Origin: a virus
Direction: 5' to 3' (one strand)
Length of the DNA stretch: 42,997 nt
Virus record (IMG/VR): IMGVR_UViG_3300006163_000008
Span: 1 to 42,997 of that record
The translations under genes and the position numbers were made by a program. Below the pieces are notes generated by a model, which saw nothing but the letters and a program-made list of their open reading frames with translations, was not told the DNA's origin and made no database searches. Positions within the stretch are counted from its first letter, which is position 1. Every line of letters begins with the position of its first letter. This document shows positions 1 to 42,997 of the stretch, piece after piece.

Positions 1-881
1 CCGCCGCCGTTCGACTGTGAGCCGCTCGTGCCGGGCGATGTGTTGCCGCCGTAGGTTGGCACGCCTCCGTCCGACTGCGCCGGGCCGCGCACCATCTCGA
101 CGTGCACGCCGTAGCCGCCGATGATCGCGAGGTCGCCGGGCTTGATCTTGGAGCGGTCGGTGGTCCAGCCGCGGTAGCACTTCGCGCCTTGCTTCGCGTA
201 GTCCTCGATCGACGCAACCGATGCCATGTGCGAGTCGAGTCCTTGCACGCCTGCAGCGTCGAGCGCGTAATAGCACCAGCATCCGCACCACGGCTGCCGG
301 TCGAGCCAGGTGCCGCCGCCCGCTGTCTTGCGCTGCGCGATCTTGATCCCGTCGTTGCGGTTGTCGAAGTTGGAGTCGGGCGGCTGTTCGGTGTAGCCGA
401 CGCGCTTCGACTGATGCTGCATCGCGATGTCGCGCGGGTCCCCCTTCGTCTCCTGCTTCATCTTGTCGAACTGCGCGTTGATCAGCTTGACTGCGGTTGC
501 GTCCATCGCGGGCTGGCCCGCGTTCGGCAGCCCGTCCGGGATGCGGATCGAGCGTAGCCCGTTGAACGTGTTCTTCCCGACGAAGCCGGTCGGCTGCAGA
601 CCGAGTTGCCGTTGCACGCCTGCGACGCCTGAGTCCGCGACGTTGCCACCGGCTGCGCCGTGCGCGAACGTGTTCGTCATCTTGCGCTTGTTCTGCCCGG
701 TTGCCCACGCCCACGGTGCGCGCCCGGCGCGCGAGACGGTGCGGCGGATACCTTCGCAGTCGTCGCCGTCCGTAGACGGCGTGTACGCCGGTGCGGCGTC
801 AGGCGGGTAGAGCGGACGCGGGAAGCCCTTCACTTCGACCATCGGCCCACCCGGATAGCCCTTCTGCCACCACTCGCTCAT
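1..881 (-). CDS. Endolysin, CHAP-type (5' part; continues across the window ends)
   Basis: Peptidoglycan hydrolase for host lysis. ATG at 881 overlaps the stop of the preceding gene as ATGA. Residues about 80-112 resemble a peptidoglycan-binding repeat (GVAGVQRQLGLQPTG, then KNTFNGLRS). A CHAP/NlpC-like domain follows: Cys199 in WCGCWC is the likely nucleophile, His260 in GYGVHVEMV the likely base, and GGNTSPG fits the third conserved region. The frame leaves position 1 in mid-codon after S-N-G-G-G. It resumes exactly in frame at 42997 and stops at 42928, giving 316 aa if the molecule is circular. There is no signal peptide, so release needs a holin. Family call is strong; the exact bond cut (amidase or endopeptidase) is not readable. 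Confidence 0.88.
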   Translation of the reverse strand, partial: MSEWWQKGYPGGPMVEVKGFPRPLYPPDAAPAYTPSTDGDDCEGIRRTVSRAGRAPWAWATGQNKRKMTNTFAHGAAGGNVADSGVAGVQRQLGLQPTGFVGKNTFNGLRSIRIPDGLPNAGQPAMDATAVKLINAQFDKMKQETKGDPRDIAMQHQSKRVGYTEQPPDSNFDNRNDGIKIAQRKTAGGGTWLDRQPWCGCWCYYALDAAGVQGLDSHMASVASIEDYAKQGAKCYRGWTTDRSKIKPGDLAIIGGYGVHVEMVRGPAQSDGGVPTYGGNTSPGTSGSQSNGG

Positions 882-1342
882 GTCAGGACCTCGGTTGTGT
901 ACGCCGCTGCCAGCTCATCGTGCGAGATCGCGAAGCTGACGCCGTTCGCGCTGAGCACGACACGCGGCGGCAGCACGAGCGCGACACCGCCGGGCACGGC
1001 GAGTTCTTCCGGCTCCGTCACTTCGCGCGCTTCATACATCGGTGCTGTGAAGTCGGGCGCGACGGGCGCTGGCGGGTAGATCGGTTCGGGCGGCGGCGCC
1101 GGTGGTGTCGCGGTGGGCGGCGGCGCGGTCAGCGGTGGCGCGTCGGTCTGCTGATAGTAGGTCGCGAGTTGCTGCACCTGCGCGGCCTGGATCGCGTTCA
1201 TCTCTGCTTGCCACGCAGCGTACTGCTCGGCGTATTGCGCGTCGATCGCGGCGACCTGCTCGTCGTGCTGCGTGCGTGCACGTTCGTACTCCGCGACGCG
1301 CGCCTCGTGTGCTGCGAGATCATCGTTCAACACGTAGGGCAC
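878..1342 (-). CDS. Hypothetical coiled-coil/proline-rich protein between receptor-binding protein and endolysin
   Basis: 154 aa, not recognised. Residues 1-62 are charged and Ala/Gln-rich with a helical, coiled-coil look (AEYERARTQHDEQ). Residues about 68-95 are a proline-rich linker, and the C-terminal 50 residues look like beta strands (VALVLPPRVVLSANG). It sits 13 bp after the collar-type tail protein and overlaps the endolysin start, so a role in fibre assembly or fibre tip attachment is possible by position only. There is no membrane segment, so it is not a holin. Confidence 0.75.
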   Translation of the reverse strand: MPYVLNDDLAAHEARVAEYERARTQHDEQVAAIDAQYAEQYAAWQAEMNAIQAAQVQQLATYYQQTDAPPLTAPPPTATPPAPPPEPIYPPAPVAPDFTAPMYEAREVTEPEELAVPGGVALVLPPRVVLSANGVSFAISHDELAAAYTTEVLT

Positions 1343-1355
1343 GGTGCGCCTCCTG

Positions 1356-2168
1356 TCAGTCGTCCAGCTTCACGATGTATGGCACGAACACGGTCGGCGG
1401 CAGGTTCTCGTGCGCGCCGCCGCTGCCGTTGTTCAACGTCGTGATCCCGGTCCCGACGGCGTATATGCCGATCCCGGTTCCGGACCCGTATAGCGTGATC
1501 CCGGTCGGGTTCTGGCTCGTGCCGATGTTCCCCTGGTTCGACGCCGTGGTCATGCTGAACCCGGTCACGCCGGACGCGCCGCCACCTGCGGCTGGATACG
1601 CGAGCGACGGGTGCGTGTGGTACGGGTCTGCGACAGAGTGCGTATGCGCGACGTCGTTGATCGAGTGGGTATGTCCCGGGTCGTTGACGGTGTGCGCGTG
1701 CGCCGCGATCTCGGAGATGCCGAGCGTGTGGTATTCCTCGCCCGTCCGGCCCGCGAGCGTGGTCGCGGTGGCGCGCGTGATGCGGTTCGCGCGTGCGCCG
1801 CCGGGCATCGCGTCCATCCCGGCGGGGAGCACGCCGCGCATGTCGGGGACGCGGAACTTGCCTGCGCCCGGGTCGGCTAACCCACCGAACGTCTTCCAGT
1901 TCGGGGAGATGTTCGCGGACGCAAGCGGATAGGTGGCGCTGTCGTACGCGCCTCCGTCAGCCCAGACCCAATGTCCGTACGTTGCTTGTGCTGGCAGTGT
2001 CGGCCCGGGCCACATCTTCATCTCGCCGGGGATCGCACCTTGCGCGCGCACTTGCGTCAGGCACGCGTCAACACGGATCGCCAGGTCATCGACTCCATCG
2101 ACGCCTTGAATGTCGGCGGGCGAAGCGAGGTCGGGGTACGGGATCTGCCAGGTTGTCGTCTTCGCCAT
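1356..2168 (-). CDS. Tail collar-type receptor-binding/short fibre protein
   Basis: 270 aa. The central part shows the phage tail-collar pattern: GEMKMWPG near residue 47, then FRVPDMRGVLPAGMD near 103-117. The C-terminal half carries a run of H-x-H motifs (AAHAHTV, GHTHSIN, AHTHSVA, YHTHPS). In T4 long-fibre tips such histidine pairs coordinate iron along the trimer axis. The end (ENLPPTVFVPYIVKLDD) matches the closing motif common to collar domains. A good Shine-Dalgarno sequence (AAGGAGGC) precedes ATG 2168. It follows baseplate genes J and I, as expected for the host-recognition tip. Target receptor cannot be read. Confidence 0.82.
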   Translation of the reverse strand: MAKTTTWQIPYPDLASPADIQGVDGVDDLAIRVDACLTQVRAQGAIPGEMKMWPGPTLPAQATYGHWVWADGGAYDSATYPLASANISPNWKTFGGLADPGAGKFRVPDMRGVLPAGMDAMPGGARANRITRATATTLAGRTGEEYHTLGISEIAAHAHTVNDPGHTHSINDVAHTHSVADPYHTHPSLAYPAAGGGASGVTGFSMTTASNQGNIGTSQNPTGITLYGSGTGIGIYAVGTGITTLNNGSGGAHENLPPTVFVPYIVKLDD

Positions 2169-2177
2169 GCCGCCTCC

Positions 2178-2861
2178 TTATGCGGGCTGAGCGTTGCGGA
2201 CGTCGTTCCAGGTTGGGTACGCGGCCTTCACTTGCGCCCACGTCTGCCCGCTGTCCTTGAGTTGCTGCCACGTCTGCCCGGGCGTCGTCGTGTAGTTGAG
2301 GATGATCCCCGCGGGCTTCTGCCCGAGCAGCGCGTTCAGCGTCAGCGTCGGGTTCGGCGTCTGCGATGTGTACGTGCTCACGTCGAGGATGTACGCGTAC
2401 TCGGGTGACTGCGCCGGGTTGCCGGACCGTTCGCGGAACAGCACCGTCTTCGCGCCGGTCAGCGTTGCCTGCGCGGCGCCGATCATCGCTGCGCGTGTGC
2501 CGCGCTGGAAGCCGTCCGTCGAGAGGATGCGCTGCCGGTCTTGCGCGTCGGTCTGTCCGGAGACGAGACGCACGCCGATGAACTGAGCGAGCCACGGCAG
2601 CGCCTCGGGCGGGCAGCGGTTCACGTCGAGCAGCAACGACCAGCCCGGGCCGTCTTCGCTATCGCGCACCCAATCTTCGATCAGCTGATACATGACGCCG
2701 AGCGCGTTCACGTACGTCAGCAGCGACCAGCCGGTGTCTTCGTCCGCGGCTGCGAGCGGCGACAGCATCGCGTACAGCCGCTCAGCGAACGTGTCCGGTG
2801 TCAGGTTGGCGGGCGGGTCGGCCAGCTGGTCCGGCGCGGTGAGTGGGCGCCAGTCGTTCAT
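2178..2861 (-). CDS. Baseplate wedge/tail protein I (P2 gpI-like)
   Basis: 227 aa. ATG at 2861 forms ATGA with the stop of gpJ. Family features are the N-terminal LPPLAAADEDTG-type region, the central WLAQFIGVRL and R-x-R-I-L-S-T-D-G-F-Q-R-G-T block, and a late beta-rich region. The C-terminus has short W-x-x-L/V repeats (TWQQLKDSGQTWAQVK), seen at the end of many actinophage gpI proteins. In P2-like tails gpI joins gpJ in the baseplate wedge, and the gene order W-J-I is preserved here. A longer frame starting upstream at 3029 exists but lies inside gpJ, so I reject it. Confidence 0.8.
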   Translation of the reverse strand: MNDWRPLTAPDQLADPPANLTPDTFAERLYAMLSPLAAADEDTGWSLLTYVNALGVMYQLIEDWVRDSEDGPGWSLLLDVNRCPPEALPWLAQFIGVRLVSGQTDAQDRQRILSTDGFQRGTRAAMIGAAQATLTGAKTVLFRERSGNPAQSPEYAYILDVSTYTSQTPNPTLTLNALLGQKPAGIILNYTTTPGQTWQQLKDSGQTWAQVKAAYPTWNDVRNAQPA

Positions 2862-4030
2862 CCGACCGTCGCTGTGCCGGTGATCGCGCCGGGCCGCGGC
2901 AGCGGTGCGACGCCGGGCATCGTGATGTCGGTGGTGCCGAACGTGCCACCGGCGATGCGTGTCTGCAGCGTGACGACGCGGTGCACGCCGTCTACGCGGT
3001 TGATCTGCTCGGATACTTCCAGATACCACACGTGCGTGTCGTTGATCCAGGCGAGCGTGGAGCCGGGATCACCGAACTCCGGTGCGCCCCACTGGCCCGG
3101 CGACAGATACGACTGCAGCTGCGCGATGACAGCGTTCGCGACGGTCGTCGGGTCATTGCCCGCGTAGCAGGTGACCGTGAACTGGACGTCGATGGTGGTG
3201 TACGTCGGGTCGGCAACGAAGACGAGGAAGTTCACTTCGCGTTGCGCCTGCAGCGACGCGAGCACGTCCGACTTCACCTGCGCTGGCACGGCGTTCCCGG
3301 CGTCGTCCACGAGCACGACGGTCACGCAGCGCGGCACGTTCGCGGTGCTCGTGCTCGCGTTGTAACCGTCGATCGCGGTTGCGCGTGCGACGGACGGGTT
3401 CGCCTGCGCGAGCAGCGCGAAGTCCTTCGGCAGGATCGGCCGCGGCGCGAGCAGCGTCAACAGATCGGACAGCCGTGCCAGGTACGCGTCGTCTGTCTCG
3501 GCGTCTTGCCCGCCGGACGTTGCGCCGTTGAGCGTGATGGTCGAGATGAAGTCGAGCTGGTCGAGCGGCTGCACGGTGCCGGTCAGCCCGGACGCGGCGG
3601 CGCCCGGGTCGATCGCACGGATCGCGACGTTAGCGACGACGGTCTGTCCGAACGGGAACGTGAAGTCGTCGGTCGTCTCGAACGCGTAGCTGTCATACGA
3701 GGCGGGCGGTGTGATCGCGAGCAGCGTTCCGGCGGGTACGGCGTACCCGGCTGTGTCGAGCGCGGTCCAGGTGGTCGTGCCGCCCGCAGCAACGGCGTCG
3801 ATCGGCGGCAGCCCGAGTACCGTCGCTCCGTAGTACCGGAAGATGGATTCGGGCACGAGCGTGATCAGCGTGCGCAGCTCGGACGCAACCTGCGCGAGCG
3901 ACTCAACGAGCCACGCTTCCAGGTTCGCGGGCGACGGCAGCCAGCCGGGCACGTTCGTCTCGATGTACGCGAACGCTTCTTCGGCCAGGTCGGTCGGGTC
4001 GGTTGCGACCGGAACGTCGATGTAGCCCAC
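2858..4030 (-). CDS. Baseplate J-like protein
   Basis: 390 aa, typical length for the gpJ/Baseplate_J family that forms the wedge of contractile-tail baseplates. Recognisable blocks are the N-terminal EEAFAYIETNVPGW, GTTTWTALDTAGYAVPAGT near residues 85-105, and the central GAASGLTGTVQPLDQLDF followed by GGQDAETDDAYLARL, the most diagnostic gpJ signature (short residues, then D-x-x-Y-L-x-R). Starts 2 bp after the gp25-like gene ends and overlaps gpI by ATGA. Confidence 0.92.
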   Translation of the reverse strand: MGYIDVPVATDPTDLAEEAFAYIETNVPGWLPSPANLEAWLVESLAQVASELRTLITLVPESIFRYYGATVLGLPPIDAVAAGGTTTWTALDTAGYAVPAGTLLAITPPASYDSYAFETTDDFTFPFGQTVVANVAIRAIDPGAAASGLTGTVQPLDQLDFISTITLNGATSGGQDAETDDAYLARLSDLLTLLAPRPILPKDFALLAQANPSVARATAIDGYNASTSTANVPRCVTVVLVDDAGNAVPAQVKSDVLASLQAQREVNFLVFVADPTYTTIDVQFTVTCYAGNDPTTVANAVIAQLQSYLSPGQWGAPEFGDPGSTLAWINDTHVWYLEVSEQINRVDGVHRVVTLQTRIAGGTFGTTDITMPGVAPLPRPGAITGTATVG

Positions 4031-4032
4031 GG

Positions 4033-4353
4033 TTACGCCTCCGTTCTGACGCGCACGGTTGTCTCGATGTGCGCCACGAGTTCGTCAAGTAGATCGGGCT
4101 GCGCGTCGAGGACAACGGCGGCGCGCGGTTCCCACAGTTCGATCACGGTTCGGATCGCACCGAGGTCGGGTCCGGGTGATGTGAACGCCGGGTCGGGCAG
4201 GCCAAAGTCGGGCAGCTCGACGCGGTAGCCGAGCGGGCAGAGCATGACCGCGAGCACGCAGTCGGCTATCTCATCGAGTGAGTCCTGCTCGCTGACCGCT
4301 GCGAGCGGCGACGCGAACGTGAACGGCAGCGAGAAGTGCGGGACGTCTGCCAT
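4033..4353 (-). CDS. Baseplate wedge protein, gp25/gpW-like
   Basis: About 106 aa, the usual size of the T4 gp25 / P2 gpW family. Motifs: EIADCVLAVMLCPLGYRVELPDFGLPD (split here as CPLGYRVELPDFG), corresponding to the family pattern R-x-x-P-x-F-G. The C-terminus has the E-x-W-E-P-R-A and LVAHIETTVRV segments. In T4-type baseplates gp25 holds the sheath initiation point and the wedge together. ATG at 4353 is preceded by an in-frame GTG at 4356; I choose ATG. Upstream of gpJ as in P2. Confidence 0.88.
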   Translation of the reverse strand: MADVPHFSLPFTFASPLAAVSEQDSLDEIADCVLAVMLCPLGYRVELPDFGLPDPAFTSPGPDLGAIRTVIELWEPRAAVVLDAQPDLLDELVAHIETTVRVRTEA

Positions 4354-4356
4354 CAC

Positions 4357-4629
4357 TCAGGCGGCGGGGCGCAGCGCCTGTACTTCGGAGAGGATCATCT
4401 GGTCGGTGATGACGGCCTCGTCGGCACCCGGGTCGTACGTTTGATCGTCAGGGTGTGACGCTTGCGCCGACGCCCACGCTTCGTCCCAGCCTGGCGACGA
4501 CGCCCACGTGCGCCGATGCGTAAACGCCCACGCGTCCGGGTCAGTCTCGCCCTGCTGCGCGGCGCACTGCGCGACGCGTGCAAGCATCGAGCCGTTCGCG
4601 GCGATGTCCGCCTGGTTCAGGTAGCTCAT
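4357..4629 (-). CDS. Small hypothetical protein in the tail module
   Basis: 90 aa. The opening YLNQADIAANGSMLARVAQC and the TDPDAWAFTH segment resemble a small family often found among actinophage baseplate or fibre genes; function unknown. Acidic C-terminal half ending in VQALRPAA, no membrane segment. ATG 4629 has a weak purine-rich leader (GGAGACACC). It lies between the fibre gene and the gp25-like wedge gene, so a structural or assembly role is likely only from context. Confidence 0.75.
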   Translation of the reverse strand: MSYLNQADIAANGSMLARVAQCAAQQGETDPDAWAFTHRRTWASSPGWDEAWASAQASHPDDQTYDPGADEAVITDQMILSEVQALRPAA

Positions 4630-4642
4630 GGTGTCTCCTTCC

Positions 4643-5608
4643 TCACTGCACGAATCTCGGGACCGTTCGAATGAAGCGCGAAGAGAACGTCACGCTCTGC
4701 GCGTTCGACACGCTGTACCGGCTATGAAGTCCGCCGCCCGCCGCGATCGAGACGCCACGCAGCGCGCGGCTGTACGACGACATGTAGCCGCCCGCAGGCT
4801 GGTTGTAGAGGCTCATCGCCAGGCTTGAGATGCCGTTGCCGTTGATGTCGGTCAACGTCATGTAGGCGTTCGCCACTCCGGCAACGTTCGGGTAAGCCGA
4901 GCAGCCCCATTCGGTCAGGTACTCGCCGCCGCGTGGCAGATAGATGTACGGCCCGGTCAGATCGACGGCCGATCCGCTCGACGTTGACGCCGATGCGTCG
5001 ATGTCAGCTTCGATCGGCGGACCGCCTATGAACAGCCACACCGCCCACGCCGCGTTCCATGAGAACGCCCAGCGCGTAATCCCGAACCCGTACTGATTGC
5101 CGGACGGCGTGAACGTCATGATCCAGATGTCGCCATCGGCCGGGGATGCAGGTGGTGTCGTGTTGCCGTTCGGCGTGGTCGTGATCTTCGGCAGCCCGAC
5201 GTCGGCCGGAGTGATCGCGGACCACACCGCCGCACCGCCGACGCCTTTGAGCCACTGTCCGTTGACGACGGCGGGCACCGTTGCGACGGTCGTCCACTGC
5301 GTGTCGTAGTCGGTCGCCGTCTTCTTCGCGAGCAGCTGGCCGGTCGTACCGCCAGCGACGACACCTGGCCCGGTAGCGCCGGTCGGTCCTTGCGGTCCGG
5401 TTGTGCCTTGCGCTCCGGTCGCGCCGGTCGCGCCCTGCGGTCCTTGCGGACCCGTGTTCCCGATCGGTCCTTGCGCGCCTTGCGGTCCTTGCACGCCTTG
5501 CGGTCCTTGTGCACCTGTCAGTCCGGTGGGTCCTTGGATCACGAGGTCGGCCCAGCCGGTCGATGTCTTGACGCGGATCGCGCGCGGTGTGTCGATCGTC
5601 GGACTCAC
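4643..5608 (-). CDS. Collagen-like tail fibre protein
   Basis: 321 aa. GTG at 5608 forms GTGA with the stop of the preceding gene. Residues about 28-72 are Gly-X-Y repeats ([19 protein letters not shown] and onward) expected to form a trimeric collagen-like shaft. The remaining 240 residues are Trp-, Gly- and Thr-rich, with an end domain (residues about 205-321, including [19 protein letters not shown]) that looks like a C1q/TNF-like jelly-roll tip, which is an inference. The same frame is open far upstream on the minus strand, but that stretch is the shadow of the next gene. Likely host-contact fibre. Confidence 0.82.
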
Positions 5609-6951
5609 AGCGTGTGTCCTGCGAGGTCGGCCCATGTGACGTGCGTGCCGGTGCCGATCGCGATCGGCGGCGGATCGCTCGTGATCCAGATCGCGCCGAC
5701 AGGTGCGTTCGTCGGTTCGACTGCCTGCTCGTAGACGGCGAGCACGCCCGGCGCGCCCTGCGCACCTGTCGGTCCTGCCGGACCCGTTGCACCGGCGGGA
5801 CCTTGCGTGCCGGTGGCGCCCTGCGGTCCTTGCGCGCCGGTTGCGCCGGTTGCGCCTTGCGGGCCGCGCAGGCTGCCGCGCGATGTCCACGTGCTCGTGC
5901 CGGTCTTCTCGTAGTACGTGCCGCTCGCGGAGTCCAGGTACCAATCCCCGACGATGCCGGTCGCGGGCGCAGGAGCGCCGCTGCCGGTGAACCAGACCTC
6001 GCCCGGCGTACCTGCCGCACCTTGCGATCCCGTGGCGCCAGCGGGTCCCTGAGGACCTTGCGCGCCCGTTGCGCCGGTGGCGCCCTGCGGGCCGGTGGCG
6101 CCCGGCACGCCTTGCGGCCCGGCTGGTCCCTGCAGGCCGGTGTCGCCCTTCGGTCCTTGCGCGCCGGTGGCGCCCTGCGCGCCCGTTGCGCCCGGCGGTC
6201 CTTGCGCGCCCGGCGTGCCAGCTGCGCCGGTGTCGCCCTTCGGCCCGGTGCCGACGCGCGTCACCGACAGCCACGTGGACTGCGCCGCCGACGTGAGCGC
6301 CGTCGCCGTGTCGGAGTACGCCTGCAGCCCGAGCACCGTGCCTTCGTTCACGTACATCTCGCCGCCCGTGATCACCGGCATCACGGACGACTTGACGGTC
6401 GGCGTTCCCTCGATCAGTCCGTACACCTGCACGGCGGTCAGCGCAGCCACGCGCACGGCGCGCTCGCCGGTCTGTTGCGTGCCCGAGAACGCAACCGACG
6501 CGGTGACGGCGTACACGCCTGCGCTCACACAGATGATGCCGCCCGCGTTCGGCCCGCTCGTGACGCGTTGGAACGTGTCGTCGCCGTGCTGCATGATCAC
6601 GCCGGTGATCGGCACCGGCGTCCACACGTTCGCCGGAACGGTCGTGCTCGGCTGCCCGGCGAACAGCGTCAGCGTGTCGTCCGCGATGCCGCCGCCCTTC
6701 GGCGGCGCCAACGTCATCACCCACGGTGTCTCGCGCTCATCGAAGACGACGAGGCAGTCGTCGCCGCGAATCGGCAGCGCGGAGCTGGGCGACCACGGGC
6801 ACGGTCCCCATTGGATGCGCGAACCGTCGAACGCCTGCACCGTCACGAACAGGTCGTCGTCCACGGACGCAGGTGTGTTCGCGATCGTGCCGTGCACCGC
6901 GGACTGCGGCGCCGGTGGCGCGTCGGAGATCAGGTCGAGCAGCTCTGTCAT
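5605..6951 (-). CDS. Baseplate-attached fibre: OB-like domain, jelly-roll and collagen repeats
   Basis: 448 aa; ATG 6951 overlaps the hub stop (ATGA). Residues 1-70 ([19 protein letters not shown], then [14 protein letters not shown]) look like the small beta-barrel that docks proteins to the baseplate spike. Residues about 80-200 include [19 protein letters not shown], a C1q/TNF-like pattern. Two blocks of Gly-X-Y repeats follow (about 215-300 and 345-400), separated by a spacer with [17 protein letters not shown], a sequence commonly found between collagen repeats in bacterial and phage proteins. A probable trimeric side fibre; domain names are from memory of patterns, not from a search. 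Confidence 0.8.
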
Positions 6952-8804
6952 GTCTCGGGCCAGTGGCGCGCGACGAAGCCGGACGTCGGATGCATGTTCG
7001 GGTTGAAGCCGGGACCTCCCCAACCCTTGCCCCACTGTCCGGTGCCGAAGTGCTGATTGCCCTTCGTTGTGTGGAAGACGATGAACGCGTGCGTGAGGTT
7101 CGTGTACACGGTCAGGTACCTGCCGGGTCCGGCGGCGCCCCACGACATCAGCGGGCCGGACGTCGGCGCAGGTCCACCCGGGCGCAGCCCGAGTCCACCG
7201 GCGGCGAGCACGGCGCAGACAGAGCCTGAGCAGTCGAAGCCGACGCCCGGGTCGCGTCCGGTGCCGCGGTCGGGCACACCGGCGCGCGCGTGTCCGCCTC
7301 CCCACACGTACGGGTAGTGATGGTTGTGGATCGAGATCGCCGCGGCGTACGCCTGCTCGACCGCGTTCGTCGCCGGGTTGTCGGCTTCGCCGCTGCCGCC
7401 GCTGGCCGCGTTCAGCTTGCCGAGCGTGATGCCGTCGCGTGTGCGTGGGTCGGGCACCTGTTCGGTGTCGGCGGCTGGTTCCTTCAACGGCTTGCCGCGC
7501 TTGCGCAACGTGATCGTCGCGTCCGCGTCGTACAGGCTGCGGCGCACGTCGTGCACGATCCAGATGCCGTCCGCCGGGCCGAGGTCATGCAGCTGCACGG
7601 TGCTGCCCGGGTCGGCAGCCCAACGCGACGCGCGCGCGGTGATCGTGACTTCGCTGGACACCTTGCCGTTGTCGAGGTCGAAGTCGATCGCGGCGACGCC
7701 GGGTGTCTGCTCGCTGACGGTGACGGGTGTGCTCAGCGCGAGCAGGTCGTCGTCGGCCACGAAGTAGATCCGTCCCTCGTTGCAGAAGCAGCGCCAGTTC
7801 ACTTCCTGCGCCAGCCGCTGCAGGCACGTCCACGAATCCTCGGGGTGCCCGTTGACGGCGCCGCGGCGGAACTGATACGGCAGCGTGCGCCGCGTTGCGC
7901 GTGTGTCGGACACGCCCGGCACCGAGCCGTTGCGAAGGTACTTCCTGTACGCGCCCGACGAGTACGTGCTCCACGCGCGCAGCCCTTGCGCCTTGTAGAT
8001 CGTGACGGCGCACTGCGCGTTGAACGACTGGTCGGCGGCGAGCAGCTTCGCCTTCGGGTAGCCGTGCACCGAGTTGATCCGCCAGCATCCGTAGTCGTAC
8101 GTGCCGTTGCTGTTCGGCCCGCCGACCGCACCGGCGCGGCCCGATGACTCTGCGAGCGCGATCGCAGCCATCGTCGGTGCGACGGCGCGCGGTCCGCCCG
8201 CCTGAATCCACAGCGACTGCAGCTGCGCCGAGTTGTACGTGCCGTCCTTTGACGGCGACGGTGGCGCGCTCGTGTCGGCGGTGGTCGTGCTCGCGGCAAC
8301 GGCCTGCTTCTTGTGTAGCTGCGGGCAGACGAACGACGGCGCCGGGTGCAGCTCGCGCACGAGCGAGAGCGCGAACTCGGCGCGGGTGACGGTGGCACGC
8401 GAAGCCGTCTCGACCTTCGGCTTCACCTTGCCGTGCCCGGACGTCGCCTTGCGCGGGCCGCGGATCGCGCGCAGCCGCGCCACGTCGCGGTCTTCGAACG
8501 TCAGCGTCAGCTGGTCGTCCTGCTTCGACACCTGCGCGAGCCGGAACCAGAAGCGGTCGAGGCGCACGTCGATCGTGTGCGCGAACAGACCGGAACGGAG
8601 CAGCGTGCGCGCCGGGTCGTGCAGCGTGACGCGCAACGTCGAGGCGCCATCGGTCGTGCGTTCCAGCTCGCCCTCGATGATGCTGTTCTGCACGCGCTTG
8701 TCCAGGCTGTGCGCCGTGCGCCCGCGCACGTCGAGCACGAACGTCACGATGTCGAGGTCGATCACCGGCGCCGGTGCAACGGAACGGAACGCGAGCGCGC
8801 TCAT
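6948..8804 (-). CDS. Baseplate hub protein with embedded lytic transglycosylase-like and C-terminal NlpC/P60 domains
   Basis: 618 aa. Residues 1-150 and about 315-445 form a gpD/gp27-like hub ([52 protein letters not shown]). Inserted at about 185-295 is a lysozyme-like domain: IALAESSGR with Glu219 as likely catalytic acid, then [15 protein letters not shown] and [10 protein letters not shown]. Residues 480-618 are an NlpC/P60 cysteine peptidase: Cys525 in GFDCSGSV and His572 in NLTHAFIVF. One polypeptide therefore offers a glycan-strand cutter and a stem-peptide cutter at the tail tip, fitting local wall digestion during DNA entry. Lies between the LysM adaptor and the fibre. Confidence 0.86.
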
Positions 8805-9526
8805 GGCAGCCGGATCACCTGTCCGGGCACGATCGCGCGCGGATCGCGCAGCCCGTTCAGCTGCGCCAGCTCAACCCAGCGGTTCGCGTCGCCCAGCTGC
8901 CGCGCCGCAATGGAGAGCAGATCCTCGCCCTCACCGAACTGTGTGCTGGTCAGCGTGCGTCCCTTCGGCGCCACGACGTGCCGCTTGCGCTTCGCGAGCA
9001 GCCGCTTCGCCGGGGAACCTTGCGTGTGCTTCGCCGCCTTCACGCGGCGGCGCCGGGCCGCGCTCTTCTCGGTCAGGTACGTGTCCTGCACGTACTCGTA
9101 GAGCACGACCGTCACTTGCTGACGTGTGCGGTTGCCATGCTTGTTCATCAGCGCGTCGCCCCACGTCAGTTCACCGACGACCCACGTGCGTTCGGTGTGC
9201 GGAATGTGCTGGCCGGTGGCGGCGACGTGGATGCGTGGCGGCTCGCGGTTGGAGCCGGTCGGCCGCGCCATCTTCTCGATCGTCGCGATCTGCGACTCGA
9301 CGGACGCGCCTTCCGACCAGCGGTCGAGTAGCAGCGCCAGCGTCAGGTGCATCGCCGGTGGCGCGCGGAACGTTGTGATCGGCGGACGGCGCGGACGCGT
9401 GACCTCATCCCAGCCGCCGTAGCCAGACGACACATCGGGCCGGTCCTCCGCGAGGCGGCACGTGATCGAGAGCGGCGGGTCGTACGCGTGCAGGCGCACC
9501 CAGCCGACGCGCGGCGACGCAGGCAT
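8801..9526 (-). CDS. LysM-domain baseplate hub adaptor (P2 gpX/T4 gp53-like)
   Basis: 241 aa. The last 55 residues are a LysM domain (LSIAARQLGDANRWVELAQ, then NGLRDPRAIVPGQVI). In contractile injection systems such proteins sit between tape measure and hub, where LysM binds the tube end or peptidoglycan. The N-terminal part is beta-rich (WDEVTRPRRPP, LALLLDRW), followed by a basic linker (KSAARRRRVKAAK). ATG 9526 directly abuts the stop of the tape measure gene. Overlaps the hub start by 4 bp. Confidence 0.85.
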   Translation of the reverse strand: MPASPRVGWVRLHAYDPPLSITCRLAEDRPDVSSGYGGWDEVTRPRRPPITTFRAPPAMHLTLALLLDRWSEGASVESQIATIEKMARPTGSNREPPRIHVAATGQHIPHTERTWVVGELTWGDALMNKHGNRTRQQVTVVLYEYVQDTYLTEKSAARRRRVKAAKHTQGSPAKRLLAKRKRHVVAPKGRTLTSTQFGEGEDLLSIAARQLGDANRWVELAQLNGLRDPRAIVPGQVIRLP

Positions 9527-11236
9527 CTACCGGCGCGCCTTCTTGTCGCCGGTGTAGCGAGCGACCGACTGCGCAACGACGCGCCCGTCGAGGTAGACCG
9601 GCACCACGATGTCGGCGGTGCCGAACACGTGCGCCATCTCGAACGGCGGCGGCGGCGGCAGCGGTGTCACGCGTGCACCACCCGGCAGCGTCAGCACTTC
9701 GGGTCCGCGCTCACCGACCAGCGCGGCGCCGCCGTACGGCATCCGGCCTCCGGTCGCGAAGTGTTTGCCGACGAAGTGCTTCGCGCCACCGGCAACGCTC
9801 ATCGCGGCGCCGATGCCGGGGATCTTCTTGAGCGTGTCCCCGATCATGCCGGGGATGCCACGCACGAAGTTGATGAAGTTCGTGATCGCGGTGCGGATGG
9901 TGTCGAACACGCCCTGCGCGAACTTCTTGATCTCCCCGAAGTGACGGATGATCAGCACGGTCGCGAGGCCGAACGGCCCGGTGAGGATGCCGAGCAGGAG
10001 CGGCCAGTTCGACTTGATCCAGTCGAACGCGGCGCGCAGCGCGTCCCACGTTGCGTGCGCACCGATCTGCACTGCCTTCCACATCGCATCGACCGCGGCG
10101 CGGAACCAGCCGACCTTGCGGTACAGGAGCACGAAGCCGATCCCGATCGCGACGAGCGCGAGGATGACTAGCGCGATGATGCCGATCCACGCCCACGTCG
10201 CCGCGGTCAGCCCGAGCTGCATGATCGTGGTCGCGATGATCGCCGCCTTGTATGCGATGAACGCAACGACGAGCAGGCCGAGCAGCGACTTCAAGACCCA
10301 GCCCTGACGGACGAACGGTTGGATCACGCGCACGAGCGACACGAACGCGCCCTCGACTTGCATCAGCACCGGCAGCAACGCGGTGCCGAGCTGCACCTTC
10401 ATGCCTTCGGACGCGATCTTCATCTCGCGTTGATGCGCGATCATGTCTTTCAGCTGCCCGACCGTCTTGACGCCGAGCACGTCGCCGTACTTGCGCACGA
10501 CGTTCAGCTGGTCCTGGATGCCTTGCCGTCCTTTGATCAGGATCGGTAGCAGCGCTTGACCGCCGCGGCCGAACAGCTGCTGAGCGATGGCGGCGCGGCG
10601 TGCCGGGTTCTGCATCTTGGACAGCGCCTGCGACACCTGGCCGATGATCGCTTGTGTGTTGCCGGACGCGATCGCGCGTTGCGTGACGCCGAGTCCGGCG
10701 AGCGTCTTGCGTGCCTTGTCACCGGCGTCGTGTGCGTGGCCCATCGCTGTCTGCAGCTTGCGCAGCGCCGCCGGTGCCTTCTTGCCGCCGAGGTCCTCGA
10801 CTGCCTTGTATTGCGCGTTCAGCTTCTGCATCGTGACCGACTCTTTGACGGTGCCTTGCCGCGACTTCTCTGTCTCGCGCGCCAGCTTCACGAAGCCTTG
10901 CTGCAGCTGCTTCGTCGCGATGCCGCGTGACTTCGCGACCGACGACCACGCCGATGCCGTCTGCACGTCGAGGCCGGTCGTGCGTTGCAGCGCGAGCGTG
11001 GACTTCGCGAGGTCCTCGGTTGCGCTGACCGAGCCCTTGATGTACCGCGTCGCGCCGTAGATGGCGGCGGCGCCGCCAGCCCACTTCGCGATTCCCTTCC
11101 AGCCGATGCCTGCCTTCTTGCCGCTCTTCTCCGCTGCGGTGCCGACACCGCCGATCGCCTTCGATGACTTCGTTGCGTCCTCGATGAACTTGCGTGCGTT
11201 GCGGAGCAGGAGGAAGATCTCGACGGCATCAGCCAC
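9527..11236 (-). CDS. Tail tape measure protein
   Basis: 569 aa, short for the family, implying a short tail if tube length scales with this protein. N-terminal helical Ala/Lys-rich region with a GIGWKGIAKWAGGAAAIYG segment. The middle carries a helical block with LFGRGGQALLPIL, a motif common in actinophage tape measures. Around residues 320-365 are two strongly hydrophobic segments (LKSLLGLLVVAFIAYKAAII and IGIIALVILALVAIGIG) that could form the membrane channel at DNA injection. The end has the typical YGGAALVGERGPEVLTLPGG. GTG start at 11236. Follows the tail-assembly chaperones. Confidence 0.93.
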   Translation of the reverse strand: MADAVEIFLLLRNARKFIEDATKSSKAIGGVGTAAEKSGKKAGIGWKGIAKWAGGAAAIYGATRYIKGSVSATEDLAKSTLALQRTTGLDVQTASAWSSVAKSRGIATKQLQQGFVKLARETEKSRQGTVKESVTMQKLNAQYKAVEDLGGKKAPAALRKLQTAMGHAHDAGDKARKTLAGLGVTQRAIASGNTQAIIGQVSQALSKMQNPARRAAIAQQLFGRGGQALLPILIKGRQGIQDQLNVVRKYGDVLGVKTVGQLKDMIAHQREMKIASEGMKVQLGTALLPVLMQVEGAFVSLVRVIQPFVRQGWVLKSLLGLLVVAFIAYKAAIIATTIMQLGLTAATWAWIGIIALVILALVAIGIGFVLLYRKVGWFRAAVDAMWKAVQIGAHATWDALRAAFDWIKSNWPLLLGILTGPFGLATVLIIRHFGEIKKFAQGVFDTIRTAITNFINFVRGIPGMIGDTLKKIPGIGAAMSVAGGAKHFVGKHFATGGRMPYGGAALVGERGPEVLTLPGGARVTPLPPPPPFEMAHVFGTADIVVPVYLDGRVVAQSVARYTGDKKARR

Positions 11237-11486
11237 GGCGGCGCATCGCCTTCGCTAGTTCGTAGACGATGTGGCGTGCGAGGTTCTGTTGGCGCAGGTT
11301 GTCGATCTGCGCGGCGCGGTTCGCGAGCGCGGTCAGCATCAGCCGTACCTCTGGGTCGGTGGTCGTCATGTAGTGCAGCGCCGGGAGGCCGTGCAGCGCG
11401 AGCACGGCGGCGGTCGTCAGCTCGGCGCTGCCGGTGATTCCCCCGCGAACGTCTCGTCGGCGTCGTTGTTCACGCCGGTAGCCCAA
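11229..11486 (-). CDS. Tail assembly chaperone, second frame (T-like), probably made by -1 frameshift
   Basis: The open frame allows 85 codons, but the useful part is from about 11440 to the stop at 11229, roughly 70 residues including RLMLTALANRAAQIDNLRQQ. It overlaps the end of the first chaperone gene in the -1 frame and has no convincing start. The arrangement (chaperone, overlapping short frame, tape measure) is the standard lambda G/GT layout, so I read this as the C-terminal extension of a fused product initiated at 11968. Independent translation from an internal start is less likely. Confidence 0.65.
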   Translation of the reverse strand: MGYRREQRRRRDVRGGITGSAELTTAAVLALHGLPALHYMTTTDPEVRLMLTALANRAAQIDNLRQQNLARHIVYELAKAMRRRG

Positions 11487-11968
11487 TCCATGTATCCGCC
11501 CATCAGCGTGTTCAGCGCAACCTCGGGGATGGGTGCGGCGCCGAACAGCTCACGGACCAGCTCGCGCCCGCTGCGTGCGTGCAGGTCGAGGCCGTCCGCG
11601 AGCCGTTCGTCCAGGCCGATCGGGTCATCCGCGTCGAGCGGCTGCAGCTCGCCGTCCTGCGTGCGCCGTGCGAGCACGTCGTGCACGGCGGCGATGAGCA
11701 GGTCGGCGTTCAGGTTGAAGTCGCGTTCGGGTGACTTCGATCGTTCGTGTCGTTCACGGAAGACGGTGATCTTGGCGCCGGGCAGCGGCCCGAGGCGCAG
11801 CACGAGCAGGTCGTCGTAGCCGGGCACGGCGATGTCGTAGATCTGCTCGGCCGTGTACGTGGCTCGTGTCGCGCGGAGCAGGTCGAGCACCGAGTTCGGT
11901 GCGGCGCCGTTGCCGTTGCCGACCGCAAGGCTGTGCACCTGCGTGTCCTCGTGTTCGATGTCGGTCAT
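11417..11968 (-). CDS. Tail assembly chaperone, first frame (G-like)
   Basis: 183 aa, mostly acidic and helical (SVLDLLRATRATYTAEQIYD, LLVLRLGPLPGAKITVF). It lies between tail tube and tape measure genes, the constant place for the tail chaperone. The final codons contain a run of five G followed by AA (minus strand 11444-11438), a heptamer able to support -1 slippage into the second frame. ATG at 11968 forms ATGA with the tube stop. The family is poorly conserved in sequence, so the call rests on position, size and frameshift layout. Confidence 0.8.
   Translation of the reverse strand: MTDIEHEDTQVHSLAVGNGNGAAPNSVLDLLRATRATYTAEQIYDIAVPGYDDLLVLRLGPLPGAKITVFRERHERSKSPERDFNLNADLLIAAVHDVLARRTQDGELQPLDADDPIGLDERLADGLDLHARSGRELVRELFGAAPIPEVALNTLMGGYMDWATGVNNDADETFAGESPAAPS
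11438..11444 (-). other. Candidate -1 programmed frameshift slippery site
   Basis: On the minus strand the heptamer reads G GGG GAA in the chaperone frame (codons GGG GAA). Moving back one base gives GGG GGA, re-pairing the P site perfectly. The -1 frame then stays open to 11229, while the zero frame stops at 11417. G-rich slippery heptamers are well known at this place in tailed phages. I see no clear downstream pseudoknot by eye. Confidence 0.6.
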
Positions 11969-12375
11969 GCGACTGTGCCTGCGGGCGTGACTTCCATCTC
12001 AAGCTGCGCGGCGTCGGCCGCTTCGCTGTCCACGTCGGGCGGGTGCACGAGCTTCAACCGTCCCTGATACGTGAGCGGTCGTCCGAACACGTTGCGGTCA
12101 ACGTCGAGCGACTTCTTCTTGATCACGACCCAGCCCTTCCCGGCTCGGCCCATCAACCAGTGCACAATCAGGTGATCGCGGTTGAGGTCGTACAGCCGCG
12201 AGAGCGTGATCGTGCCGATGTTCTGCGAGCCGCCGAGTGAGATGCGTGCTCCCATGCCGCCGGGCTTGTATGTCGTCTCTTCCGAATCGACTTCGCCGCC
12301 GGACATCTTGTCGAACGTGCCGAGGTCCACGCCGTCCACGGACACGCTGACGTCGTACTGATCGACGCGTGACAT
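11965..12375 (-). CDS. Tail tube protein
   Basis: 136 aa, the normal size of a myovirus tube subunit (T4 gp19/P2 FII-like fold). Features: N-terminal YDVSVSVDGVDLGTFDKMSG, central EETTYKPGGMG and NIGTITLSRLYD, and the closing RPLTYQGRLKLVHPPDVDS. The YKPGGM and T-I-T-L-S-R pattern is characteristic of tube proteins following a sheath gene. Gene order sheath-tube-chaperone-tape measure agrees. ATG at 12375. Confidence 0.9.
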   Translation of the reverse strand: MSRVDQYDVSVSVDGVDLGTFDKMSGGEVDSEETTYKPGGMGARISLGGSQNIGTITLSRLYDLNRDHLIVHWLMGRAGKGWVVIKKKSLDVDRNVFGRPLTYQGRLKLVHPPDVDSEAADAAQLEMEVTPAGTVA

Positions 12376-12390
12376 TGCTACCTCCCTTCG

Positions 12391-13569
12391 TTACGCCGCG
12401 AGCGACGACAGGCTCGGCGGCCCGGCTGCGGCTTCGGTCGTTGACACCTTCACGATCTCGATCACGACCAGCTCCGCGAACGGAGACATGCACACTTCCA
12501 GCACGGCGTGCAGCTCGCCGTTCGCGATCGTGTCCGGTGTGTTCACTTGCGTGCCGACGTTGACGCGGAACGCCTGGTCGGCGGTCGCGCCGTACAGTGC
12601 ACCGGCTTCGTAGAACGGCACGAGCATCGCGGCCAGTTCGCCACCGAAGTCGTGGATCGTGATCCAGCGCCCGTCGATCTGCGAGAACACGTACCGCTCC
12701 GCGATCGCGTTTGCTTGCGCGACGATCGCCATGTTCAGCCGGGCGTTGCCGAAGTTGAGCCACTCGGGATGCGCCACCGGGTCGGTGAGCGAGCGGAAGC
12801 CGTACATCTCCAAGGTGCCGTAGCGGTTGCGGGCCATGTTGATGCCCGCCTCGTTGATGTCCTGATACTCCAAGTCGGTGAAGCGCGCCGTCAGGTCGAG
12901 CGTGTACAGCGAGACGCCGTTGACACCGGCGGCTGCCTGATTCGGGGTGAACGGCACGTCGTTGCGCGCGATGATCCCGGCGACGACTGCAGCCCACGAC
13001 ACGGTCCGTGTGGTGCCGCTCGCGACGCCGGGGATGATGGCACCCGGCGCGAACGCTGCGCCGTAGCGCCCGTTCCCTGCAGCCTGCAGAGCGGTGCCTG
13101 CCGTGGTGAACGCTGCCGCGTCGCCCGTCTGCGGCCCGTCGATCAACGCGACGCGATTCGCGGCTTCGGCGTGGTCAAGCAGAGCGGTGTGCACCGTGGC
13201 GTCGTCGGAGCCGGGTGCGGACACCTGGCCCGGGCCGAGGTCCACCGTCAGCTGCGCGAGCGCGGCCTCGTAGTCGGCGGCTACGCCGGTCGAGCCTGAC
13301 GGCAACGATGACACCCAGACCTGATTCCCGCCTTCGCGGTAGTACGTCTGCACGGCGTCGTACATCTCCTGCGACGCGCCGGTGCCGCGTGCACCGAACT
13401 TCGCGGTGTACTCGTTCATCGAGTGGATCAGCGTCGGCACCGGAGCGCCGCCCGCGTCCACCGGGCGCGTCGTCGTGGAACCGACAACGAACCAGACGCC
13501 GGTGTCGGTCGGTACGGAACGCGCGGTCGGCTCGGCAACCGAGACGACTTCTACTCCTGGACGTGGCAT
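12391..13569 (-). CDS. Tail sheath protein
   Basis: 392 aa. Opens with PRPGVEVVSVAEPTARSVPT, the usual start of contractile sheath proteins. Further sheath signatures are GVWFVVGSTTTRPVDAG, YDAVQTYYREGGNQVWVSS, and the late NRYGTLEMYGFRSLTDP followed by VPFYEAGALYGATADQAFRV. The C-terminal segment carries the beta strands that extend to neighbouring subunits. ATG 13569 overlaps the previous TAA by one base. Its presence fixes the virion as a contractile-tailed phage. A longer upstream frame up to 13929 is a shadow of the preceding gene. Confidence 0.95.
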   Translation of the reverse strand: MPRPGVEVVSVAEPTARSVPTDTGVWFVVGSTTTRPVDAGGAPVPTLIHSMNEYTAKFGARGTGASQEMYDAVQTYYREGGNQVWVSSLPSGSTGVAADYEAALAQLTVDLGPGQVSAPGSDDATVHTALLDHAEAANRVALIDGPQTGDAAAFTTAGTALQAAGNGRYGAAFAPGAIIPGVASGTTRTVSWAAVVAGIIARNDVPFTPNQAAAGVNGVSLYTLDLTARFTDLEYQDINEAGINMARNRYGTLEMYGFRSLTDPVAHPEWLNFGNARLNMAIVAQANAIAERYVFSQIDGRWITIHDFGGELAAMLVPFYEAGALYGATADQAFRVNVGTQVNTPDTIANGELHAVLEVCMSPFAELVVIEIVKVSTTEAAAGPPSLSSLAA

Positions 13570-14240
13570 TAGGTGCTGCCTCCCTTCGTGGGCTGGATGA
13601 CATCGACCTTGAGCACAACGACGTCGGGCGTCTGGACGACGGGCCAGTCGGGCCACGGCAGCGTGTCCGGGTCGAGCGGTTCGTTCGGCGTTGCCGGTCC
13701 GCCACCGGCGAGCGCGATGTTCTCTACCTCGACGGTGAACTGTCCGAAGCCGCCGTCGATCGAACGGAGATCGTCGTAGTCGAGCTGGTCGTACTGCTCG
13801 CCCTGCCAGTCCACACCGGACGCCATGCCGCCGAGCGAGGGCTTCTGCAAGAACAGGTCGCGGAGCGCGGCCATGTAGCGCTGCGCGTTCGCGTGCGACT
13901 CCATCTGCGTGCGCGCGCTGCAGACACACGCGACTCCCATGTCCCAGCGTCCGCGATACCTGCCGCCGCCGTCCTTGAGCGGGCGCTCAGCCAGGCCGAC
14001 GCTGACGAGCACGACCGCGGGCAGCTGATCCTCGGGCCACTTGTCAAGCGACGGCGCGATCACGTAGCCGCGCGGGCGCTGCAGCTCGCCGCGCGTCAGC
14101 CCGTCTTGCTGCTCCTTCTCCGCGAGGTACGTGCCGAACCACTTGCGGATCGTGGTCATGCACCACTGCTCGACATCGTGGCCGGACACGATCCGCCCGA
14201 AGATCGACGGCTGTGTCGGCGGGTAGATCACGTGGCTCAT
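13569..14240 (-). CDS. Probable tail terminator/tail completion protein
   Basis: 223 aa; ATG at 14240 forms ATGA with the previous gene. N-terminal SHVIYPPTQPSIFGRIVSG, middle WPEDQLPAVVLVSVGLAERP and YRGRWDMGVACVCSA, all looking like an alpha/beta fold with central strands. It lies immediately between the neck/virion-morphogenesis gene and the sheath, where tail terminator proteins that cap the tube and sheath are normally encoded. I do not recognise a named family from sequence, so the role is positional. Confidence 0.7.
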   Translation of the reverse strand: MSHVIYPPTQPSIFGRIVSGHDVEQWCMTTIRKWFGTYLAEKEQQDGLTRGELQRPRGYVIAPSLDKWPEDQLPAVVLVSVGLAERPLKDGGGRYRGRWDMGVACVCSARTQMESHANAQRYMAALRDLFLQKPSLGGMASGVDWQGEQYDQLDYDDLRSIDGGFGQFTVEVENIALAGGGPATPNEPLDPDTLPWPDWPVVQTPDVVVLKVDVIQPTKGGST

Positions 14241-14719
14241 GACGATGCGCCCTTCGTCTTGCCGAGCATGTAGTCGCGCACGTCCTTCACCATCCGGCGC
14301 CGCGTGCGCGTGTCCACCGGGATCAGCGGATCGCGGATCGGTACGCCTTCGCCCATTCGGTGGAAGCGTGCGTAGTACGTCTTCGTTCCGAACCGCATCG
14401 ACCGCTTGCCTGCGGTGCGCTTCGCGTCCGCGCCGCGCTTCACGGTCAGCGACGCGAGCAGTGCGCCGGTGGCGATCAGCGGGTCGGGCGGCTGGCCGCG
14501 CTTCGCCTTCGCCTCGCGCGTACGGTCCGCGAGCGGCGCCCACGAGCCGCGTCCGTGTGAGCTGAACCAGACCGGCTCGACACCGCGCAACTCGTCAATG
14601 ATCTGGCGGAACGCGGGCCGCGGATCTTCGCCGCGCTTCGCCAATCCGTACACGAGCTTCGACGCTGCCTCGTCGCCGCGCGCTTCCATGTCGAAGCCGA
14701 GTCCGCCGCGTTGCGCCAT
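14237..14719 (-). CDS. Virion morphogenesis/neck protein (Mu gpG/HK97 gp10-like)
   Basis: 160 aa from ATG 14719, which shares one base with the preceding TGA. N-terminal GFDMEARGDEAASKLVYGLA, a middle RGSWAPLADRTREAKAKRG (the 'W-x-P-L' block typical of virion morphogenesis proteins), then LIATGALLASLTV and FGTKTYYARFHRMGEGVP, all strongly reminiscent of this family. Such proteins sit at the head-tail joint and help attach the tail. A longer frame starting at 14785 is possible but overlaps the connector gene, so the shorter start is preferred. Confidence 0.82.
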   Translation of the reverse strand: MAQRGGLGFDMEARGDEAASKLVYGLAKRGEDPRPAFRQIIDELRGVEPVWFSSHGRGSWAPLADRTREAKAKRGQPPDPLIATGALLASLTVKRGADAKRTAGKRSMRFGTKTYYARFHRMGEGVPIRDPLIPVDTRTRRRMVKDVRDYMLGKTKGASS

Positions 14720-15231
14720 CACACGTTCACGAGGTCGGACAGCTTCGTCCCGACCGGCATCGCGTAGCCGTACTGATACGCCCACATGACGGTGCCGGGC
14801 ATCACGTCGAGCGTGCCGATCTTCGCGGCGACACCGCCCTCGCCGGGCGGTGTGATCTGCGACACGTACGAGACGAACGCGTCACGGTCTTCGGTCCACA
14901 GCTGCCACAGCTGCGCGAACGCGCTGCGGTCGGCGCGCACCTGCTCGGGCCAGTAGGACAGCTCGACTTCGCAGGCGGCGACGATGCTCGCCAGGTGTGT
15001 CGCCTCCGCGTACGCGTCTGCGGGGAAGTCCCAGCCCACGAGCGCGGCCACCTTCGCGCAGCCGTTCGTGATCAGCTGCTCGACCTCGGCGTCGGTCGGC
15101 CGCGTGGCGGACGTGAACGTGCCGACCTCGTTCATGCTCGCGTCCTTCGTCCGTGCACGCACGAGCGCGGCCACGTCGTCCACTGTCGGACGCCACGGCA
15201 CGGTCAGCGGATCGGTCGGTGGTGTGCTCAT
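14719..15231 (-). CDS. Head-tail connector (gp6/gp15-like adaptor)
   Basis: 170 aa, helical. The opening WRPTVDDVAALVRARTKD matches the usual start of adaptor proteins that dock beneath the portal. It continues with RPTDAEVEQLITNGCAKVAA and ATHLASIVAACEVELSYWPE. Located three genes after the capsid gene and before the neck protein, the usual connector place. The ATG at 15231 forms ATGA with the stop of the 63-aa gene. Confidence 0.78.
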   Translation of the reverse strand: MSTPPTDPLTVPWRPTVDDVAALVRARTKDASMNEVGTFTSATRPTDAEVEQLITNGCAKVAALVGWDFPADAYAEATHLASIVAACEVELSYWPEQVRADRSAFAQLWQLWTEDRDAFVSYVSQITPPGEGGVAAKIGTLDVMPGTVMWAYQYGYAMPVGTKLSDLVNV

Positions 15232-15419
15232 GGATCATCCTCCGGGTCGGTGGGTCCGGCTTGCGCTTCCAGCCGCGCGAGGTACAGCGGCATCCAGTCG
15301 TCCATCACTTCCTGCCGAGGTTCGGGCGGCGCCTGCAGCGACAGCCACAGATCGCGCTTGTATGCGATCCGGTTCAGCGTCTGCTGCCGCCACAGTGCCG
15401 CCCGTTCCTCTTCGGTCAC
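15228..15419 (-). CDS. Small hypothetical head protein
   Basis: 63 aa from GTG 15419, which forms GTGA with the stop of the PKD-domain gene. Sequence begins TEEERAALWRQQTLNRIAYK and ends in acidic residues (GPTDPEDDP). No membrane segment or recognisable domain. It sits in the head cluster between a probable capsid decoration gene and the connector. Real because the start/stop coupling is intact on both sides. Confidence 0.65.
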   Translation of the reverse strand: MTEEERAALWRQQTLNRIAYKRDLWLSLQAPPEPRQEVMDDWMPLYLARLEAQAGPTDPEDDP

Positions 15420-15772
15420 GTCACGACCACCGTTGCGGTCGCGCTTGCTCCCTTGCCGTACCTGTCCTGCACGTACAGCCGCACGGTGTACGAACCGGCG
15501 ACGGTGTACGCGTGCGTCATCACTGCACCGTCGATCAGCGGCCCGGTGTCCCCGAAGTCCCACAGGAACGCGAGCGGGTCGCCGCTCGGTGTCGAGGTGT
15601 GCGCGTCGAACTTGAATACGGTGCCTGCGGGTCCGGTGCTCGGCGTGACGTTGAACACGGCTGTCGGTGTGCCGCCCGGTGTCCCGAGTCCGAACTGCCA
15701 CGTGCCCGCCGCCACTGCTTTGACGTACGGATGGTTCGGGCCGAGCGCGTCCAGTTCCGCGACGTCAGGCAT
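15416..15772 (-). CDS. PKD-domain protein, probable capsid decoration protein
   Basis: 118 aa. Residues about 35-118 form one Ig-like PKD domain: TPSTGPAGTVFKFDAHTS, then the hallmark LAFLWDFGDTGP and MTHAYTVAGSYTVRLYVQD. A short helical N-terminus precedes (AELDALGPNHPYVKAVAAG). Ig-like folds are frequent on phage capsids and may aid weak binding to surface glycans. Encoded two genes after the major capsid gene. Overlaps the 65-aa gene by 8 bp. Confidence 0.8.
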   Translation of the reverse strand: MPDVAELDALGPNHPYVKAVAAGTWQFGLGTPGGTPTAVFNVTPSTGPAGTVFKFDAHTSTPSGDPLAFLWDFGDTGPLIDGAVMTHAYTVAGSYTVRLYVQDRYGKGASATATVVVT

Positions 15773-15962
15773 TGTCCTTGTCCTCGGCTTCGGCTAGCTC
15801 GGCCGCGTCCTGGCCGACGTAGCCTTTATCGAGCGCCTCCTGATGCGCCTCGTTCGCTTGCACTTCGGTCGGCTTCGCCTCGGCGTCCTGCGACTTCTTC
15901 TCGGCTGTCAAGCCACTCACGTCCTCTCGTGTGATCGACGGCGTTGAACGTTGGCGCGCCAT
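15765..15962 (-). CDS. Small charged hypothetical protein next to capsid gene
   Basis: 65 aa; ATG 15962 shares one base with the stop of the capsid gene. Very polar, Glu/Asp/Lys/Ala-rich, with no hydrophobic core (AEKKSQDAEAKPTEVQANE), so probably extended or helical. Similar small charged proteins sit just after capsid genes in many actinophages; function unknown. Confidence 0.65.
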   Translation of the reverse strand: MARQRSTPSITREDVSGLTAEKKSQDAEAKPTEVQANEAHQEALDKGYVGQDAAELAEAEDKDNA

Positions 15963-16924
15963 TACGGAGCGTGGAGCACGCCGAACGGGTAGCGGCTGCC
16001 CGCGGTCGGCTGGTCGTAGGTGATCGGGTTCGGCACCTGGAACGCGAACCGTGCCGTGACGCGCACCGCCACCATGTCTTGCTGCGCGAGGTTCAACTGG
16101 ATCGCGCCTGCGCCGTCCGTGATCACGGCCTGATCGAGGATCTTGAACGTCAGGTCCTGCCGTACGCCGAGCAGTCCCTGCGAGAAGTCACCGACGATCG
16201 CCTCGGTGGCGCCTGCGCCGGTCGGCCACAAGCCGCGCATCGGGTAGCGGATCACTACGCCGTACGCACTGTCGTTCGGCGCCTGCGATGCGTTGCCGGT
16301 TCCCTCGGCCGGTTCGGCCAGCTGCTCGCCGGTCGTGCTGCGTGCAGCGCGGATCTTCGCCTTGATCGTGCGGTTGGCGATGACACCGCTCACGTCGAAC
16401 CCGTCCGCCTCAACCGGCGCGAACGCGTTGCCGATGTCGCCCATGATTCCGCCCTGCACCTGCGTCGCGGCTTCGGCAACCGTGTTCCCTGCGGCGATCG
16501 CCGCACTGGTGATGTCGGCGGGCCAGGACGCGGGCTTGTTCACGCCGAAGAAGATCGCGGCGTCCAGTGCACGCCCGATCGCCTCCACGAGCTGCGGGCG
16601 GATCAGCGCCCAGATGTCGAAGTCCACATCGTCAAGCACGTTCTCGGGCACCGGCACGATCACCGCCAGCTCTTCGGCGTTGAGGTACAGGTTCGCCCAC
16701 GCGCTCTTCGTTGTCTGCTTGACGCCCGTGTCGCCGCTCACCCAATACGCGACGGCGAGCGCGGACTCCGCGGGGATGCGCAGCTGCGCGCGGCTCATCG
16801 GCACGTGCCGGAACAGCGCGAGTGCGGCGGACGTGTCCGGCAGGTGCGTGATGATGTCCCGCGAATACTCTTCGGGGATCAGCGCAGCCGCGTCGGACCG
16901 ACCGACTTGTGAGTTGTACGGCAT
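15962..16924 (-). CDS. Major capsid protein, HK97 fold
   Basis: 320 aa. Features typical of the HK97 family as found in actinophages: ALIPEEYSRDIITHLPDTS at the start, RIPAESALAVAYWVSGDTG, then the NLYLNAEELAVIVPVPENVL strand/helix block (P-domain), DVDFDIWALIRPQLVEAIGR, and DAAIFFGV. The final part has LTFKILDQAVITDG and QDMVAVRVTARFAF, which matches the usual C-terminal A-domain strand. Preceded by a scaffold gene, followed by small head genes. The leader GAGAGGAACCTC before ATG contains a Shine-Dalgarno. Confidence 0.93.
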   Translation of the reverse strand: MPYNSQVGRSDAAALIPEEYSRDIITHLPDTSAALALFRHVPMSRAQLRIPAESALAVAYWVSGDTGVKQTTKSAWANLYLNAEELAVIVPVPENVLDDVDFDIWALIRPQLVEAIGRALDAAIFFGVNKPASWPADITSAAIAAGNTVAEAATQVQGGIMGDIGNAFAPVEADGFDVSGVIANRTIKAKIRAARSTTGEQLAEPAEGTGNASQAPNDSAYGVVIRYPMRGLWPTGAGATEAIVGDFSQGLLGVRQDLTFKILDQAVITDGAGAIQLNLAQQDMVAVRVTARFAFQVPNPITYDQPTAGSRYPFGVLHAP

Positions 16925-16960
16925 GAGGTTCCTCTCGGGTTGCGGCTTGCGCCGCTGGCG

Positions 16961-17563
16961 CTACTCGCGCCCGGACGCTTGCCGAATGAGCGAGTTCATG
17001 TCCAGCCCACCCGTGCGACCACCTGCAGCACCGCCACGTCCGACACCGACACTGCCCGGGCGTTCGCTGCCGCGTTCGTCCAGGTAGCGCTGCGCGTCGG
17101 CGCGGATCGAACGCGCGTCCTCGCCTTGCAAGCGATGTGCTGCTTCGGGCGGGATGCCCAGCTCGTGTGCGATCGAACGCTTCATGTCGAGCAGATCGCG
17201 TCGCGCCAACTCTGCTTCCAACCGTTGCCGTTCGCTGCGCTCACGTTCAAGGTCCGCGCCCTGACGATCGAGCCGCGAGATCGCGCGTTCCATCTCGCTC
17301 TTGCCCGCGTCTTCCAGTTCGTGCAGTCGCCGCTCGGCTTCGCTCGCACGATGCTCGGCCTCGGCTGCGCGCTTCGCGGCCTCGCGCCGCTGTTCGCGTT
17401 CCTTGTCGAGCGCACGTGCACCGGCGTCACCGAGCCGGTTGTCCTGGTCGTTGCCGCTGCCAGCATCGCGCCGTGCATCGGCTTGCCCATCCGGCGTCGC
17501 ACCGTCCGGGGTTGGAGCGCCGTGCGACGTCGCGCCGCCCGTGCTCGTTTGATCGTCAGCCAC
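16961..17563 (-). CDS. Capsid scaffolding protein
   Basis: 200 aa. Residues 1-50 are disordered, Gly/Asp/Gln-rich; residues about 50-130 are a long charged coiled coil (REQRREAAKRAAEAEHRAS, SRLDRQGADLERERSERQR); the end is Gly/Arg-rich. A coiled-coil protein between portal and capsid genes is the standard scaffold layout. GTG start at 17563 overlaps the portal stop by 8 bp. Confidence 0.85.
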   Translation of the reverse strand: MADDQTSTGGATSHGAPTPDGATPDGQADARRDAGSGNDQDNRLGDAGARALDKEREQRREAAKRAAEAEHRASEAERRLHELEDAGKSEMERAISRLDRQGADLERERSERQRLEAELARRDLLDMKRSIAHELGIPPEAAHRLQGEDARSIRADAQRYLDERGSERPGSVGVGRGGAAGGRTGGLDMNSLIRQASGRE

Positions 17564-19013
17564 TCGTGCCTCCTGTCGAAGTCGTCTGTGTCACCGGCAC
17601 CTGCGCTGCGCCGGGCTTGCCGGGCAGCTGCACGGCTGCCTCGCCGGGTGACGCCTGGATCGTCTCGCGCGCGACGACGGCTGGTCCGGCGATCGGCGCG
17701 CCTTCCGCGATCCAACGTTCGATCTGTTGCGGTGTCGCGCCGACGTACTCCCACAGCGCCGGACGCGGCACGCCGATGCTCGCCAGCTTCACGGCTGCGT
17801 CCACCGTCTCGCCGGTGTTCCGCGACTCCGGGTTCTTCCAGATCGTCTCGATGTCCCACGCCTCCGCGCGCGCACTGTTGCCTTCGACCGCGAACGACAA
17901 CCGCATCGCCTCTTCCCAGCCTTCACCGAACGCGAGCTGCTTGCGGTGCACCTTCGCCACGAGTCCCGTCTCCGTCGCCTTCAAGCTCTCGCCGGACGGG
18001 AAGCTGCCCGAGCTGCCGAGCAGGTAGTGCGGCGGTGTGCGCGTCTGCGCGGCAACGTGCTGGATCAACATCTCGATCGCCTTCACGTAGTTGCCGAGAT
18101 CGCTGACCGGGAACGCACCGAACGCGGCCTGCATCTCTTCGACCGCCATCACGCGATCGGCGCCGCTCAGGAACGACACGATCGACGGCAACGGCTGTCC
18201 CGCTTGCGGATGCCCGTCCGGGAACTTCGGAATGTCCACGCCTGTCACCCAGCGCTGCGGGTACGCGGCGTACTCGGACGCGACGATCATGTCGGCGCAC
18301 AGCTTGTTCACGGCGTCCTGCAGCGGCATGACGCGTTCGATGTCGCTGCGTCCTTGCCGTGCGCGCAGCGTCGGTGCGTTCGGCAACGGCACGAGCGGCA
18401 CGACGCCGAGCACGTTGCGCCCGGACGCAGCGTCGTCCAGCTGCCAGCTGCGCTGATCGCTCGGCCGGTCCCACCACATGATCACGTCGGGCAGGTAGAG
18501 CACGCAGTGCTGCATGCCCCACTCGTCTTCCCAGAGTCGCAGTCCGGCGATGCGGTGCCGTCCTTGCGCGGGATCGACCTGCACGATCGCGGTCGTCGGC
18601 GGTTCGATCTGGATCGACGCAGCGCCACCGTCGTCCGGCCCGACGAGCGCGTACGCGCAGCCGAGCTTGACGGCTTCGGTGTGCGCCAGCTCGCTCTCGG
18701 CGTCCAGCCCGTTGCGCTGCCACATCTCCCAGGCGGCGCCGTCGCCCTTCTCGTCCTTGCCGAAGCGGAACCCTTCGACCTTCAACCGTTCCGCGCTCGC
18801 GTCCACCACGAGGTCGCACCAGTTGTCCGCGAACGAGCTGAACAACGTGCCGAACGTCTCGCGGAACTTGAGCGTCGCGAACAGAAGCCGATGCTTGCCG
18901 GTGTAGTAATCGTCGCAGCTGCGCAGGTACGGCGCACGCGTCTGCAGCGCGGCGAGCAGGTTGTCGCGGTACTGCTCGGGCAGCGTCAGCGGCGATGTCT
19001 CGACGGTTGCCAT
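17556..19013 (-). CDS. Portal protein (SPP1 gp6-like)
   Basis: 485 aa, the normal size. Motifs of the SPP1-type portal in actinophages: YYTGKHRLLFATLKFRETFG near residue 35, NWCDLVVDASAERLKVEGF, the central VIMWWDRPSDQRSW, VPLVPLPNAPT, and DIERVMPLQDAVNKLCADM. Near residues 325-345 PPHYLLGSSGSFPSGESLKA belongs to the clip/stem region. Forms the dodecameric ring through which DNA passes. ATG 19013 shares one base with the terminase stop. Confidence 0.95.
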   Translation of the reverse strand: MATVETSPLTLPEQYRDNLLAALQTRAPYLRSCDDYYTGKHRLLFATLKFRETFGTLFSSFADNWCDLVVDASAERLKVEGFRFGKDEKGDGAAWEMWQRNGLDAESELAHTEAVKLGCAYALVGPDDGGAASIQIEPPTTAIVQVDPAQGRHRIAGLRLWEDEWGMQHCVLYLPDVIMWWDRPSDQRSWQLDDAASGRNVLGVVPLVPLPNAPTLRARQGRSDIERVMPLQDAVNKLCADMIVASEYAAYPQRWVTGVDIPKFPDGHPQAGQPLPSIVSFLSGADRVMAVEEMQAAFGAFPVSDLGNYVKAIEMLIQHVAAQTRTPPHYLLGSSGSFPSGESLKATETGLVAKVHRKQLAFGEGWEEAMRLSFAVEGNSARAEAWDIETIWKNPESRNTGETVDAAVKLASIGVPRPALWEYVGATPQQIERWIAEGAPIAGPAVVARETIQASPGEAAVQLPGKPGAAQVPVTQTTSTGGTSG

Positions 19014-20458
19014 CAGAAGCTCACCGGGACCTTGCTCCGCGGCTTCCAGCCCGCCGCAAGCAGATCGCTGCGCGCTTCGTACGCGAGCACCATCGCCACG
19101 GCTGCGTCGATCTTGTCGCCGCCCGCCTGCGACTTGACGAGCCAGTAGCCCGAGCGCACGGTGCGCATCTGTGCGTGCAGCACGTGCGCTGTCAGCCGTT
19201 CGTCATAGGTGTGGCGCAGCTGGTTCGCGGCGATGTCGGTGCGCACGCGTTCGACGGCGCCCATCATCCGCGCACGGCTCGTCCAGTAGCGCAGCACAAC
19301 GCTGTCGCCGTACATGCGCGCCCACTCGTCAATCTCGGTCTGCCACAGCGGCGGATCGCAGTAGGCACGCACGACGCTGTACGTGTGCATCGCATCAGCG
19401 ACGGCGGCATCGACCGCACCGGCGGGCACTTCCCAATCGTCGGGTGCGCTCTCGGGCTTCTGCCACAGCTCAAGCAGCTGCACGAGTCCGTCCTCGATCC
19501 GGCAGCCGACGAGCGCGGTGGCATCGTGGAAGCGCGAGCCATCGAAGCCGAGCGTTATCCGGTCGCCGGGCTGCAGGTGATCCAGCGTCTCGCCGTTGTG
19601 CCAGTCGTCCGCGTCGAGCCAGAAGTCTTCGGCGTGCACCCAGACACCGCAGCGGAACCGTGCCCACTGCCACGGCAGCATCGACGGCGAGTCGTGCATC
19701 GCCTGCAGGCTGTCGAGCGTGTGCCAGCTTGCAGGGTTCGCTTCCTTCACGACGCGCATGTCGTTCAGGTCGTCCTCCTTCCTGAGCGCCCATTCGTGCA
19801 GCGCGTAGCTGCCGTCTGTGCTGCGCGCGTACGTGTAGCGCCCGTCGCGCTTGACGTGCGGCAGGCGCAGCGCCTCGGCGCGCATCTGGCCGAGCGCGCT
19901 CGCTTCGTTGTCACCGGCGGTGCTGATCGTGATCATCTGTCCGTGCCGCGGGCCGAGGCCGTCGCGGAAGACGCCATACAGCGCCGCGCTCTTGTGCCGG
20001 TGCATCTCGTCCACGAGCGCGAGCGTTGGCAGCTGTCCGTCCGCGGTGTCCACGTCGGCGGCGAGCACACGGATGCGGCCGAAGTGCTTGAGCGAACGGA
20101 TCTCGCGGTAGCCGCGCTTCGCGACGACGCGCGTGTCCAGCCCGGGCGTGCGCCGCACGAATCCGCCAGCCTGGTCGTACAGGATCGTCGCCTGATCACG
20201 CGACGCTGCGGCGATCACGCAGGTGGCGCCCTCGTGCGTCATCAGGTGGAAGAGCGCGAGCGCGGCGAGCAGCGTCGTCTTGCCGTTCTTCTTCGGCAGC
20301 AACACAAGCGTCTCGACGGCGCCGTCGAAGTAGTCGAGCAGCAACGTGCGCTGATGCTCTTGCAAGTCCATCTGTGTGCCGTCCTCCAAGACGAGCGCGC
20401 TGCAGAAGCGCGCGAAGACGTCAAGCTCCGGAGGCGCGGCGAGCGCGGGCTGCGGCAA
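19013..20458 (-). CDS. terL: Terminase large subunit
   Basis: 481 aa DNA-packaging motor. ATPase: Walker A LLPKKNGKTT (residues 53-62) and Walker B LALVDE (146-151, catalytic Glu151), then TISTAGD as the coupling motif. Nuclease: Asp in LGFDGSRFHDATALV, a second acidic site near YCDPPLW, and the closing GGDKIDAAVAMVLAYEA. The lack of a longer N-terminus is normal for this subgroup. Start 20458 lies 38 bp inside the small subunit gene; a start slightly further in is possible. Confidence 0.95.
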   Translation of the reverse strand: MPQPALAAPPELDVFARFCSALVLEDGTQMDLQEHQRTLLLDYFDGAVETLVLLPKKNGKTTLLAALALFHLMTHEGATCVIAAASRDQATILYDQAGGFVRRTPGLDTRVVAKRGYREIRSLKHFGRIRVLAADVDTADGQLPTLALVDEMHRHKSAALYGVFRDGLGPRHGQMITISTAGDNEASALGQMRAEALRLPHVKRDGRYTYARSTDGSYALHEWALRKEDDLNDMRVVKEANPASWHTLDSLQAMHDSPSMLPWQWARFRCGVWVHAEDFWLDADDWHNGETLDHLQPGDRITLGFDGSRFHDATALVGCRIEDGLVQLLELWQKPESAPDDWEVPAGAVDAAVADAMHTYSVVRAYCDPPLWQTEIDEWARMYGDSVVLRYWTSRARMMGAVERVRTDIAANQLRHTYDERLTAHVLHAQMRTVRSGYWLVKSQAGGDKIDAAVAMVLAYEARSDLLAAGWKPRSKVPVSF

Positions 20459-20936
20459 GATCGTCTACCTCCGCGAACGGATCGGTGTCGTCGGCTGCCG
20501 GTTCTTGCCCGTTGTCTTCGTCGGTTGCGTCGCGGAGACGCACGCTCGTGCGTCCCCACCTATCCGGGTACTGCCGCTCAAGCAGCCACGCAGCTGCCTG
20601 CCAATTCTGTGTCGCCGCCTGACTGATCAGCGCGACATTGCGTACCTCGCCTTCGCTGCGTGCACGCTGCACACGTTCGCGGAGCAGGTCGAACTGTGCG
20701 CCCTCGCGGTTGAGCCAGCGATGCAGCGTCACGCGGTCGATGCCGACCGCACGGCACGCGACGCCGATGTAGTTGCCGGTGCGCAGGATCGCGCACAGCT
20801 GCTCGACCAGCTCGTCGCTCAGCTGCAGGCGCATGCCGATGTGCGGGCCAAGATGGAACGCGCACTTGTCGCTGCCGATCATGGCGCGCTTGCGGCACTG
20901 CTCGCCCTTCGTCGTCAGCTGCGTGCACTGCGCCAT
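20421..20936 (-). CDS. Probable terminase small subunit with N-terminal zinc-binding motif and HTH
   Basis: 171 aa from ATG 20936 (shares one base with the previous TGA). Residues 3-28 have a Cys/His motif (CTQLTTKGEQC, then DKCAFHLG) that probably binds zinc. A helix-turn-helix follows (NYIGVACRAVGIDRVTLHRW, residues about 55-75), typical of small terminases that recognise the packaging site. The tail is acidic (DNGQEPAADDTDPFAEVDD). It directly precedes and overlaps terL. A gene regulator is the alternative, less likely from position. Confidence 0.82.
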   Translation of the reverse strand: MAQCTQLTTKGEQCRKRAMIGSDKCAFHLGPHIGMRLQLSDELVEQLCAILRTGNYIGVACRAVGIDRVTLHRWLNREGAQFDLLRERVQRARSEGEVRNVALISQAATQNWQAAAWLLERQYPDRWGRTSVRLRDATDEDNGQEPAADDTDPFAEVDDLAAARARRASGA

Positions 20937-21691
20937 CAGCTGCTGACCGCCATCTGGCGCACGTCGCGCCACGCGATCTTGATGTCGGGGCGTCCGTTCG
21001 ACTTGACGTACGGCGTGCAGACGCCGGGCCACAGCTCGGCCATGCGCGCCGACGCGGTGCGCTCGATTCCTTGCGCGTACCTGTCATGCAAGCCGCCCGC
21101 GTTGCTGCCGTTGCGCGGCACCGTGAAGCTGAGGTCGCGCAAGCGTGCGCTGTCGTAGCCGTGCGCGATCGTCTGCAGCGTGAAGTCGCGGTCCACCTTC
21201 AACGGCAGGCTGAGCCGGTAGTTCGCAGGCGTGTCCGTGTTGACGAGCACGCAGCAATCGCAATAGCTGCACCACGTGACACCGCCGCGGCGCGCGTTCC
21301 ACGCGTACTGCGCATACTCCAACGCGACGAGGCCGAGGCGCCCGTCGTGCGAGTCCGCCCAGCGCTCCGCACGTTCAAGCGCGTAGTCGGCGGTCACCTT
21401 CATGTTGCGGTGATGCAACGGGTCGGTGCGCCAGAACGCGGAGATGTCGTCGTCCAGGAGCCAGAACCAGTCGAGGCCGACAGCGCGCGCGTGCTCCAAC
21501 GCAGCCTGCCGCGCGAACGCAAGCCCGGCGTCGTTGCGTTCCAGCACCGCCACGTCGTACGTCGGCGCGTCGTACAGGTCGCGGTCCTGCGGCTCAACGA
21601 ACACAAGCGCGCGGAAGCCGACCTCGGCAAGCAGCTGGAACAGCGGCGCCTTCGGCCGTTGCTTGCTACACACGAACACCGGCGCGTTCAC
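20936..21691 (-). CDS. TET-associated DNA glycosyltransferase
   Basis: 251 aa; GTG 21691 overlaps the TET-gene stop (GTGA). GT-A-like fold: N-terminal strand-helix (APVFVCSKQRPKAPLFQLL), Arg/Asn-rich donor region, and the acidic triad Asp80-Asp82 in WFWLLDDDISAFW, the expected metal/nucleotide-sugar site. Later GYDSARLRDLSFTV and SNAGGLHDRY are motifs I associate with glycosyltransferases paired with phage TETs. A cluster of Cys (WCSYCDCC) lies near residue 140. Likely transfers a sugar to hydroxymethylated cytosine in phage DNA; sugar unknown. Adjacent to terminase, so modification is probably finished before packaging. Confidence 0.8.
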   Translation of the reverse strand: MNAPVFVCSKQRPKAPLFQLLAEVGFRALVFVEPQDRDLYDAPTYDVAVLERNDAGLAFARQAALEHARAVGLDWFWLLDDDISAFWRTDPLHHRNMKVTADYALERAERWADSHDGRLGLVALEYAQYAWNARRGGVTWCSYCDCCVLVNTDTPANYRLSLPLKVDRDFTLQTIAHGYDSARLRDLSFTVPRNGSNAGGLHDRYAQGIERTASARMAELWPGVCTPYVKSNGRPDIKIAWRDVRQMAVSS

Positions 21692-22509
21692 GTCGCCACC
21701 TGCGCGAACCGTGCCCGCTCACGTTCGGTGCGGCGCTGCGCGTGCAGCCGTGCGTTGTCCACGACGGGATCGCAGCGCCACATCTGTTGCAGGCTGTAGA
21801 ACACGATGCTGTAGCGCCAGCCGCTCGGCCGTGTGAACCGGAACGGCGTGACGCCGTGCAGGATCGACTGTCCGTCGAACATGAGCAGCGAGTGGTCGCG
21901 CAACGTGAAACACACGTCCAGCTCGGGGCAGACCAGATCGCCACCGGCGCACGCGTTCTTGAACACGAGCATGTTCGACCAGCATCCGGCGAAGTTGCCG
22001 CTGTCGAAGTGGTACGGCAGCTGATTGTTCCGGTTGATGATGCCGCTCGTGAACACACCGCCGCCGAGGCGCCACTCGGGCAGCACCTTGCTCACCGTCG
22101 CCTCGTGCTGCGCGTACAGCTCGCCGTGCACGCGCCGGTACCACTCTTCGACCACCGGCGCCAGCGACGCGATGGCCTCGTGCGCCTCGGGCGCTTCGCG
22201 TGCAAGCGTTGCGCGATGGCACGTCTCCTTGCCGCGGATCGCTTGCTTCGGCGCGTAGCCGAACGTGCGCGACACGCTGTACATGCCGTCCGTCCGTCCC
22301 GCCTTGCCGAAGTGAATGCTGCGCAGCGCGGCGACAACGTGCGGCAGCCGCTGGTCCAACTCGATGTAGACCGCGCACGGATGCACCTGCTTCGGCAGGA
22401 ACAGCGCGCACGAGCCGGTCAGCTTGCGCTTGACGTGGCTCGCGTTCGCAAGCATGCCGCGGTACGCGTTCGCGTCCACGTCGTGCAGCTGCACGTCAAC
22501 GTGCCGCAT
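21688..22509 (-). CDS. TET/JBP-family 2-oxoglutarate/Fe(II) DNA dioxygenase
   Basis: 273 aa. Double-stranded beta-helix dioxygenase core: iron ligands His167-x-Asp169 in LPYHFDSGNF and His218 in SILHGVTPF, and the 2-oxoglutarate-binding Arg232 in SGWRYSIVFY. The preceding GGVFTSGIINRNNQLPYH and following WSNMLVFKNACAGGDLVCPEL are the pattern of phage TET/JBP-like enzymes. Members oxidise 5-methylcytosine (or thymine, in JBP) in DNA to the hydroxymethyl base. Lies between a ParB-like gene and the glycosyltransferase. The substrate here is inferred, because no C5-methyltransferase is visible in the window. Confidence 0.88.
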   Translation of the reverse strand: MRHVDVQLHDVDANAYRGMLANASHVKRKLTGSCALFLPKQVHPCAVYIELDQRLPHVVAALRSIHFGKAGRTDGMYSVSRTFGYAPKQAIRGKETCHRATLAREAPEAHEAIASLAPVVEEWYRRVHGELYAQHEATVSKVLPEWRLGGGVFTSGIINRNNQLPYHFDSGNFAGCWSNMLVFKNACAGGDLVCPELDVCFTLRDHSLLMFDGQSILHGVTPFRFTRPSGWRYSIVFYSLQQMWRCDPVVDNARLHAQRRTERERARFAQVAT

Positions 22510-23140
22510 GCGCCGCCCACTGCACCGCGTCGGAGTACGTGTCGAGCGACTGCGCCGCCATGATCGTGTCGAGGTCGCGGATCACAGCTTCGTACGTTCC
22601 CTTGTCGTAGCTGAGCATGATGCGGAACAGGTCCGCCTCTCCGAGTGCGTACGGTCGGTTCGCCGGGTTCGTGTCCGCCTCCGCGGCTACCATCTCGCCC
22701 GGGTCCAGGTACGCGAGCAACGCCTGCACGTCTTCCTGCGAGTAGCCGATGCCTGCGAGCATGTCCGCGTCGGCCATCGGCTTGAGCAGCTCGGCAAGCA
22801 ACGCGTCGTCGTACATGCCGAGGTCCGCGAGCCGGTTGTCCGCGAGCAGGTACGCATCCACTTCGCCGTCCTGCAGGTCGGTGCGTGTGACGGCGATGTG
22901 CGTCCAACCTTCGGCTTCGGCGGCGCGCCACACGTGATGCCCGGCAACGATCGTGCCGTCGTGCTGCGCGAGCACGGGCCGCTGCTGACCGAAGCGCTGC
23001 AGCGACCGCTGGATCTCGGCTACGACCCCCTGTCGAGGGTTACGTGGGTGCGGCTGCAGGGCCGACACCGGCACGAGGGCATCCCGTAGCTCGGCGTTAC
23101 CGCGCCACACAGCGACGCCTACGGTCGTCTCTTGCATCAT
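22496..23140 (-). CDS. ParB/sulfiredoxin-like protein, modification-associated
   Basis: 214 aa. Residues about 20-110 form the ParB-like nuclease fold: VSALQPHPRNPRQGVVAEIQ, then TIVAGHHVWRAAEAEGW with the G-H-x-x-x-R motif, and AYLLADNRLADLGMYDD. The C-terminal 80 residues (LGEADLFRIMLSYDKGTYEA) lack any methyltransferase motif (no DPPY, no PCQ), although ParB domains of this type are often fused to or next to DNA methyltransferases in phages. It overlaps the TET start by 14 bp, so it is translated together with the modification genes. Two ATG codons (23140 and 23137) are possible starts. Confidence 0.85.
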   Translation of the reverse strand: MMQETTVGVAVWRGNAELRDALVPVSALQPHPRNPRQGVVAEIQRSLQRFGQQRPVLAQHDGTIVAGHHVWRAAEAEGWTHIAVTRTDLQDGEVDAYLLADNRLADLGMYDDALLAELLKPMADADMLAGIGYSQEDVQALLAYLDPGEMVAAEADTNPANRPYALGEADLFRIMLSYDKGTYEAVIRDLDTIMAAQSLDTYSDAVQWAAHAAR

Positions 23141-23244
23141 CTGCTCAGTACCTGCGTTCTGTCGGGTTTTTTACGCGGAAAGTTTGGCCCTGTCCGCTCG
23201 GTTCTCTCGTCGCCGGTCCCTCCCCACCCGCGCGTGCGGTGTGG
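23141..23244. other. Non-coding gap between HNH and ParB genes; possible packaging-site region
   Basis: 104 bp, with a run of six T at 23167-23172 on the plus strand and an AT-richer patch (GCGGAAAGTTT) unlike the surrounding sequence. A gap between an HNH endonuclease gene and the terminase side is where cos sites lie in many HNH-encoding phages, but here three other genes separate it from the small terminase. No clear palindrome seen. Confidence 0.3.
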
Positions 23245-23514
23245 TCAGCCGCGCTGCAGGTTGCAGCCGACGTGCGCTGCGCGCAGGTTGTCGAGCGCAT
23301 CGGTGCCGCCGTGCCGCACGCGTGTGATGTGGTCGGCGGTGGTAGCGCCGGGCTTGCCACACAGCTGACAGATGCCGTCGTCGCGTTGCACTACTGCTTG
23401 CACGATGCGGCGCCAGCGTCTGCCTGCACCTGCACGCTGATGCGTTGCGCACCGTCCGTGCTTGACCGCGGCTGCACCGCAGTGCGGTGCGCTGCAGACG
23501 GTGCGTGCACGCAC
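23245..23514 (-). CDS. HNH endonuclease
   Basis: 89 aa from GTG 23514. Zinc-binding HNH: CSAPHCGAAAVKHGRCATH at the start, then ICQLCGKPGATTADHITRV with the D-H pair, and ALDNLRAAHVGCNLQRG. In cos-type phages an HNH protein beside the terminase is needed for packaging; an intron-type homing role is the alternative. It ends 105 bp before the ParB-like gene. Confidence 0.88.
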   Translation of the reverse strand: MRARTVCSAPHCGAAAVKHGRCATHQRAGAGRRWRRIVQAVVQRDDGICQLCGKPGATTADHITRVRHGGTDALDNLRAAHVGCNLQRG

Positions 23515-23521
23515 TGGCCGC

Positions 23522-23608
23522 TCAGCCCCATCCGTTGAAGTACGCGAGCACTACGAAGATGGCTATCACCACGAGGGCGATGTCGCTGATGGTGGGCTGC
23601 GTTCTCAT
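23522..23608 (-). CDS. Very small single-span membrane peptide
   Basis: 28 aa: short polar N-terminus (MRTQPTISDI) then one hydrophobic helix (ALVVIAIFVVLAYFNGWG). ATG 23608 forms ATGA with the stop of the upstream gene, which supports translation. Too small for a family call. Possible roles in phages are membrane signalling or superinfection effects, but nothing here shows which. Confidence 0.5.
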   Translation of the reverse strand: MRTQPTISDIALVVIAIFVVLAYFNGWG

Positions 23609-23751
23609 CGGTGCCGTGCGTTGCGTACTGCCGCGCTCTTCATTGCGTTGCTCTTCGTGCGGCTGTGTCCGACTGCCTTGCCTGTCTTCGCGTGCACGAT
23701 CGCCCACGGCTTGCCCTTCACTGCGCTGGTCTTGCGTGCGGTGTACGGCAT
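23605..23751 (-). CDS. Small basic hypothetical protein
   Basis: 48 aa, Lys/Arg/His-rich (YTARKTSAVKGKPWAIVHA, then TGKAVGHSRTKSNAMKSAA). This resembles a widespread class of tiny phage proteins with a K-W/F-x-V-x-x-x-x-T-G-K-x-V pattern of unknown role, perhaps nucleic-acid binding. ATG 23751 shares one base with the preceding TGA. Confidence 0.6.
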   Translation of the reverse strand: MPYTARKTSAVKGKPWAIVHAKTGKAVGHSRTKSNAMKSAAVRNARHR

Positions 23752-23855
23752 CACTCGTCCTCGTCGGTGCCTTCGCTGTCGGTGTCGTCGGTGTCGGGTT
23801 CGGTGCTCGGCGGAACGGGTGCAGGCGTTGCCGGTTCGGGCTGTGTCTCCGTCAT
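23751..23855 (-). CDS. Tiny acidic peptide, first gene of the late operon
   Basis: 34 aa, Pro/Thr-rich then strongly acidic (DTDDTDSEGTDEDE). ATG 23855 has a good Shine-Dalgarno (ACGGAGGCTC, about 8 bp before the start). It is the promoter-proximal frame of the leftward operon. A role could lie in its translation (leader) as much as in the peptide. Confidence 0.5.
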   Translation of the reverse strand: MTETQPEPATPAPVPPSTEPDTDDTDSEGTDEDE

Positions 23856-24121
23856 CAATGAGCCTCCGTTTCAGGGTTGAGAGCGCACGTGTCCTACTGC
23901 AATCGTGGCGTGCGGGCGAGTATCGGGCCACTGCGCTCTCGGGCAGCACAGCGAGCGTAGCGGGCGCCGGTCGGGCTGTCCAGCTGGGCGGGCTGATGCG
24001 CTAGCCCGAGTGGCTTCTGGGCTGTGCAATCCGGTCGTCCAGCTGGTTACCATGTAGCCAGGCGTCCCGCCGGGGCGCCGGGCAGCCGGGCCATACCGGC
24101 AAGCAAGGAGGCAAGAACCAG
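23856..24121. promoter_or_regulatory. Divergent control region between late (minus) and plus-strand operons
   Basis: 266 bp without a gene, flanked by two operons reading away from each other, so it must hold both promoters. Two identical GTCCAGCTGG copies containing the palindrome CCAGCTGG lie at 23979-23988 and 24037-24046, 58 bp apart, and are possible operator sites. TACCAT at 24048-24053 is a weak -10 candidate for the plus operon; I see no confident -35 box. GGCGTCCCGCC at 24061-24071 begins the repeated leader described below. Confidence 0.55.
24061..24119 (+). promoter_or_regulatory. Repeated 5' leader, copy 1 (GC motif plus GGAGGCAAGAACC)
   Basis: GGCGTCCCGCC at 24061-24071, a small hairpin at 24085-24089/24096-24100, then AAGGAGGCAAGAACC at 24105-24119 immediately before ATG 24122. 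The same combination recurs before 24517 and 39982, and the Shine-Dalgarno half recurs before 25005. Looks like a start-associated regulatory sequence, not a simple ribosome site. Confidence 0.55.
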
Positions 24122-24301
24122 ATGCACGCAACGTACGAAGAGGCAGGCAACGCGCTGAACGCAGCGCTGCTTGATGCGGAGCACGATCACGGTGCAGCTG
24201 CGGCGCAGAATGCGCACAGCGACATCGTGCGTGCGATCGCCGCGGACTGCACGCCGGAAGTGGCCGCGGAGCTACTGCGCCGCGAGGGCGTCGGCGCGTG
24301 A
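24122..24301 (+). CDS. Small hypothetical protein, first gene of the plus-strand operon
   Basis: 59 aa, helical and Ala-rich (YEEAGNALNAALLDAEHDHG, then ADCTPEVAAELLRREGVGA). ATG 24122 follows a near-perfect Shine-Dalgarno in the repeated leader. Stop overlaps the next GTG as GTGA. No recognised domain. Confidence 0.65.
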   Translation: MHATYEEAGNALNAALLDAEHDHGAAAAQNAHSDIVRAIAADCTPEVAAELLRREGVGA

Positions 24302-24915
24302 ACGATCGCGTCGTCAAGCGGCACCTCGTCAGAGGACGGCGGTTGCCGCAGTGGACGGTGCACGAGTACACGGACGGCACGTATGCAGCCGTTCGTGTCG
24401 GCGGCGGCACGGTGTCGCCGCGCATGACCAGCTTCGCGAAGGCTGCGGGCTGGGCACGTCAGCAAGACGCAACGTGGCATCCCGCCACATCCAACACACA
24501 GGAGGCAAGAACCGTTATGGCTGCATCGAAGAAGAGCACGTCGAAGAAGAGCACCGCGACGAAGACCACCGCTGCACGCAAGAACACCGCTGCGGCGAAG
24601 ACCACGACGGCGCGCAAGAACGGCGCCGCGAGGAAGACCACCGCCACCGCACGCAAGACGGCGACGGTGCGCGTGCCTGCAGCCGACGTGATCGGCTCGT
24701 TCCGCCTGCCGCCGGTGTTCGTTGACGCGGCGAAGCTGAACGGCACCGTGGTCAAGCGCAACGATCGCGCGGTGTACGTGAAGATGGACGCCGCTGCGGT
24801 CAAGAAGGCGAAGGCGGCGGCGGACAGGATCATCGCCGACGACAACGCCACGACGGGCGAGGTCATCAGCGCGCACGCCGCGTTGAAGGCGATCGCGAAG
24901 GGTCCGCGCAAGTAG
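24298..24915 (+). CDS. Lys/Ala-rich histone-H1-like protein, long form; internal start at 24517 likely
   Basis: 205 aa from GTG 24298, or 132 aa from ATG 24517. The first 73 residues look like an independent small protein (PQWTVHEYTDGTYAAVRV, SFAKAAGWARQQDATW). From 24517 the sequence turns into Lys-Lys/Ala-Ala-Thr repeats (KKSTSKKSTATKTTAARKNT) over about 50 residues, like H1-type nucleoid proteins, followed by a folded 80-residue domain (VIGSFRLPPVFVDAAKLNG, AADRIIADDNATTGEV). A complete copy of the repeated leader sits just before 24517 with no stop codon in between. Either two proteins share a frame, or two genes have fused by loss of a stop. Confidence 0.7.
   Translation: MNDRVVKRHLVRGRRLPQWTVHEYTDGTYAAVRVGGGTVSPRMTSFAKAAGWARQQDATWHPATSNTQEARTVMAASKKSTSKKSTATKTTAARKNTAAAKTTTARKNGAARKTTATARKTATVRVPAADVIGSFRLPPVFVDAAKLNGTVVKRNDRAVYVKMDAAAVKKAKAAADRIIADDNATTGEVISAHAALKAIAKGPRK
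24476..24516 (+). promoter_or_regulatory. Repeated 5' leader, copy 2, inside a coding frame
   Basis: GGCATCCCGCC at 24476-24486 (inside the GTGGC/GCCAC hairpin, 24474-24488), then ACACACAGGAGGCAAGAACC at 24494-24513 and ATG at 24517. It nearly matches the leader of the integrase gene. It marks 24517 as a strong translation start. Confidence 0.6.
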
Positions 24916-24946
24916 TGCGGCCCGCACGGCACAACACACAGCACCA

Positions 24947-24975
24947 CAGCGCCCGGGCATGCAGCCCGGGCGCTG
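24947..24975 (+). terminator. Perfect 12-bp stem-loop after the H1-like gene
   Basis: CAGCGCCCGGGC / GCCCGGGCGCTG with a 5-base loop (ATGCA), 31 bp after the stop at 24915. No T-run follows, so it may be a weak or factor-aided terminator, an RNA-stabilising hairpin, or the leader hairpin of the next gene, whose Shine-Dalgarno lies 17 bp downstream. Confidence 0.55.
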
Positions 24976-25004
24976 CCATTCCTACGAACGATGGAGGCAA
25001 GACC

Positions 25005-25373
25005 ATGACAGACGAGCAGGTGTACGAGGCGATCGCGCAGATGTGCGCGCAGTGCGAGTTGAAGATGGCGGGCTACGTGCCGGTGAGTGCGCGCGGTGTG
25101 CTGCGCGAGCTGGGCTACGACGGCGACGCCTTGGAGCAGGTGATCGACCACATCGCGGCGGGCGGGTTCACGTACTGCCTGGACCCGCGCGTGGCGGCAA
25201 CGCACTTCGACCCGAACAACCCGAAGGCGGTGAACGGCATGGTGACCGACTACGCCGACAGCATCGGTTGCATGTGGGGACCGGACCAGCTGCGCAGCCG
25301 CCTGCAGTGCCTGAGCAACGTGCCGTACACGTACCGGCACGCGGCGTCCGACCGCACGATCGGCGGCATGTGA
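25005..25373 (+). CDS. Hypothetical protein
   Basis: 122 aa from ATG 25005, preceded by ATGGAGGCAAGACC. Residues 1-55 are helical and resemble a winged-helix layout (TDEQVYEAIAQMCAQCELK, GVLRELGYDGDALEQVIDHI); the second half is mixed (YCLDPRVAATHFDPNNPKA). Six Cys are present but not in a clear metal-site spacing. Not recognised. Confidence 0.7.
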   Translation: MTDEQVYEAIAQMCAQCELKMAGYVPVSARGVLRELGYDGDALEQVIDHIAAGGFTYCLDPRVAATHFDPNNPKAVNGMVTDYADSIGCMWGPDQLRSRLQCLSNVPYTYRHAASDRTIGGM

Positions 25374-25594
25374 TGGGGCGCGACTACGACTACGACCGCG
25401 AGCCGTGCAGCGCCACGTTCAGCACGGGCGGCTTCGATCCGTACGGGACGGTCTGCCAGCTGCAGCCCGGGCACACCGGCAAGCATCGCGGCACCGATCC
25501 GTTCGGCGGCGGCGGGTTCGTTGAGTGGCGCGGCGGCGGCTCCGCGGGCGGCGACCCGCTGCCGTACCGCGATGTCGAGTGGGTGAAGCCGTGA
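25373..25594 (+). CDS. Small Gly-rich protein with Cys/His pair motif
   Basis: 73 aa; ATG 25373 shares one base with the previous TGA. Contains CSATFSTGGFDPYGTVCQLQ followed by PGHTGKHRG, a C...C...H...H set that could hold zinc. This is a small family I have seen in actinophages (CQLxxGHTGxHRG). Gly-rich C-terminus. Function unknown. Confidence 0.65.
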   Translation: MGRDYDYDREPCSATFSTGGFDPYGTVCQLQPGHTGKHRGTDPFGGGGFVEWRGGGSAGGDPLPYRDVEWVKP

Positions 25595-25782
25595 AGCCCG
25601 AGACGAAGGTGCAGCGTGCAGCTCGTGCGAGCGAACGTGCTCGTGCGGCGCTGCACGCGGCTGTGCTCGACGCGCATCGCGCCGGGCTGTCCAACCGCCA
25701 GATCGCAGCTGCGGCTGGCGTCACACACCGGACGGTTCAGCAGATGCTGCTCCGTCCCGACATGAAGGGCAGGAACCTATGA
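25591..25782 (+). CDS. Small helix-turn-helix protein
   Basis: 63 aa from GTG 25591 (GTGA with the previous stop). Basic, helical; residues about 33-55 form a helix-turn-helix (AGLSNRQIAAAAGVTHRTVQ), like region 4 of sigma factors or resolvase-type HTH. Likely DNA binding and regulatory; target unknown. Confidence 0.65.
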   Translation: MKPETKVQRAARASERARAALHAAVLDAHRAGLSNRQIAAAAGVTHRTVQQMLLRPDMKGRNL

Positions 25783-26156
25783 ACGCACCACTGTTCGGCC
25801 TCGGGCGCGTCGTCGCTACGGCGGCGGTGATGGAGCAGCTGCAGCCCACGAGCGGCGAGCTGGCCGCGTTGCTGACGGCGCACGCGCACGGCGAATGGGG
25901 CGACGTGGGCACGGAGGACAAGCGCGCCAACGACGCAGCCGTCAAGAACGGCAGCCGGTTGCTGTCGTCGTACCGGCTGCGTGGCCGCAAGCTGTGGGTG
26001 ATCACGGACATGGAGACGGATGCGTGTGCGGCGTGCAACGCGGGCCTCGGCACGTGCGAGCCGGACAAGGGCGAGTGGCACGACGGGCTGCACTTCCGCA
26101 CCGATCTGCCGATGCAGCGGCTGTCCACGACGGTGATGTTCCCGGAGGACTACTGA
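25779..26156 (+). CDS. Conserved plasmid/phage-type hypothetical protein
   Basis: 125 aa. Pattern TSGELAALLTAHAHGEWGDVG, then EDKRANDAAVKNGSRLLSSY, LRGRKLWVITDMETD and finally RLSTTVMFPEDY matches a family spread among plasmids, islands and phages (GDWGD...N...G.R.LSAY...WVITE...T...LPEEY) with no established function. Here a Cys-containing insert (ACAACNAGLGTCEPDKGEWH) splits the last block, which is unusual. ATGA overlap with the preceding stop. Confidence 0.75.
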   Translation: MNAPLFGLGRVVATAAVMEQLQPTSGELAALLTAHAHGEWGDVGTEDKRANDAAVKNGSRLLSSYRLRGRKLWVITDMETDACAACNAGLGTCEPDKGEWHDGLHFRTDLPMQRLSTTVMFPEDY

Positions 26157-26989
26157 TGCGGCCGGACGACGTGATCGAACTGCGCAAGCGATGGCGCGAC
26201 TACACGTTCGGCCCGGCGCTGCCGGGTGCGACGGTGCTCGCGACGCCGGACTGGCTGACGTACGTGCACGCGATGGCGGCGCAGGTGCCAGCCGAGGACG
26301 ACCTGACGCTGCCAGCCGAGACGGACGTGCTCTGGGCGTGGCCCGCCGGTGTCTGCATCGTGTTCGGGCAGCCGTTCGACGTGGAGCACGCCATCGTCTC
26401 GCACGGACCGACGCTCGGGGTGGCTGTGCCGGTCCCGGCGCACTACGAGACGCAACGCGCTGCCGGGTTCGTAGTGCTGCCGTCGCGGCTGACACGGACG
26501 ACGCTGCCTGACGGCACCGAACCGGGAGAGGTCGAGGCGCATCCGGTCATCTGGATCGGCGCCGATCCGTCCGACGTGATCAGCGGCATGTGGCTGCCGG
26601 GCAGCGTCATGCATCGCTCGGCTGCGGGTGCGGTGTCGCACTCGTCGCGGCTTCTGTTGGCGCTGGTGACCGCGCTCGGGCATCGCCTGACGCGTGTGCA
26701 GCCGGTCGGCGGTGCTCGTGCTGAGCGGCGCCGTGTGCAGCGCGAGCTTCCGGGTTTGCGTGTGCTGCAGCTGAGCACGGGCGCGACGGTGCAACGTGCG
26801 GAGGGTGCGGGTTCGGTCGAGTGGTCGCGCCGTTGGATGGTGCGCGGTCACTGGCGCCTGCAGGCGTACGGGCCGAGGCGCACGTTGCGCAAGCCGTTGT
26901 GGATCGACCCGTACGTGAAGGGTCCCGAGGACAAGCCGCTCGACGTGCGGCCGACCGTGTGGCGCACCGGCGGCGGTGATGCAGCGTGA
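26156..26989 (+). CDS. Conserved actinophage hypothetical protein
   Basis: 277 aa; ATG 26156 shares one base with the preceding TGA. N-terminal half is alpha/beta (GVCIVFGQPFDVEHAIVSHG, AGFVVLPSRLTRTTLPDG). The C-terminal third has basic WMVRGHWRLQAYGPRR and KPLWIDPYVKGPEDKPL, a signature common in mobile elements of actinobacteria (W-x-V-R-G-H-W-R...I-x-P-x-V-K-G-P). It may be a nucleic-acid-binding replication accessory, but that is a guess. Confidence 0.75.
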   Translation: MRPDDVIELRKRWRDYTFGPALPGATVLATPDWLTYVHAMAAQVPAEDDLTLPAETDVLWAWPAGVCIVFGQPFDVEHAIVSHGPTLGVAVPVPAHYETQRAAGFVVLPSRLTRTTLPDGTEPGEVEAHPVIWIGADPSDVISGMWLPGSVMHRSAAGAVSHSSRLLLALVTALGHRLTRVQPVGGARAERRRVQRELPGLRVLQLSTGATVQRAEGAGSVEWSRRWMVRGHWRLQAYGPRRTLRKPLWIDPYVKGPEDKPLDVRPTVWRTGGGDAA

Positions 26990-27204
26990 AGCCCGAACGC
27001 GGCAAGGTCGTCGTCGTGCCGAACCTGCCGCTGTGCGACTTCTGCAAGGAGCCGCCAGCGCACGGGCCGTACGACTTCAAGACGCGGATGGGTCCGTGGG
27101 CGCACGGCTGCGAACTGCACTGGACGGTGTACGCGATGCACCCGGGCGTGCTCGGTGTCGGCATCGCGCAGCTGTGGATCACGCAGGACCAGGTGACGGA
27201 CTGA
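26986..27204 (+). CDS. Small zinc-binding hypothetical protein
   Basis: 72 aa from GTG 26986 (GTGA). Contains LCDFCKEPPAHGPYDFKTRM and GPWAHGCELHW, giving C-x2-C...C-x2-H, a likely zinc site. A small actinophage family with 'K-T-x-M-G-P-W-A' is recognisable, function unknown. Confidence 0.7.
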   Translation: MKPERGKVVVVPNLPLCDFCKEPPAHGPYDFKTRMGPWAHGCELHWTVYAMHPGVLGVGIAQLWITQDQVTD

Positions 27205-27680
27205 TGGCGAAGCGCAAGCCGACACCGAAGCGCAAGCCGTGGCAGCCGTTGCAGCGTGCGGGCGTGTCCGATCCGCAGCACTACCTTGATCACGGGCTGA
27301 CGGTGCCCGACGCGGTGTACGTCAACGACCTGTACAGCGTGTTCGTCCGCGTGATGGACGGCGACATGCTGCACGTGTCGTTCCACCGGCACGACCGCGC
27401 GGCGGTGCGCGACTGGCGTCACTTCCAGGCGATCAAGAACGAGGTCGCCGGTCCGGAGCGCACTGCGGTCGAAGTGTTCCCGCCCGAGTCGAAGCTGATC
27501 GACACGTCGAACGAGTACCACCTCTGGGTCCTGCCGCCCGACGCGATCGGGTTCGGGCTGGGCAGCGAGCGGCTCGTCATGGACAGCGCCGACGTGCGTG
27601 CGCAGATGGGCGCAACGACGAAGGCGCGTCAGCGGGACTGGCAGCCGGGCATCCCTACCGGCAAGGGCGTGCGCGACTAG
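27204..27680 (+). CDS. DUF7694-like hypothetical protein, copy 1
   Basis: 158 aa; ATG 27204 shares one base with the previous TGA. Basic start (KRKPTPKRKPWQPL), then HVSFHRHDRAAVRDWRHFQA, IKNEVAGPERTAVEVFPP and the hallmark NEYHLWVLPPDAIGFGLG. A second protein in this window (29427-29858) shares the W-x-x-[IF]-x-x-x-K...GP...P...H-x-x-x-W pattern. Last gene of the plus-strand operon. Confidence 0.75.
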   Translation: MAKRKPTPKRKPWQPLQRAGVSDPQHYLDHGLTVPDAVYVNDLYSVFVRVMDGDMLHVSFHRHDRAAVRDWRHFQAIKNEVAGPERTAVEVFPPESKLIDTSNEYHLWVLPPDAIGFGLGSERLVMDSADVRAQMGATTKARQRDWQPGIPTGKGVRD

Positions 27681-27715
27681 GCTGCCTGCCAGCACGACCC
27701 GGAACCTCCCGACAG

Positions 27716-27737
27716 CGGCCCGCCACCCGGCGGGCCG
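27716..27737. terminator. Hairpin between convergent operons
   Basis: CGGCCCGCC / GGCGGGCCG, perfect 9-bp stem with loop ACCC, within the 178-bp gap (27681-27858) separating the end of the plus-strand operon from the end of the leftward early operon. A short TTG follows on the plus strand; no long T-run. The rest of the gap is very GC-rich with further short inverted repeats (GGGCG..CGCCC near 27798-27841) and no gene. Confidence 0.6.
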
Positions 27738-27858
27738 TTGCCGTTGGGGGCGTCGCCGCCGCGCGCACAGCTGCGGCTCGCTGTGCGGGCCGCTGTGCCC
27801 GAGCGGGCGCGCCGGGCGGCGCCGGTGCTGCCGGGCGCCCTGCGGTCCTTAGAGCGCC

Positions 27859-28863
27859 TTACACGGCGGCGGGCTGGCGGGCGGGCTGGCGCGGCTTGTC
27901 GCGGTAGCTGGCGCCGGTGTGCGGGTTGCGCAGCAACCCGAGCCGCATGCCGCCGCTGTAGTTGCACGTGGTGCAGGCGCCGCGCTCGCGGCGCTTGTCG
28001 TACAGGGCGCACATCGCGGCGTAGTGCTCGTCGCCGTACCACACGTTCGCGATGCCGTCGCGCACGTGCCCGAGCACGTCCTGCCCGTTCCAGTCGTGGC
28101 AGCAGATGACGATGGTGCCGTCGCAGTACATCGCGAGTTCGCGGAACGGGCGTGCGCAGCGCTTGTGCACGCTGCCGGGCGGTGTCGGCTGCATGCCGTA
28201 GCGCTCTTCCTGCGCTTGCGTCAGGTTGCCCGCCATGTTGTGGACCTTGCGCACCTTGACCGGGTTCGCCGGGTCACCGATGTCGGGCACGAGGTTGATG
28301 ATCTGCCGCCGCCAGCCGTTGCGGATCTTGCTGTACGCGCTCAGCTGCGTGAAGTCGCTCAGCTCGACGTGCGGGTGTGCCTGCACGTGCTGTTCGGCGC
28401 GCAGCTTGAAGCGGTCGTACGTCCGGTTGTAGCAGTCCACGTTCAGCAGGTTCAGCCCGGCGTCGAACAGGCGCGACGGCAGCTGCTCGTCCTTGAGCCA
28501 GACGGTGCCGTTCGTGAACATGCTCATCTGCGCTTGCGGCAGCCAGAAGCGCAGCTGCTTGATCACGGCGGGCGCGTCGGGGTTCAGCGTCGGCTCGCCG
28601 CGCATCGTGAATTCGATCCGGAAGTCCGGACCGATCCATTCGCGCAGCTGCTTGCCGATCTCACCGGCGAGCGTGGGCGTCATCGTGTGCTGCACCGTCT
28701 GGAAGTGCGGGTGCGTGCTGACCGGGCAGAACTTGCAGCGCAGGTTGCAGCCCTCGGTCAGTTCGACCTTGACGAGCCACGGCTTGTCGATCAGCTGCGT
28801 GCGCTCAGCGCGGCTGCGATCGCTGCGTTGCGGCTGCGGAGTAGCGTCTCCCACGTCTCCCAC
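27859..28863 (-). CDS. Radical SAM protein with SPASM-like C-terminus
   Basis: 334 aa from GTG 28863 (a second GTG at 28854 is possible). The 4Fe-4S cluster motif Cys39-x3-Cys43-x2-Cys46 is in TEGCNLRCKFC; GEPTLNPDA follows near residue 90 and MSMFTNGTVWL near 135. The C-terminal region has additional Cys (HKRCARPFRELAMYCDG, VICCHDWNG, GACTTCNYSGG), the layout of a SPASM/twitch auxiliary cluster. Substrate cannot be read. Last gene of the early operon. Candidate roles are base or peptide modification; radical SAM genes are known neighbours of phage base-modification systems. Confidence 0.85.
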   Translation of the reverse strand: MGDVGDATPQPQRSDRSRAERTQLIDKPWLVKVELTEGCNLRCKFCPVSTHPHFQTVQHTMTPTLAGEIGKQLREWIGPDFRIEFTMRGEPTLNPDAPAVIKQLRFWLPQAQMSMFTNGTVWLKDEQLPSRLFDAGLNLLNVDCYNRTYDRFKLRAEQHVQAHPHVELSDFTQLSAYSKIRNGWRRQIINLVPDIGDPANPVKVRKVHNMAGNLTQAQEERYGMQPTPPGSVHKRCARPFRELAMYCDGTIVICCHDWNGQDVLGHVRDGIANVWYGDEHYAAMCALYDKRRERGACTTCNYSGGMRLGLLRNPHTGASYRDKPRQPARQPAAV

Positions 28864-29060
28864 TGATTCCAGTCGTCGGGGTCGATCTGGTCGAGCACGG
28901 TCCAGTCGTCGGTGTTCAGCCTACGCTGCCAGCGCGACAGCATCCAGAACGTGCCGCGCCGTTCGATCAGGCTGCCGTCTTCGCGGTAGCGGCTCAGCCG
29001 CCACAGCGTCGCGCCGTCGTTCGACGGGAGCAGGTAGTCGCCGCTTGTGATGCGCACCAT
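28791..29060 (-). CDS. Hypothetical protein
   Basis: 89 aa from ATG 29060. Trp/Arg-rich: LPSNDGATLWRLSRYREDGS, RRGTFWMLSRWQRRL, then acidic Trp-rich DWNQWETWETLLRSR. It overlaps the radical SAM start by 73 bp, more than usual here, so the radical SAM protein may start later than 28863. Not recognised. Confidence 0.65.
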   Translation of the reverse strand: MVRITSGDYLLPSNDGATLWRLSRYREDGSLIERRGTFWMLSRWQRRLNTDDWTVLDQIDPDDWNQWETWETLLRSRNAAIAAALSARS

Positions 29061-29077
29061 CTGATAGCGGCGCTCCG

Positions 29078-29251
29078 TCAACCCGTGCTCGCCTCGTCCT
29101 CCGTCGCCGCAAGAGCCTGTTCCCACAGTTCCAGCCATTCGGGCGGCTCGGGAAACCACTCGGGTGCGTTGCCGTTCCAAGCATCAGCGCGATGCGCTAG
29201 TTCAGCCGACAGCCAGCCGAGAGCTTGCGTCGCATGCGCGGCTGTGATCAT
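29078..29251 (-). CDS. Small hypothetical protein
   Basis: 57 aa from ATG 29251 (ATGA with the upstream gene). Ala-rich helix (AAHATQALGWLSAELAHRAD) followed by a Pro/Trp/Glu segment (FPEPPEWLELWEQALAA). No domain recognised. Confidence 0.55.
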   Translation of the reverse strand: MITAAHATQALGWLSAELAHRADAWNGNAPEWFPEPPEWLELWEQALAATEDEASTG

Positions 29252-29430
29252 GGCAGACGGCCGACGTCGTAGTGCTGCCGCTGCAGCGCCTCCCATGCCT
29301 GCGCCCACGTTAGGCCGTGCAGCCACTTGCGCCCGTACGGCGCGGTGCGCGTGACGACGCCGCGCGTGACTTTGAAGGCGAACGTCGCGCGCGGCCCGGA
29401 CGCGCGGTACCAACCGTCGATCGTCGTCAT
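29248..29430 (-). CDS. Small hypothetical protein
   Basis: 60 aa from ATG 29430 (ATGA with the upstream gene). Basic and aromatic: TIDGWYRASGPRATFAFKV, YGRKWLHGLTWAQAWEALQR. Might be a compact nucleic-acid-associated fold; not recognised. Confidence 0.55.
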   Translation of the reverse strand: MTTIDGWYRASGPRATFAFKVTRGVVTRTAPYGRKWLHGLTWAQAWEALQRQHYDVGRLP

Positions 29431-29858
29431 GTGACCTCCCACACGCGTGCCGGGTCGTCCACTTCCCACAGCTGGAACACGTGGTCTTGCGTCGCGACGT
29501 TGACGTAGTGCTGCACCTGCGGCAGCAACATCGCCATCACGGTGTCCGGGCCGAGCAGCCGATAGCGCGCCGTCTTGATCTCGTCCCAGGTCGGGTGCCG
29601 GTCGCTGCAGCTGATGGACAGGTGCCAGCGCATCTCGCCGTGCACGCCTTGCGGCTCGCGGCCGAGGATGATGCGGCAGTCGCCCATCGTGAATGCGTGC
29701 AGCTGTTCGGCAACGCTGTCGCCGTGGACGATGTGCTGCAGCTCAAGCGACCACGGCAGCTCGCGGATGGGCTGCTCGCGGTAGCCGGGTTCGTGTGTGC
29801 CGGGGATCGGCCCGTCCCAGATGCGTGCGTTGCCGCTGCGTGTCGGCGGCACCTTCAC
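29427..29858 (-). CDS. DUF7694-like hypothetical protein, copy 2
   Basis: 143 aa from GTG 29858 (GTGA). MRWHLSISCSDRHPTWDEIK, ARYRLLGPDTVMAMLLPQVQ and YVNVATQDHVFQLWEVDD follow the same pattern as the 27204-27680 protein, on the opposite strand and in another operon. Function of the family is unknown. Confidence 0.72.
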   Translation of the reverse strand: MKVPPTRSGNARIWDGPIPGTHEPGYREQPIRELPWSLELQHIVHGDSVAEQLHAFTMGDCRIILGREPQGVHGEMRWHLSISCSDRHPTWDEIKTARYRLLGPDTVMAMLLPQVQHYVNVATQDHVFQLWEVDDPARVWEVT

Positions 29859-30064
29859 TTCGCCGTCACCGTGTGCGCGTCCCAGGCTTCGGCGTCCACG
29901 TGGTCGGCGTCGGGCACGTCGATGCGGTAGTCGAACGCGTACTGCCCGGTGACGTTCGCTTCGCTGACGAGATCCGTCGCGTCCTGCTCGCTCTCTGCCC
30001 AGACGGTGAACGTTGCGGTGACGGTGGTCGTCGCGGTGACGCGGTACTCGTGCTCGTCGTTCAT
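29855..30064 (-). CDS. Small hypothetical protein
   Basis: 69 aa from ATG 30064. Beta-strand-rich Thr/Val sequence (YRVTATTTVTATFTVWAESE) then AEAWDAHTVTAK; resembles small phage proteins with the A-x-S-E-x-x-A strand-helix layout. Function unknown. A Shine-Dalgarno (AAGGGAGGCGGCA) precedes the start. Confidence 0.6.
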   Translation of the reverse strand: MNDEHEYRVTATTTVTATFTVWAESEQDATDLVSEANVTGQYAFDYRIDVPDADHVDAEAWDAHTVTAK

Positions 30065-30231
30065 TGCCGCCTCCCTTCGCGCTGGTCCCAGCACTGCAGG
30101 CACAGCCAGATGCGGCGGCGGGCGCTGCGGCAGTACCGCTGCTCGCCGCACTCGCCGTCGCACAGCGTGTACTTCGCGTACGAGCCCCATTGCCGCCACG
30201 CTCGCCATGCGGCTCGTTCCAGGCTGGTCAT
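30061..30231 (-). CDS. Small Cys-rich basic protein
   Basis: 56 aa from ATG 30231 (coupled by ATGA to its neighbour). TLCDGECGEQRYCRSARRR and LCLQCWDQREGRRQ give C-x3-C...C...C-x2-C, a possible zinc ribbon. Trp/Arg-rich start (RAAWRAWRQWGSYAKY). Confidence 0.6.
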   Translation of the reverse strand: MTSLERAAWRAWRQWGSYAKYTLCDGECGEQRYCRSARRRIWLCLQCWDQREGRRQ

Positions 30232-30446
30232 GGCTTGCGTACTTCGATCGCACCGATCGGCGTCACGAACCCGTAGCCGCAGCTGGCGCACTCCCAGCTG
30301 TCCACCGGATGCATCTCGCTGTCCGCGAAGCCGACCGCTTCCGGGTACTGGCGGCGGCGGAAGCCGGGCCGCTGGTCGCCGCGTTGCTTGCACTGCGGGC
30401 AGACCAGCGGCTGCGGCCCGCTGGGCGGCTTGCGCTTGCGTGTCAT
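30228..30446 (-). CDS. Zinc-ribbon protein
   Basis: 72 aa from ATG 30446. Two C-x2-C knuckles (LVCPQCKQRGDQ and WECASCGYGFVTP) about 35 residues apart, so a classic zinc ribbon; basic N-terminus (TRKRKPPSGPQ). May bind nucleic acid or act in transcription; partner unknown. Confidence 0.7.
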   Translation of the reverse strand: MTRKRKPPSGPQPLVCPQCKQRGDQRPGFRRRQYPEAVGFADSEMHPVDSWECASCGYGFVTPIGAIEVRKP

Positions 30447-30772
30447 GGCGCCGGTGCGAACATCGCGGCCAGCTGCGTCTGCGCGACTGCCACACCGGAC
30501 GCGTCGTCGTTGGCGAGCGCGCGTGCGAGCACGTCGATCGCGAAGGCGATGCTGCCGCGTTGCGCGATGTCCATCGGCGCGTCGCGTTCGGGCGGCTCCA
30601 CACGGTACTCGGCCAGCCGGTAGCCGTCCTCGACGGAATCGCACAGCGGGCCGATGAAGCTGTCCCAGAAGCCGTCGTCAATGTCGCTGATGCGTACGTC
30701 CGCCTCGCGGTCCTCCATCACGCGGTTGATCGCCATGATCCAGAGCGAGTCGTAGCCGTTCGGTGTGCTCAT
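30443..30772 (-). CDS. Hypothetical acidic protein
   Basis: 109 aa from ATG 30772, with a Shine-Dalgarno (GAGCAGGAGGC) just before. Acidic first half (DREADVRISDIDDGFWDSFI), then SIAFAIDVLARALANDDASG. No recognised domain. Confidence 0.65.
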   Translation of the reverse strand: MSTPNGYDSLWIMAINRVMEDREADVRISDIDDGFWDSFIGPLCDSVEDGYRLAEYRVEPPERDAPMDIAQRGSIAFAIDVLARALANDDASGVAVAQTQLAAMFAPAP

Positions 30773-31041
30773 GCCTCCTGCTCCTTGTCAAGTTGAATGA
30801 TGTCGCCGTGCACGTCGCTGGTCAGTACGCCGAAGCGCACGCCCTCGTCGGTGATCACTGTCACCGGCACAGTGGCGGGCGCAATCACCGACGACACCTG
30901 CACTAGCTCCGGGTCGCGGGCATGCCGTGCGATGCCGGTGCGTGCAAGCACGGCTGCCTCGTAGCTGTCATACGGGCCGAACACGGCGGCGACGCCGGGC
31001 ACGTCCGACGCCGTTTCTAGCACCACGATCACGTAGGTCAT
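30769..31041 (-). CDS. Hypothetical protein
   Basis: 90 aa from ATG 31041. Begins with strand-like YVIVVLETA, then VAAVFGPYDSYEAAVLARTG, a pattern (G-P-x-x-x-x-E-A-x-x-x-A) common in small phage proteins. C-terminal acidic. Function unknown. Confidence 0.6.
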   Translation of the reverse strand: MTYVIVVLETASDVPGVAAVFGPYDSYEAAVLARTGIARHARDPELVQVSSVIAPATVPVTVITDEGVRFGVLTSDVHGDIIQLDKEQEA

Positions 31042-31208
31042 GCCGTGCCTCCGTACACGAGTGCGAGCGTTGCGTGCGCGGTTGCGACCGCGGCGATGTT
31101 CGCGTCCTTGACGTCGATGCCGCGGCCGAACCGCTTCTCGGACTTGATCTGCGCAAGCAGTTGCTCGGCTTGCACGATGTGCTCCCGCGCCTTCTCCTGG
31201 TTCGTCAT
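31038..31208 (-). CDS. Small helical hypothetical protein
   Basis: 56 aa from ATG 31208. TNQEKAREHIVQAEQLLAQI and KDANIAAVATAHATLALVYG suggest two helices. Coupled by ATGA on both sides, which is the main support for it being real. Confidence 0.6.
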   Translation of the reverse strand: MTNQEKAREHIVQAEQLLAQIKSEKRFGRGIDVKDANIAAVATAHATLALVYGGTA

Positions 31209-31414
31209 GCGGGCTTCTTCCAGCGCAGCTTGCTCGGGCTGCCGCCCTTCTTGATCGGCCGCAGCTTGCGGATGCTGCCGCCCTTCTTCATCAGCCGCGC
31301 CGCCCTCGTGGTACTGCAGTCGAGCACGTCCGCGATCTCGCGCAGGCTGAAATGCTCGCGCTGCAGCGCGGAGGCGATGCGGGCCAGGTCGTCGTCTGCG
31401 AACGCACGCCTCAT
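31205..31414 (-). CDS. Small HTH protein with basic tail
   Basis: 69 aa from ATG 31414. Residues about 10-45 form a helix-turn-helix (ARIASALQREHFSLREIADV, then LDCSTTRAARLMKKGGS). The tail repeats KKGGS-x2-KLR twice. Probably a DNA-binding regulator of the early operon. Confidence 0.62.
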   Translation of the reverse strand: MRRAFADDDLARIASALQREHFSLREIADVLDCSTTRAARLMKKGGSIRKLRPIKKGGSPSKLRWKKPA

Positions 31415-31611
31415 GCCCGCACCTGCTCGTCCGTCCAGTCGAGCACGACGGTGCTGTCCTGGACGACGCCGAGGCGTGTCAGCGCGCTGCTTCCGTTGAC
31501 CGCCGCGATGATCGCGTCACCTACCTCGTCGGCCCATTCGTCACCGGCGTGCTCGTCGTCGGGTGCGACGGCGTACAGCTGCACGATCACTTCGACTCGC
31601 AGGTTCGCCAT
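31411..31611 (-). CDS. Small acidic hypothetical protein
   Basis: 66 aa from ATG 31611, sharing one base with the upstream TGA; a GTG at 31614 is also possible. Strand-helix-strand layout (RVEVIVQLYAVAPDDEHAG, GDAIIAAVNGSSALTRLG). Not recognised. Confidence 0.6.
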   Translation of the reverse strand: MANLRVEVIVQLYAVAPDDEHAGDEWADEVGDAIIAAVNGSSALTRLGVVQDSTVVLDWTDEQVRA

Positions 31612-32021
31612 CACCGCCGCCGCTTCTGCGTGCCGAACAGGAACTCGCGCCGCAGCATGTGCGCCAGCATCGTGTCGCCGCGTTGGAAGCGTGACGTGAC
31701 TTGCGCCATCGCTTCGATCATGCTCTCGTCGGGCAGCTTCTCCAACGTGCGCAGCGCCGGTGCACGCAGCTGCGACTGCGTGACGCGTTCGCCGCCGCGG
31801 CTCAGCTTCCAGAGCCGGTTGTCTTCATCGAAGGCGACCATGCCGTAGCGGCGCATCCAGGCGAGGCGGATGCCAACCGGGCGGGCGCCCTCTTCGGCGG
31901 GGAAGCCGAGGTCTTCGGCTAGCTCGTGGCTGGTGACGCCGCGCCCGTTCGTGTTCTCCGCGATCCGGAACAGGATGTCCAGGTCGCGGAAGTCGTACAG
32001 CGATGCGTGCAGGTCGCTCAT
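31611..32021 (-). CDS. Winged-helix-like DNA-binding protein
   Basis: 136 aa from ATG 32021. Residues about 10-75 look like a winged helix (FRDLDILFRIAENTNGRGV, TSHELAEDLGFP, then RLAWMRRYGMVAFDED). A helical C-terminal half ends in KRRR. Likely a transcription regulator. Confidence 0.65.
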   Translation of the reverse strand: MSDLHASLYDFRDLDILFRIAENTNGRGVTSHELAEDLGFPAEEGARPVGIRLAWMRRYGMVAFDEDNRLWKLSRGGERVTQSQLRAPALRTLEKLPDESMIEAMAQVTSRFQRGDTMLAHMLRREFLFGTQKRRR

Positions 32022-32716
32022 GCCGTCCCTCCGTTGTCGTTGACCAGCTTGTATGTCAGGCCGCCGCCGCGTGTGATGCGGTCGGCGCGCAGCAACCCTT
32101 GATCGCGCAGCGTGTCGAACGCGCTCGCTGCGGTGCGGGTTGTCATTGCCATGCCGCCATTCCGTTTCAACCCGTCGATCACGACGGACATCGTGAAGCC
32201 GTCGCTCAGTTCGTCGCCGTGCGTGCCCAGGTAGTTACGTACCGCGTCCACGCGTAGGTCGTGCTGCTTGCGTGCGCGTGCCGCGTTGCCTGCCGCGTGC
32301 GCGGCGCTGCGCTGCGCCGGTGCGCCCTGCTTCGGTCCGGGCTGCGTGATCTCTAGCTTGCGCAGCACGACCTGCAGCTGCGACCGCATCTGCATCAGCT
32401 CAGCGCGTTCGGTGTTCAGCTCGGCCAGCTTCGTCTCGATGTCGCGTAGCTCGATGCGGAACGGTTCGGCTGCGTCGCGTTGCAGCGCGGCGATGCGTGC
32501 CTTGAACGAGAAGTCGCGTGCGGTTGCAGCCGCTGTCGGCGGCGGTGCGGGCGGTGCGGGCGGCGCGGGCTTGCGCTTCGTGGACGCTGCCTTCTGCCAC
32601 GGCTCGCCGTCGCGGCGCGGCTTGCGGTGTGCGGCACTCAGGTGTCCGCCGAGTGCGTGCTGCGATCCGAACGACTTGCCGCACTGCGGGCAGGTGTAGT
32701 CAGTGGCGGTTGCCAC
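32018..32716 (-). CDS. C2H2 zinc-finger/coiled-coil/winged-helix protein
   Basis: 232 aa from GTG 32716. Residues 9-30: YTCPQCGKSFGSQHALGGHL followed by SAAH, a C-x2-C...H-x4-H finger whose helix contains ALGGH. Then a Pro/Ala linker, a coiled coil (IELRDIETKLAELNTERAEL, about 88-120), and a C-terminal winged-helix-like part (SVVIDGLKRNGGMAMTTRT, DTLRDQGLLRADRI). Probably a DNA-binding regulator just downstream of the repressor. The coiled coil suggests a dimer. Confidence 0.72.
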   Translation of the reverse strand: MATATDYTCPQCGKSFGSQHALGGHLSAAHRKPRRDGEPWQKAASTKRKPAPPAPPAPPPTAAATARDFSFKARIAALQRDAAEPFRIELRDIETKLAELNTERAELMQMRSQLQVVLRKLEITQPGPKQGAPAQRSAAHAAGNAARARKQHDLRVDAVRNYLGTHGDELSDGFTMSVVIDGLKRNGGMAMTTRTAASAFDTLRDQGLLRADRITRGGGLTYKLVNDNGGTA

Positions 32717-33005
32717 GCTTCCTCCTTCGGTTGGGTTCTGGCCTGAGACAGACGGGACATGGCTCGTCGTGTTTGCCGGTGAGCAGGTAGAGCGCGCTCA
32801 TCGGTTCAGCACCTTCACGCTGCAGGGCGTCAGCGATCTTGACGAGCATGTTCATCGTCGGGGATCGCCGTCCTGCTTCGACGCGACTGAGGTACGCGTG
32901 CGACACGTCCGGCGCCAGCGCGCCCTGAGCGATGCCGAGCTTCTGCCTCGCCTCGCGGATGCGTGCGCCGATCACTGCGTCGCCGTTGCTGTGTGTGTGT
33001 GCCAT
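32700..33005 (-). CDS. XRE-family (Cro/CI-like) HTH repressor
   Basis: 101 aa. Residues about 10-75 are a complete XRE domain: GARIREARQKLGIAQGALAP, HAYLSRVEAGRRSPTMNMLV, KIADALQREG. The basic tail contains a CPVC pair (EPCPVCLRPEPNRRRKRG). A candidate lysogeny or early-phase repressor, although it sits in the middle of the early operon and not beside the integrase. The 52-bp gap upstream (33006-33057) has no clear Shine-Dalgarno and may hold a promoter. Confidence 0.85.
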   Translation of the reverse strand: MAHTHSNGDAVIGARIREARQKLGIAQGALAPDVSHAYLSRVEAGRRSPTMNMLVKIADALQREGAEPMSALYLLTGKHDEPCPVCLRPEPNRRRKRGNRH

Positions 33006-33057
33006 ACCCGTTGCCTAGCCTGGAACCCTAATGCCTCCCGTGCCTGCGGGCAAACGC

Positions 33058-33357
33058 CTACCGCACGCTCCGCGCCCGGCGCTGCAGCTGCGCCAGCTGC
33101 CGCCGCATGGCCCGCACCTGCGAGTCCACGCCGTGCGCGCCGTCGAGCACGTTCAGCGCCTGCGTGATCTGTTCGCACGCGGCCCGCACCCGATCGGCCG
33201 CGCGCTCGCGCTCGGTGCTCTGTGCGCGCCGCGTCAGTGAGCGCTGCTCGTCAGCCGACACGGCTTCCGGTTCGTGCGCGAGCGCCTCGTACGAGCGCGG
33301 CGTGTACCCGAACTGACTGCGGCTGTGCAGCAACCGCGGCAGGTGCGTCGTCCTCAC
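33058..33357 (-). CDS. Hypothetical basic coiled-coil protein
   Basis: 99 aa from GTG 33357 (GTGA). Begins TTHLPRLLHSRSQFGYTPR, then long helices (EQRSLTRRAQSTERERAADR and VRAMRRQLAQLQRRARSVR). Basic overall; could be a DNA-associated accessory of replication. Unrecognised. Confidence 0.62.
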   Translation of the reverse strand: MRTTHLPRLLHSRSQFGYTPRSYEALAHEPEAVSADEQRSLTRRAQSTERERAADRVRAACEQITQALNVLDGAHGVDSQVRAMRRQLAQLQRRARSVR

Positions 33358-33923
33358 GCATCCTCGATGAACGGGTTGCCGCTGGCGACAGGGACACGCG
33401 GCTCCGGTGTGTGCGGCTCGGCGGCGCGCTTGCGTGCGGCGACGTGCGCGCGTGCACGTGCCTCGGCTTCCTGCTCGACCTGTTCGCCGCGTGGACGCTG
33501 CTCGTGCCAGTACGCGAGCAGCTCGGCGCGTAGCTCGGCATCACCGGCGTACGTGCGCAGCATCCCGCTGTACCCGAACAGCTCGTCCTCGACCTCGCTC
33601 TCGCGGTCGTAGTGCATTCCGGCGGCGCGCATCCACTGCCGCCCGCGCTGCAGCGCCTTCGTGCGGTCCTGCCCGCCGCTGGCGCTGACGTCGCCTCGGC
33701 CGATCGCGGCGACGGCTTCCTCGACGTGCTTCGCGAGCACGGGCCACGGCGAGTGGATCAGCCCGCTGTCGTAGCGCTCACCGACGTGCGCCATCCCCGC
33801 CGCCACGAGCATCGGGTGTCCGCTGAACACGTCGAGGATGCGTTCCTCGGTGGCTGCGCTCGGCGCGCTGCCGACGCGTTCGATGAACGGGTCGCGCATG
33901 TCGCTCCACACGTACTCGGTCAC
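33354..33923 (-). CDS. Hypothetical protein next to the replication initiator
   Basis: 189 aa from GTG 33923 (GTGA with the initiator gene). Helical: RDPFIERVGSAPSAATEERI, LVAAGMAHVGERYDSGLIHS, WPVLAKHVEEAVAAIGRGD; charged C-terminus. Directly downstream of an initiator-like gene, the position taken by helicase loaders or partners in other phages, but I see no Walker motif. Confidence 0.65.
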   Translation of the reverse strand: MTEYVWSDMRDPFIERVGSAPSAATEERILDVFSGHPMLVAAGMAHVGERYDSGLIHSPWPVLAKHVEEAVAAIGRGDVSASGGQDRTKALQRGRQWMRAAGMHYDRESEVEDELFGYSGMLRTYAGDAELRAELLAYWHEQRPRGEQVEQEAEARARAHVAARKRAAEPHTPEPRVPVASGNPFIEDA

Positions 33924-34546
33924 GGGTCCTCCTTCGCGGGTAGCTGGCTGAACGGGTCGAGTGCTTGAAGGTCGAATCCGGCAGGCTCGGCAGGCTCGGC
34001 GTAGTGCAGTACGCCTGCTTGCTTAGCCTGCTCTTGAAGTTCAGAGCGGGTCAGAGCGGGTCCCGCGCGCGTGCGCGCGAGAGCACCCGGTTCCTGGGAA
34101 CCAGCCGGGAACCCGTTGTCCACACCCGCGTGTGGTTCCGGCGGTGGTTCCGCGGTACCGGGCACTCCGGTTCCTCGGAACCTGTGGACAAGCGCTAGAA
34201 CGTCTTGCTTCCTACCGCCGACGTTGCGATGCACCTCGTTCGCGCTTGCACCCGGATGGTCCGCGAGGTACGCGGTCACGCGTTCGTCCACAGTCTCGGC
34301 GTTCAGCGCGAGGAAGTCGTGCACGCGCCACCGCCCGGTGTCGAACAGGTGCAGCAACCCGACGCGGACGAGCTTGTCGAGCGCTTTGTCGAGCTTCAAC
34401 TCGGCCAGCACCGGCAGCGTCACCACGTCCGTGTGATGCCGTGTGCAGGTCAGCAGAAGCCGCGTCCAGCGCCACCGTTCGACCTCCGTCAGCGCGAGCA
34501 GCTTCGGGTTCGTGTCGTAGCCGTCGAGCAGCTTCACGTAGCTCAT
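33920..34546 (-). CDS. Replication initiation/replisome-organiser-like protein
   Basis: 208 aa from ATG 34546 (ATGA). The N-terminal part (SYVKLLDGYDTNPKLLALTE, TRLLLTCTRHHTDVVTLPV, then DKLVRVGLLHLFDTGRWRVH) is the winged-helix start seen in many actinophage initiator proteins. A second HTH-like piece follows (DHPGASANEVHRNVGGRKQD). Residues about 119-168 are a Gly/Pro/Ala linker encoded by a repeat array that looks like the origin, as in lambda gene O. C-terminus acidic with Ala/Pro. The initiator role is inferred from this combination. Confidence 0.75.
   Translation of the reverse strand: MSYVKLLDGYDTNPKLLALTEVERWRWTRLLLTCTRHHTDVVTLPVLAELKLDKALDKLVRVGLLHLFDTGRWRVHDFLALNAETVDERVTAYLADHPGASANEVHRNVGGRKQDVLALVHRFRGTGVPGTAEPPPEPHAGVDNGFPAGSQEPGALARTRAGPALTRSELQEQAKQAGVLHYAEPAEPAGFDLQALDPFSQLPAKEDP
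34041..34191. other. Candidate origin of replication inside the initiator gene
   Basis: In 151 bp: tandem TCAGAGCGGG TCAGAGCGGG (34041-34060); two palindromes GGTTCC-TG-GGAACC (34089-34102) and GGTTCC-TC-GGAACC (34169-34182); single GGAACC at 34108; GGTTCC at 34134 and 34146; and two perfect actinobacterial DnaA boxes TTGTCCACA, at 34116-34124 (plus) and 34183-34191 (minus), facing each other. The codons translate as an unstructured linker of the initiator. No AT-rich unwinding stretch is obvious. Confidence 0.7.
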
Positions 34547-34800
34547 GCGCGTTCCTCCACGTAGTCGGCGGCGCGGCGCAGCCAGGCAGCCGTCATCCAG
34601 ACCGGGAGGTAGCGGTTGCAGCGGTGGCAGAGCAGCCCGCGCACGCGCCCGGTGCGGTGGTCGTGATCGACATTCAGCCGCCGCGTCTTCGGCACGTTCG
34701 GGCAGAGCGCGCAGTGCCCGCCCTGCAGCCTGAGCAGCCGTTCGTACATCGCGGTGTCGATCCCGAGCTGCCGGGCGGTGCGTGCGATCCGCTTCGTCAC
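34543..34800 (-). CDS. Recombination endonuclease VII-like protein
   Basis: 85 aa from GTG 34800 (GTGA). Zinc/His-Me motif: Cys30-x2-Cys33 in GHCALCPN, the catalytic LNVDHDHRTGRVRGLLC (His46, His48), and Cys58-x2-Cys61 in LCHRCN. This is the endonuclease VII family, which resolves branched DNA before packaging, but shortened to the catalytic core. Confidence 0.9.
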   Translation of the reverse strand: MTKRIARTARQLGIDTAMYERLLRLQGGHCALCPNVPKTRRLNVDHDHRTGRVRGLLCHRCNRYLPVWMTAAWLRRAADYVEERA

Positions 34801-35144
34801 AGCCCGGTCACCACGTCCACCTGCACGCCTGCCCGCAGCGCGATGTCGATCATGTGTTGCGTGCCCGCCGACCGGTTCTTCTGGAACGCGATCACGAGGT
34901 CGGGCTTCTGCTCAAGCATCAGCCGGTTGCGCACGGGTCCGGCGGCGCGCCCGTAGCGGCTCCACTCGGCCGGGTACACCTGCACGTCGAAGCCGTACGC
35001 GTCCGCGATCGTTCCAGCCATCCGGTCGGCGCCGCGCGCGCCGCCGTGGATCACCGTCGTGCCGCGCGGCAGCTGCCGCAGCTTCTCACGCACGAGGTCG
35101 GCGCGGTGCCAGTCACGTGAACCACAGACGAGCACCTTCGTCAC
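34797..35144 (-). CDS. DUF2493/SLOG-type Rossmann protein
   Basis: 115 aa from GTG 35144 (GTGA). Starts TKVLVCGSRDWHRADLVREK, then HGGARGADRMAGTIADAYGF, YPAEWSRYGRAAGPVRNRLM and KPDLVIAFQKN. This is the DUF2493/YspA-like family of the SLOG superfamily, thought to bind nucleotide-derived ligands; in phages its target is unknown. Confidence 0.85.
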   Translation of the reverse strand: MTKVLVCGSRDWHRADLVREKLRQLPRGTTVIHGGARGADRMAGTIADAYGFDVQVYPAEWSRYGRAAGPVRNRLMLEQKPDLVIAFQKNRSAGTQHMIDIALRAGVQVDVVTGL

Positions 35145-35341
35145 CGTTCAGCCTCGGTAGTACGGGTCGCGTCGGAGCAGGTCGCGGTGCGCGCTGCAGG
35201 CGATGCGTCCGCCGCGTGTGCCTCGGCCGCAGTAGACGCATCGAGCTGACAGCCTGGCCCATGGATGCATCCGAGCGTGTTCAGGTCCCACCACGTCCCG
35301 GTTCGCTTGCACCGCTGGCAGTCGAGCCACAGCGCGCTCAC
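35141..35341 (-). CDS. Small zinc-knuckle protein
   Basis: 66 aa from GTG 35341 (GTGA with the next gene; its stop overlaps the DUF2493 start). The first half has ALWLDCQRCKRTGTWWDLN then GCIHGPGC, four Cys for a zinc site. The second half is Ala/Thr-rich and less protein-like; the same DNA in another frame encodes a better-looking Cys motif (next entry). A frameshift in the data or a true overlapping gene are both possible. Confidence 0.6.
   Translation of the reverse strand: MSALWLDCQRCKRTGTWWDLNTLGCIHGPGCQLDASTAAEAHAADASPAARTATCSDATRTTEAER
35148..35270 (-). CDS. Possible overlapping 40-aa Cys/His peptide
   Basis: Reading frame from ATG 35270 to the stop at 35148, inside the previous gene. 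It gives HPWARLSARCVYCGRGTRGG then RIACSAHRDLLRRDPYYRG, with C-x2-C...C-x2-H zinc spacing and a natural basic/aromatic composition. More convincing as protein than the frame it overlaps, but its start has no clear ribosome site. Confidence 0.35.
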   Translation of the reverse strand: MHPWARLSARCVYCGRGTRGGRIACSAHRDLLRRDPYYRG

Positions 35342-35652
35342 AGCCTGCGCCCGCTTCGCTGAACGCGTGTGCCGTGCGAGAGCGGCCCGGTGGTGCGCAG
35401 CGTGCCGCCACGCGACGGCGCGGTGACGCGCAGGAGGTCGTCGGCATGCTTCAACCGATCGCCCGCCCACTCGTCCAGCGCACGGACGCAGCCGTGGCAG
35501 GCAGCGACCGGCGGCAGCTTCTCCATCTCAAGCTGCTCGCTGATGTCAAGCGTGTCGGTGTGCCGCCCGCACAGCGTGCGGCCCGGGTCGAGCAGCCAGT
35601 GATACGTGAAACCGCCGCTCTTCGCGCGCCGTGCGACCTTGATCGCGTTCAT
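35338..35652 (-). CDS. Hypothetical protein
   Basis: 104 aa from ATG 35652 (ATGA). Opens NAIKVARRAKSGGFTYHWLL, then PGRTLCGRHTD and KLPPVAACHGCVRALDEWAG. The C/H pattern (C...H...C-x-x-C) resembles small phage proteins with 'H...LCG...C..C', probably zinc-binding. Function unknown. Confidence 0.65.
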   Translation of the reverse strand: MNAIKVARRAKSGGFTYHWLLDPGRTLCGRHTDTLDISEQLEMEKLPPVAACHGCVRALDEWAGDRLKHADDLLRVTAPSRGGTLRTTGPLSHGTRVQRSGRRL

Positions 35653-35798
35653 CGTGCCGTCTCCCGCAGCGGGCCGAGCGGGCGCTTCTCGAACGGGCGC
35701 ACCTCGCCGGTCAGGTTCATGCGCCGTTCGCGCCGGTAGCGGGCGCGCATCACCGCACCGACGCGCCGTCGCAGCGCGATCCGTTCTTCAAACGTCAT
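35649..35798 (-). CDS. Small basic hypothetical peptide
   Basis: 49 aa from ATG 35798; Arg-rich (FEERIALRRRVGAVMRARYR). Overlaps the preceding gene by 11 bp and the following by ATGA. May bind nucleic acid; no family call. Confidence 0.5.
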   Translation of the reverse strand: MTFEERIALRRRVGAVMRARYRRERRMNLTGEVRPFEKRPLGPLRETAR

Positions 35799-36012
35799 CG
35801 CCGTCTGCCTGCTTCCCCTCGCGGTAGCCGCGCCGCAGCCCGAGCAGGTATGCGCGTGCGACCATCTCTTCGCGCCGCAGCTGTCCCCAATACATCGCCC
35901 ACTGAGCACCGTCAGCGAAGGCGTCGCACGGCGCCAGCGCGCGGCGCAGCGCCCGTGACGGGTAGTGCCTGCTGAACACACCGGCGAGGATGGTCTTCTC
36001 GTCCCGTGTCAC
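35788..36012 (-). CDS. Small hypothetical protein
   Basis: 74 aa from GTG 36012, forming GTGA with the stop of the lysozyme-like gene. TRDEKTILAGVFSRHYPSRA, FADGAQWAMYWGQLRREEMV, LRRGYREGKQADGDD: helical and basic. No recognised domain. Confidence 0.55.
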   Translation of the reverse strand: MTRDEKTILAGVFSRHYPSRALRRALAPCDAFADGAQWAMYWGQLRREEMVARAYLLGLRRGYREGKQADGDDV

Positions 36013-36518
36013 CGACACGCCCACTCGCCTCCCCTTCCGTGCGTGTTCATCCATCCGGCGGCGAGCGCGTTCGCGTACGGCGACCAGACGCTGAACCGGC
36101 TGTACGGCGTCGAGCGCCACGTGCTCGGCAGGAACTGATAGAGGCCGGACGCGCCGGACGGGTTCTGCGCGTACGGGTTCAGGTGGCTCTCGCAGCCTGC
36201 GCGCCGCCACAGCGTCTCGCAGCTTCCGTAGGCGACGCAGGCAAGGTTGATCGCTTCGGCGGTGCTGTCTGCGTGCGCCAGCGTCCGCGTCAGCTGCTTC
36301 ACGCGCCGGTGCGCGTTCGTGTACCGCAGCCACATGCGCCGGTAGCGTCCGTGCTCCTGCCGGTAGCGCAGCTGCAGCCGCTGCTCGCGGGCCGTGTGTT
36401 CCTCCTCGTGCACGATCGGCTCGGTGCGGGTGCGCTCGGGTGCGCCACGCACGCCGCGCGCCCAGAGGATGAGCACGATCAGCAGCGCGATCACGGTCAC
36501 CCACAGCACGGCGCGCAT
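36009..36518 (-). CDS. Membrane-anchored lytic transglycosylase/lysozyme-like protein
   Basis: 169 aa from ATG 36518. N-terminal hydrophobic segment (AVLWVTVIALLIVLILWARG, residues 3-22) acts as an uncleaved signal or anchor. A charged stalk (30-90) follows. The C-terminal domain has RRAGCESHLNPYAQNPSGA (Glu in CESH as likely catalytic acid) and SGLYQFLPSTWRSTPYSRF, then AGWMNTHGRGGEWAC. This is the Rpf/transglycosylase-like fold with an outside-facing active site. Being in the early operon, it is not the lysis enzyme; exclusion of superinfecting phage or envelope remodelling are guesses. Confidence 0.82.
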   Translation of the reverse strand: MRAVLWVTVIALLIVLILWARGVRGAPERTRTEPIVHEEEHTAREQRLQLRYRQEHGRYRRMWLRYTNAHRRVKQLTRTLAHADSTAEAINLACVAYGSCETLWRRAGCESHLNPYAQNPSGASGLYQFLPSTWRSTPYSRFSVWSPYANALAAGWMNTHGRGGEWACR

Positions 36519-37768
36519 CAGCCTGCCGCCGCGTTGACCGCGTTCTGCTTCTCGACCAGCTTGTCGATCAGCCACGACGCCTCGGCACGTGTCAGGTCGT
36601 CACGCAGCGGCGACCAGTGCAGCACGTCGTTCTCGTCGCGCCCGCCGAGCCGCTTGACCAGCTCACCGACGTCGCACTCACGCAGGTTCTGCGCAATGGC
36701 AAGCCACAGCCCGGCTGTCGTGATGTGCCCGCCGCGGTCGCGCAGCTGCCCGACGAGTACATTCAGCTTGTCGTACTGCGCCTCCGTGCGCAGCTTCGTC
36801 TGCCGTTCCTCCGTGTACGTGCCCGCGTCCGGGTCGGGTGCCAGGTCGTCGGCGGGCGCCTGCGGCATCGGTGCCGGGTCGAACGCCGGTGTCACCACCG
36901 GCGCCGCCGCCCGGGCGCCGCCGGGCATGCTCGACGTCTGAGCGCCTGTAACGGCGTCTAAGGCGCTGCGGGCGTCTGCCATGCTGGCAGCCGCGGCAGG
37001 GGACGGCTCGGGCACAGCGGGTCGCTCAAGGACGCCGGTGACCGCTACCGCCGGGGACGGGCTGGCGCCCTGCAGCTGGGCGCCGTTGCCGGGCTGCGGG
37101 CTGGGCGGCAGCCGCCGGTGCGCGGCACCACCGGCGGCGAGGTTGCCGTAGCCGACGTCCAGGTCCAGCGTCGGCACCACGTAGCGCACGACCTGTCCTT
37201 CCTTGATGCCGCGGCGCTGGTCGAGCACGAGCCGGGCCGGTACGAACGGCGCGCCGCCGCCGACCGTCGCGACGAACTGCATCATCGTCGGCAGCTCGTG
37301 CGCGGCGTTCGCGCCGCGCGTGATCAGCCGCCAGCCGAGCACGGTGTCCAGCTCGGGCAGCGCGACGACGAGGCGCGTGTAGATGTCGCAGCGGTCGATG
37401 CCTTCGGCGTTGCAGATGCACGGCCCGCCGCTCAGCTCTTCGTCCATGCCGTCGCACATGCGCAGCCGTTGCGTCGCGCCTTCCCACAACTCGTACGTCT
37501 GGCGCAGGCTGTAGTGCGGCATCACGAGCACGGGCAGCACCGGCGCGTCGGTGTACAGCTGCCACTCGTCGCCGTTCGGTCCCTTCCAGGCGGACGGCCT
37601 ACCGCCGCCGTATAGCCCGGACGCTTGCTCAAGCAGCTGCTTGCGCGGCGAGGTCAGCCGGAACGATTCCAGCTTGCGCCCGGGCGCCTTCGGTTGCTTC
37701 TCGCCGCCAACGCGGATGGCACCGACGAGCGCGAGCCGCCGCTGCAACTCAATGATCGGTGTCGGCAT
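36518..37768 (-). CDS. Probable recombination directionality factor (phiC31 gp3-like)
   Basis: 416 aa. The N-terminal 215 residues carry the gp3-like pattern: TPIIELQRRLALVGAIRVG, RKLESFRLTSPRKQLLEQAS, GLYGGGRPSAWKGPNGDEWQ, YELWEGATQRLRMCDG and PCICNAEGIDRCDIYTRL, then WRLITRGANAAHELPTMMQF. A proline/alanine linker (about 220-320) leads to an extra helical domain (LRTEAQYDKLNVLVGQLRDR, LTRAEASWLIDKLVEKQNAV) also seen at the ends of phage recombination proteins. Large serine integrases need such a factor for excision, and one is present 2 kb away. A DNA-binding hydrolase is the alternative. Confidence 0.75.
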   Translation of the reverse strand: MPTPIIELQRRLALVGAIRVGGEKQPKAPGRKLESFRLTSPRKQLLEQASGLYGGGRPSAWKGPNGDEWQLYTDAPVLPVLVMPHYSLRQTYELWEGATQRLRMCDGMDEELSGGPCICNAEGIDRCDIYTRLVVALPELDTVLGWRLITRGANAAHELPTMMQFVATVGGGAPFVPARLVLDQRRGIKEGQVVRYVVPTLDLDVGYGNLAAGGAAHRRLPPSPQPGNGAQLQGASPSPAVAVTGVLERPAVPEPSPAAAASMADARSALDAVTGAQTSSMPGGARAAAPVVTPAFDPAPMPQAPADDLAPDPDAGTYTEERQTKLRTEAQYDKLNVLVGQLRDRGGHITTAGLWLAIAQNLRECDVGELVKRLGGRDENDVLHWSPLRDDLTRAEASWLIDKLVEKQNAVNAAAG

Positions 37769-38147
37769 CGGGCTTCGCCTCCGGGTTGAAGTCGGGGTGC
37801 TTGCTCTTCATGTGCCGCTGCACGTTCTGGAAGCTGCGGTGGCAGCACGGGCAGAGGCCCGCGGCGGCGCGCTTGCGTGCACGGGTCAGGTGGCCGCGCG
37901 TCGCCTGATGCGATCGTTCCTCCTGATGGAGCAAGTCGCGCGTCGCCTGATGGCGGCGATGCTCGTCGGCCAGCTTCTCCGCGTCGGTCTTGCCGGTGTA
38001 GTGCCACTGATGGCCGAGCGGGCACCACGTGTTCTTGCCTGCCCTCTTGTCGAGCAGCTGGCGGTCGAGTTCCTGCGGGATCGCGTAGGCGATGCCGCAC
38101 GTGCAGTGCACGACGGTCAGCGTCTCGCTGTACTGCAGCGTGGTCAT
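37749..38147 (-). CDS. Zinc-finger protein
   Basis: 132 aa from ATG 38147, preceded by AAGGAGGCACGCGC. Three metal motifs: VVHCTCGIAYAIPQEL, TWCPLGHQWHYTGKTD, and a C-terminal C2H2-like finger LCPCCHRSFQNVQRHMKSKH. A helical Arg/His-rich region lies between. A common actinophage family; DNA binding expected. Overlaps the start of the gp3-like gene by 20 bp. Confidence 0.75.
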   Translation of the reverse strand: MTTLQYSETLTVVHCTCGIAYAIPQELDRQLLDKRAGKNTWCPLGHQWHYTGKTDAEKLADEHRRHQATRDLLHQEERSHQATRGHLTRARKRAAAGLCPCCHRSFQNVQRHMKSKHPDFNPEAKPDADTDH

Positions 38148-38299
38148 GCGCGTGCCTCCTTCCTTCGCCGTGGCAGCGAGCGGTCGCGGCGCAGCCGACA
38201 CGCCCGCGCGTACTTGCAGATGAAGCCGCCACCGCCGAGCGGCAGGAACGAGCGCACACCTGCGCGCCCGCAGAACGTGCACTGCCGCGGCTCGCTCAT
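38144..38299 (-). CDS. Small Cys-containing basic protein
   Basis: 51 aa from ATG 38299, sharing one base with the upstream TGA. SEPRQCTFCGRAGVRSFLPL then GGFICKYARACRLRRDRSLP gives C-x2-C...C-x5-C, a probable zinc knuckle with a basic tail. The end overlaps the next gene by ATGA. Confidence 0.6.
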   Translation of the reverse strand: MSEPRQCTFCGRAGVRSFLPLGGGGFICKYARACRLRRDRSLPRRRKEARA

Positions 38300-38850
38300 C
38301 AGACCATCGGCCGATCGGGTTGATAGCCGCCGAGTCGGTTGATGTCGCGCCCGGCGAGCAGCTGCGCAAGTAGCTCATCGGCCGTGAGTAGGTCCGAGAA
38401 GTGCACGCCGCGGCGCACGCCGAACGGCATGTTGTACTCGCGCCCGTTGTTCAGCATCTCCCGCGTTGCGTAGCCGCATGGCTGGACAAGCCGTTGCTCT
38501 AGGTCAACGACCGCTTGGAAGTAGAGCGACGCCTTGTTCAGCGCAGTGCTCTCGCGGTTGGCGAAGACGTGCGATGCGCGCCGCTCCACCGGCGCGGTCT
38601 TCACATCAACGTGCGGGAAGTCGGTGCCGCCATCGTAGAAGCCGCCCGGCGACCAGTCGAGCGCACACAGCGACGCATAGCACCACTCGCCGCACAGCCC
38701 GACGAAGTTGGAGTCCTTGCGGTAGACCAGCCCATGTCGTGCGCGTTCCGTCCGGCGTTGCTGTGCGGCGCCGACCTCGACCATCGCGTTCCAGTCGGCT
38801 TCGGGGATCGCAACCCACGGGTAGAACGGTGCGGTGCGCGGCGTCGTCAT
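38299..38850 (-). CDS. Putative PD-(D/E)xK-like nuclease
   Basis: 183 aa from ATG 38850 (ATGA). LVYRKDSNFVGLCGEWCYAS (Glu), then GGTDFPHVDVKTAPVERRAS, giving E...D-x(8-10)-D-V-K, the core of the restriction-endonuclease fold. The rest is helical with FSDLLTADELLAQLLAG. Immediately follows a second nuclease of the same superfamily, suggesting a recombination or DNA-repair pair. Family call is by motif only. Confidence 0.65.
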   Translation of the reverse strand: MTTPRTAPFYPWVAIPEADWNAMVEVGAAQQRRTERARHGLVYRKDSNFVGLCGEWCYASLCALDWSPGGFYDGGTDFPHVDVKTAPVERRASHVFANRESTALNKASLYFQAVVDLEQRLVQPCGYATREMLNNGREYNMPFGVRRGVHFSDLLTADELLAQLLAGRDINRLGGYQPDRPMV

Positions 38851-39668
38851 GCCGTCACCGGGTCCGGATCGGGCAGCACCGGGCCGAACAGATCGTGCGC
38901 GCCGCGAACGCGGAACGCGGCCACGCGCAGCACCGCCAGCCACGTCTGCCAGGTGTCCTCGGTGATTCGCACTGGCACCGCGAAGCAGTCTTCCGGGGAC
39001 ACCACGATGCAGATCGCACCGTCCACTTCGGGCAACGGCTCGTGTGGCACGTCCTGGTCGTAGAGGTAGTACCGCTGGCCGGACGCGTAGCGCTGCTCGC
39101 TGAGCACGCCGACCTCGGGGCAGCGGCTGTACGCACACAGCTGCAGCGCAACCTCGGGGAACGGCGGGCGCTGCTTCGGTTTGCCTCCCGCGGTAAGCGC
39201 GTACGGCCCGTGCTCGGTCGTCTTCACGTCGTAGAGCAACCGGCGCCCGTACAAGCGCATGATCCCGTCGAGCGTGCCCGCGTACTGCCACTGCGGGTTG
39301 TACACGGGTGCTTCGGCCATCAGGAACTCTGGGCGGTGCTTCTCAGCCCAGCCGATGAACTGCTCCGCGTACGGCAGATGCTGCGCGTCCATCGGCGGTA
39401 GCGACTGGCCGAGCGCGAACGCTTCGATCGCAGTGTGCGCGGCGGTGCCGCGTCCCTTCGCAAGACCGCTCGCGCGGTTGGACGCTTCGCGCACGTACTT
39501 GATCGCGGCTTCGTCGCCGTCTTCGCGTCTCATCCGCTGCACGTAGTCGCTGCGCAGCACTCCACACTCGGCCGCGTGGTTCAGCTTCCAGTAGATCAGG
39601 CCGGGTCCTTCGCCCAGCGCCAACTTCGTGAGCATCGTCACCGACCAGAAGCGCAGCGGCTCAGCCAT
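38847..39668 (-). CDS. PD-(D/E)xK exonuclease, RecB/Cas4-like
   Basis: 273 aa from ATG 39668. Opening AEPLRFWSVTMLTKLALGEG, then GRGTAAHTAIEAFALGQS (motif with His for this family), YAGTLDGIMRLYGRRLLYDV and KTTE: G-x-L-D...Y-D-V-K-T, the catalytic Asp/Asp/Lys set. A Q-L-x-x-Y helix (VALQLCAYSRC) follows as in RecB-type nucleases. Likely a recombination or DNA-degradation enzyme used in early phage replication. Confidence 0.85.
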   Translation of the reverse strand: MAEPLRFWSVTMLTKLALGEGPGLIYWKLNHAAECGVLRSDYVQRMRREDGDEAAIKYVREASNRASGLAKGRGTAAHTAIEAFALGQSLPPMDAQHLPYAEQFIGWAEKHRPEFLMAEAPVYNPQWQYAGTLDGIMRLYGRRLLYDVKTTEHGPYALTAGGKPKQRPPFPEVALQLCAYSRCPEVGVLSEQRYASGQRYYLYDQDVPHEPLPEVDGAICIVVSPEDCFAVPVRITEDTWQTWLAVLRVAAFRVRGAHDLFGPVLPDPDPVTA

Positions 39669-39822
39669 GCCAGTCCCCGAAGCCCCATTCGTCCGGGCCG
39701 AGCACGCGCACGCAGCCGCTGCGCGGGTGCAGCTGCTTGCGCACGCGCTCATGCTCCGCGCGCCGCCGCCGCACGGGATCACGCAGAACCTGCGCAGCGC
39801 CCGTTACGGCAGGCTCGCCCAC
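39661..39822 (-). CDS. Small hypothetical protein, first gene of the early operon
   Basis: 53 aa if started at GTG 39822; the start is uncertain. The C-terminal half looks real (RAEHERVRKQLHPRSGCVRV, LGPDEWGFGDWHG) and overlaps the next start by 8 bp. Basic helical first half. No family. Confidence 0.45.
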   Translation of the reverse strand: MGEPAVTGAAQVLRDPVRRRRAEHERVRKQLHPRSGCVRVLGPDEWGFGDWHG

Positions 39823-39855
39823 GGCGGCAGCGGCGGACTGGTTCAGCTGTGTTGT

Positions 39856-39881
39856 ACAACCCGCATGGCTGCGCGGGTTGT
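39856..39881. repeat. Inverted repeat in the divergent int/early control region
   Basis: ACAACCCGC (39856-39864) and GCGGGTTGT (39873-39881), perfect 9-bp arms around 8 bases. Lies between the first gene of the leftward operon (start about 39822) and the attP candidate, in the 159-bp gap before the integrase gene. A regulatory operator or transcript hairpin are both possible. Confidence 0.5.
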
Positions 39882-39885
39882 GGGC

Positions 39886-39933
39886 GTTACTACAGTCGCA
39901 CCCTGCCGTTGCGCGGGGTTCCACTGTGGTAAC
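39886..39933. other. Candidate attP site for the serine integrase
   Basis: 48-bp imperfect dyad: GTTACTACAGT (39886-39896) against ACTGTGGTAAC (39923-39933), 10 of 11 matching, with a further 7 of 13 paired positions inside, centred on TT at 39909-39910. A dyad of about 50 bp with a non-palindromic central dinucleotide beside the integrase gene is the known architecture of large serine recombinase attP sites. An operator for the integrase promoter is the alternative. Centre and edges are by eye. Confidence 0.5.
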
Positions 39934-39938
39934 TTGCC

Positions 39939-39981
39939 GCCGGGCAATCCCGCCCGGCACACACGTAGGAGGCAAGGACTC
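39939..39981 (+). promoter_or_regulatory. Repeated 5' leader, copy 4, before the integrase gene
   Basis: Hairpin GCCGGGC / GCCCGGC (39939-39945, 39952-39958) containing GGCAATCCCGCC, then ACACACGTAGGAGGCAAGG and ATG 39982. Nearly the same as the leader inside 24476-24516. Suggests integrase and the plus-strand operon share a regulatory signal. Confidence 0.55.
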
Positions 39982-41577
39982 ATGGCTACAACCCGCAAGC
40001 GCAAGCGCAGCAACGTGATCAACCTGCACTTGCCGTTCGTCATCTACCTGCGCGTCTCGCGCATCGGTGGCCGCAGCGCCCGCGACGGCTACATCAGCAA
40101 GCAGCTGCAGCGGCGCGAGTGCGAGCGGCTCGCGGCGCAGCACGGCGTCAAGGTGTACGGCGTCTTCATCGAAGAGAACCTGTCCGGCACGAGCTTGGAG
40201 CGGCCGAAGTTCCAGGCGGCGCTGCAGCTTGTGCGCGACGGCGTGGTCGGCGGCATCATCGTGTACACGCTCGACCGCTTCTCGCGTGACACGTCGGACG
40301 GGCTGACGCTGCTCAAGGACATCGAGGCGCACGGCGGATCGCTCTTCTGCGGCGACGGCGAGGTCACGTGCCGCACCGCTGACGGCGAGATGATGGCGAC
40401 GGCGCGGTTCATGGTCGCCGCCCGCGAGGTCGGTGGCAAGCGCGAAGGCTTCGCCGCTACTGTCGAGAACGCAGTGGCACGCGAGGGACGGCATCTCGGT
40501 GTTCCGTACGGCTACCGGCGCGGCAGCTGGAAGGGACGCGAGCGGGTGCTCGTAGCGCACCCGGACGAGGCGCCGGTGGTCGAGCGCATGTTCACGCTGC
40601 GCAAGGCGGGCCACGGTTGGAACGCGATCGCGAAGCTGCTGAACGAGGACGGCATCCAGCCGCGTGCGTTCCGGCGCGCGCTCAAGGACGACGACGGCGA
40701 CCGGACCGACGAGTGGCAGCTGATCCAGGGCCAGTGGCGCGGCAAGACGGTGCGCGAGATCGTGAAGACGCGCACGTACCTCGGGCACGCCTGGAACGGC
40801 GACCACGAGCACACGAACGCGCATCAGCCGCTCGTGTCGAAGAAGCTGTGGCAGGACGCGAACAGCATCCGCACGACGAAGCCGACGCGCAACGCTGACG
40901 GCTACCTGCTCACCGGCCTCGTCCGCTGCGCCAGCTGCGGATACGCGATGGTGCACACGGCGCGATCGAACCCGAACGGCGGGCGCCGCCGGTACTACGT
41001 CTGCCGCAGCCAGAACGCTCAGCCGTGTACGCACCCGACGAGCGTGCCAGCACCGGCGGTCGAGCAACACGTGGACGACGCGATGCTTGCCGCGGCGAAG
41101 CAGCTGCGCAAGCTGCGGCCCGTGCAGGACGACAGCGCGCTTGCCGCCGCGGAAGCGGCGCTGCTCGACGCCGAGGCCGAGTACGAGGCGGCGCTGGATC
41201 GGCTCGACAAGACCACCGGCGCAAGTAAGGCGCAGCGGCGCGTGGTCGAGCGGAACCACGACGCGAAGCTGGCGCAGCTGAACGACGCGGAGCACGCACA
41301 CGATCAGGCGCTGCAGGCGTCGCGGTCGCTGTCGCTGCCCATCAGCATCGCGGATCTGGCACAGAGGTACCCGACGATGCCGGTGGTCGAGCGGCGGCAC
41401 CTAATCAGCCTGATGTTCGCGTGTGTTGCGGTGCGCCCTGCGGCCAGCTACGGCGAGGCGATCGAGGCGCGCGCGCAGCTCGTCGTCAATGGTTCGGTCC
41501 CCGCCAGCGTCGGCGTCATCGCCTTCGTCGCCGCGCTCGACTGGAACCCAACGGGTGCCGGGATGCGCGCGGCCTAG
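39982..41577 (+). CDS. Large serine recombinase (phage integrase)
   Basis: 531 aa. Catalytic domain: IYLRVSR with nucleophile Ser26, then EENLSGTSLERPKF, and the VYTLDRFSRDTSDGL motif. Recombinase domain: HLGVPYGYRRGSWKGRE, ERMFTLRKAGHGWNAIAKLL. Zinc ribbon: Cys316-x2-Cys319 in VRCASCGYAMVHT, with YYVCRSQNAQPC later. Coiled coil about 385-440 (AAAEAALLDAEAEYEAALDR). Integrates phage DNA at an attB site in the host and, with the gp3-like factor, excises it. Strong Shine-Dalgarno (TAGGAGGC). The only integrase in the window. Confidence 0.96.
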   Translation: MATTRKRKRSNVINLHLPFVIYLRVSRIGGRSARDGYISKQLQRRECERLAAQHGVKVYGVFIEENLSGTSLERPKFQAALQLVRDGVVGGIIVYTLDRFSRDTSDGLTLLKDIEAHGGSLFCGDGEVTCRTADGEMMATARFMVAAREVGGKREGFAATVENAVAREGRHLGVPYGYRRGSWKGRERVLVAHPDEAPVVERMFTLRKAGHGWNAIAKLLNEDGIQPRAFRRALKDDDGDRTDEWQLIQGQWRGKTVREIVKTRTYLGHAWNGDHEHTNAHQPLVSKKLWQDANSIRTTKPTRNADGYLLTGLVRCASCGYAMVHTARSNPNGGRRRYYVCRSQNAQPCTHPTSVPAPAVEQHVDDAMLAAAKQLRKLRPVQDDSALAAAEAALLDAEAEYEAALDRLDKTTGASKAQRRVVERNHDAKLAQLNDAEHAHDQALQASRSLSLPISIADLAQRYPTMPVVERRHLISLMFACVAVRPAASYGEAIEARAQLVVNGSVPASVGVIAFVAALDWNPTGAGMRAA

Positions 41578-41643
41578 ATAGTCCGCGTACGCATCCTGCA
41601 GACGCTGCAGGTTCGCTCGGCTGAACGACACACGGCGCCCCAT
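41401..41643 (-). CDS. Possible 80-aa protein antisense to the integrase end
   Basis: ATG at 41643 shares one base with the TGA of the HTH gene. RRVSFSRANLQRLQDAYADY looks protein-like, but from about residue 23 the frame lies exactly opposite integrase codons (176 bp), where GC-rich DNA commonly stays open. A terminator-like hairpin covers its start. I keep it as a weak candidate. Confidence 0.3.
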   Translation of the reverse strand: MGRRVSFSRANLQRLQDAYADYLGRAHPGTRWVPVERGDEGDDADAGGDRTIDDELRARLDRLAVAGRRAHRNTREHQAD

Positions 41644-41660
41644 CAGGGGCGCCGTTTCTT
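41632..41660 (+). terminator. Strong intrinsic terminator after the integrase
   Basis: ACGGCGCCCC / GGGGCGCCGT, perfect 10-bp stem with loop ATCA, followed by TTTCTTT on the plus strand, 54 bp after the integrase stop. It is the best terminator in the window. On the minus strand it overlaps the end of the HTH gene and lacks a T-run. Confidence 0.88.
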
Positions 41661-41852
41661 TGTGGGCTTGCGCTTCGGCCGCGGTCGCGCGAGCCACGCG
41701 TCCAGCCACTCCGTCTTGATGCGCAGCGCACCGGGTGATCCTCCCGCCTGCAGCGCACCCGACTTGATCGCACGGTCGATCGTGTTCACATGTACTCGCG
41801 CTCGGGCCGCGGCCTCTTCGCGCGTCAGGTACAGGTGCTCCACCGTTGCCAC
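41643..41852 (-). CDS. Excisionase-family (HTH_17-like) DNA-binding protein
   Basis: 69 aa if started at GTG 41852; GTG 41843 also fits. LYLTREEAAARARVHVNTID, RAIKSGALQAGGSP, LRIKTEWLDAWLARP is a winged HTH of the MerR/excisionase type, followed by a basic tail (KRKPTKKRRP). Divergently transcribed from a similar HTH gene. May control integrase or act as helper to the directionality factor; serine integrases do not need an Xis of this type. Confidence 0.8.
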   Translation of the reverse strand: MATVEHLYLTREEAAARARVHVNTIDRAIKSGALQAGGSPGALRIKTEWLDAWLARPRPKRKPTKKRRP

Positions 41853-42028
41853 GGGTGCAGGTTGGCGGTGATCAGTGGTGTGCGCAAGAGCCTGAGGTGG
41901 TTGTCGGTGGTGACTGTGGATGGCGTGTGATATGAACTGATGGCGCCTGACGCCGCTTGAGGGGCGCGCGTTGGCGACGAACGCAATTCGCCGCAAAGAG
42001 CACAGAAAATCGAAGGGAGTGGTTCCTT
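41853..42028. promoter_or_regulatory. Divergent promoter region between two HTH genes
   Basis: 176 bp without a gene, less GC-rich than the flanks (GTGATATGAACTGA, GCAATTCGCCGCAAAGAGC). TATGAA at 41931-41936 is a weak -10 candidate for the plus strand. Two GGTGGT/GGTGGTGA runs (41895-41914) may be operator half-sites. GAAGGGAG at 42012-42019 is the ribosome site for the next gene. Confidence 0.5.
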
Positions 42029-42304
42029 GTGCCCGAAGACGAGTACCCGCTCAACGATCACGTGTGGCTGACCCGCCGCGAAGCCGCCGTGTACGCGCGT
42101 GTGAGCATCGCCACCATCGACCGACTCCTGCGCACCGGCAGGTTGAAGCGCTATCGCGCGGGCAAGCGCGTCCGCATCCGACGTACCGACGTGGACAAGT
42201 GGCTGCTCTCGTCCGCCACGGTCCTCGTGCTCGCCTGGCTGTTCATGTGCGTTGCGTCGGCGCTCGGCGTCGATGCCGCACTTGATCTCTGGCCGACTGT
42301 CTAA
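42029..42304 (+). CDS. HTH_17-type DNA-binding protein with C-terminal membrane helix
   Basis: 91 aa from GTG 42029, with GAAGGGAG about 10 bp upstream. Residues about 10-58 are an excisionase/MerR-type HTH (WLTREAAVYARVSIAT-like: VWLTRREAAVYARVSIATID, RLLRTGRLKRYRAGKRVRI). The tail SSATVLVLAWLFMCVASALG is one hydrophobic helix, ending LDLWPTV. A DNA-binding domain tied to the membrane is unusual. Its stop is 1 bp from the stop of the convergent collagen-like gene, with no terminator between. Confidence 0.78.
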   Translation: MPEDEYPLNDHVWLTRREAAVYARVSIATIDRLLRTGRLKRYRAGKRVRIRRTDVDKWLLSSATVLVLAWLFMCVASALGVDAALDLWPTV

Positions 42305-42305
42305 C

Positions 42306-42602
42306 TTAGCTCTTCAAGCAACCGAAGACGGACACCTGTCCGCCGGGATGGTTGATCACGAGCACGCCCTCCGTGTAGCCGGAAGGGCACGTCTGCCCGG
42401 CTGCGCCCTGCGGGCCAGTCGGTCCCGCCGGGCCGCGTGGTCCTGCCGGACCAGCGGGTCCGGTGGCGCCGTTCGTGACGCTGATCGTCACCGTCGTGGC
42501 GGTTTGCGTGCCGATCCCGGCGGCGCCCGCCGCGAAGAAGCCTGCGGTGGCAGCGAGCGCGAGCGCGCCCACGAGCAGAAGCTGCGGCAACCGTCTACGC
42601 AT
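42306..42602 (-). CDS. Secreted/exported collagen-like protein
   Basis: 98 aa. Signal peptide or anchor (RRRLPQLLLVGALALAATAG, residues 2-21), Thr/Val strand (TATTVTISVTNG), about seven Gly-x-x repeats (GPAGPAGPRGPAGPTGPQG), then a small Cys-containing domain (QTCPSGYTEGVLVINHPGGQ, SVFGCLKS) probably with one disulfide. ATG 42602 overlaps the previous gene by 8 bp. End of the late operon after the lysis genes. Function unknown; possibly surface-exposed in lysogens. Confidence 0.78.
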   Translation of the reverse strand: MRRRLPQLLLVGALALAATAGFFAAGAAGIGTQTATTVTISVTNGATGPAGPAGPRGPAGPTGPQGAAGQTCPSGYTEGVLVINHPGGQVSVFGCLKS

Positions 42603-42780
42603 CGTGGTGTCCCTCCCTCATCTCGTAGCCCTCGTGGATCGCCGCGATGATCTCATGGATGCGGCGCTCGCAATCTTCGGCGGCACGCTTGCGCGCGACG
42701 CGTGACGAGACGACGGCGCTGATGACCGCCGCGGCGCCCGACAGGAACGCACCGATCGCCTCGGGGCTGATCGGGTTCAC
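42595..42780 (-). CDS. Small membrane protein, holin candidate
   Basis: 61 aa from GTG 42780. One hydrophobic segment (IGAFLSGAAAVISAVVSS, residues 9-26), then a charged amphipathic helix (RKRAAEDCERRIHEIIAAIH). One gene after the endolysin in the circular reading, so a class III-type holin or lysis accessory is likely by position. No sequence family confirms it. Confidence 0.65.
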   Translation of the reverse strand: MNPISPEAIGAFLSGAAAVISAVVSSRVARKRAAEDCERRIHEIIAAIHEGYEMREGHHDA

Positions 42781-42784
42781 ACGT

Positions 42785-42925
42785 TCAGATGTCCTCTTCC
42801 GCGAACGTCGGCTCGTTGTCTTCGGCCACGCGTTGCGCATGCTGCAGCGCGTCGTCCTCCATCAGGTCGTCGTTCGCCTGCTCTTCGGTCCAGTCCGGCA
42901 CGTCCGGCGGTTCAGGTGTGTGCAT
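42785..42925 (-). CDS. Small acidic hypothetical protein between endolysin and holin candidate
   Basis: 46 aa from ATG 42925 with CAGGGGAGTGACG as ribosome site. Acidic, polar (DVPDWTEEQANDDLMEDDAL, VAEDNEPTFAEEDI), no membrane segment. Lies 2 bp after the endolysin stop. Function unknown. Confidence 0.6.
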   Translation of the reverse strand: MHTPEPPDVPDWTEEQANDDLMEDDALQHAQRVAEDNEPTFAEEDI

Positions 42926-42927
42926 CG

Positions 42928-42997
42928 TCACTCCCCTGGGAACTCGACAAGAGCGAAGCCACGGACCTCGCTCGGGTAGCGCACGCGCTTGAACGCG
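42928..42997 (-). CDS. Endolysin, 3' end (joins 1-881 across the window ends)
   Basis: Open at the right edge; encodes AFKRVRYPSEVRGFALVEFP then GE and stop. Reading 42997 directly after position 1 completes the split Gly codon and extends the endolysin in frame, giving 951 bp in total. The peptide matches the usual end of CHAP endolysins (F/Y-x-R...V-x-G-F-A-x-V). If the molecule were not circular this would be a 22-codon fragment of an unrelated gene. Confidence 0.8.
   Translation of the reverse strand, partial: AFKRVRYPSEVRGFALVEFPGE

Follow-up and report, generated by a model that had tools for sequence, protein, structure and literature searches.

A phage of a Gram-positive host has a thick wall to cut through when it injects, and one gene in the contractile-tail module of a soil phage raises the question of how the tip of such a tail might be equipped to do so, and whether its equipment is peculiar to this virus or shared by a family. 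The gene (6948..8804; ATG start, stop codon at 6948-6950) lies on the minus strand, as do all features given below, and encodes 618 amino acids; it belongs to a virus record (42,997 bases) that as a whole is called “the window” here. A first-pass annotation had described its product as a tail hub carrying two different peptidoglycan-cutting domains. From Pfam matches, an AlphaFold2 model and structure comparisons, we consider it very probable that this is a baseplate hub from a contractile-tailed phage, with a muramidase-like enzyme set into the middle of its core and an NlpC/P60 enzyme at its C-terminus.

The hub core and its gene neighborhood

The gene occupies a position typical of hubs, following the tape measure and LysM baseplate genes of a contractile-tail module in which the order runs sheath, tube, tape measure, LysM baseplate protein, hub, collagen-repeat protein and baseplate J (G+C near the hub is 66–74%). 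The gene for the LysM baseplate protein adjoins it upstream (8801..9526; LysM E = 2.2e-5, with matches to PHROG baseplate families). On the other side, the ATG of the next gene (5605..6951) overlaps the hub stop codon (ATGA), and the product of this gene fuses an N-terminal region, which may be a spike, to collagen repeats. An OB fold is suspected by eye in that N-terminal region.

Sequence profiles alone returned only phrog_52 for the hub (E = 0.022), and it is the AlphaFold2 model that places the protein. Its core matches solved hubs with Z scores of 16.6–18.0 over about 250 residues, specifically the hub of the S. coelicolor contractile injection system (9gtr_q; Z 18.0, 261 residues), that of A-1(L) (8kea_A; Z 17.6), T4 gp27 (2z6b_D; Z 16.9) and Mu gp44 (1wru; Z 16.7), so that the tandem barrel domains of the gp27/gpD/Mu gp44 type are recognizable. 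Among predicted viral proteins, the nearest in structure are tail proteins of Gordonia GMA6, Arthrobacter StevieBAY and Brevibacterium Cantare. The core (residues about 15–171 plus 300–444) is made of an N-terminal half (residues about 16–170; 8295..8759), with pLDDT mostly >85, solved-hub matches and a hubN profile match, and a C-terminal half (residues about 300–444; 7473..7907), recognized by the model, solved-hub matches and a profile. These matches and the gene position bear out the earlier assignment to gpD/gp27-like hubs.

Two models underlie these comparisons. The first gave the hub and NlpC parts and left the insert at <50 pLDDT because its alignment mixed both types of insert found in the family. 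The second, a full-length monomer built on an alignment of 30 rows, 18 of them covering the SLT_3 insert (the window, the relative L043 and 16 SLT_3 loci as fragments), has a mean pLDDT of 79.2 and a pTM of 0.54, a value too low for the relative placement of the domains to be reliable.

A lysozyme-like domain in the middle of the core

Pfam SLT_3 matches residues 200–280 of the hub (E = 6e-12; 46.3 bits, cut-off 27), and a sequence comparison pairs the same segment with insect c-type lysozymes (2fbd, E = 4e-6). In the second model it has pLDDT 79–96 over residues 181–290 and aligns with fly lysozyme 2fbd at Z 13.5 (rmsd 2.8, 106 residues, 32% identity), and we delimit the SLT_3/c-type-lysozyme-like domain at residues about 188–295 (7920..8243). 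Since the hub sequence runs unbroken across the same place in two relatives, L100 and L121, where the flanks are contiguous, the inserted segment, or “slot,” can be placed at residues about 172–299 (7908..8291). Hubs with an empty slot read QPVAGQTDKRALRKALPYQF at the junction; the window insert sits between QAVAA and a stretch of 15 protein letters not shown here. The first-pass annotation was therefore right that a lysozyme-like domain splits the hub core, and right also in the number of its glutamate: E219 (8148..8150), the candidate catalytic acid, is invariant in a 20-row hub alignment (A2) whose slot domains are of two types. A second residue, D237 (8094..8096), is aligned to a fly lysozyme Asp that we take to be the catalytic Asp of c-type lysozymes, which gives the insert the Glu and Asp of an SLT_3/c-type-like lysozyme, the role of the Asp being presumed.

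The name transglycosylase, which the annotation had also given to the insertion, fares less well. Because the nearest solved folds are c-type lysozymes and D237 pairs with the lysozyme Asp, hydrolysis by a muramidase is at least as likely for this predicted domain as transglycosylation. That the insert is instead a lytic transglycosylase, whose product would end in anhydro-MurNAc, is a tenable second reading that we take seriously without preferring it: the Pfam family is named SLT_3, the insert has weak matches among enzymes of type III secretion (IagB and EtgA), and a single conserved Glu is enough for transglycosylases. EtgA also keeps an Asp, so this residue does not decide between lysozyme and transglycosylase. 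We refer to the insert as muramidase-like in what follows.

The C-terminal NlpC/P60 domain

The domain at the end of the hub (residues about 475–618; 6951..7382) matches Pfam NLPC_P60 (PF00877) below threshold, over residues 498–540 (13.7 bits, cut-off 23), a threshold that several relatives pass. A profile of the C-terminal domains of 11 relatives finds solved NlpC/P60 proteins (8er5 best, E = 9e-7; a RipA chain, 8e-6), and the predicted fold, with pLDDT mostly 80–95 and a dip at residues 501–520, matches the P60 domain 3gt2 at Z 13.1 (rmsd 2.5, 121 residues). This profile and fold support led us to reject the notion of a chance motif. C525 (7230..7232; candidate nucleophile), H572 (7089..7091; candidate catalytic base) and H614 (6963..6965; possible third catalytic residue) are each invariant in 11/11 C-terminal domains of NlpC/P60 type, H585 being variable, and all 31 longer matches of this type hold a DCS motif. 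A papain-like P60 fold with a candidate catalytic Cys and His is predicted, and the NlpC/P60 peptidase with C525 and H572 that had been proposed for the hub end stands. Together with the lysozyme-like insert, it means that both catalytic folds for which a predicted structure was to be checked occur in the AlphaFold2 monomer.

Slot contents and C-terminal enzymes across the hub family

Four scans of viral contigs yielded relatives, and 85 loci (30 + 54 + L043) were compared with profiles for either half of the hub, for two kinds of lysozyme and for four of peptidase; these profiles were built from family members and recognize their own kind by construction. At 90% identity the loci represent 63 distinct hubs, and 60 were kept for the tree and counts after the truncated L025, L037 and L038 had been dropped.

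In these 60 hubs, all with both hub halves, the slot holds a GH184-like domain in 50 cases, SLT_3 in two (the window and L043) and nothing in eight. The GH184 label follows from a 19-row profile of relatives' slot domains, which matches 8b2h (E = 9e-20) and 8b2e (E = 2.7e-12), identified as GH184 muramidases (PMC10394673). These muramidases resemble the slot domains of the 19 aligned relatives, unlike the window insert: on a profile of the GH184-like relatives' inserts the window scores 1.1 bits (and the L043 insert 3.2 bits), for which reason we treat SLT_3 and GH184-like domains as different families within one slot and reject a single family for the inserts of the window and most relatives.

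The other end of the hub varies too. Among 57 complete distinct hubs, family profiles class the C-terminus as NlpC in 34, M23 in five, none in eight, and M15-like in ten, the last an assignment that we presume from the motifs S-x-H...D and H-x-H and from family-built profiles and that had no clear backing from Pfam, PHROGs or NCBIfam (VanY, E = 0.011 for L128). Pfam, run on the eight unclassed hubs, recognized NlpC/P60 in L117 (E = 1.2e-21) and, below cut-off, NlpC/P60 in L129 (4.6e-4) and M23 in L138 (3.8e-5); it gave no peptidase match at the C-terminus of L136, and in L133, L135, L137 and L139 the hub ends soon after the core. For an extra C-terminal part of L027, the label “amidase” was suggested by eye and dropped, as no profile supported it. 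A comparison of the L021 hub with the phage collection found nothing.

A lysozyme-type insert and a profile-recognized peptidase occur together in 48 of the 57 complete distinct hubs. This figure, along with precedents in diffocin CD1368, A-1(L) gp15 and phage E3 (see below), contradicts the earlier statement that both bond types in one hub polypeptide are uncommon. Nor are two enzymes indispensable in the family, since L100 keeps only the peptidase, its slot being empty. We rejected the idea that the missing lysozyme of L100 is encoded elsewhere, as its 38,518-base record (which may be incomplete) holds no SLT_3 or GH184-like match.

Probable exchange of modules between hub lineages

On a tree of the 60 hub cores, built with the slot and C-terminus excluded, the slot state needs six changes, the C-terminal class at least 15 and splitting of the gene (see below) three. 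Among the nearest hubs, on a tree of 22 rows, the C-terminal class does not cluster beyond shuffles (43/200 as low). Enzymes are exchanged at the slot and at the C-terminus independently, and the enzyme pair of the window is one combination of several.

The SLT_3 insert provides the most detailed case. In the 22-row tree, the window pairs with L121 (96/95) and L043 with L100 (97/91)—i.e., each SLT_3-bearing hub is sister to one with an empty slot—and the other 16 members of that clade carry GH184-like inserts. Holding the hub cores of the window and L043 as sisters is rejected (AU p = 0.003), and holding the window, L043, L121 and L100 as one group is rejected at the borderline (AU p = 0.049), p values that are indicative only, as the tested groups were named after the first tree had been seen. 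The SLT_3 domains of the window and L043, on the contrary, are sisters in a 28-row domain tree (95/96). Inserts that are sisters in hub cores that are not suggest that the SLT_3 module was transferred between hub lineages. The history is either such a move or an early gain followed by two losses, SLT_3 having entered once in a shared ancestor of the window and L043 and later vanished from L121 and L100. We regard this single entry as possible and transfer as the better reading: the sister relationship of the two domains and the merely borderline rejection of the four-hub group would suit a single gain, and the separate placement of the two hub cores, each beside an empty-slot hub in a clade otherwise filled with GH184-like inserts, argues against it.

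Conserved residues and split hub genes

One of the two domains could in principle be catalytically dead and serve wall binding or structure instead. This seems improbable. The C-terminal domain is admittedly divergent from Pfam NlpC/P60 and has no sure third residue, NCBIfam names one NlpC/P60 protein that is inactive, RipD, and one relative (L125) has Asp at the expected slot Glu. Against this, the Cys, His and DCS conservation described above is without exception, and the slot Glu is kept in 51/52 GH184-type inserts (48 by script pattern, three by eye) and in both SLT_3 inserts.

In six of the 60 hubs (L017, L020, L118, L119, L032 and L138) the gene is cut at the slot edge into two open reading frames: a stop lies just past the hub N-half, and a new frame starts at the lysozyme domain. 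Four of these (L017, L020, L118 and L119) form one clade (100/91), and L032 and L138 stand separately. The junctions read ATGA in L020, TAATG in L118 and a stop followed by GTG one base on in L017, with a 13-base overlap in L119; L032 has a 131-base gap and L138 several possible starts. From these sequences the split looks like real gene fission in the four clade members and is less sure in L032 and L138, and where it is real the hub would consist of two chains. Assembly or sequencing errors are an unlikely source of the six splits, as four contigs of four data sets, in one clade, share the place of the cut with junctions that differ and are gene-like, even though the contigs are draft metagenome and the gap in L032 and the ambiguous starts in L138 would fit such errors.

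Overall, we lean toward the view, without strong confidence, that in this clade of uncultivated phages one loop of a gp27-like hub is a dedicated enzyme slot, that unrelated lysozymes are swapped there independently of the C-terminal peptidase, and that one lineage, apparently with two more, has been cut at the slot edge, so that two polypeptides, the second of them beginning with the muramidase, would build its ring.

Host and closest known systems

The sheath protein of the window matches 26 phage records, and 26/26 are from actinobacterial genera (Gordonia 14, Arthrobacter 10, Brevibacterium 2), so an actinobacterial host is likely, being plausible by kinship alone. Two scans of bacterial genome contigs for hub relatives or prophages gave 48 + 75 pattern matches, 0 of them confirmed, and we accordingly rejected a prophage or a named host. 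The first-pass annotation had argued further that two enzymes suit a thick Gram-positive wall. The fit to the wall is weak evidence, because the same kind of hub is found in A-1(L), whose cyanobacterial host has an outer membrane (which that study permeabilizes with EDTA; PMC10966104).

Dual-enzyme hubs are a known kind, and the window hub, whose single chain is predicted to unite a hub with one domain for glycan and one for peptide cleavage, belongs with them. In diffocin, CD1368 (PDB 8v3w) is a gp27-like hub with a lytic transglycosylase and an NlpC/P60 endopeptidase (PMC10996793), and thus, like the window hub, combines a glycan cutter and NlpC/P60 in one chain of a contractile machine for Gram-positive cells. 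As described there, however, both of its enzymes lie C-terminal to the hub domain, the core is uninterrupted, and the transglycosylase is MltA-like (Tyr-Asp-Asp) rather than lysozyme-like. The A-1(L) hub gp15 (PDB 8kea), among the best structural matches of the window core, is reported to carry lysozyme, endoglucanase and peptidase domains, of which the isolated endoglucanase and peptidase attack host cells and single mutants are inactive or poorly expressed (PMC10966104), a direct parallel in function to what is proposed for the window hub. It is a trimeric myophage hub that, like the window hub, combines glycan cutting inside the hub with a C-terminal peptidase, but its lysozyme (56-265) and its endoglucanase (266-430) are placed close to the N-terminus and not in mid-core.

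Other comparable proteins come from actinobacterial phages. Hub-position proteins of Rhodococcus phage E3 (gp119, NC_021347) and of Finch (gp52, NC_054724) carry SLT_3, as the window hub does, with the same D-x-G-(L/C)-W region, and E3 gp119 adds NLPC_P60 (E = 1.9e-21) in the same polypeptide. Unlike in the window, both E3 domains are internal (229-314 and 398-485 of 806), and its core has no secure sequence homology to the hub family (hhalign probability 2.4%); what marks it as a hub is the place of its gene, its annotation, a phrog_52 match that is weak (E = 0.0013) and a low-coverage BFVD structural match, M9MUG9 (806 aa), taken as E3 gp119 from its protein length. In Gordonia phage GMA6 (NC_030906), Orf37 has a hub C-half homologous to the family (hhalign E = 4e-9) as well as NlpC/P60, and Orf36 has a GH184-like lysozyme, but there each of two tandem hub-like proteins carries one of the enzymes at its C-terminus, and both cores are unbroken. 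For a mid-core slot with exchangeable lysozymes, or for split hubs, no description was found in the literature searched, mostly by listings; both are variants of the dual-enzyme hub.

A proposed role in wall penetration

Hub fold, insert position, enzyme folds and families, conserved candidate catalytic residues and modular exchange were all computed here, and from them we infer a trimeric state, a location in the virion, delivery by contraction, enzymatic activities and the bonds cut. Specifically, three copies of the hub would, judging from its fold, form a ring between tail tube and spike. Each copy would bear an SLT_3/c-type-lysozyme-like muramidase in a surface slot interrupting the core and, on a flexible linker, an NlpC/P60 peptidase at the C-terminus. 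As the sheath contracts and forces the tip of the tube into the wall, one enzyme would sever glycan strands and the other stem peptides around the spike, opening a local hole for the tube.

The dual-enzyme idea has already been published for diffocin and A-1(L). What the present family offers is a hub that serves as a scaffold on which wall enzymes are exchanged at two sites. Its natural variants—slots with either of two lysozyme types, empty slots and slots at a chain break—make the share of each enzyme in entry and host range testable, and the split variants do the same for the question of whether a symmetric hub ring can form from two half-chains.

Hub enzymes in related loci

In Gordonia phage GMA6, the two enzymes of the single window hub are instead spread across two hub paralogues, a pair of tandem hub-like proteins (20880-22241 and 22257-23603 of the GMA6 locus) whose C-terminal domains are a GH184-like lysozyme in one case and NlpC/P60 in the other. 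Among related hubs from viral contigs, the 961-aa hub of L027 (3908-6790) carries ~230 extra residues beyond its NlpC/P60 domain; an amidase label for this C-terminal part was rejected, as it rested on by-eye likeness without profile support. In the L125 hub (4878-7484), the domain at the core insertion site has Asp at the position expected for the catalytic Glu.

An open frame of another viral-contig locus, L057, encodes a large tape-measure-like protein with SLT_3 at locus positions 3001-3303, followed, as judged by eye, by an NlpC-like segment resembling the window hub C-terminus. This segment, as excised, had no match in a PHROGs search. The protein is a possible source of modules of this kind.

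Neighboring and other window genes

The next gene after the window hub (5605-6951, minus strand) encodes collagen repeats (Collagen, E = 4.5e-20, within its 5605-6807 part), and the short N-terminal region fused to them may be an OB-fold spike. Similar genes likewise come after the hub in the related loci L003, L017 and L020.

Adjoining the terminase, a TET-associated glycosyltransferase (20936-22509, minus strand; PF20691, E = 1e-14), an adjacent Tet/JBP oxygenase (22496-23140, minus strand; PF12851, E = 2.2e-11) and, beside this pair, a ParB_N-like gene (E = 4.8e-5, under the cut-off) together look like a cytosine hypermodification cassette. Elsewhere, the phage protein encoded at 32018-32716 (minus strand) has a C2H2-type zinc finger (PF13912, E = 2.2e-9). 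Finally, a match to the Gp3-like recombination directionality factor family (36518-37768, minus strand; PF18897, E = 6.6e-24) hints at a temperate life style for the window phage.

Follow-up and report, generated by a model that had tools for sequence, protein, structure and literature searches.

The window, a viral DNA stretch of 42,997 nucleotides that spans the IMG/VR record IMGVR_UViG_3300006163_000008, carries a gene cassette on its minus strand in the order ParB-like protein > TET/JBP dioxygenase > TET-associated glycosyltransferase (TAGT) > terminase small subunit > terminase large subunit > portal (Table 1). The cassette ORFs overlap by 4-14 bases, with 14 bases shared between the ParB-like and TET genes. 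An earlier note on this DNA had described the three overlapping ORFs at these coordinates without naming a strand and had located them directly upstream of the terminase. Both descriptions hold, with the small subunit gene lying between TAGT and the large subunit gene.

Table 1. Features of the cassette and the adjoining terminase genes (positions in the window).
Feature	Position	Strand	Characteristics
ParB-like protein, 214 aa	22496..23140	-	ParB/Srx N-domain and C-terminal TET-linked module; gene 1 of the cassette
C-terminal module of the ParB-like protein, ~residues 165-214	22499..22648	-	One strand, two helices; typical of ParBs upstream of TET
TET/JBP 2OG-Fe(II) dioxygenase, 273 aa	21688..22509	-	PF12851; AF2 pLDDT 93.8; PDB folds CMD1, CcTet, NgTET1, TET2
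TET active-site stretch	21790..22011	-	H167, D169, H218 (Fe), R232 (2OG); N172, L240 at the base-reading positions of NgTET1/TET2
TAGT (PF20691), 251 aa, GTG start	20936..21691	-	Swappable gene 3, 'decorator'
Terminase small subunit	20421..20936	-	phrog_4102 (4e-27); adjoins TAGT on the downstream side
Terminase large subunit	19013..20458	-	PF03354, PF20441, phrog_9

The same note took the window for a complete genome. This is unsupported: IMG/VR classes the record as linear, and a gene at 3-881 is cut at the left end. A 33.2-kb contig (G001) that is 99.99% identical stops at the same base as the left-end-truncated record. The size of the sisters (43-44 kb) suggests that little sequence is missing. 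In one sister contig (G004), both ends (1-2400 and 41516-43896) match the same window stretches, so it looks circularly permuted and complete at ~41.5 kb despite its linear class.

Elsewhere, the window encodes a large serine integrase (39982-41577, plus strand) and a Gp3-like recombination directionality factor (36518-37768, minus strand). The phage is therefore probably temperate, which would place the modification genes in a phage capable of lysogeny. A Radical SAM/SPASM protein (27859-28863, minus strand; PF04055, PF13186) has no close named family and is weakly viperin- or MoaA-like. Its gene is found in the near-identical G001 and is absent from the sisters G002, G004, G005 and G006; the protein could be cargo or another base-sculpting enzyme. 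In addition, Lys/Ala/Thr-rich repeats (KKST, AARK) reminiscent of a histone H1-like protein are encoded at 24298-24915 (plus strand), with 29-nt direct repeats at 24529-24644, and two tail-associated proteins with collagen-like GXX repeats are encoded at 4643-6951 (minus strand).

The TET protein matches PF12851 (E=2e-11) and phrog_6059 (3e-43). Its AlphaFold2 model, built on a 35-row alignment with the mean pLDDT given in Table 1, has only TET-family DNA dioxygenases as top PDB fold matches. A jelly-roll fold with HxD...H iron ligands and a 2OG arginine places it in the TET/JBP family. These ligands, already recognized in the earlier note, are invariant across 44 relatives. The TET fold takes up the whole 273 aa and leaves out a J-binding domain. 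The labels 'queuine tRNA-ribosyltransferase' and 'DpdA-like', attached to this family in PHROG 6059 and many GenBank records, are wrong because the fold is that of TET/JBP. Alignment to solved TETs predicts N172 and L240 at the base-reading positions, where Asp234/His297 in NgTET1 and Asn1387/His1904 in TET2 contact the flipped base (PMC11040006). Since human TET2 also has Asn at the N4-reading position, yet prefers 5-methylcytosine (5mC), the N/L residues are no proof of a thymine substrate, and Asn172 was dropped as such (PMC11040006). The TAGT matches PF20691 above the cut-off (E=1e-14) and phrog_842 (7e-17), contains the DDD site noticed before and provides the operon with an enzyme predicted to decorate hydroxymethyl bases.

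No C5-methyltransferase (C5-MTase) was found in the window by PF00145, by an HMM for compact C5-MTases built from sister phages or by motif scan, and the idea of a hidden one there was dropped. PF01555 revealed no N6/N4 DNA methyltransferase. Thus, the earlier statement that neither a PCQ/ENV C5-MTase nor a DPPY-type enzyme is encoded here holds in these searches, among them the profile search for C5-MTases proposed along with it. Searches of the window for dUMP hydroxymethylase/thymidylate synthase (PF00303) and P-loop kinase (PF18751) were likewise negative, and no amino acid:DNA transferase (ADDT) was seen in the cassette beside the TET.

This gene content becomes understandable when phage TETs are divided into two classes. 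Profile relatives of the window TET were combined with annotated phages into a ParB-class set of 52 clusters at 90% identity. The stretch upstream of the TET is long enough for evaluation in 41 clusters; in 36 of them, a same-strand ParB gene precedes the TET at a distance of at most 2.5 kb, and in the window it lies directly upstream. Two of the misses are near ones: in L095 the overlap slightly exceeds the allowed length, and in L088 ParB is a little farther away. TETs of the Methylophilales phage Melnitz-1 type are preceded directly by a full C5-MTase in 59 of 61 loci (14/14 clusters), and none of the 14 clusters has a ParB beside the TET. By comparison, of the 49 clusters evaluated for the ParB class, 4 have a C5-MTase beside the TET (Fisher p=8e-11). 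The C5-MTase-linked TETs form a single separate clade (100% support) with Asp/Asp at the base-reading positions in all 60 matched proteins, versus Asn/Leu in 90 of the 97 TETs of the ParB-class set. The earlier assumption that phage TETs use 5mC made by the phage is therefore valid for the Melnitz-1 class but not for the ParB-linked class. Because the window TET sits in the latter, the absence of a C5-MTase is, judged by gene neighbourhoods, typical and not strange. The puzzle of a 'TET without C5-methyltransferase' largely dissolves, since the rule of one class had been applied to the other. No description of this class split or of the ParB module treated below was found in the literature searched, which lay outside the field's main papers, so that priority is not established. 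A third arrangement is present in Nonlabens phage P12024L (5122-7387), with TET-TAGT-DPPY methyltransferase and neither ParB nor C5-MTase; its TET has Asp at the first base-reading position.

The ParB-like protein matches phrog_8071 (9e-35) and, below the gathering score, PF02195 (5e-5). Its AlphaFold2 model (pLDDT 84.5) resembles the N-domains of ParB, Noc and KorB. It has the N-domain of the ParB CTPase clamp, but G67-H-H-V replaces an intact GERR CTP motif, and the annotated neighbouring genes include no recognisable ParA. The prediction also covers the C-terminus, as the earlier note had proposed, and yields a strand-helix-helix module. Its consensus, Y.....KQIvLYF..eeYe.v...ld.l......nT.av..ll..y, is common to TET-adjacent ParBs and aligns with residues ~165-214 of the window's ParB-like protein. 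To evaluate the module, 104 ParB-N proteins were held out; they are <85% identical to one another and to the training proteins, and each had to come with 2.5 kb of downstream sequence. A TET is encoded downstream of 12/12 ParBs with the module and of 10/92 without it (Fisher p=3.7e-10); by eye, several of these ten seem to have a divergent module. For 18 of the 82 held-out ParBs that lack a TET, the ORF itself contains a DPPY-like motif, as ParB-methyltransferase fusions would. A ribbon-helix-helix assignment of the module fits the order of its elements, but has no Pfam RHH match and remains a lead.

As the module is TET-specific, the ParB-like protein is probably the targeting subunit of the TET. 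This lends support to a suggestion of the earlier note that it has a role of its own. It could instead be a nuclease, NTPase or regulator that is merely co-transcribed. Nuclease annotations are attached to ParB-like proteins of phages, ParB N-domains turn up in many different settings and the GERR motif is degenerate here. We nevertheless consider this unlikely, because the ParB-TET pairing persists in phages that have diverged widely and differ in gene order, the C-module is confined to the TET context and ParB-N domains are fused to or located beside other DNA-modifying enzymes, where their role is unknown (PMC12783734).

Like the conserved ParB-TET pairing, the swapping of the third gene is directly observed. 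Among the sisters, the third slot is occupied by TAGT, an FkbM methyltransferase, a kinase or a transferase, with at least 19 decorator changes on the TET tree over 55 rows. TAGT, FkbM, kinase and C5-MTase cassettes all occur within the seven-member clade (99% support) formed by the window TET and six sisters. Of the six sister cassettes closest to that of the window, those of L015, L016 and L019 include a compact C5-MTase gene adjoining the TET, and the L017 genome has a C5-MTase gene at another place. The enzymes of the first three contain the motifs DLFxGAGG, SPPCQ, ENVP and RRHR, and the TETs of all four sisters keep the same N/L pocket residues. Compact C5-MTases of ~200-220 aa adjoin ParB-class TETs at L015:6801-7454, L016:6816-7481, L019:2640-3299 and L069:6863-7459. 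FkbM-type SAM methyltransferases are found next to the TET at L002:10795-11481, exactly in the TAGT slot, as well as at L016:7478-8161 and L077:3884-4588. Their position predicts an O-methylated hydroxymethyl base or sugar. In Mycobacterium phage PRodriguez and Arthrobacter phage Altadena, the genes after ParB-TET encode TAGT and a PIG-L deacetylase; therefore, the TAGT variant belongs within the same group.

That the cassette acts as a DNA hypermodification system, previously called probable, is well supported by genomic context. The likely substrate emerges from the sisters. Rhodococcus phage Tonitrus, Mycobacterium phage Prince and Gordonia phages have genes for ADDT (PF18724) and Ploopntkinase3 (PF18751) after ParB-TET. 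The order is ParB-TET-ADDT-PLP enzyme-kinase in L021, which is the closest outgroup to the clade of the window, and in L018, whose TET is 59% identical to that of the window, a kinase follows the TET. In work of Lee et al. from 2018 and 2022, ADDT and the P-loop base kinase are said to act on 5hmdU in DNA. A dUMP hydroxymethylase route to this nucleoside was rejected: PF00303 is over the cut-off in 0/14 records, and eleven annotated isolates with window-type or related TETs have neither PF00145 nor PF00303 over the cut-off. As a dUMP hydroxymethylase is missing there, the 5hmdU for the sister enzymes would come from the TET. Therefore, thymine is the likeliest substrate, which by analogy we hold with moderate confidence. 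Among the three solutions offered in the earlier note, a TET acting on another base is thus the best supported. In their annotation, the authors of the Tonitrus genome named the gene set a thymidine hypermodification system (PMC11955845).

Several observations speak against thymine. The four closest sisters that carry a C5-MTase have TETs with the same pocket, so either those methyltransferases act independently of the TET or 5mC is handled by the TET as well; for this reason, our confidence was kept at the moderate level. In addition, T6 TAGT acts on glucosylated hmC (PMC13216743), ADDT and kinase may act on 5hmC although known for 5hmdU, and the window has no kinase and no ADDT beside its TET. 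Accordingly, the TET might oxidize 5mC that comes from a host methyltransferase or from a phage gene that this record has lost, and TAGT would glycosylate the resulting 5hmC. The compact C5-MTases next to the TET in L015, L016, L019 and L069 and elsewhere in the L017 genome, the unclosed record ends, the activity of T6 TAGT on hmC derivatives (PMC13216743) and the compatibility of Asn at the N4 position with 5mC (PMC11040006) agree with this. However, PF00145 has no match in most of the class, complete isolates from many different hosts among them, the ADDT/kinase decorators fit 5hmU, and the truly C5-MTase-linked TETs are the separate clade with D/D. Host-supplied 5mC, another solution offered before, is the least parsimonious default, since phages of this class that lack PF00145 infect Mycobacterium, Gordonia, Rhodococcus, Arthrobacter and Microbacterium hosts. 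Taken together, oxidation of 5mC appears rather improbable. A permissive TET for T and 5mC, with partner genes setting the base per lineage and the compact C5-MTase adding a cytosine branch, would explain the mixed cassettes and identical pocket residues of the seven-member clade, but is quite doubtful, as these C5-MTases may be independent genes in a modification island.

On balance, we favour, with some reserve and by analogy to the sister pathways, that ParB-TET-TAGT is a post-replicative hypermodification operon converting thymine into a glycosylated base. The ParB-like protein would engage phage DNA through its N-domain and bring the TET to it through the C-module. The TET would turn thymine in DNA into 5-hydroxymethyluracil by hydroxylating its 5-methyl group, as the sister pathways suggest, and TAGT, judged by its family, would add a sugar to the 5hmU hydroxyl to yield a base-J-like glycosylated thymine. 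Because the cassette is located upstream of the terminase, its position suggests that modification may occur shortly before packaging, and the modified DNA might be shielded from host nucleases. More tentatively, the pair may represent a two-component DNA oxygenase of a kind not defined before, in which an adaptor with the ParB fold and a TET-specific C-module would take a thymine-hydroxylating TET to chosen sites. The final base would then be set by whichever enzyme fills the freely exchangeable third place, be it a sugar transferase, kinase, amino-acid transferase or O-methyltransferase.

The window cassette joins the known ParB-TET modification cassettes of the actinobacteriophages, represented by Mycobacterium PRodriguez and Prince, Gordonia MakoManhole, Rhodococcus Tonitrus, Arthrobacter Altadena and Microbacterium Matzah. 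It shares with them the ParB-TET order, a location mostly near the terminase, the lack of C5-MTase and dUMP hydroxymethylase and, in PRodriguez and Altadena, the TAGT. By contrast, its TET is ~28-32% identical to theirs over the full length, it has no kinase, ADDT or PIG-L deacetylase, and the phage encodes a sheath-like tail protein, baseplate genes and a serine integrase. In the Melnitz-1-type systems, a TET/JBP dioxygenase also opens a hypermodification pathway, but with C5-MTase upstream, no ParB, Asp at both base-reading positions and a place in a separate clade; the window, with N172/L240 and no match to PF00145 or the compact HMM, falls outside them.

In phages such as ViI, M6 and SP10, a dUMP hydroxymethylase reportedly produces 5hmdU at the nucleotide level (Lee et al. 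2018, 2022). Common to these thymidine hypermodifications and the sister cassettes are 5hmdU as a handle and the presence of kinase and ADDT. Here, however, the TET would generate 5hmdU in DNA, and the window lacks PF00303 and PF18751 as well as, within the cassette, ADDT. If our preferred explanation holds, the kinetoplastid base J pathway (JBP and J-glucosyltransferase) also uses the same logic of a TET/JBP enzyme on DNA thymine followed by a glycosyltransferase; it differs from the phage pathway in the TAGT family, the ParB partner and the J-binding domain of JBP1. CmoX cytosine carboxymethyltransferase systems, too, encode a ParB N-domain protein beside a DNA base-modifying enzyme, but this is a C5-MTase-like enzyme with Cx-SAM in place of a TET (PMC12783734).

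The paradox of a TET without a methyltransferase gives way to a simple rule, open to testing in cultured phages, by which ParB-linked TETs would convert T into 5hmU, and C5-MTase-linked TETs 5mC into 5hmC. Should the TET be recruited by the ParB tail, thymine oxidation in DNA would have a natural targeting device in this pair. Furthermore, the exchangeable third gene points to unseen base modifications, e.g., O-methylated 5hmU where FkbM replaces the glycosyltransferase.

Follow-up and report, generated by a model that had tools for sequence, protein, structure and literature searches.

A 151-base cluster of repeats (34041-34191) within the gene for a replication initiator very probably marks the replication start of an actinobacterial virus. 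The cluster was found in a 42,997-base stretch of viral DNA, called here the window, which is the virus record IMGVR_UViG_3300006163_000008 (IMG/VR) from position 1 to 42,997. From its sequence we regard the block, with considerable confidence, as the cis-acting theta origin of a temperate actinobacteriophage, nested in its own initiator gene and acting by the mechanism proposed below. The preliminary description had placed an origin inside the initiator gene, and this placement is well supported by the homology of the initiator, by the DNA-level repeats in the linker-coding part of the gene, both in the window and in most sampled homologues, and by a scan of plain DNA that returned to the same genes. 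Members of the family to which the window gene belongs are annotated as replication initiators and have repeats at the same place.

The window has a GC content of 68% and encodes a terminase, portal, major head protein, exonuclease, large serine-type integrase and Gp3-like recombination directionality factor; the directionality factor gene lies close to the integrase gene (36518-37768 and 39628-41577). Homologues of the directionality factor were found mainly in Streptomyces phages, and the host of the virus is therefore likely an actinobacterium. The features of the initiator locus, with the basis for each assignment, are as follows.

33354..33923, minus strand: adjoining gene, 189 aa (putative function, from position only)
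33920..34546, minus strand: 208-aa replication initiator gene containing the candidate origin (PHROG 3926 match and family HMM)
33981..34031, minus strand: imperfect 18-bp stem-loop, downstream of the tandem repeat (DNA folding)
34041-34060: tandem 10-mer TCAGAGCGGG, two copies
34041..34061, minus strand: the tandem 10-mer in its coding-strand reading, (ACCCGCTCTG)x2 (position and sequence)
34064..34079, no strand assigned: 16-bp alternating CG run between the iterons and the tandem repeat (sequence; 7-bp arms)
34089..34182, no strand assigned: iteron array of seven GGTTCC/GGAACC in both orientations (starts 34089, 34097, 34108, 34134, 34146, 34169 and 34177)
34116..34124, plus strand: exact DnaA box TTGTCCACA (sequence)
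34183..34191, minus strand: exact DnaA box TTGTCCACA (sequence)
34289..34546, minus strand: coding part for the N-terminal winged-helix domain, residues 1-86 (PHROG match span, AlphaFold2 model and PDB matches)

The 208-aa product was matched over residues 1-86 by PHROG 3926 (replication initiation protein; E 1.3e-7) and by PHROG 2447 (E 0.02), and a family HMM tied its gene to actinophage genes annotated "replication initiation protein" or "RepA-like replication initiator". One homologue, L045, matched PHROG 3926 at E 1e-19. The AlphaFold2 model showed a winged-helix topology with pLDDT of 77-91 across residues 11-80, followed by a linker (residues 111-163) modelled as disordered (pLDDT < 50); the iteron array encodes residues 119-153, i.e., part of this linker. 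Alignment of the N-terminal domain with VIA-align gave winged-helix matches in the PDB at Z of about 6-7, among them the RepA_N N-domain structures 4pql, 4pt7, 4pta and 5kbj (Z about 6, 77 residues), a resemblance that is unspecific by the tool's own scale, a Z of about 6 being in the range of common winged helices. Foldseek with the initiator model gave no match at E <= 0.001 against the PDB and one against BFVD, a Gordonia phage HTH protein; Pfam RepA_N did not match the 208-aa product at E <= 1. The adjoining 189-aa gene had no PHROG or Pfam match. It occupies the position that, in the cultured relatives prophiT36-2a, Appa, 1191A and HufflyPuff, is taken by a helicase loader or small gene, which is followed there by DnaB.

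The tandem 10-mer, the seven hexamers and the two perfect, oppositely oriented DnaA boxes of the preliminary description were all present where it had located them, and two of its details needed adjustment. The two "14-bp palindromes" (34089-34102 and 34169-34182) are pairs of inverted hexamers whose 2-bp centre is not palindromic, and the DnaA boxes, said to bracket most of the array, do enclose hexamers, but only four of the seven. Throughout the window GGTTCC/GGAACC occurred 25 times against 13.6 expected, and the two exact copies of TTGTCCACA at 34116-34124 and 34183-34191 were the only ones. Folding of the DNA from 33975 to 34115 gave a z of -2.35 for the whole stretch, with 5 of 200 shuffles equally good.

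Within 34041-34191 there were 29 direct and 27 inverted 6-mer repeat pairs, compared with 5.5 and 6.6 in dinucleotide shuffles, and none of 2000 shuffles scored as high. The densest 140 nt of the initiator gene held 38 pairs; synonymous-codon shuffles, which preserve both the protein and the codon use, held a mean of 16.8 (sd 4.0), and 0 of 300 were as high. The hexamers numbered seven in the gene against 1.9 in synonymous shuffles, occupied all three codon phases, and encoded RFR, GFP, GS, GT, AEP, PEP and QEP. A test for a dominant repeat behind the domain gave P 0.01 for the window (7 x GGAACC), and a stricter post-hoc test for any 6-mer occurring seven times in the initiator gene gave only P 0.037. 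The use of three codon phases, together with the excess over synonymous-codon shuffles, argues for selection acting on the DNA and not on the protein; the linker repeats are real and are selected at the DNA level. A rival explanation is that the repeats simply arise from GC-rich base composition or from the low complexity of a Gly/Pro/Ala linker. The linker is indeed biased in composition, and other places in the window are more repetitive than the block: coding tandem repeats near 5.4 and 6.1 kb, likewise GC-rich, score higher. That explanation is contradicted by the codon-preserving null, in which no shuffle reached the observed density, and by the differing peptides that the hexamers encode in three phases, and we consider it highly improbable.

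The window initiator (P0001) was remote from all other family members (best domain match 28 bits); direct searches of viral contigs, genome contigs and phages found no close relatives of it, and tblastn with P0001 in phages found none. Relatives were reached via the portal protein and the recombination-directionality-like gene. Loss of the repeats in relatives keeping the gene had been named beforehand as what would speak against an origin; G005, the one related phage found to keep the gene (reached through its portal gene), has it as a homologue 30% identical to the window initiator and has repeats at the same place, of another sequence: eight CGTGAC instead of GGAACC, followed by a CG run, CCCGTCCCGTCCCC and a hairpin with 10-bp arms. 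The order of the portal and initiator genes in G005 (L028/L045) was consistent with circular permutation relative to the window. A CG run like that of the window occupies the same place in L045 and L094. The HMM connected five further phage genes to the initiator family, and tblastn with one family member found related initiators in 445 phage records, mostly of Mycobacterium and Gordonia phages; 19 annotated family members were examined. A dominant 6-mer behind the domain (P <= 0.05) was present in 65 of 114 non-redundant members, against 5.7 expected. Initiator domains were more alike between members sharing an iteron (permutation P 0.0005; P 0.003 for pairs below 45% identity), which is expected if the domain reads the repeat. 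No clear array was seen in SF3, VWB, L093, HufflyPuff or Zaheer, the first three forming a sub-branch in which the gene is kept without clear repeats. Phages B3, Dori and Sonali have short initiators that stop after 121-129 aa, and comparable short repeats stand in the non-coding gap just downstream, at the following loci.

L106, 1866-2056: short-initiator locus
L110, 1872-2149: short-initiator locus
L113, 1890-2080: short-initiator locus

Several candidates were set aside. The contigs closest at the directionality-like gene (L042, L043 and L044) had no family initiator and apparently carried other replication genes; L004, with an identical portal, would by its coordinates, unaligned, end near window base 33250, before the block; and a broad alignment of seven members was so diverse that a locus search could not be based on it. 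No plasmid relatives of the initiator were found.

Behind the repeats, family members often carry a C-rich tandem tract of the form (CCCNN)n, e.g., (CCCGA)n or (CCCGT)n; on the other strand this becomes (GGGTC)n, which is a G-quadruplex motif. A tract behind the domain was present in 17 of the 26 members found by protein search and in 17 of 422 control coding segments (Fisher 2e-15); for four spaced C-runs the counts were 14 of 26 and 10 of 422. A plain-DNA scan of IMG/VR with (CCCGA)4 gave a sample of 80 loci among the matches listed, in which 56 had an initiator domain, and in 55 the tract lay 34-316 nt behind it; about 30% of the tract-bearing loci among the matches listed were without an initiator match, some having two or three tracts. 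With (CCCGT)4, the tract closely followed an initiator domain in 51 of 80 loci. A control with the sequence reversed, (CCCAG)n, gave 5 of 38 loci with an initiator, and the exact tract unit thus matters less than the spacing of the C-runs. No initiator domain was matched in contigs L132, L141, L159, L165, L187 and L192, each of which had two or three (CCCGA)4 tracts; this may represent another use of the tract, or it could represent an initiator that was not recognised. Seven and five CCCGA-tract matches were also seen on the Pseudonocardia plasmids NZ_CP012185.1 and NZ_CP012182.1, respectively, with no annotated gene under the best match.

About a third of the tract-bearing members had a hairpin in which the loop was conserved and the stem sequences varied freely. 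Hairpins with arms of at least 7 followed the tract in 40% of 88 cases, as against 6% of control segments, and a C(TNAC)G-type loop with at least 4 pairs was seen in 30 members, these hairpin counts coming mostly from members found by their tract; among the 26 protein-found members only 3 had the conserved-loop hairpin, compared with 0.5% of control segments. All four Watson-Crick types occurred in the stems, and at pairs 5-8 there were 99 Watson-Crick, 0 G-T and 21 other cells, so that a DNA hairpin fits better than an RNA one. The tract and hairpin might act in the mRNA, e.g., as a Rho loading site or as a regulatory stem-loop of the initiator message, a reading suited by the finding that the C-rich strand was the coding strand in 54 of the 55 initiator-linked (CCCGA)4 loci among the matches listed. 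The stems, with four pair types and no sign of tolerated G-U, speak against it, as does the tie between tract and initiator where the gene is short and the tract non-coding (L119, L183, L193 and B3), and we judge an action in mRNA unlikely.

The window itself has (ACCCGCTCTG)x2 at the right place, read on the coding strand as ACCCG-CTCTG-ACCCG-CTCTG, and we propose from its sequence and position that this tandem 10-mer is a degenerate form of the family tract, the equation resting on those two features because the 10-mer fails the strict tandem and four-C-run tests. A canonical G-quadruplex motif is absent from the window origin, and the conserved-loop C(TNAC)G-type hairpin is absent from the window; the imperfect stem-loop at 33981..34031 is a possible, weak counterpart, weak because it is without the conserved loop. 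A broader reading, to which we give about even chances, is that an apparently undescribed origin module is widespread among actinobacteriophages and that the window holds a divergent version of it. The parts of the module would be iterons particular to each initiator; a (CCCNN)n tract with a strand bias, potentially able to fold into a G-quadruplex on its opposite strand; and a hairpin of cruciform type in which the loop is conserved and the stems vary freely, all encoded in the initiator linker or placed just behind it. The origin would be kept open by the C-rich tract in place of an AT-rich element, and the window version would have host DnaA boxes in addition. A published description of the tract and hairpin anatomy was not found in the literature searched and may exist elsewhere; these parts of the family anatomy are apparently undescribed. 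The replication origins of most actinophages are unmapped, and the anatomy names, for many cultured phages, a candidate origin segment of a few hundred bases; it also raises the question of how a GC-rich origin opens and what role the C-rich tract and the conserved-loop hairpin have.

A different account would make the repeats operators by which the winged-helix protein controls its own operon, with replication starting elsewhere. The winged helix is generic and also resembles transcription regulators, with a weak PHROG 1687 MarR match of the 208-aa product and with IclR and DtxR folds among the structural resemblances of the N-terminal domain. Against this, the sites are some 350-460 nt into the gene instead of at a promoter, the loader and DnaB neighbours, like the family annotation, point to replication, and a C-rich tract with a hairpin is not operator-like; we think it quite unlikely that the repeats are operators. 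Analysis of GC skew, a check the preliminary description had suggested, showed no turn at 34 kb and no clear origin signal, a result of little weight for a mosaic phage.

For the origin reading we suggest the following mechanism by analogy with SPP1 and pSK41. The N-terminal winged-helix domain would bind the GGTTCC/GGAACC iterons encoded in its own disordered linker, and binding would open the flanking DNA on the side of the CG run, the tandem repeat and the stem-loop. The 208-aa protein or its downstream neighbour would then load a DnaB helicase on the exposed strand. As the window has no recognised DnaB gene, the helicase probably comes from the host, and host DnaA may assist through the two DnaA boxes.

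The layout of an origin inside the initiator gene is already known from lambda O, SPP1 gene 38 and plasmid pSK41. In lambda ori, which PMC7157519 also cites, the iterons lie inside gene O, between the DNA-binding and partner-binding domains. The parallel with lambda drawn in the preliminary description holds for this layout; no homology to lambda O was detected, the window hexamers are shorter than the lambda iterons, and lambda has an AT-rich segment where the window's family has the C-rich tract. The closer match is the rep gene of the Staphylococcus plasmid pSK41, whose product has a winged-helix domain, about 120 residues long, at its N terminus; this domain binds sites in mid-gene, and the origin encodes the linker (PMC5703833). 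As in pSK41-type RepA_N replicons, the window array lies in the linker-coding part behind a winged-helix domain; unlike pSK41, the window gene is without a Pfam RepA_N match and belongs to a phage and not a plasmid, its C-terminal part is not comparable, and there are short inverted hexamers, DnaA boxes and, in its family, the C-rich tract. SPP1 oriL likewise has direct repeats bound by the initiator inside the initiator gene 38, with a loader and a DnaB-type helicase encoded nearby (PMC6316719); SPP1 differs in having an AT-rich unwinding element and a second origin, oriR, whereas the window has neither a recognised DnaB gene nor an AT-rich element. The RepA phages Miko, Rachaly and Jeeves of Mycobacterium are comparable as actinophages with a helix-turn-helix initiator; the authors of their study expect the ori within or adjoining repA and found no repeats there (PMC7157519). 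Miko RepA was not matched to the initiator family by the family HMM or phmmer at E <= 100, and, unlike the window's family, it is without the C-rich tract.

The preliminary description had also suggested a mixed mechanism of host DnaA plus phage initiator. Its two exact boxes stand: two exact DnaA boxes within the 330-nt linker region were obtained in 0 of 20000 shuffles, and two anywhere in the window had P 0.02. In the family, exact boxes numbered five, in 4 of 69 non-redundant regions, against 0.03 expected, and eight against 3.5 expected when one mismatch was allowed; they are enriched but rare, and are not a family rule. Given exact boxes in just 4 of 69 regions, co-use of host DnaA is possible and unproven, and we suggest only tentatively, with somewhat less than even confidence, that host DnaA is a helper at the window origin. 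The two TTGTCCACA sites could instead be extra sites for the phage initiator, the origin being otherwise as proposed. The DnaA-box core GTGGACA is the iteron, and main repeat, of another initiator class of the same family (Geralt, GMA1 and relatives), and 65 of the 69 regions are without an exact box. Yet both window copies are the exact 9-mer, for which shuffles of the region give an expectation of zero; three other members, whose repeats differ, also have exact TTATCCACA; and GTGGACA is not a repeat in the members closest to P0001. We hold the extra-site explanation to be plausible, at a little under even chances.

Elsewhere in the window, a minus-strand ORF carries, at 5381-6243, dense collagen-like coding tandem repeats with periods of 9, 18, 45 and 90 nt, the strongest repeat signal of the window, and is probably a tail-fibre gene. 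Glucosyltransferase-like, queuine tRNA-ribosyltransferase-like and ParB-like genes stand in a row at 20936-23140, adjoining the terminase, and possibly have a role in DNA modification.
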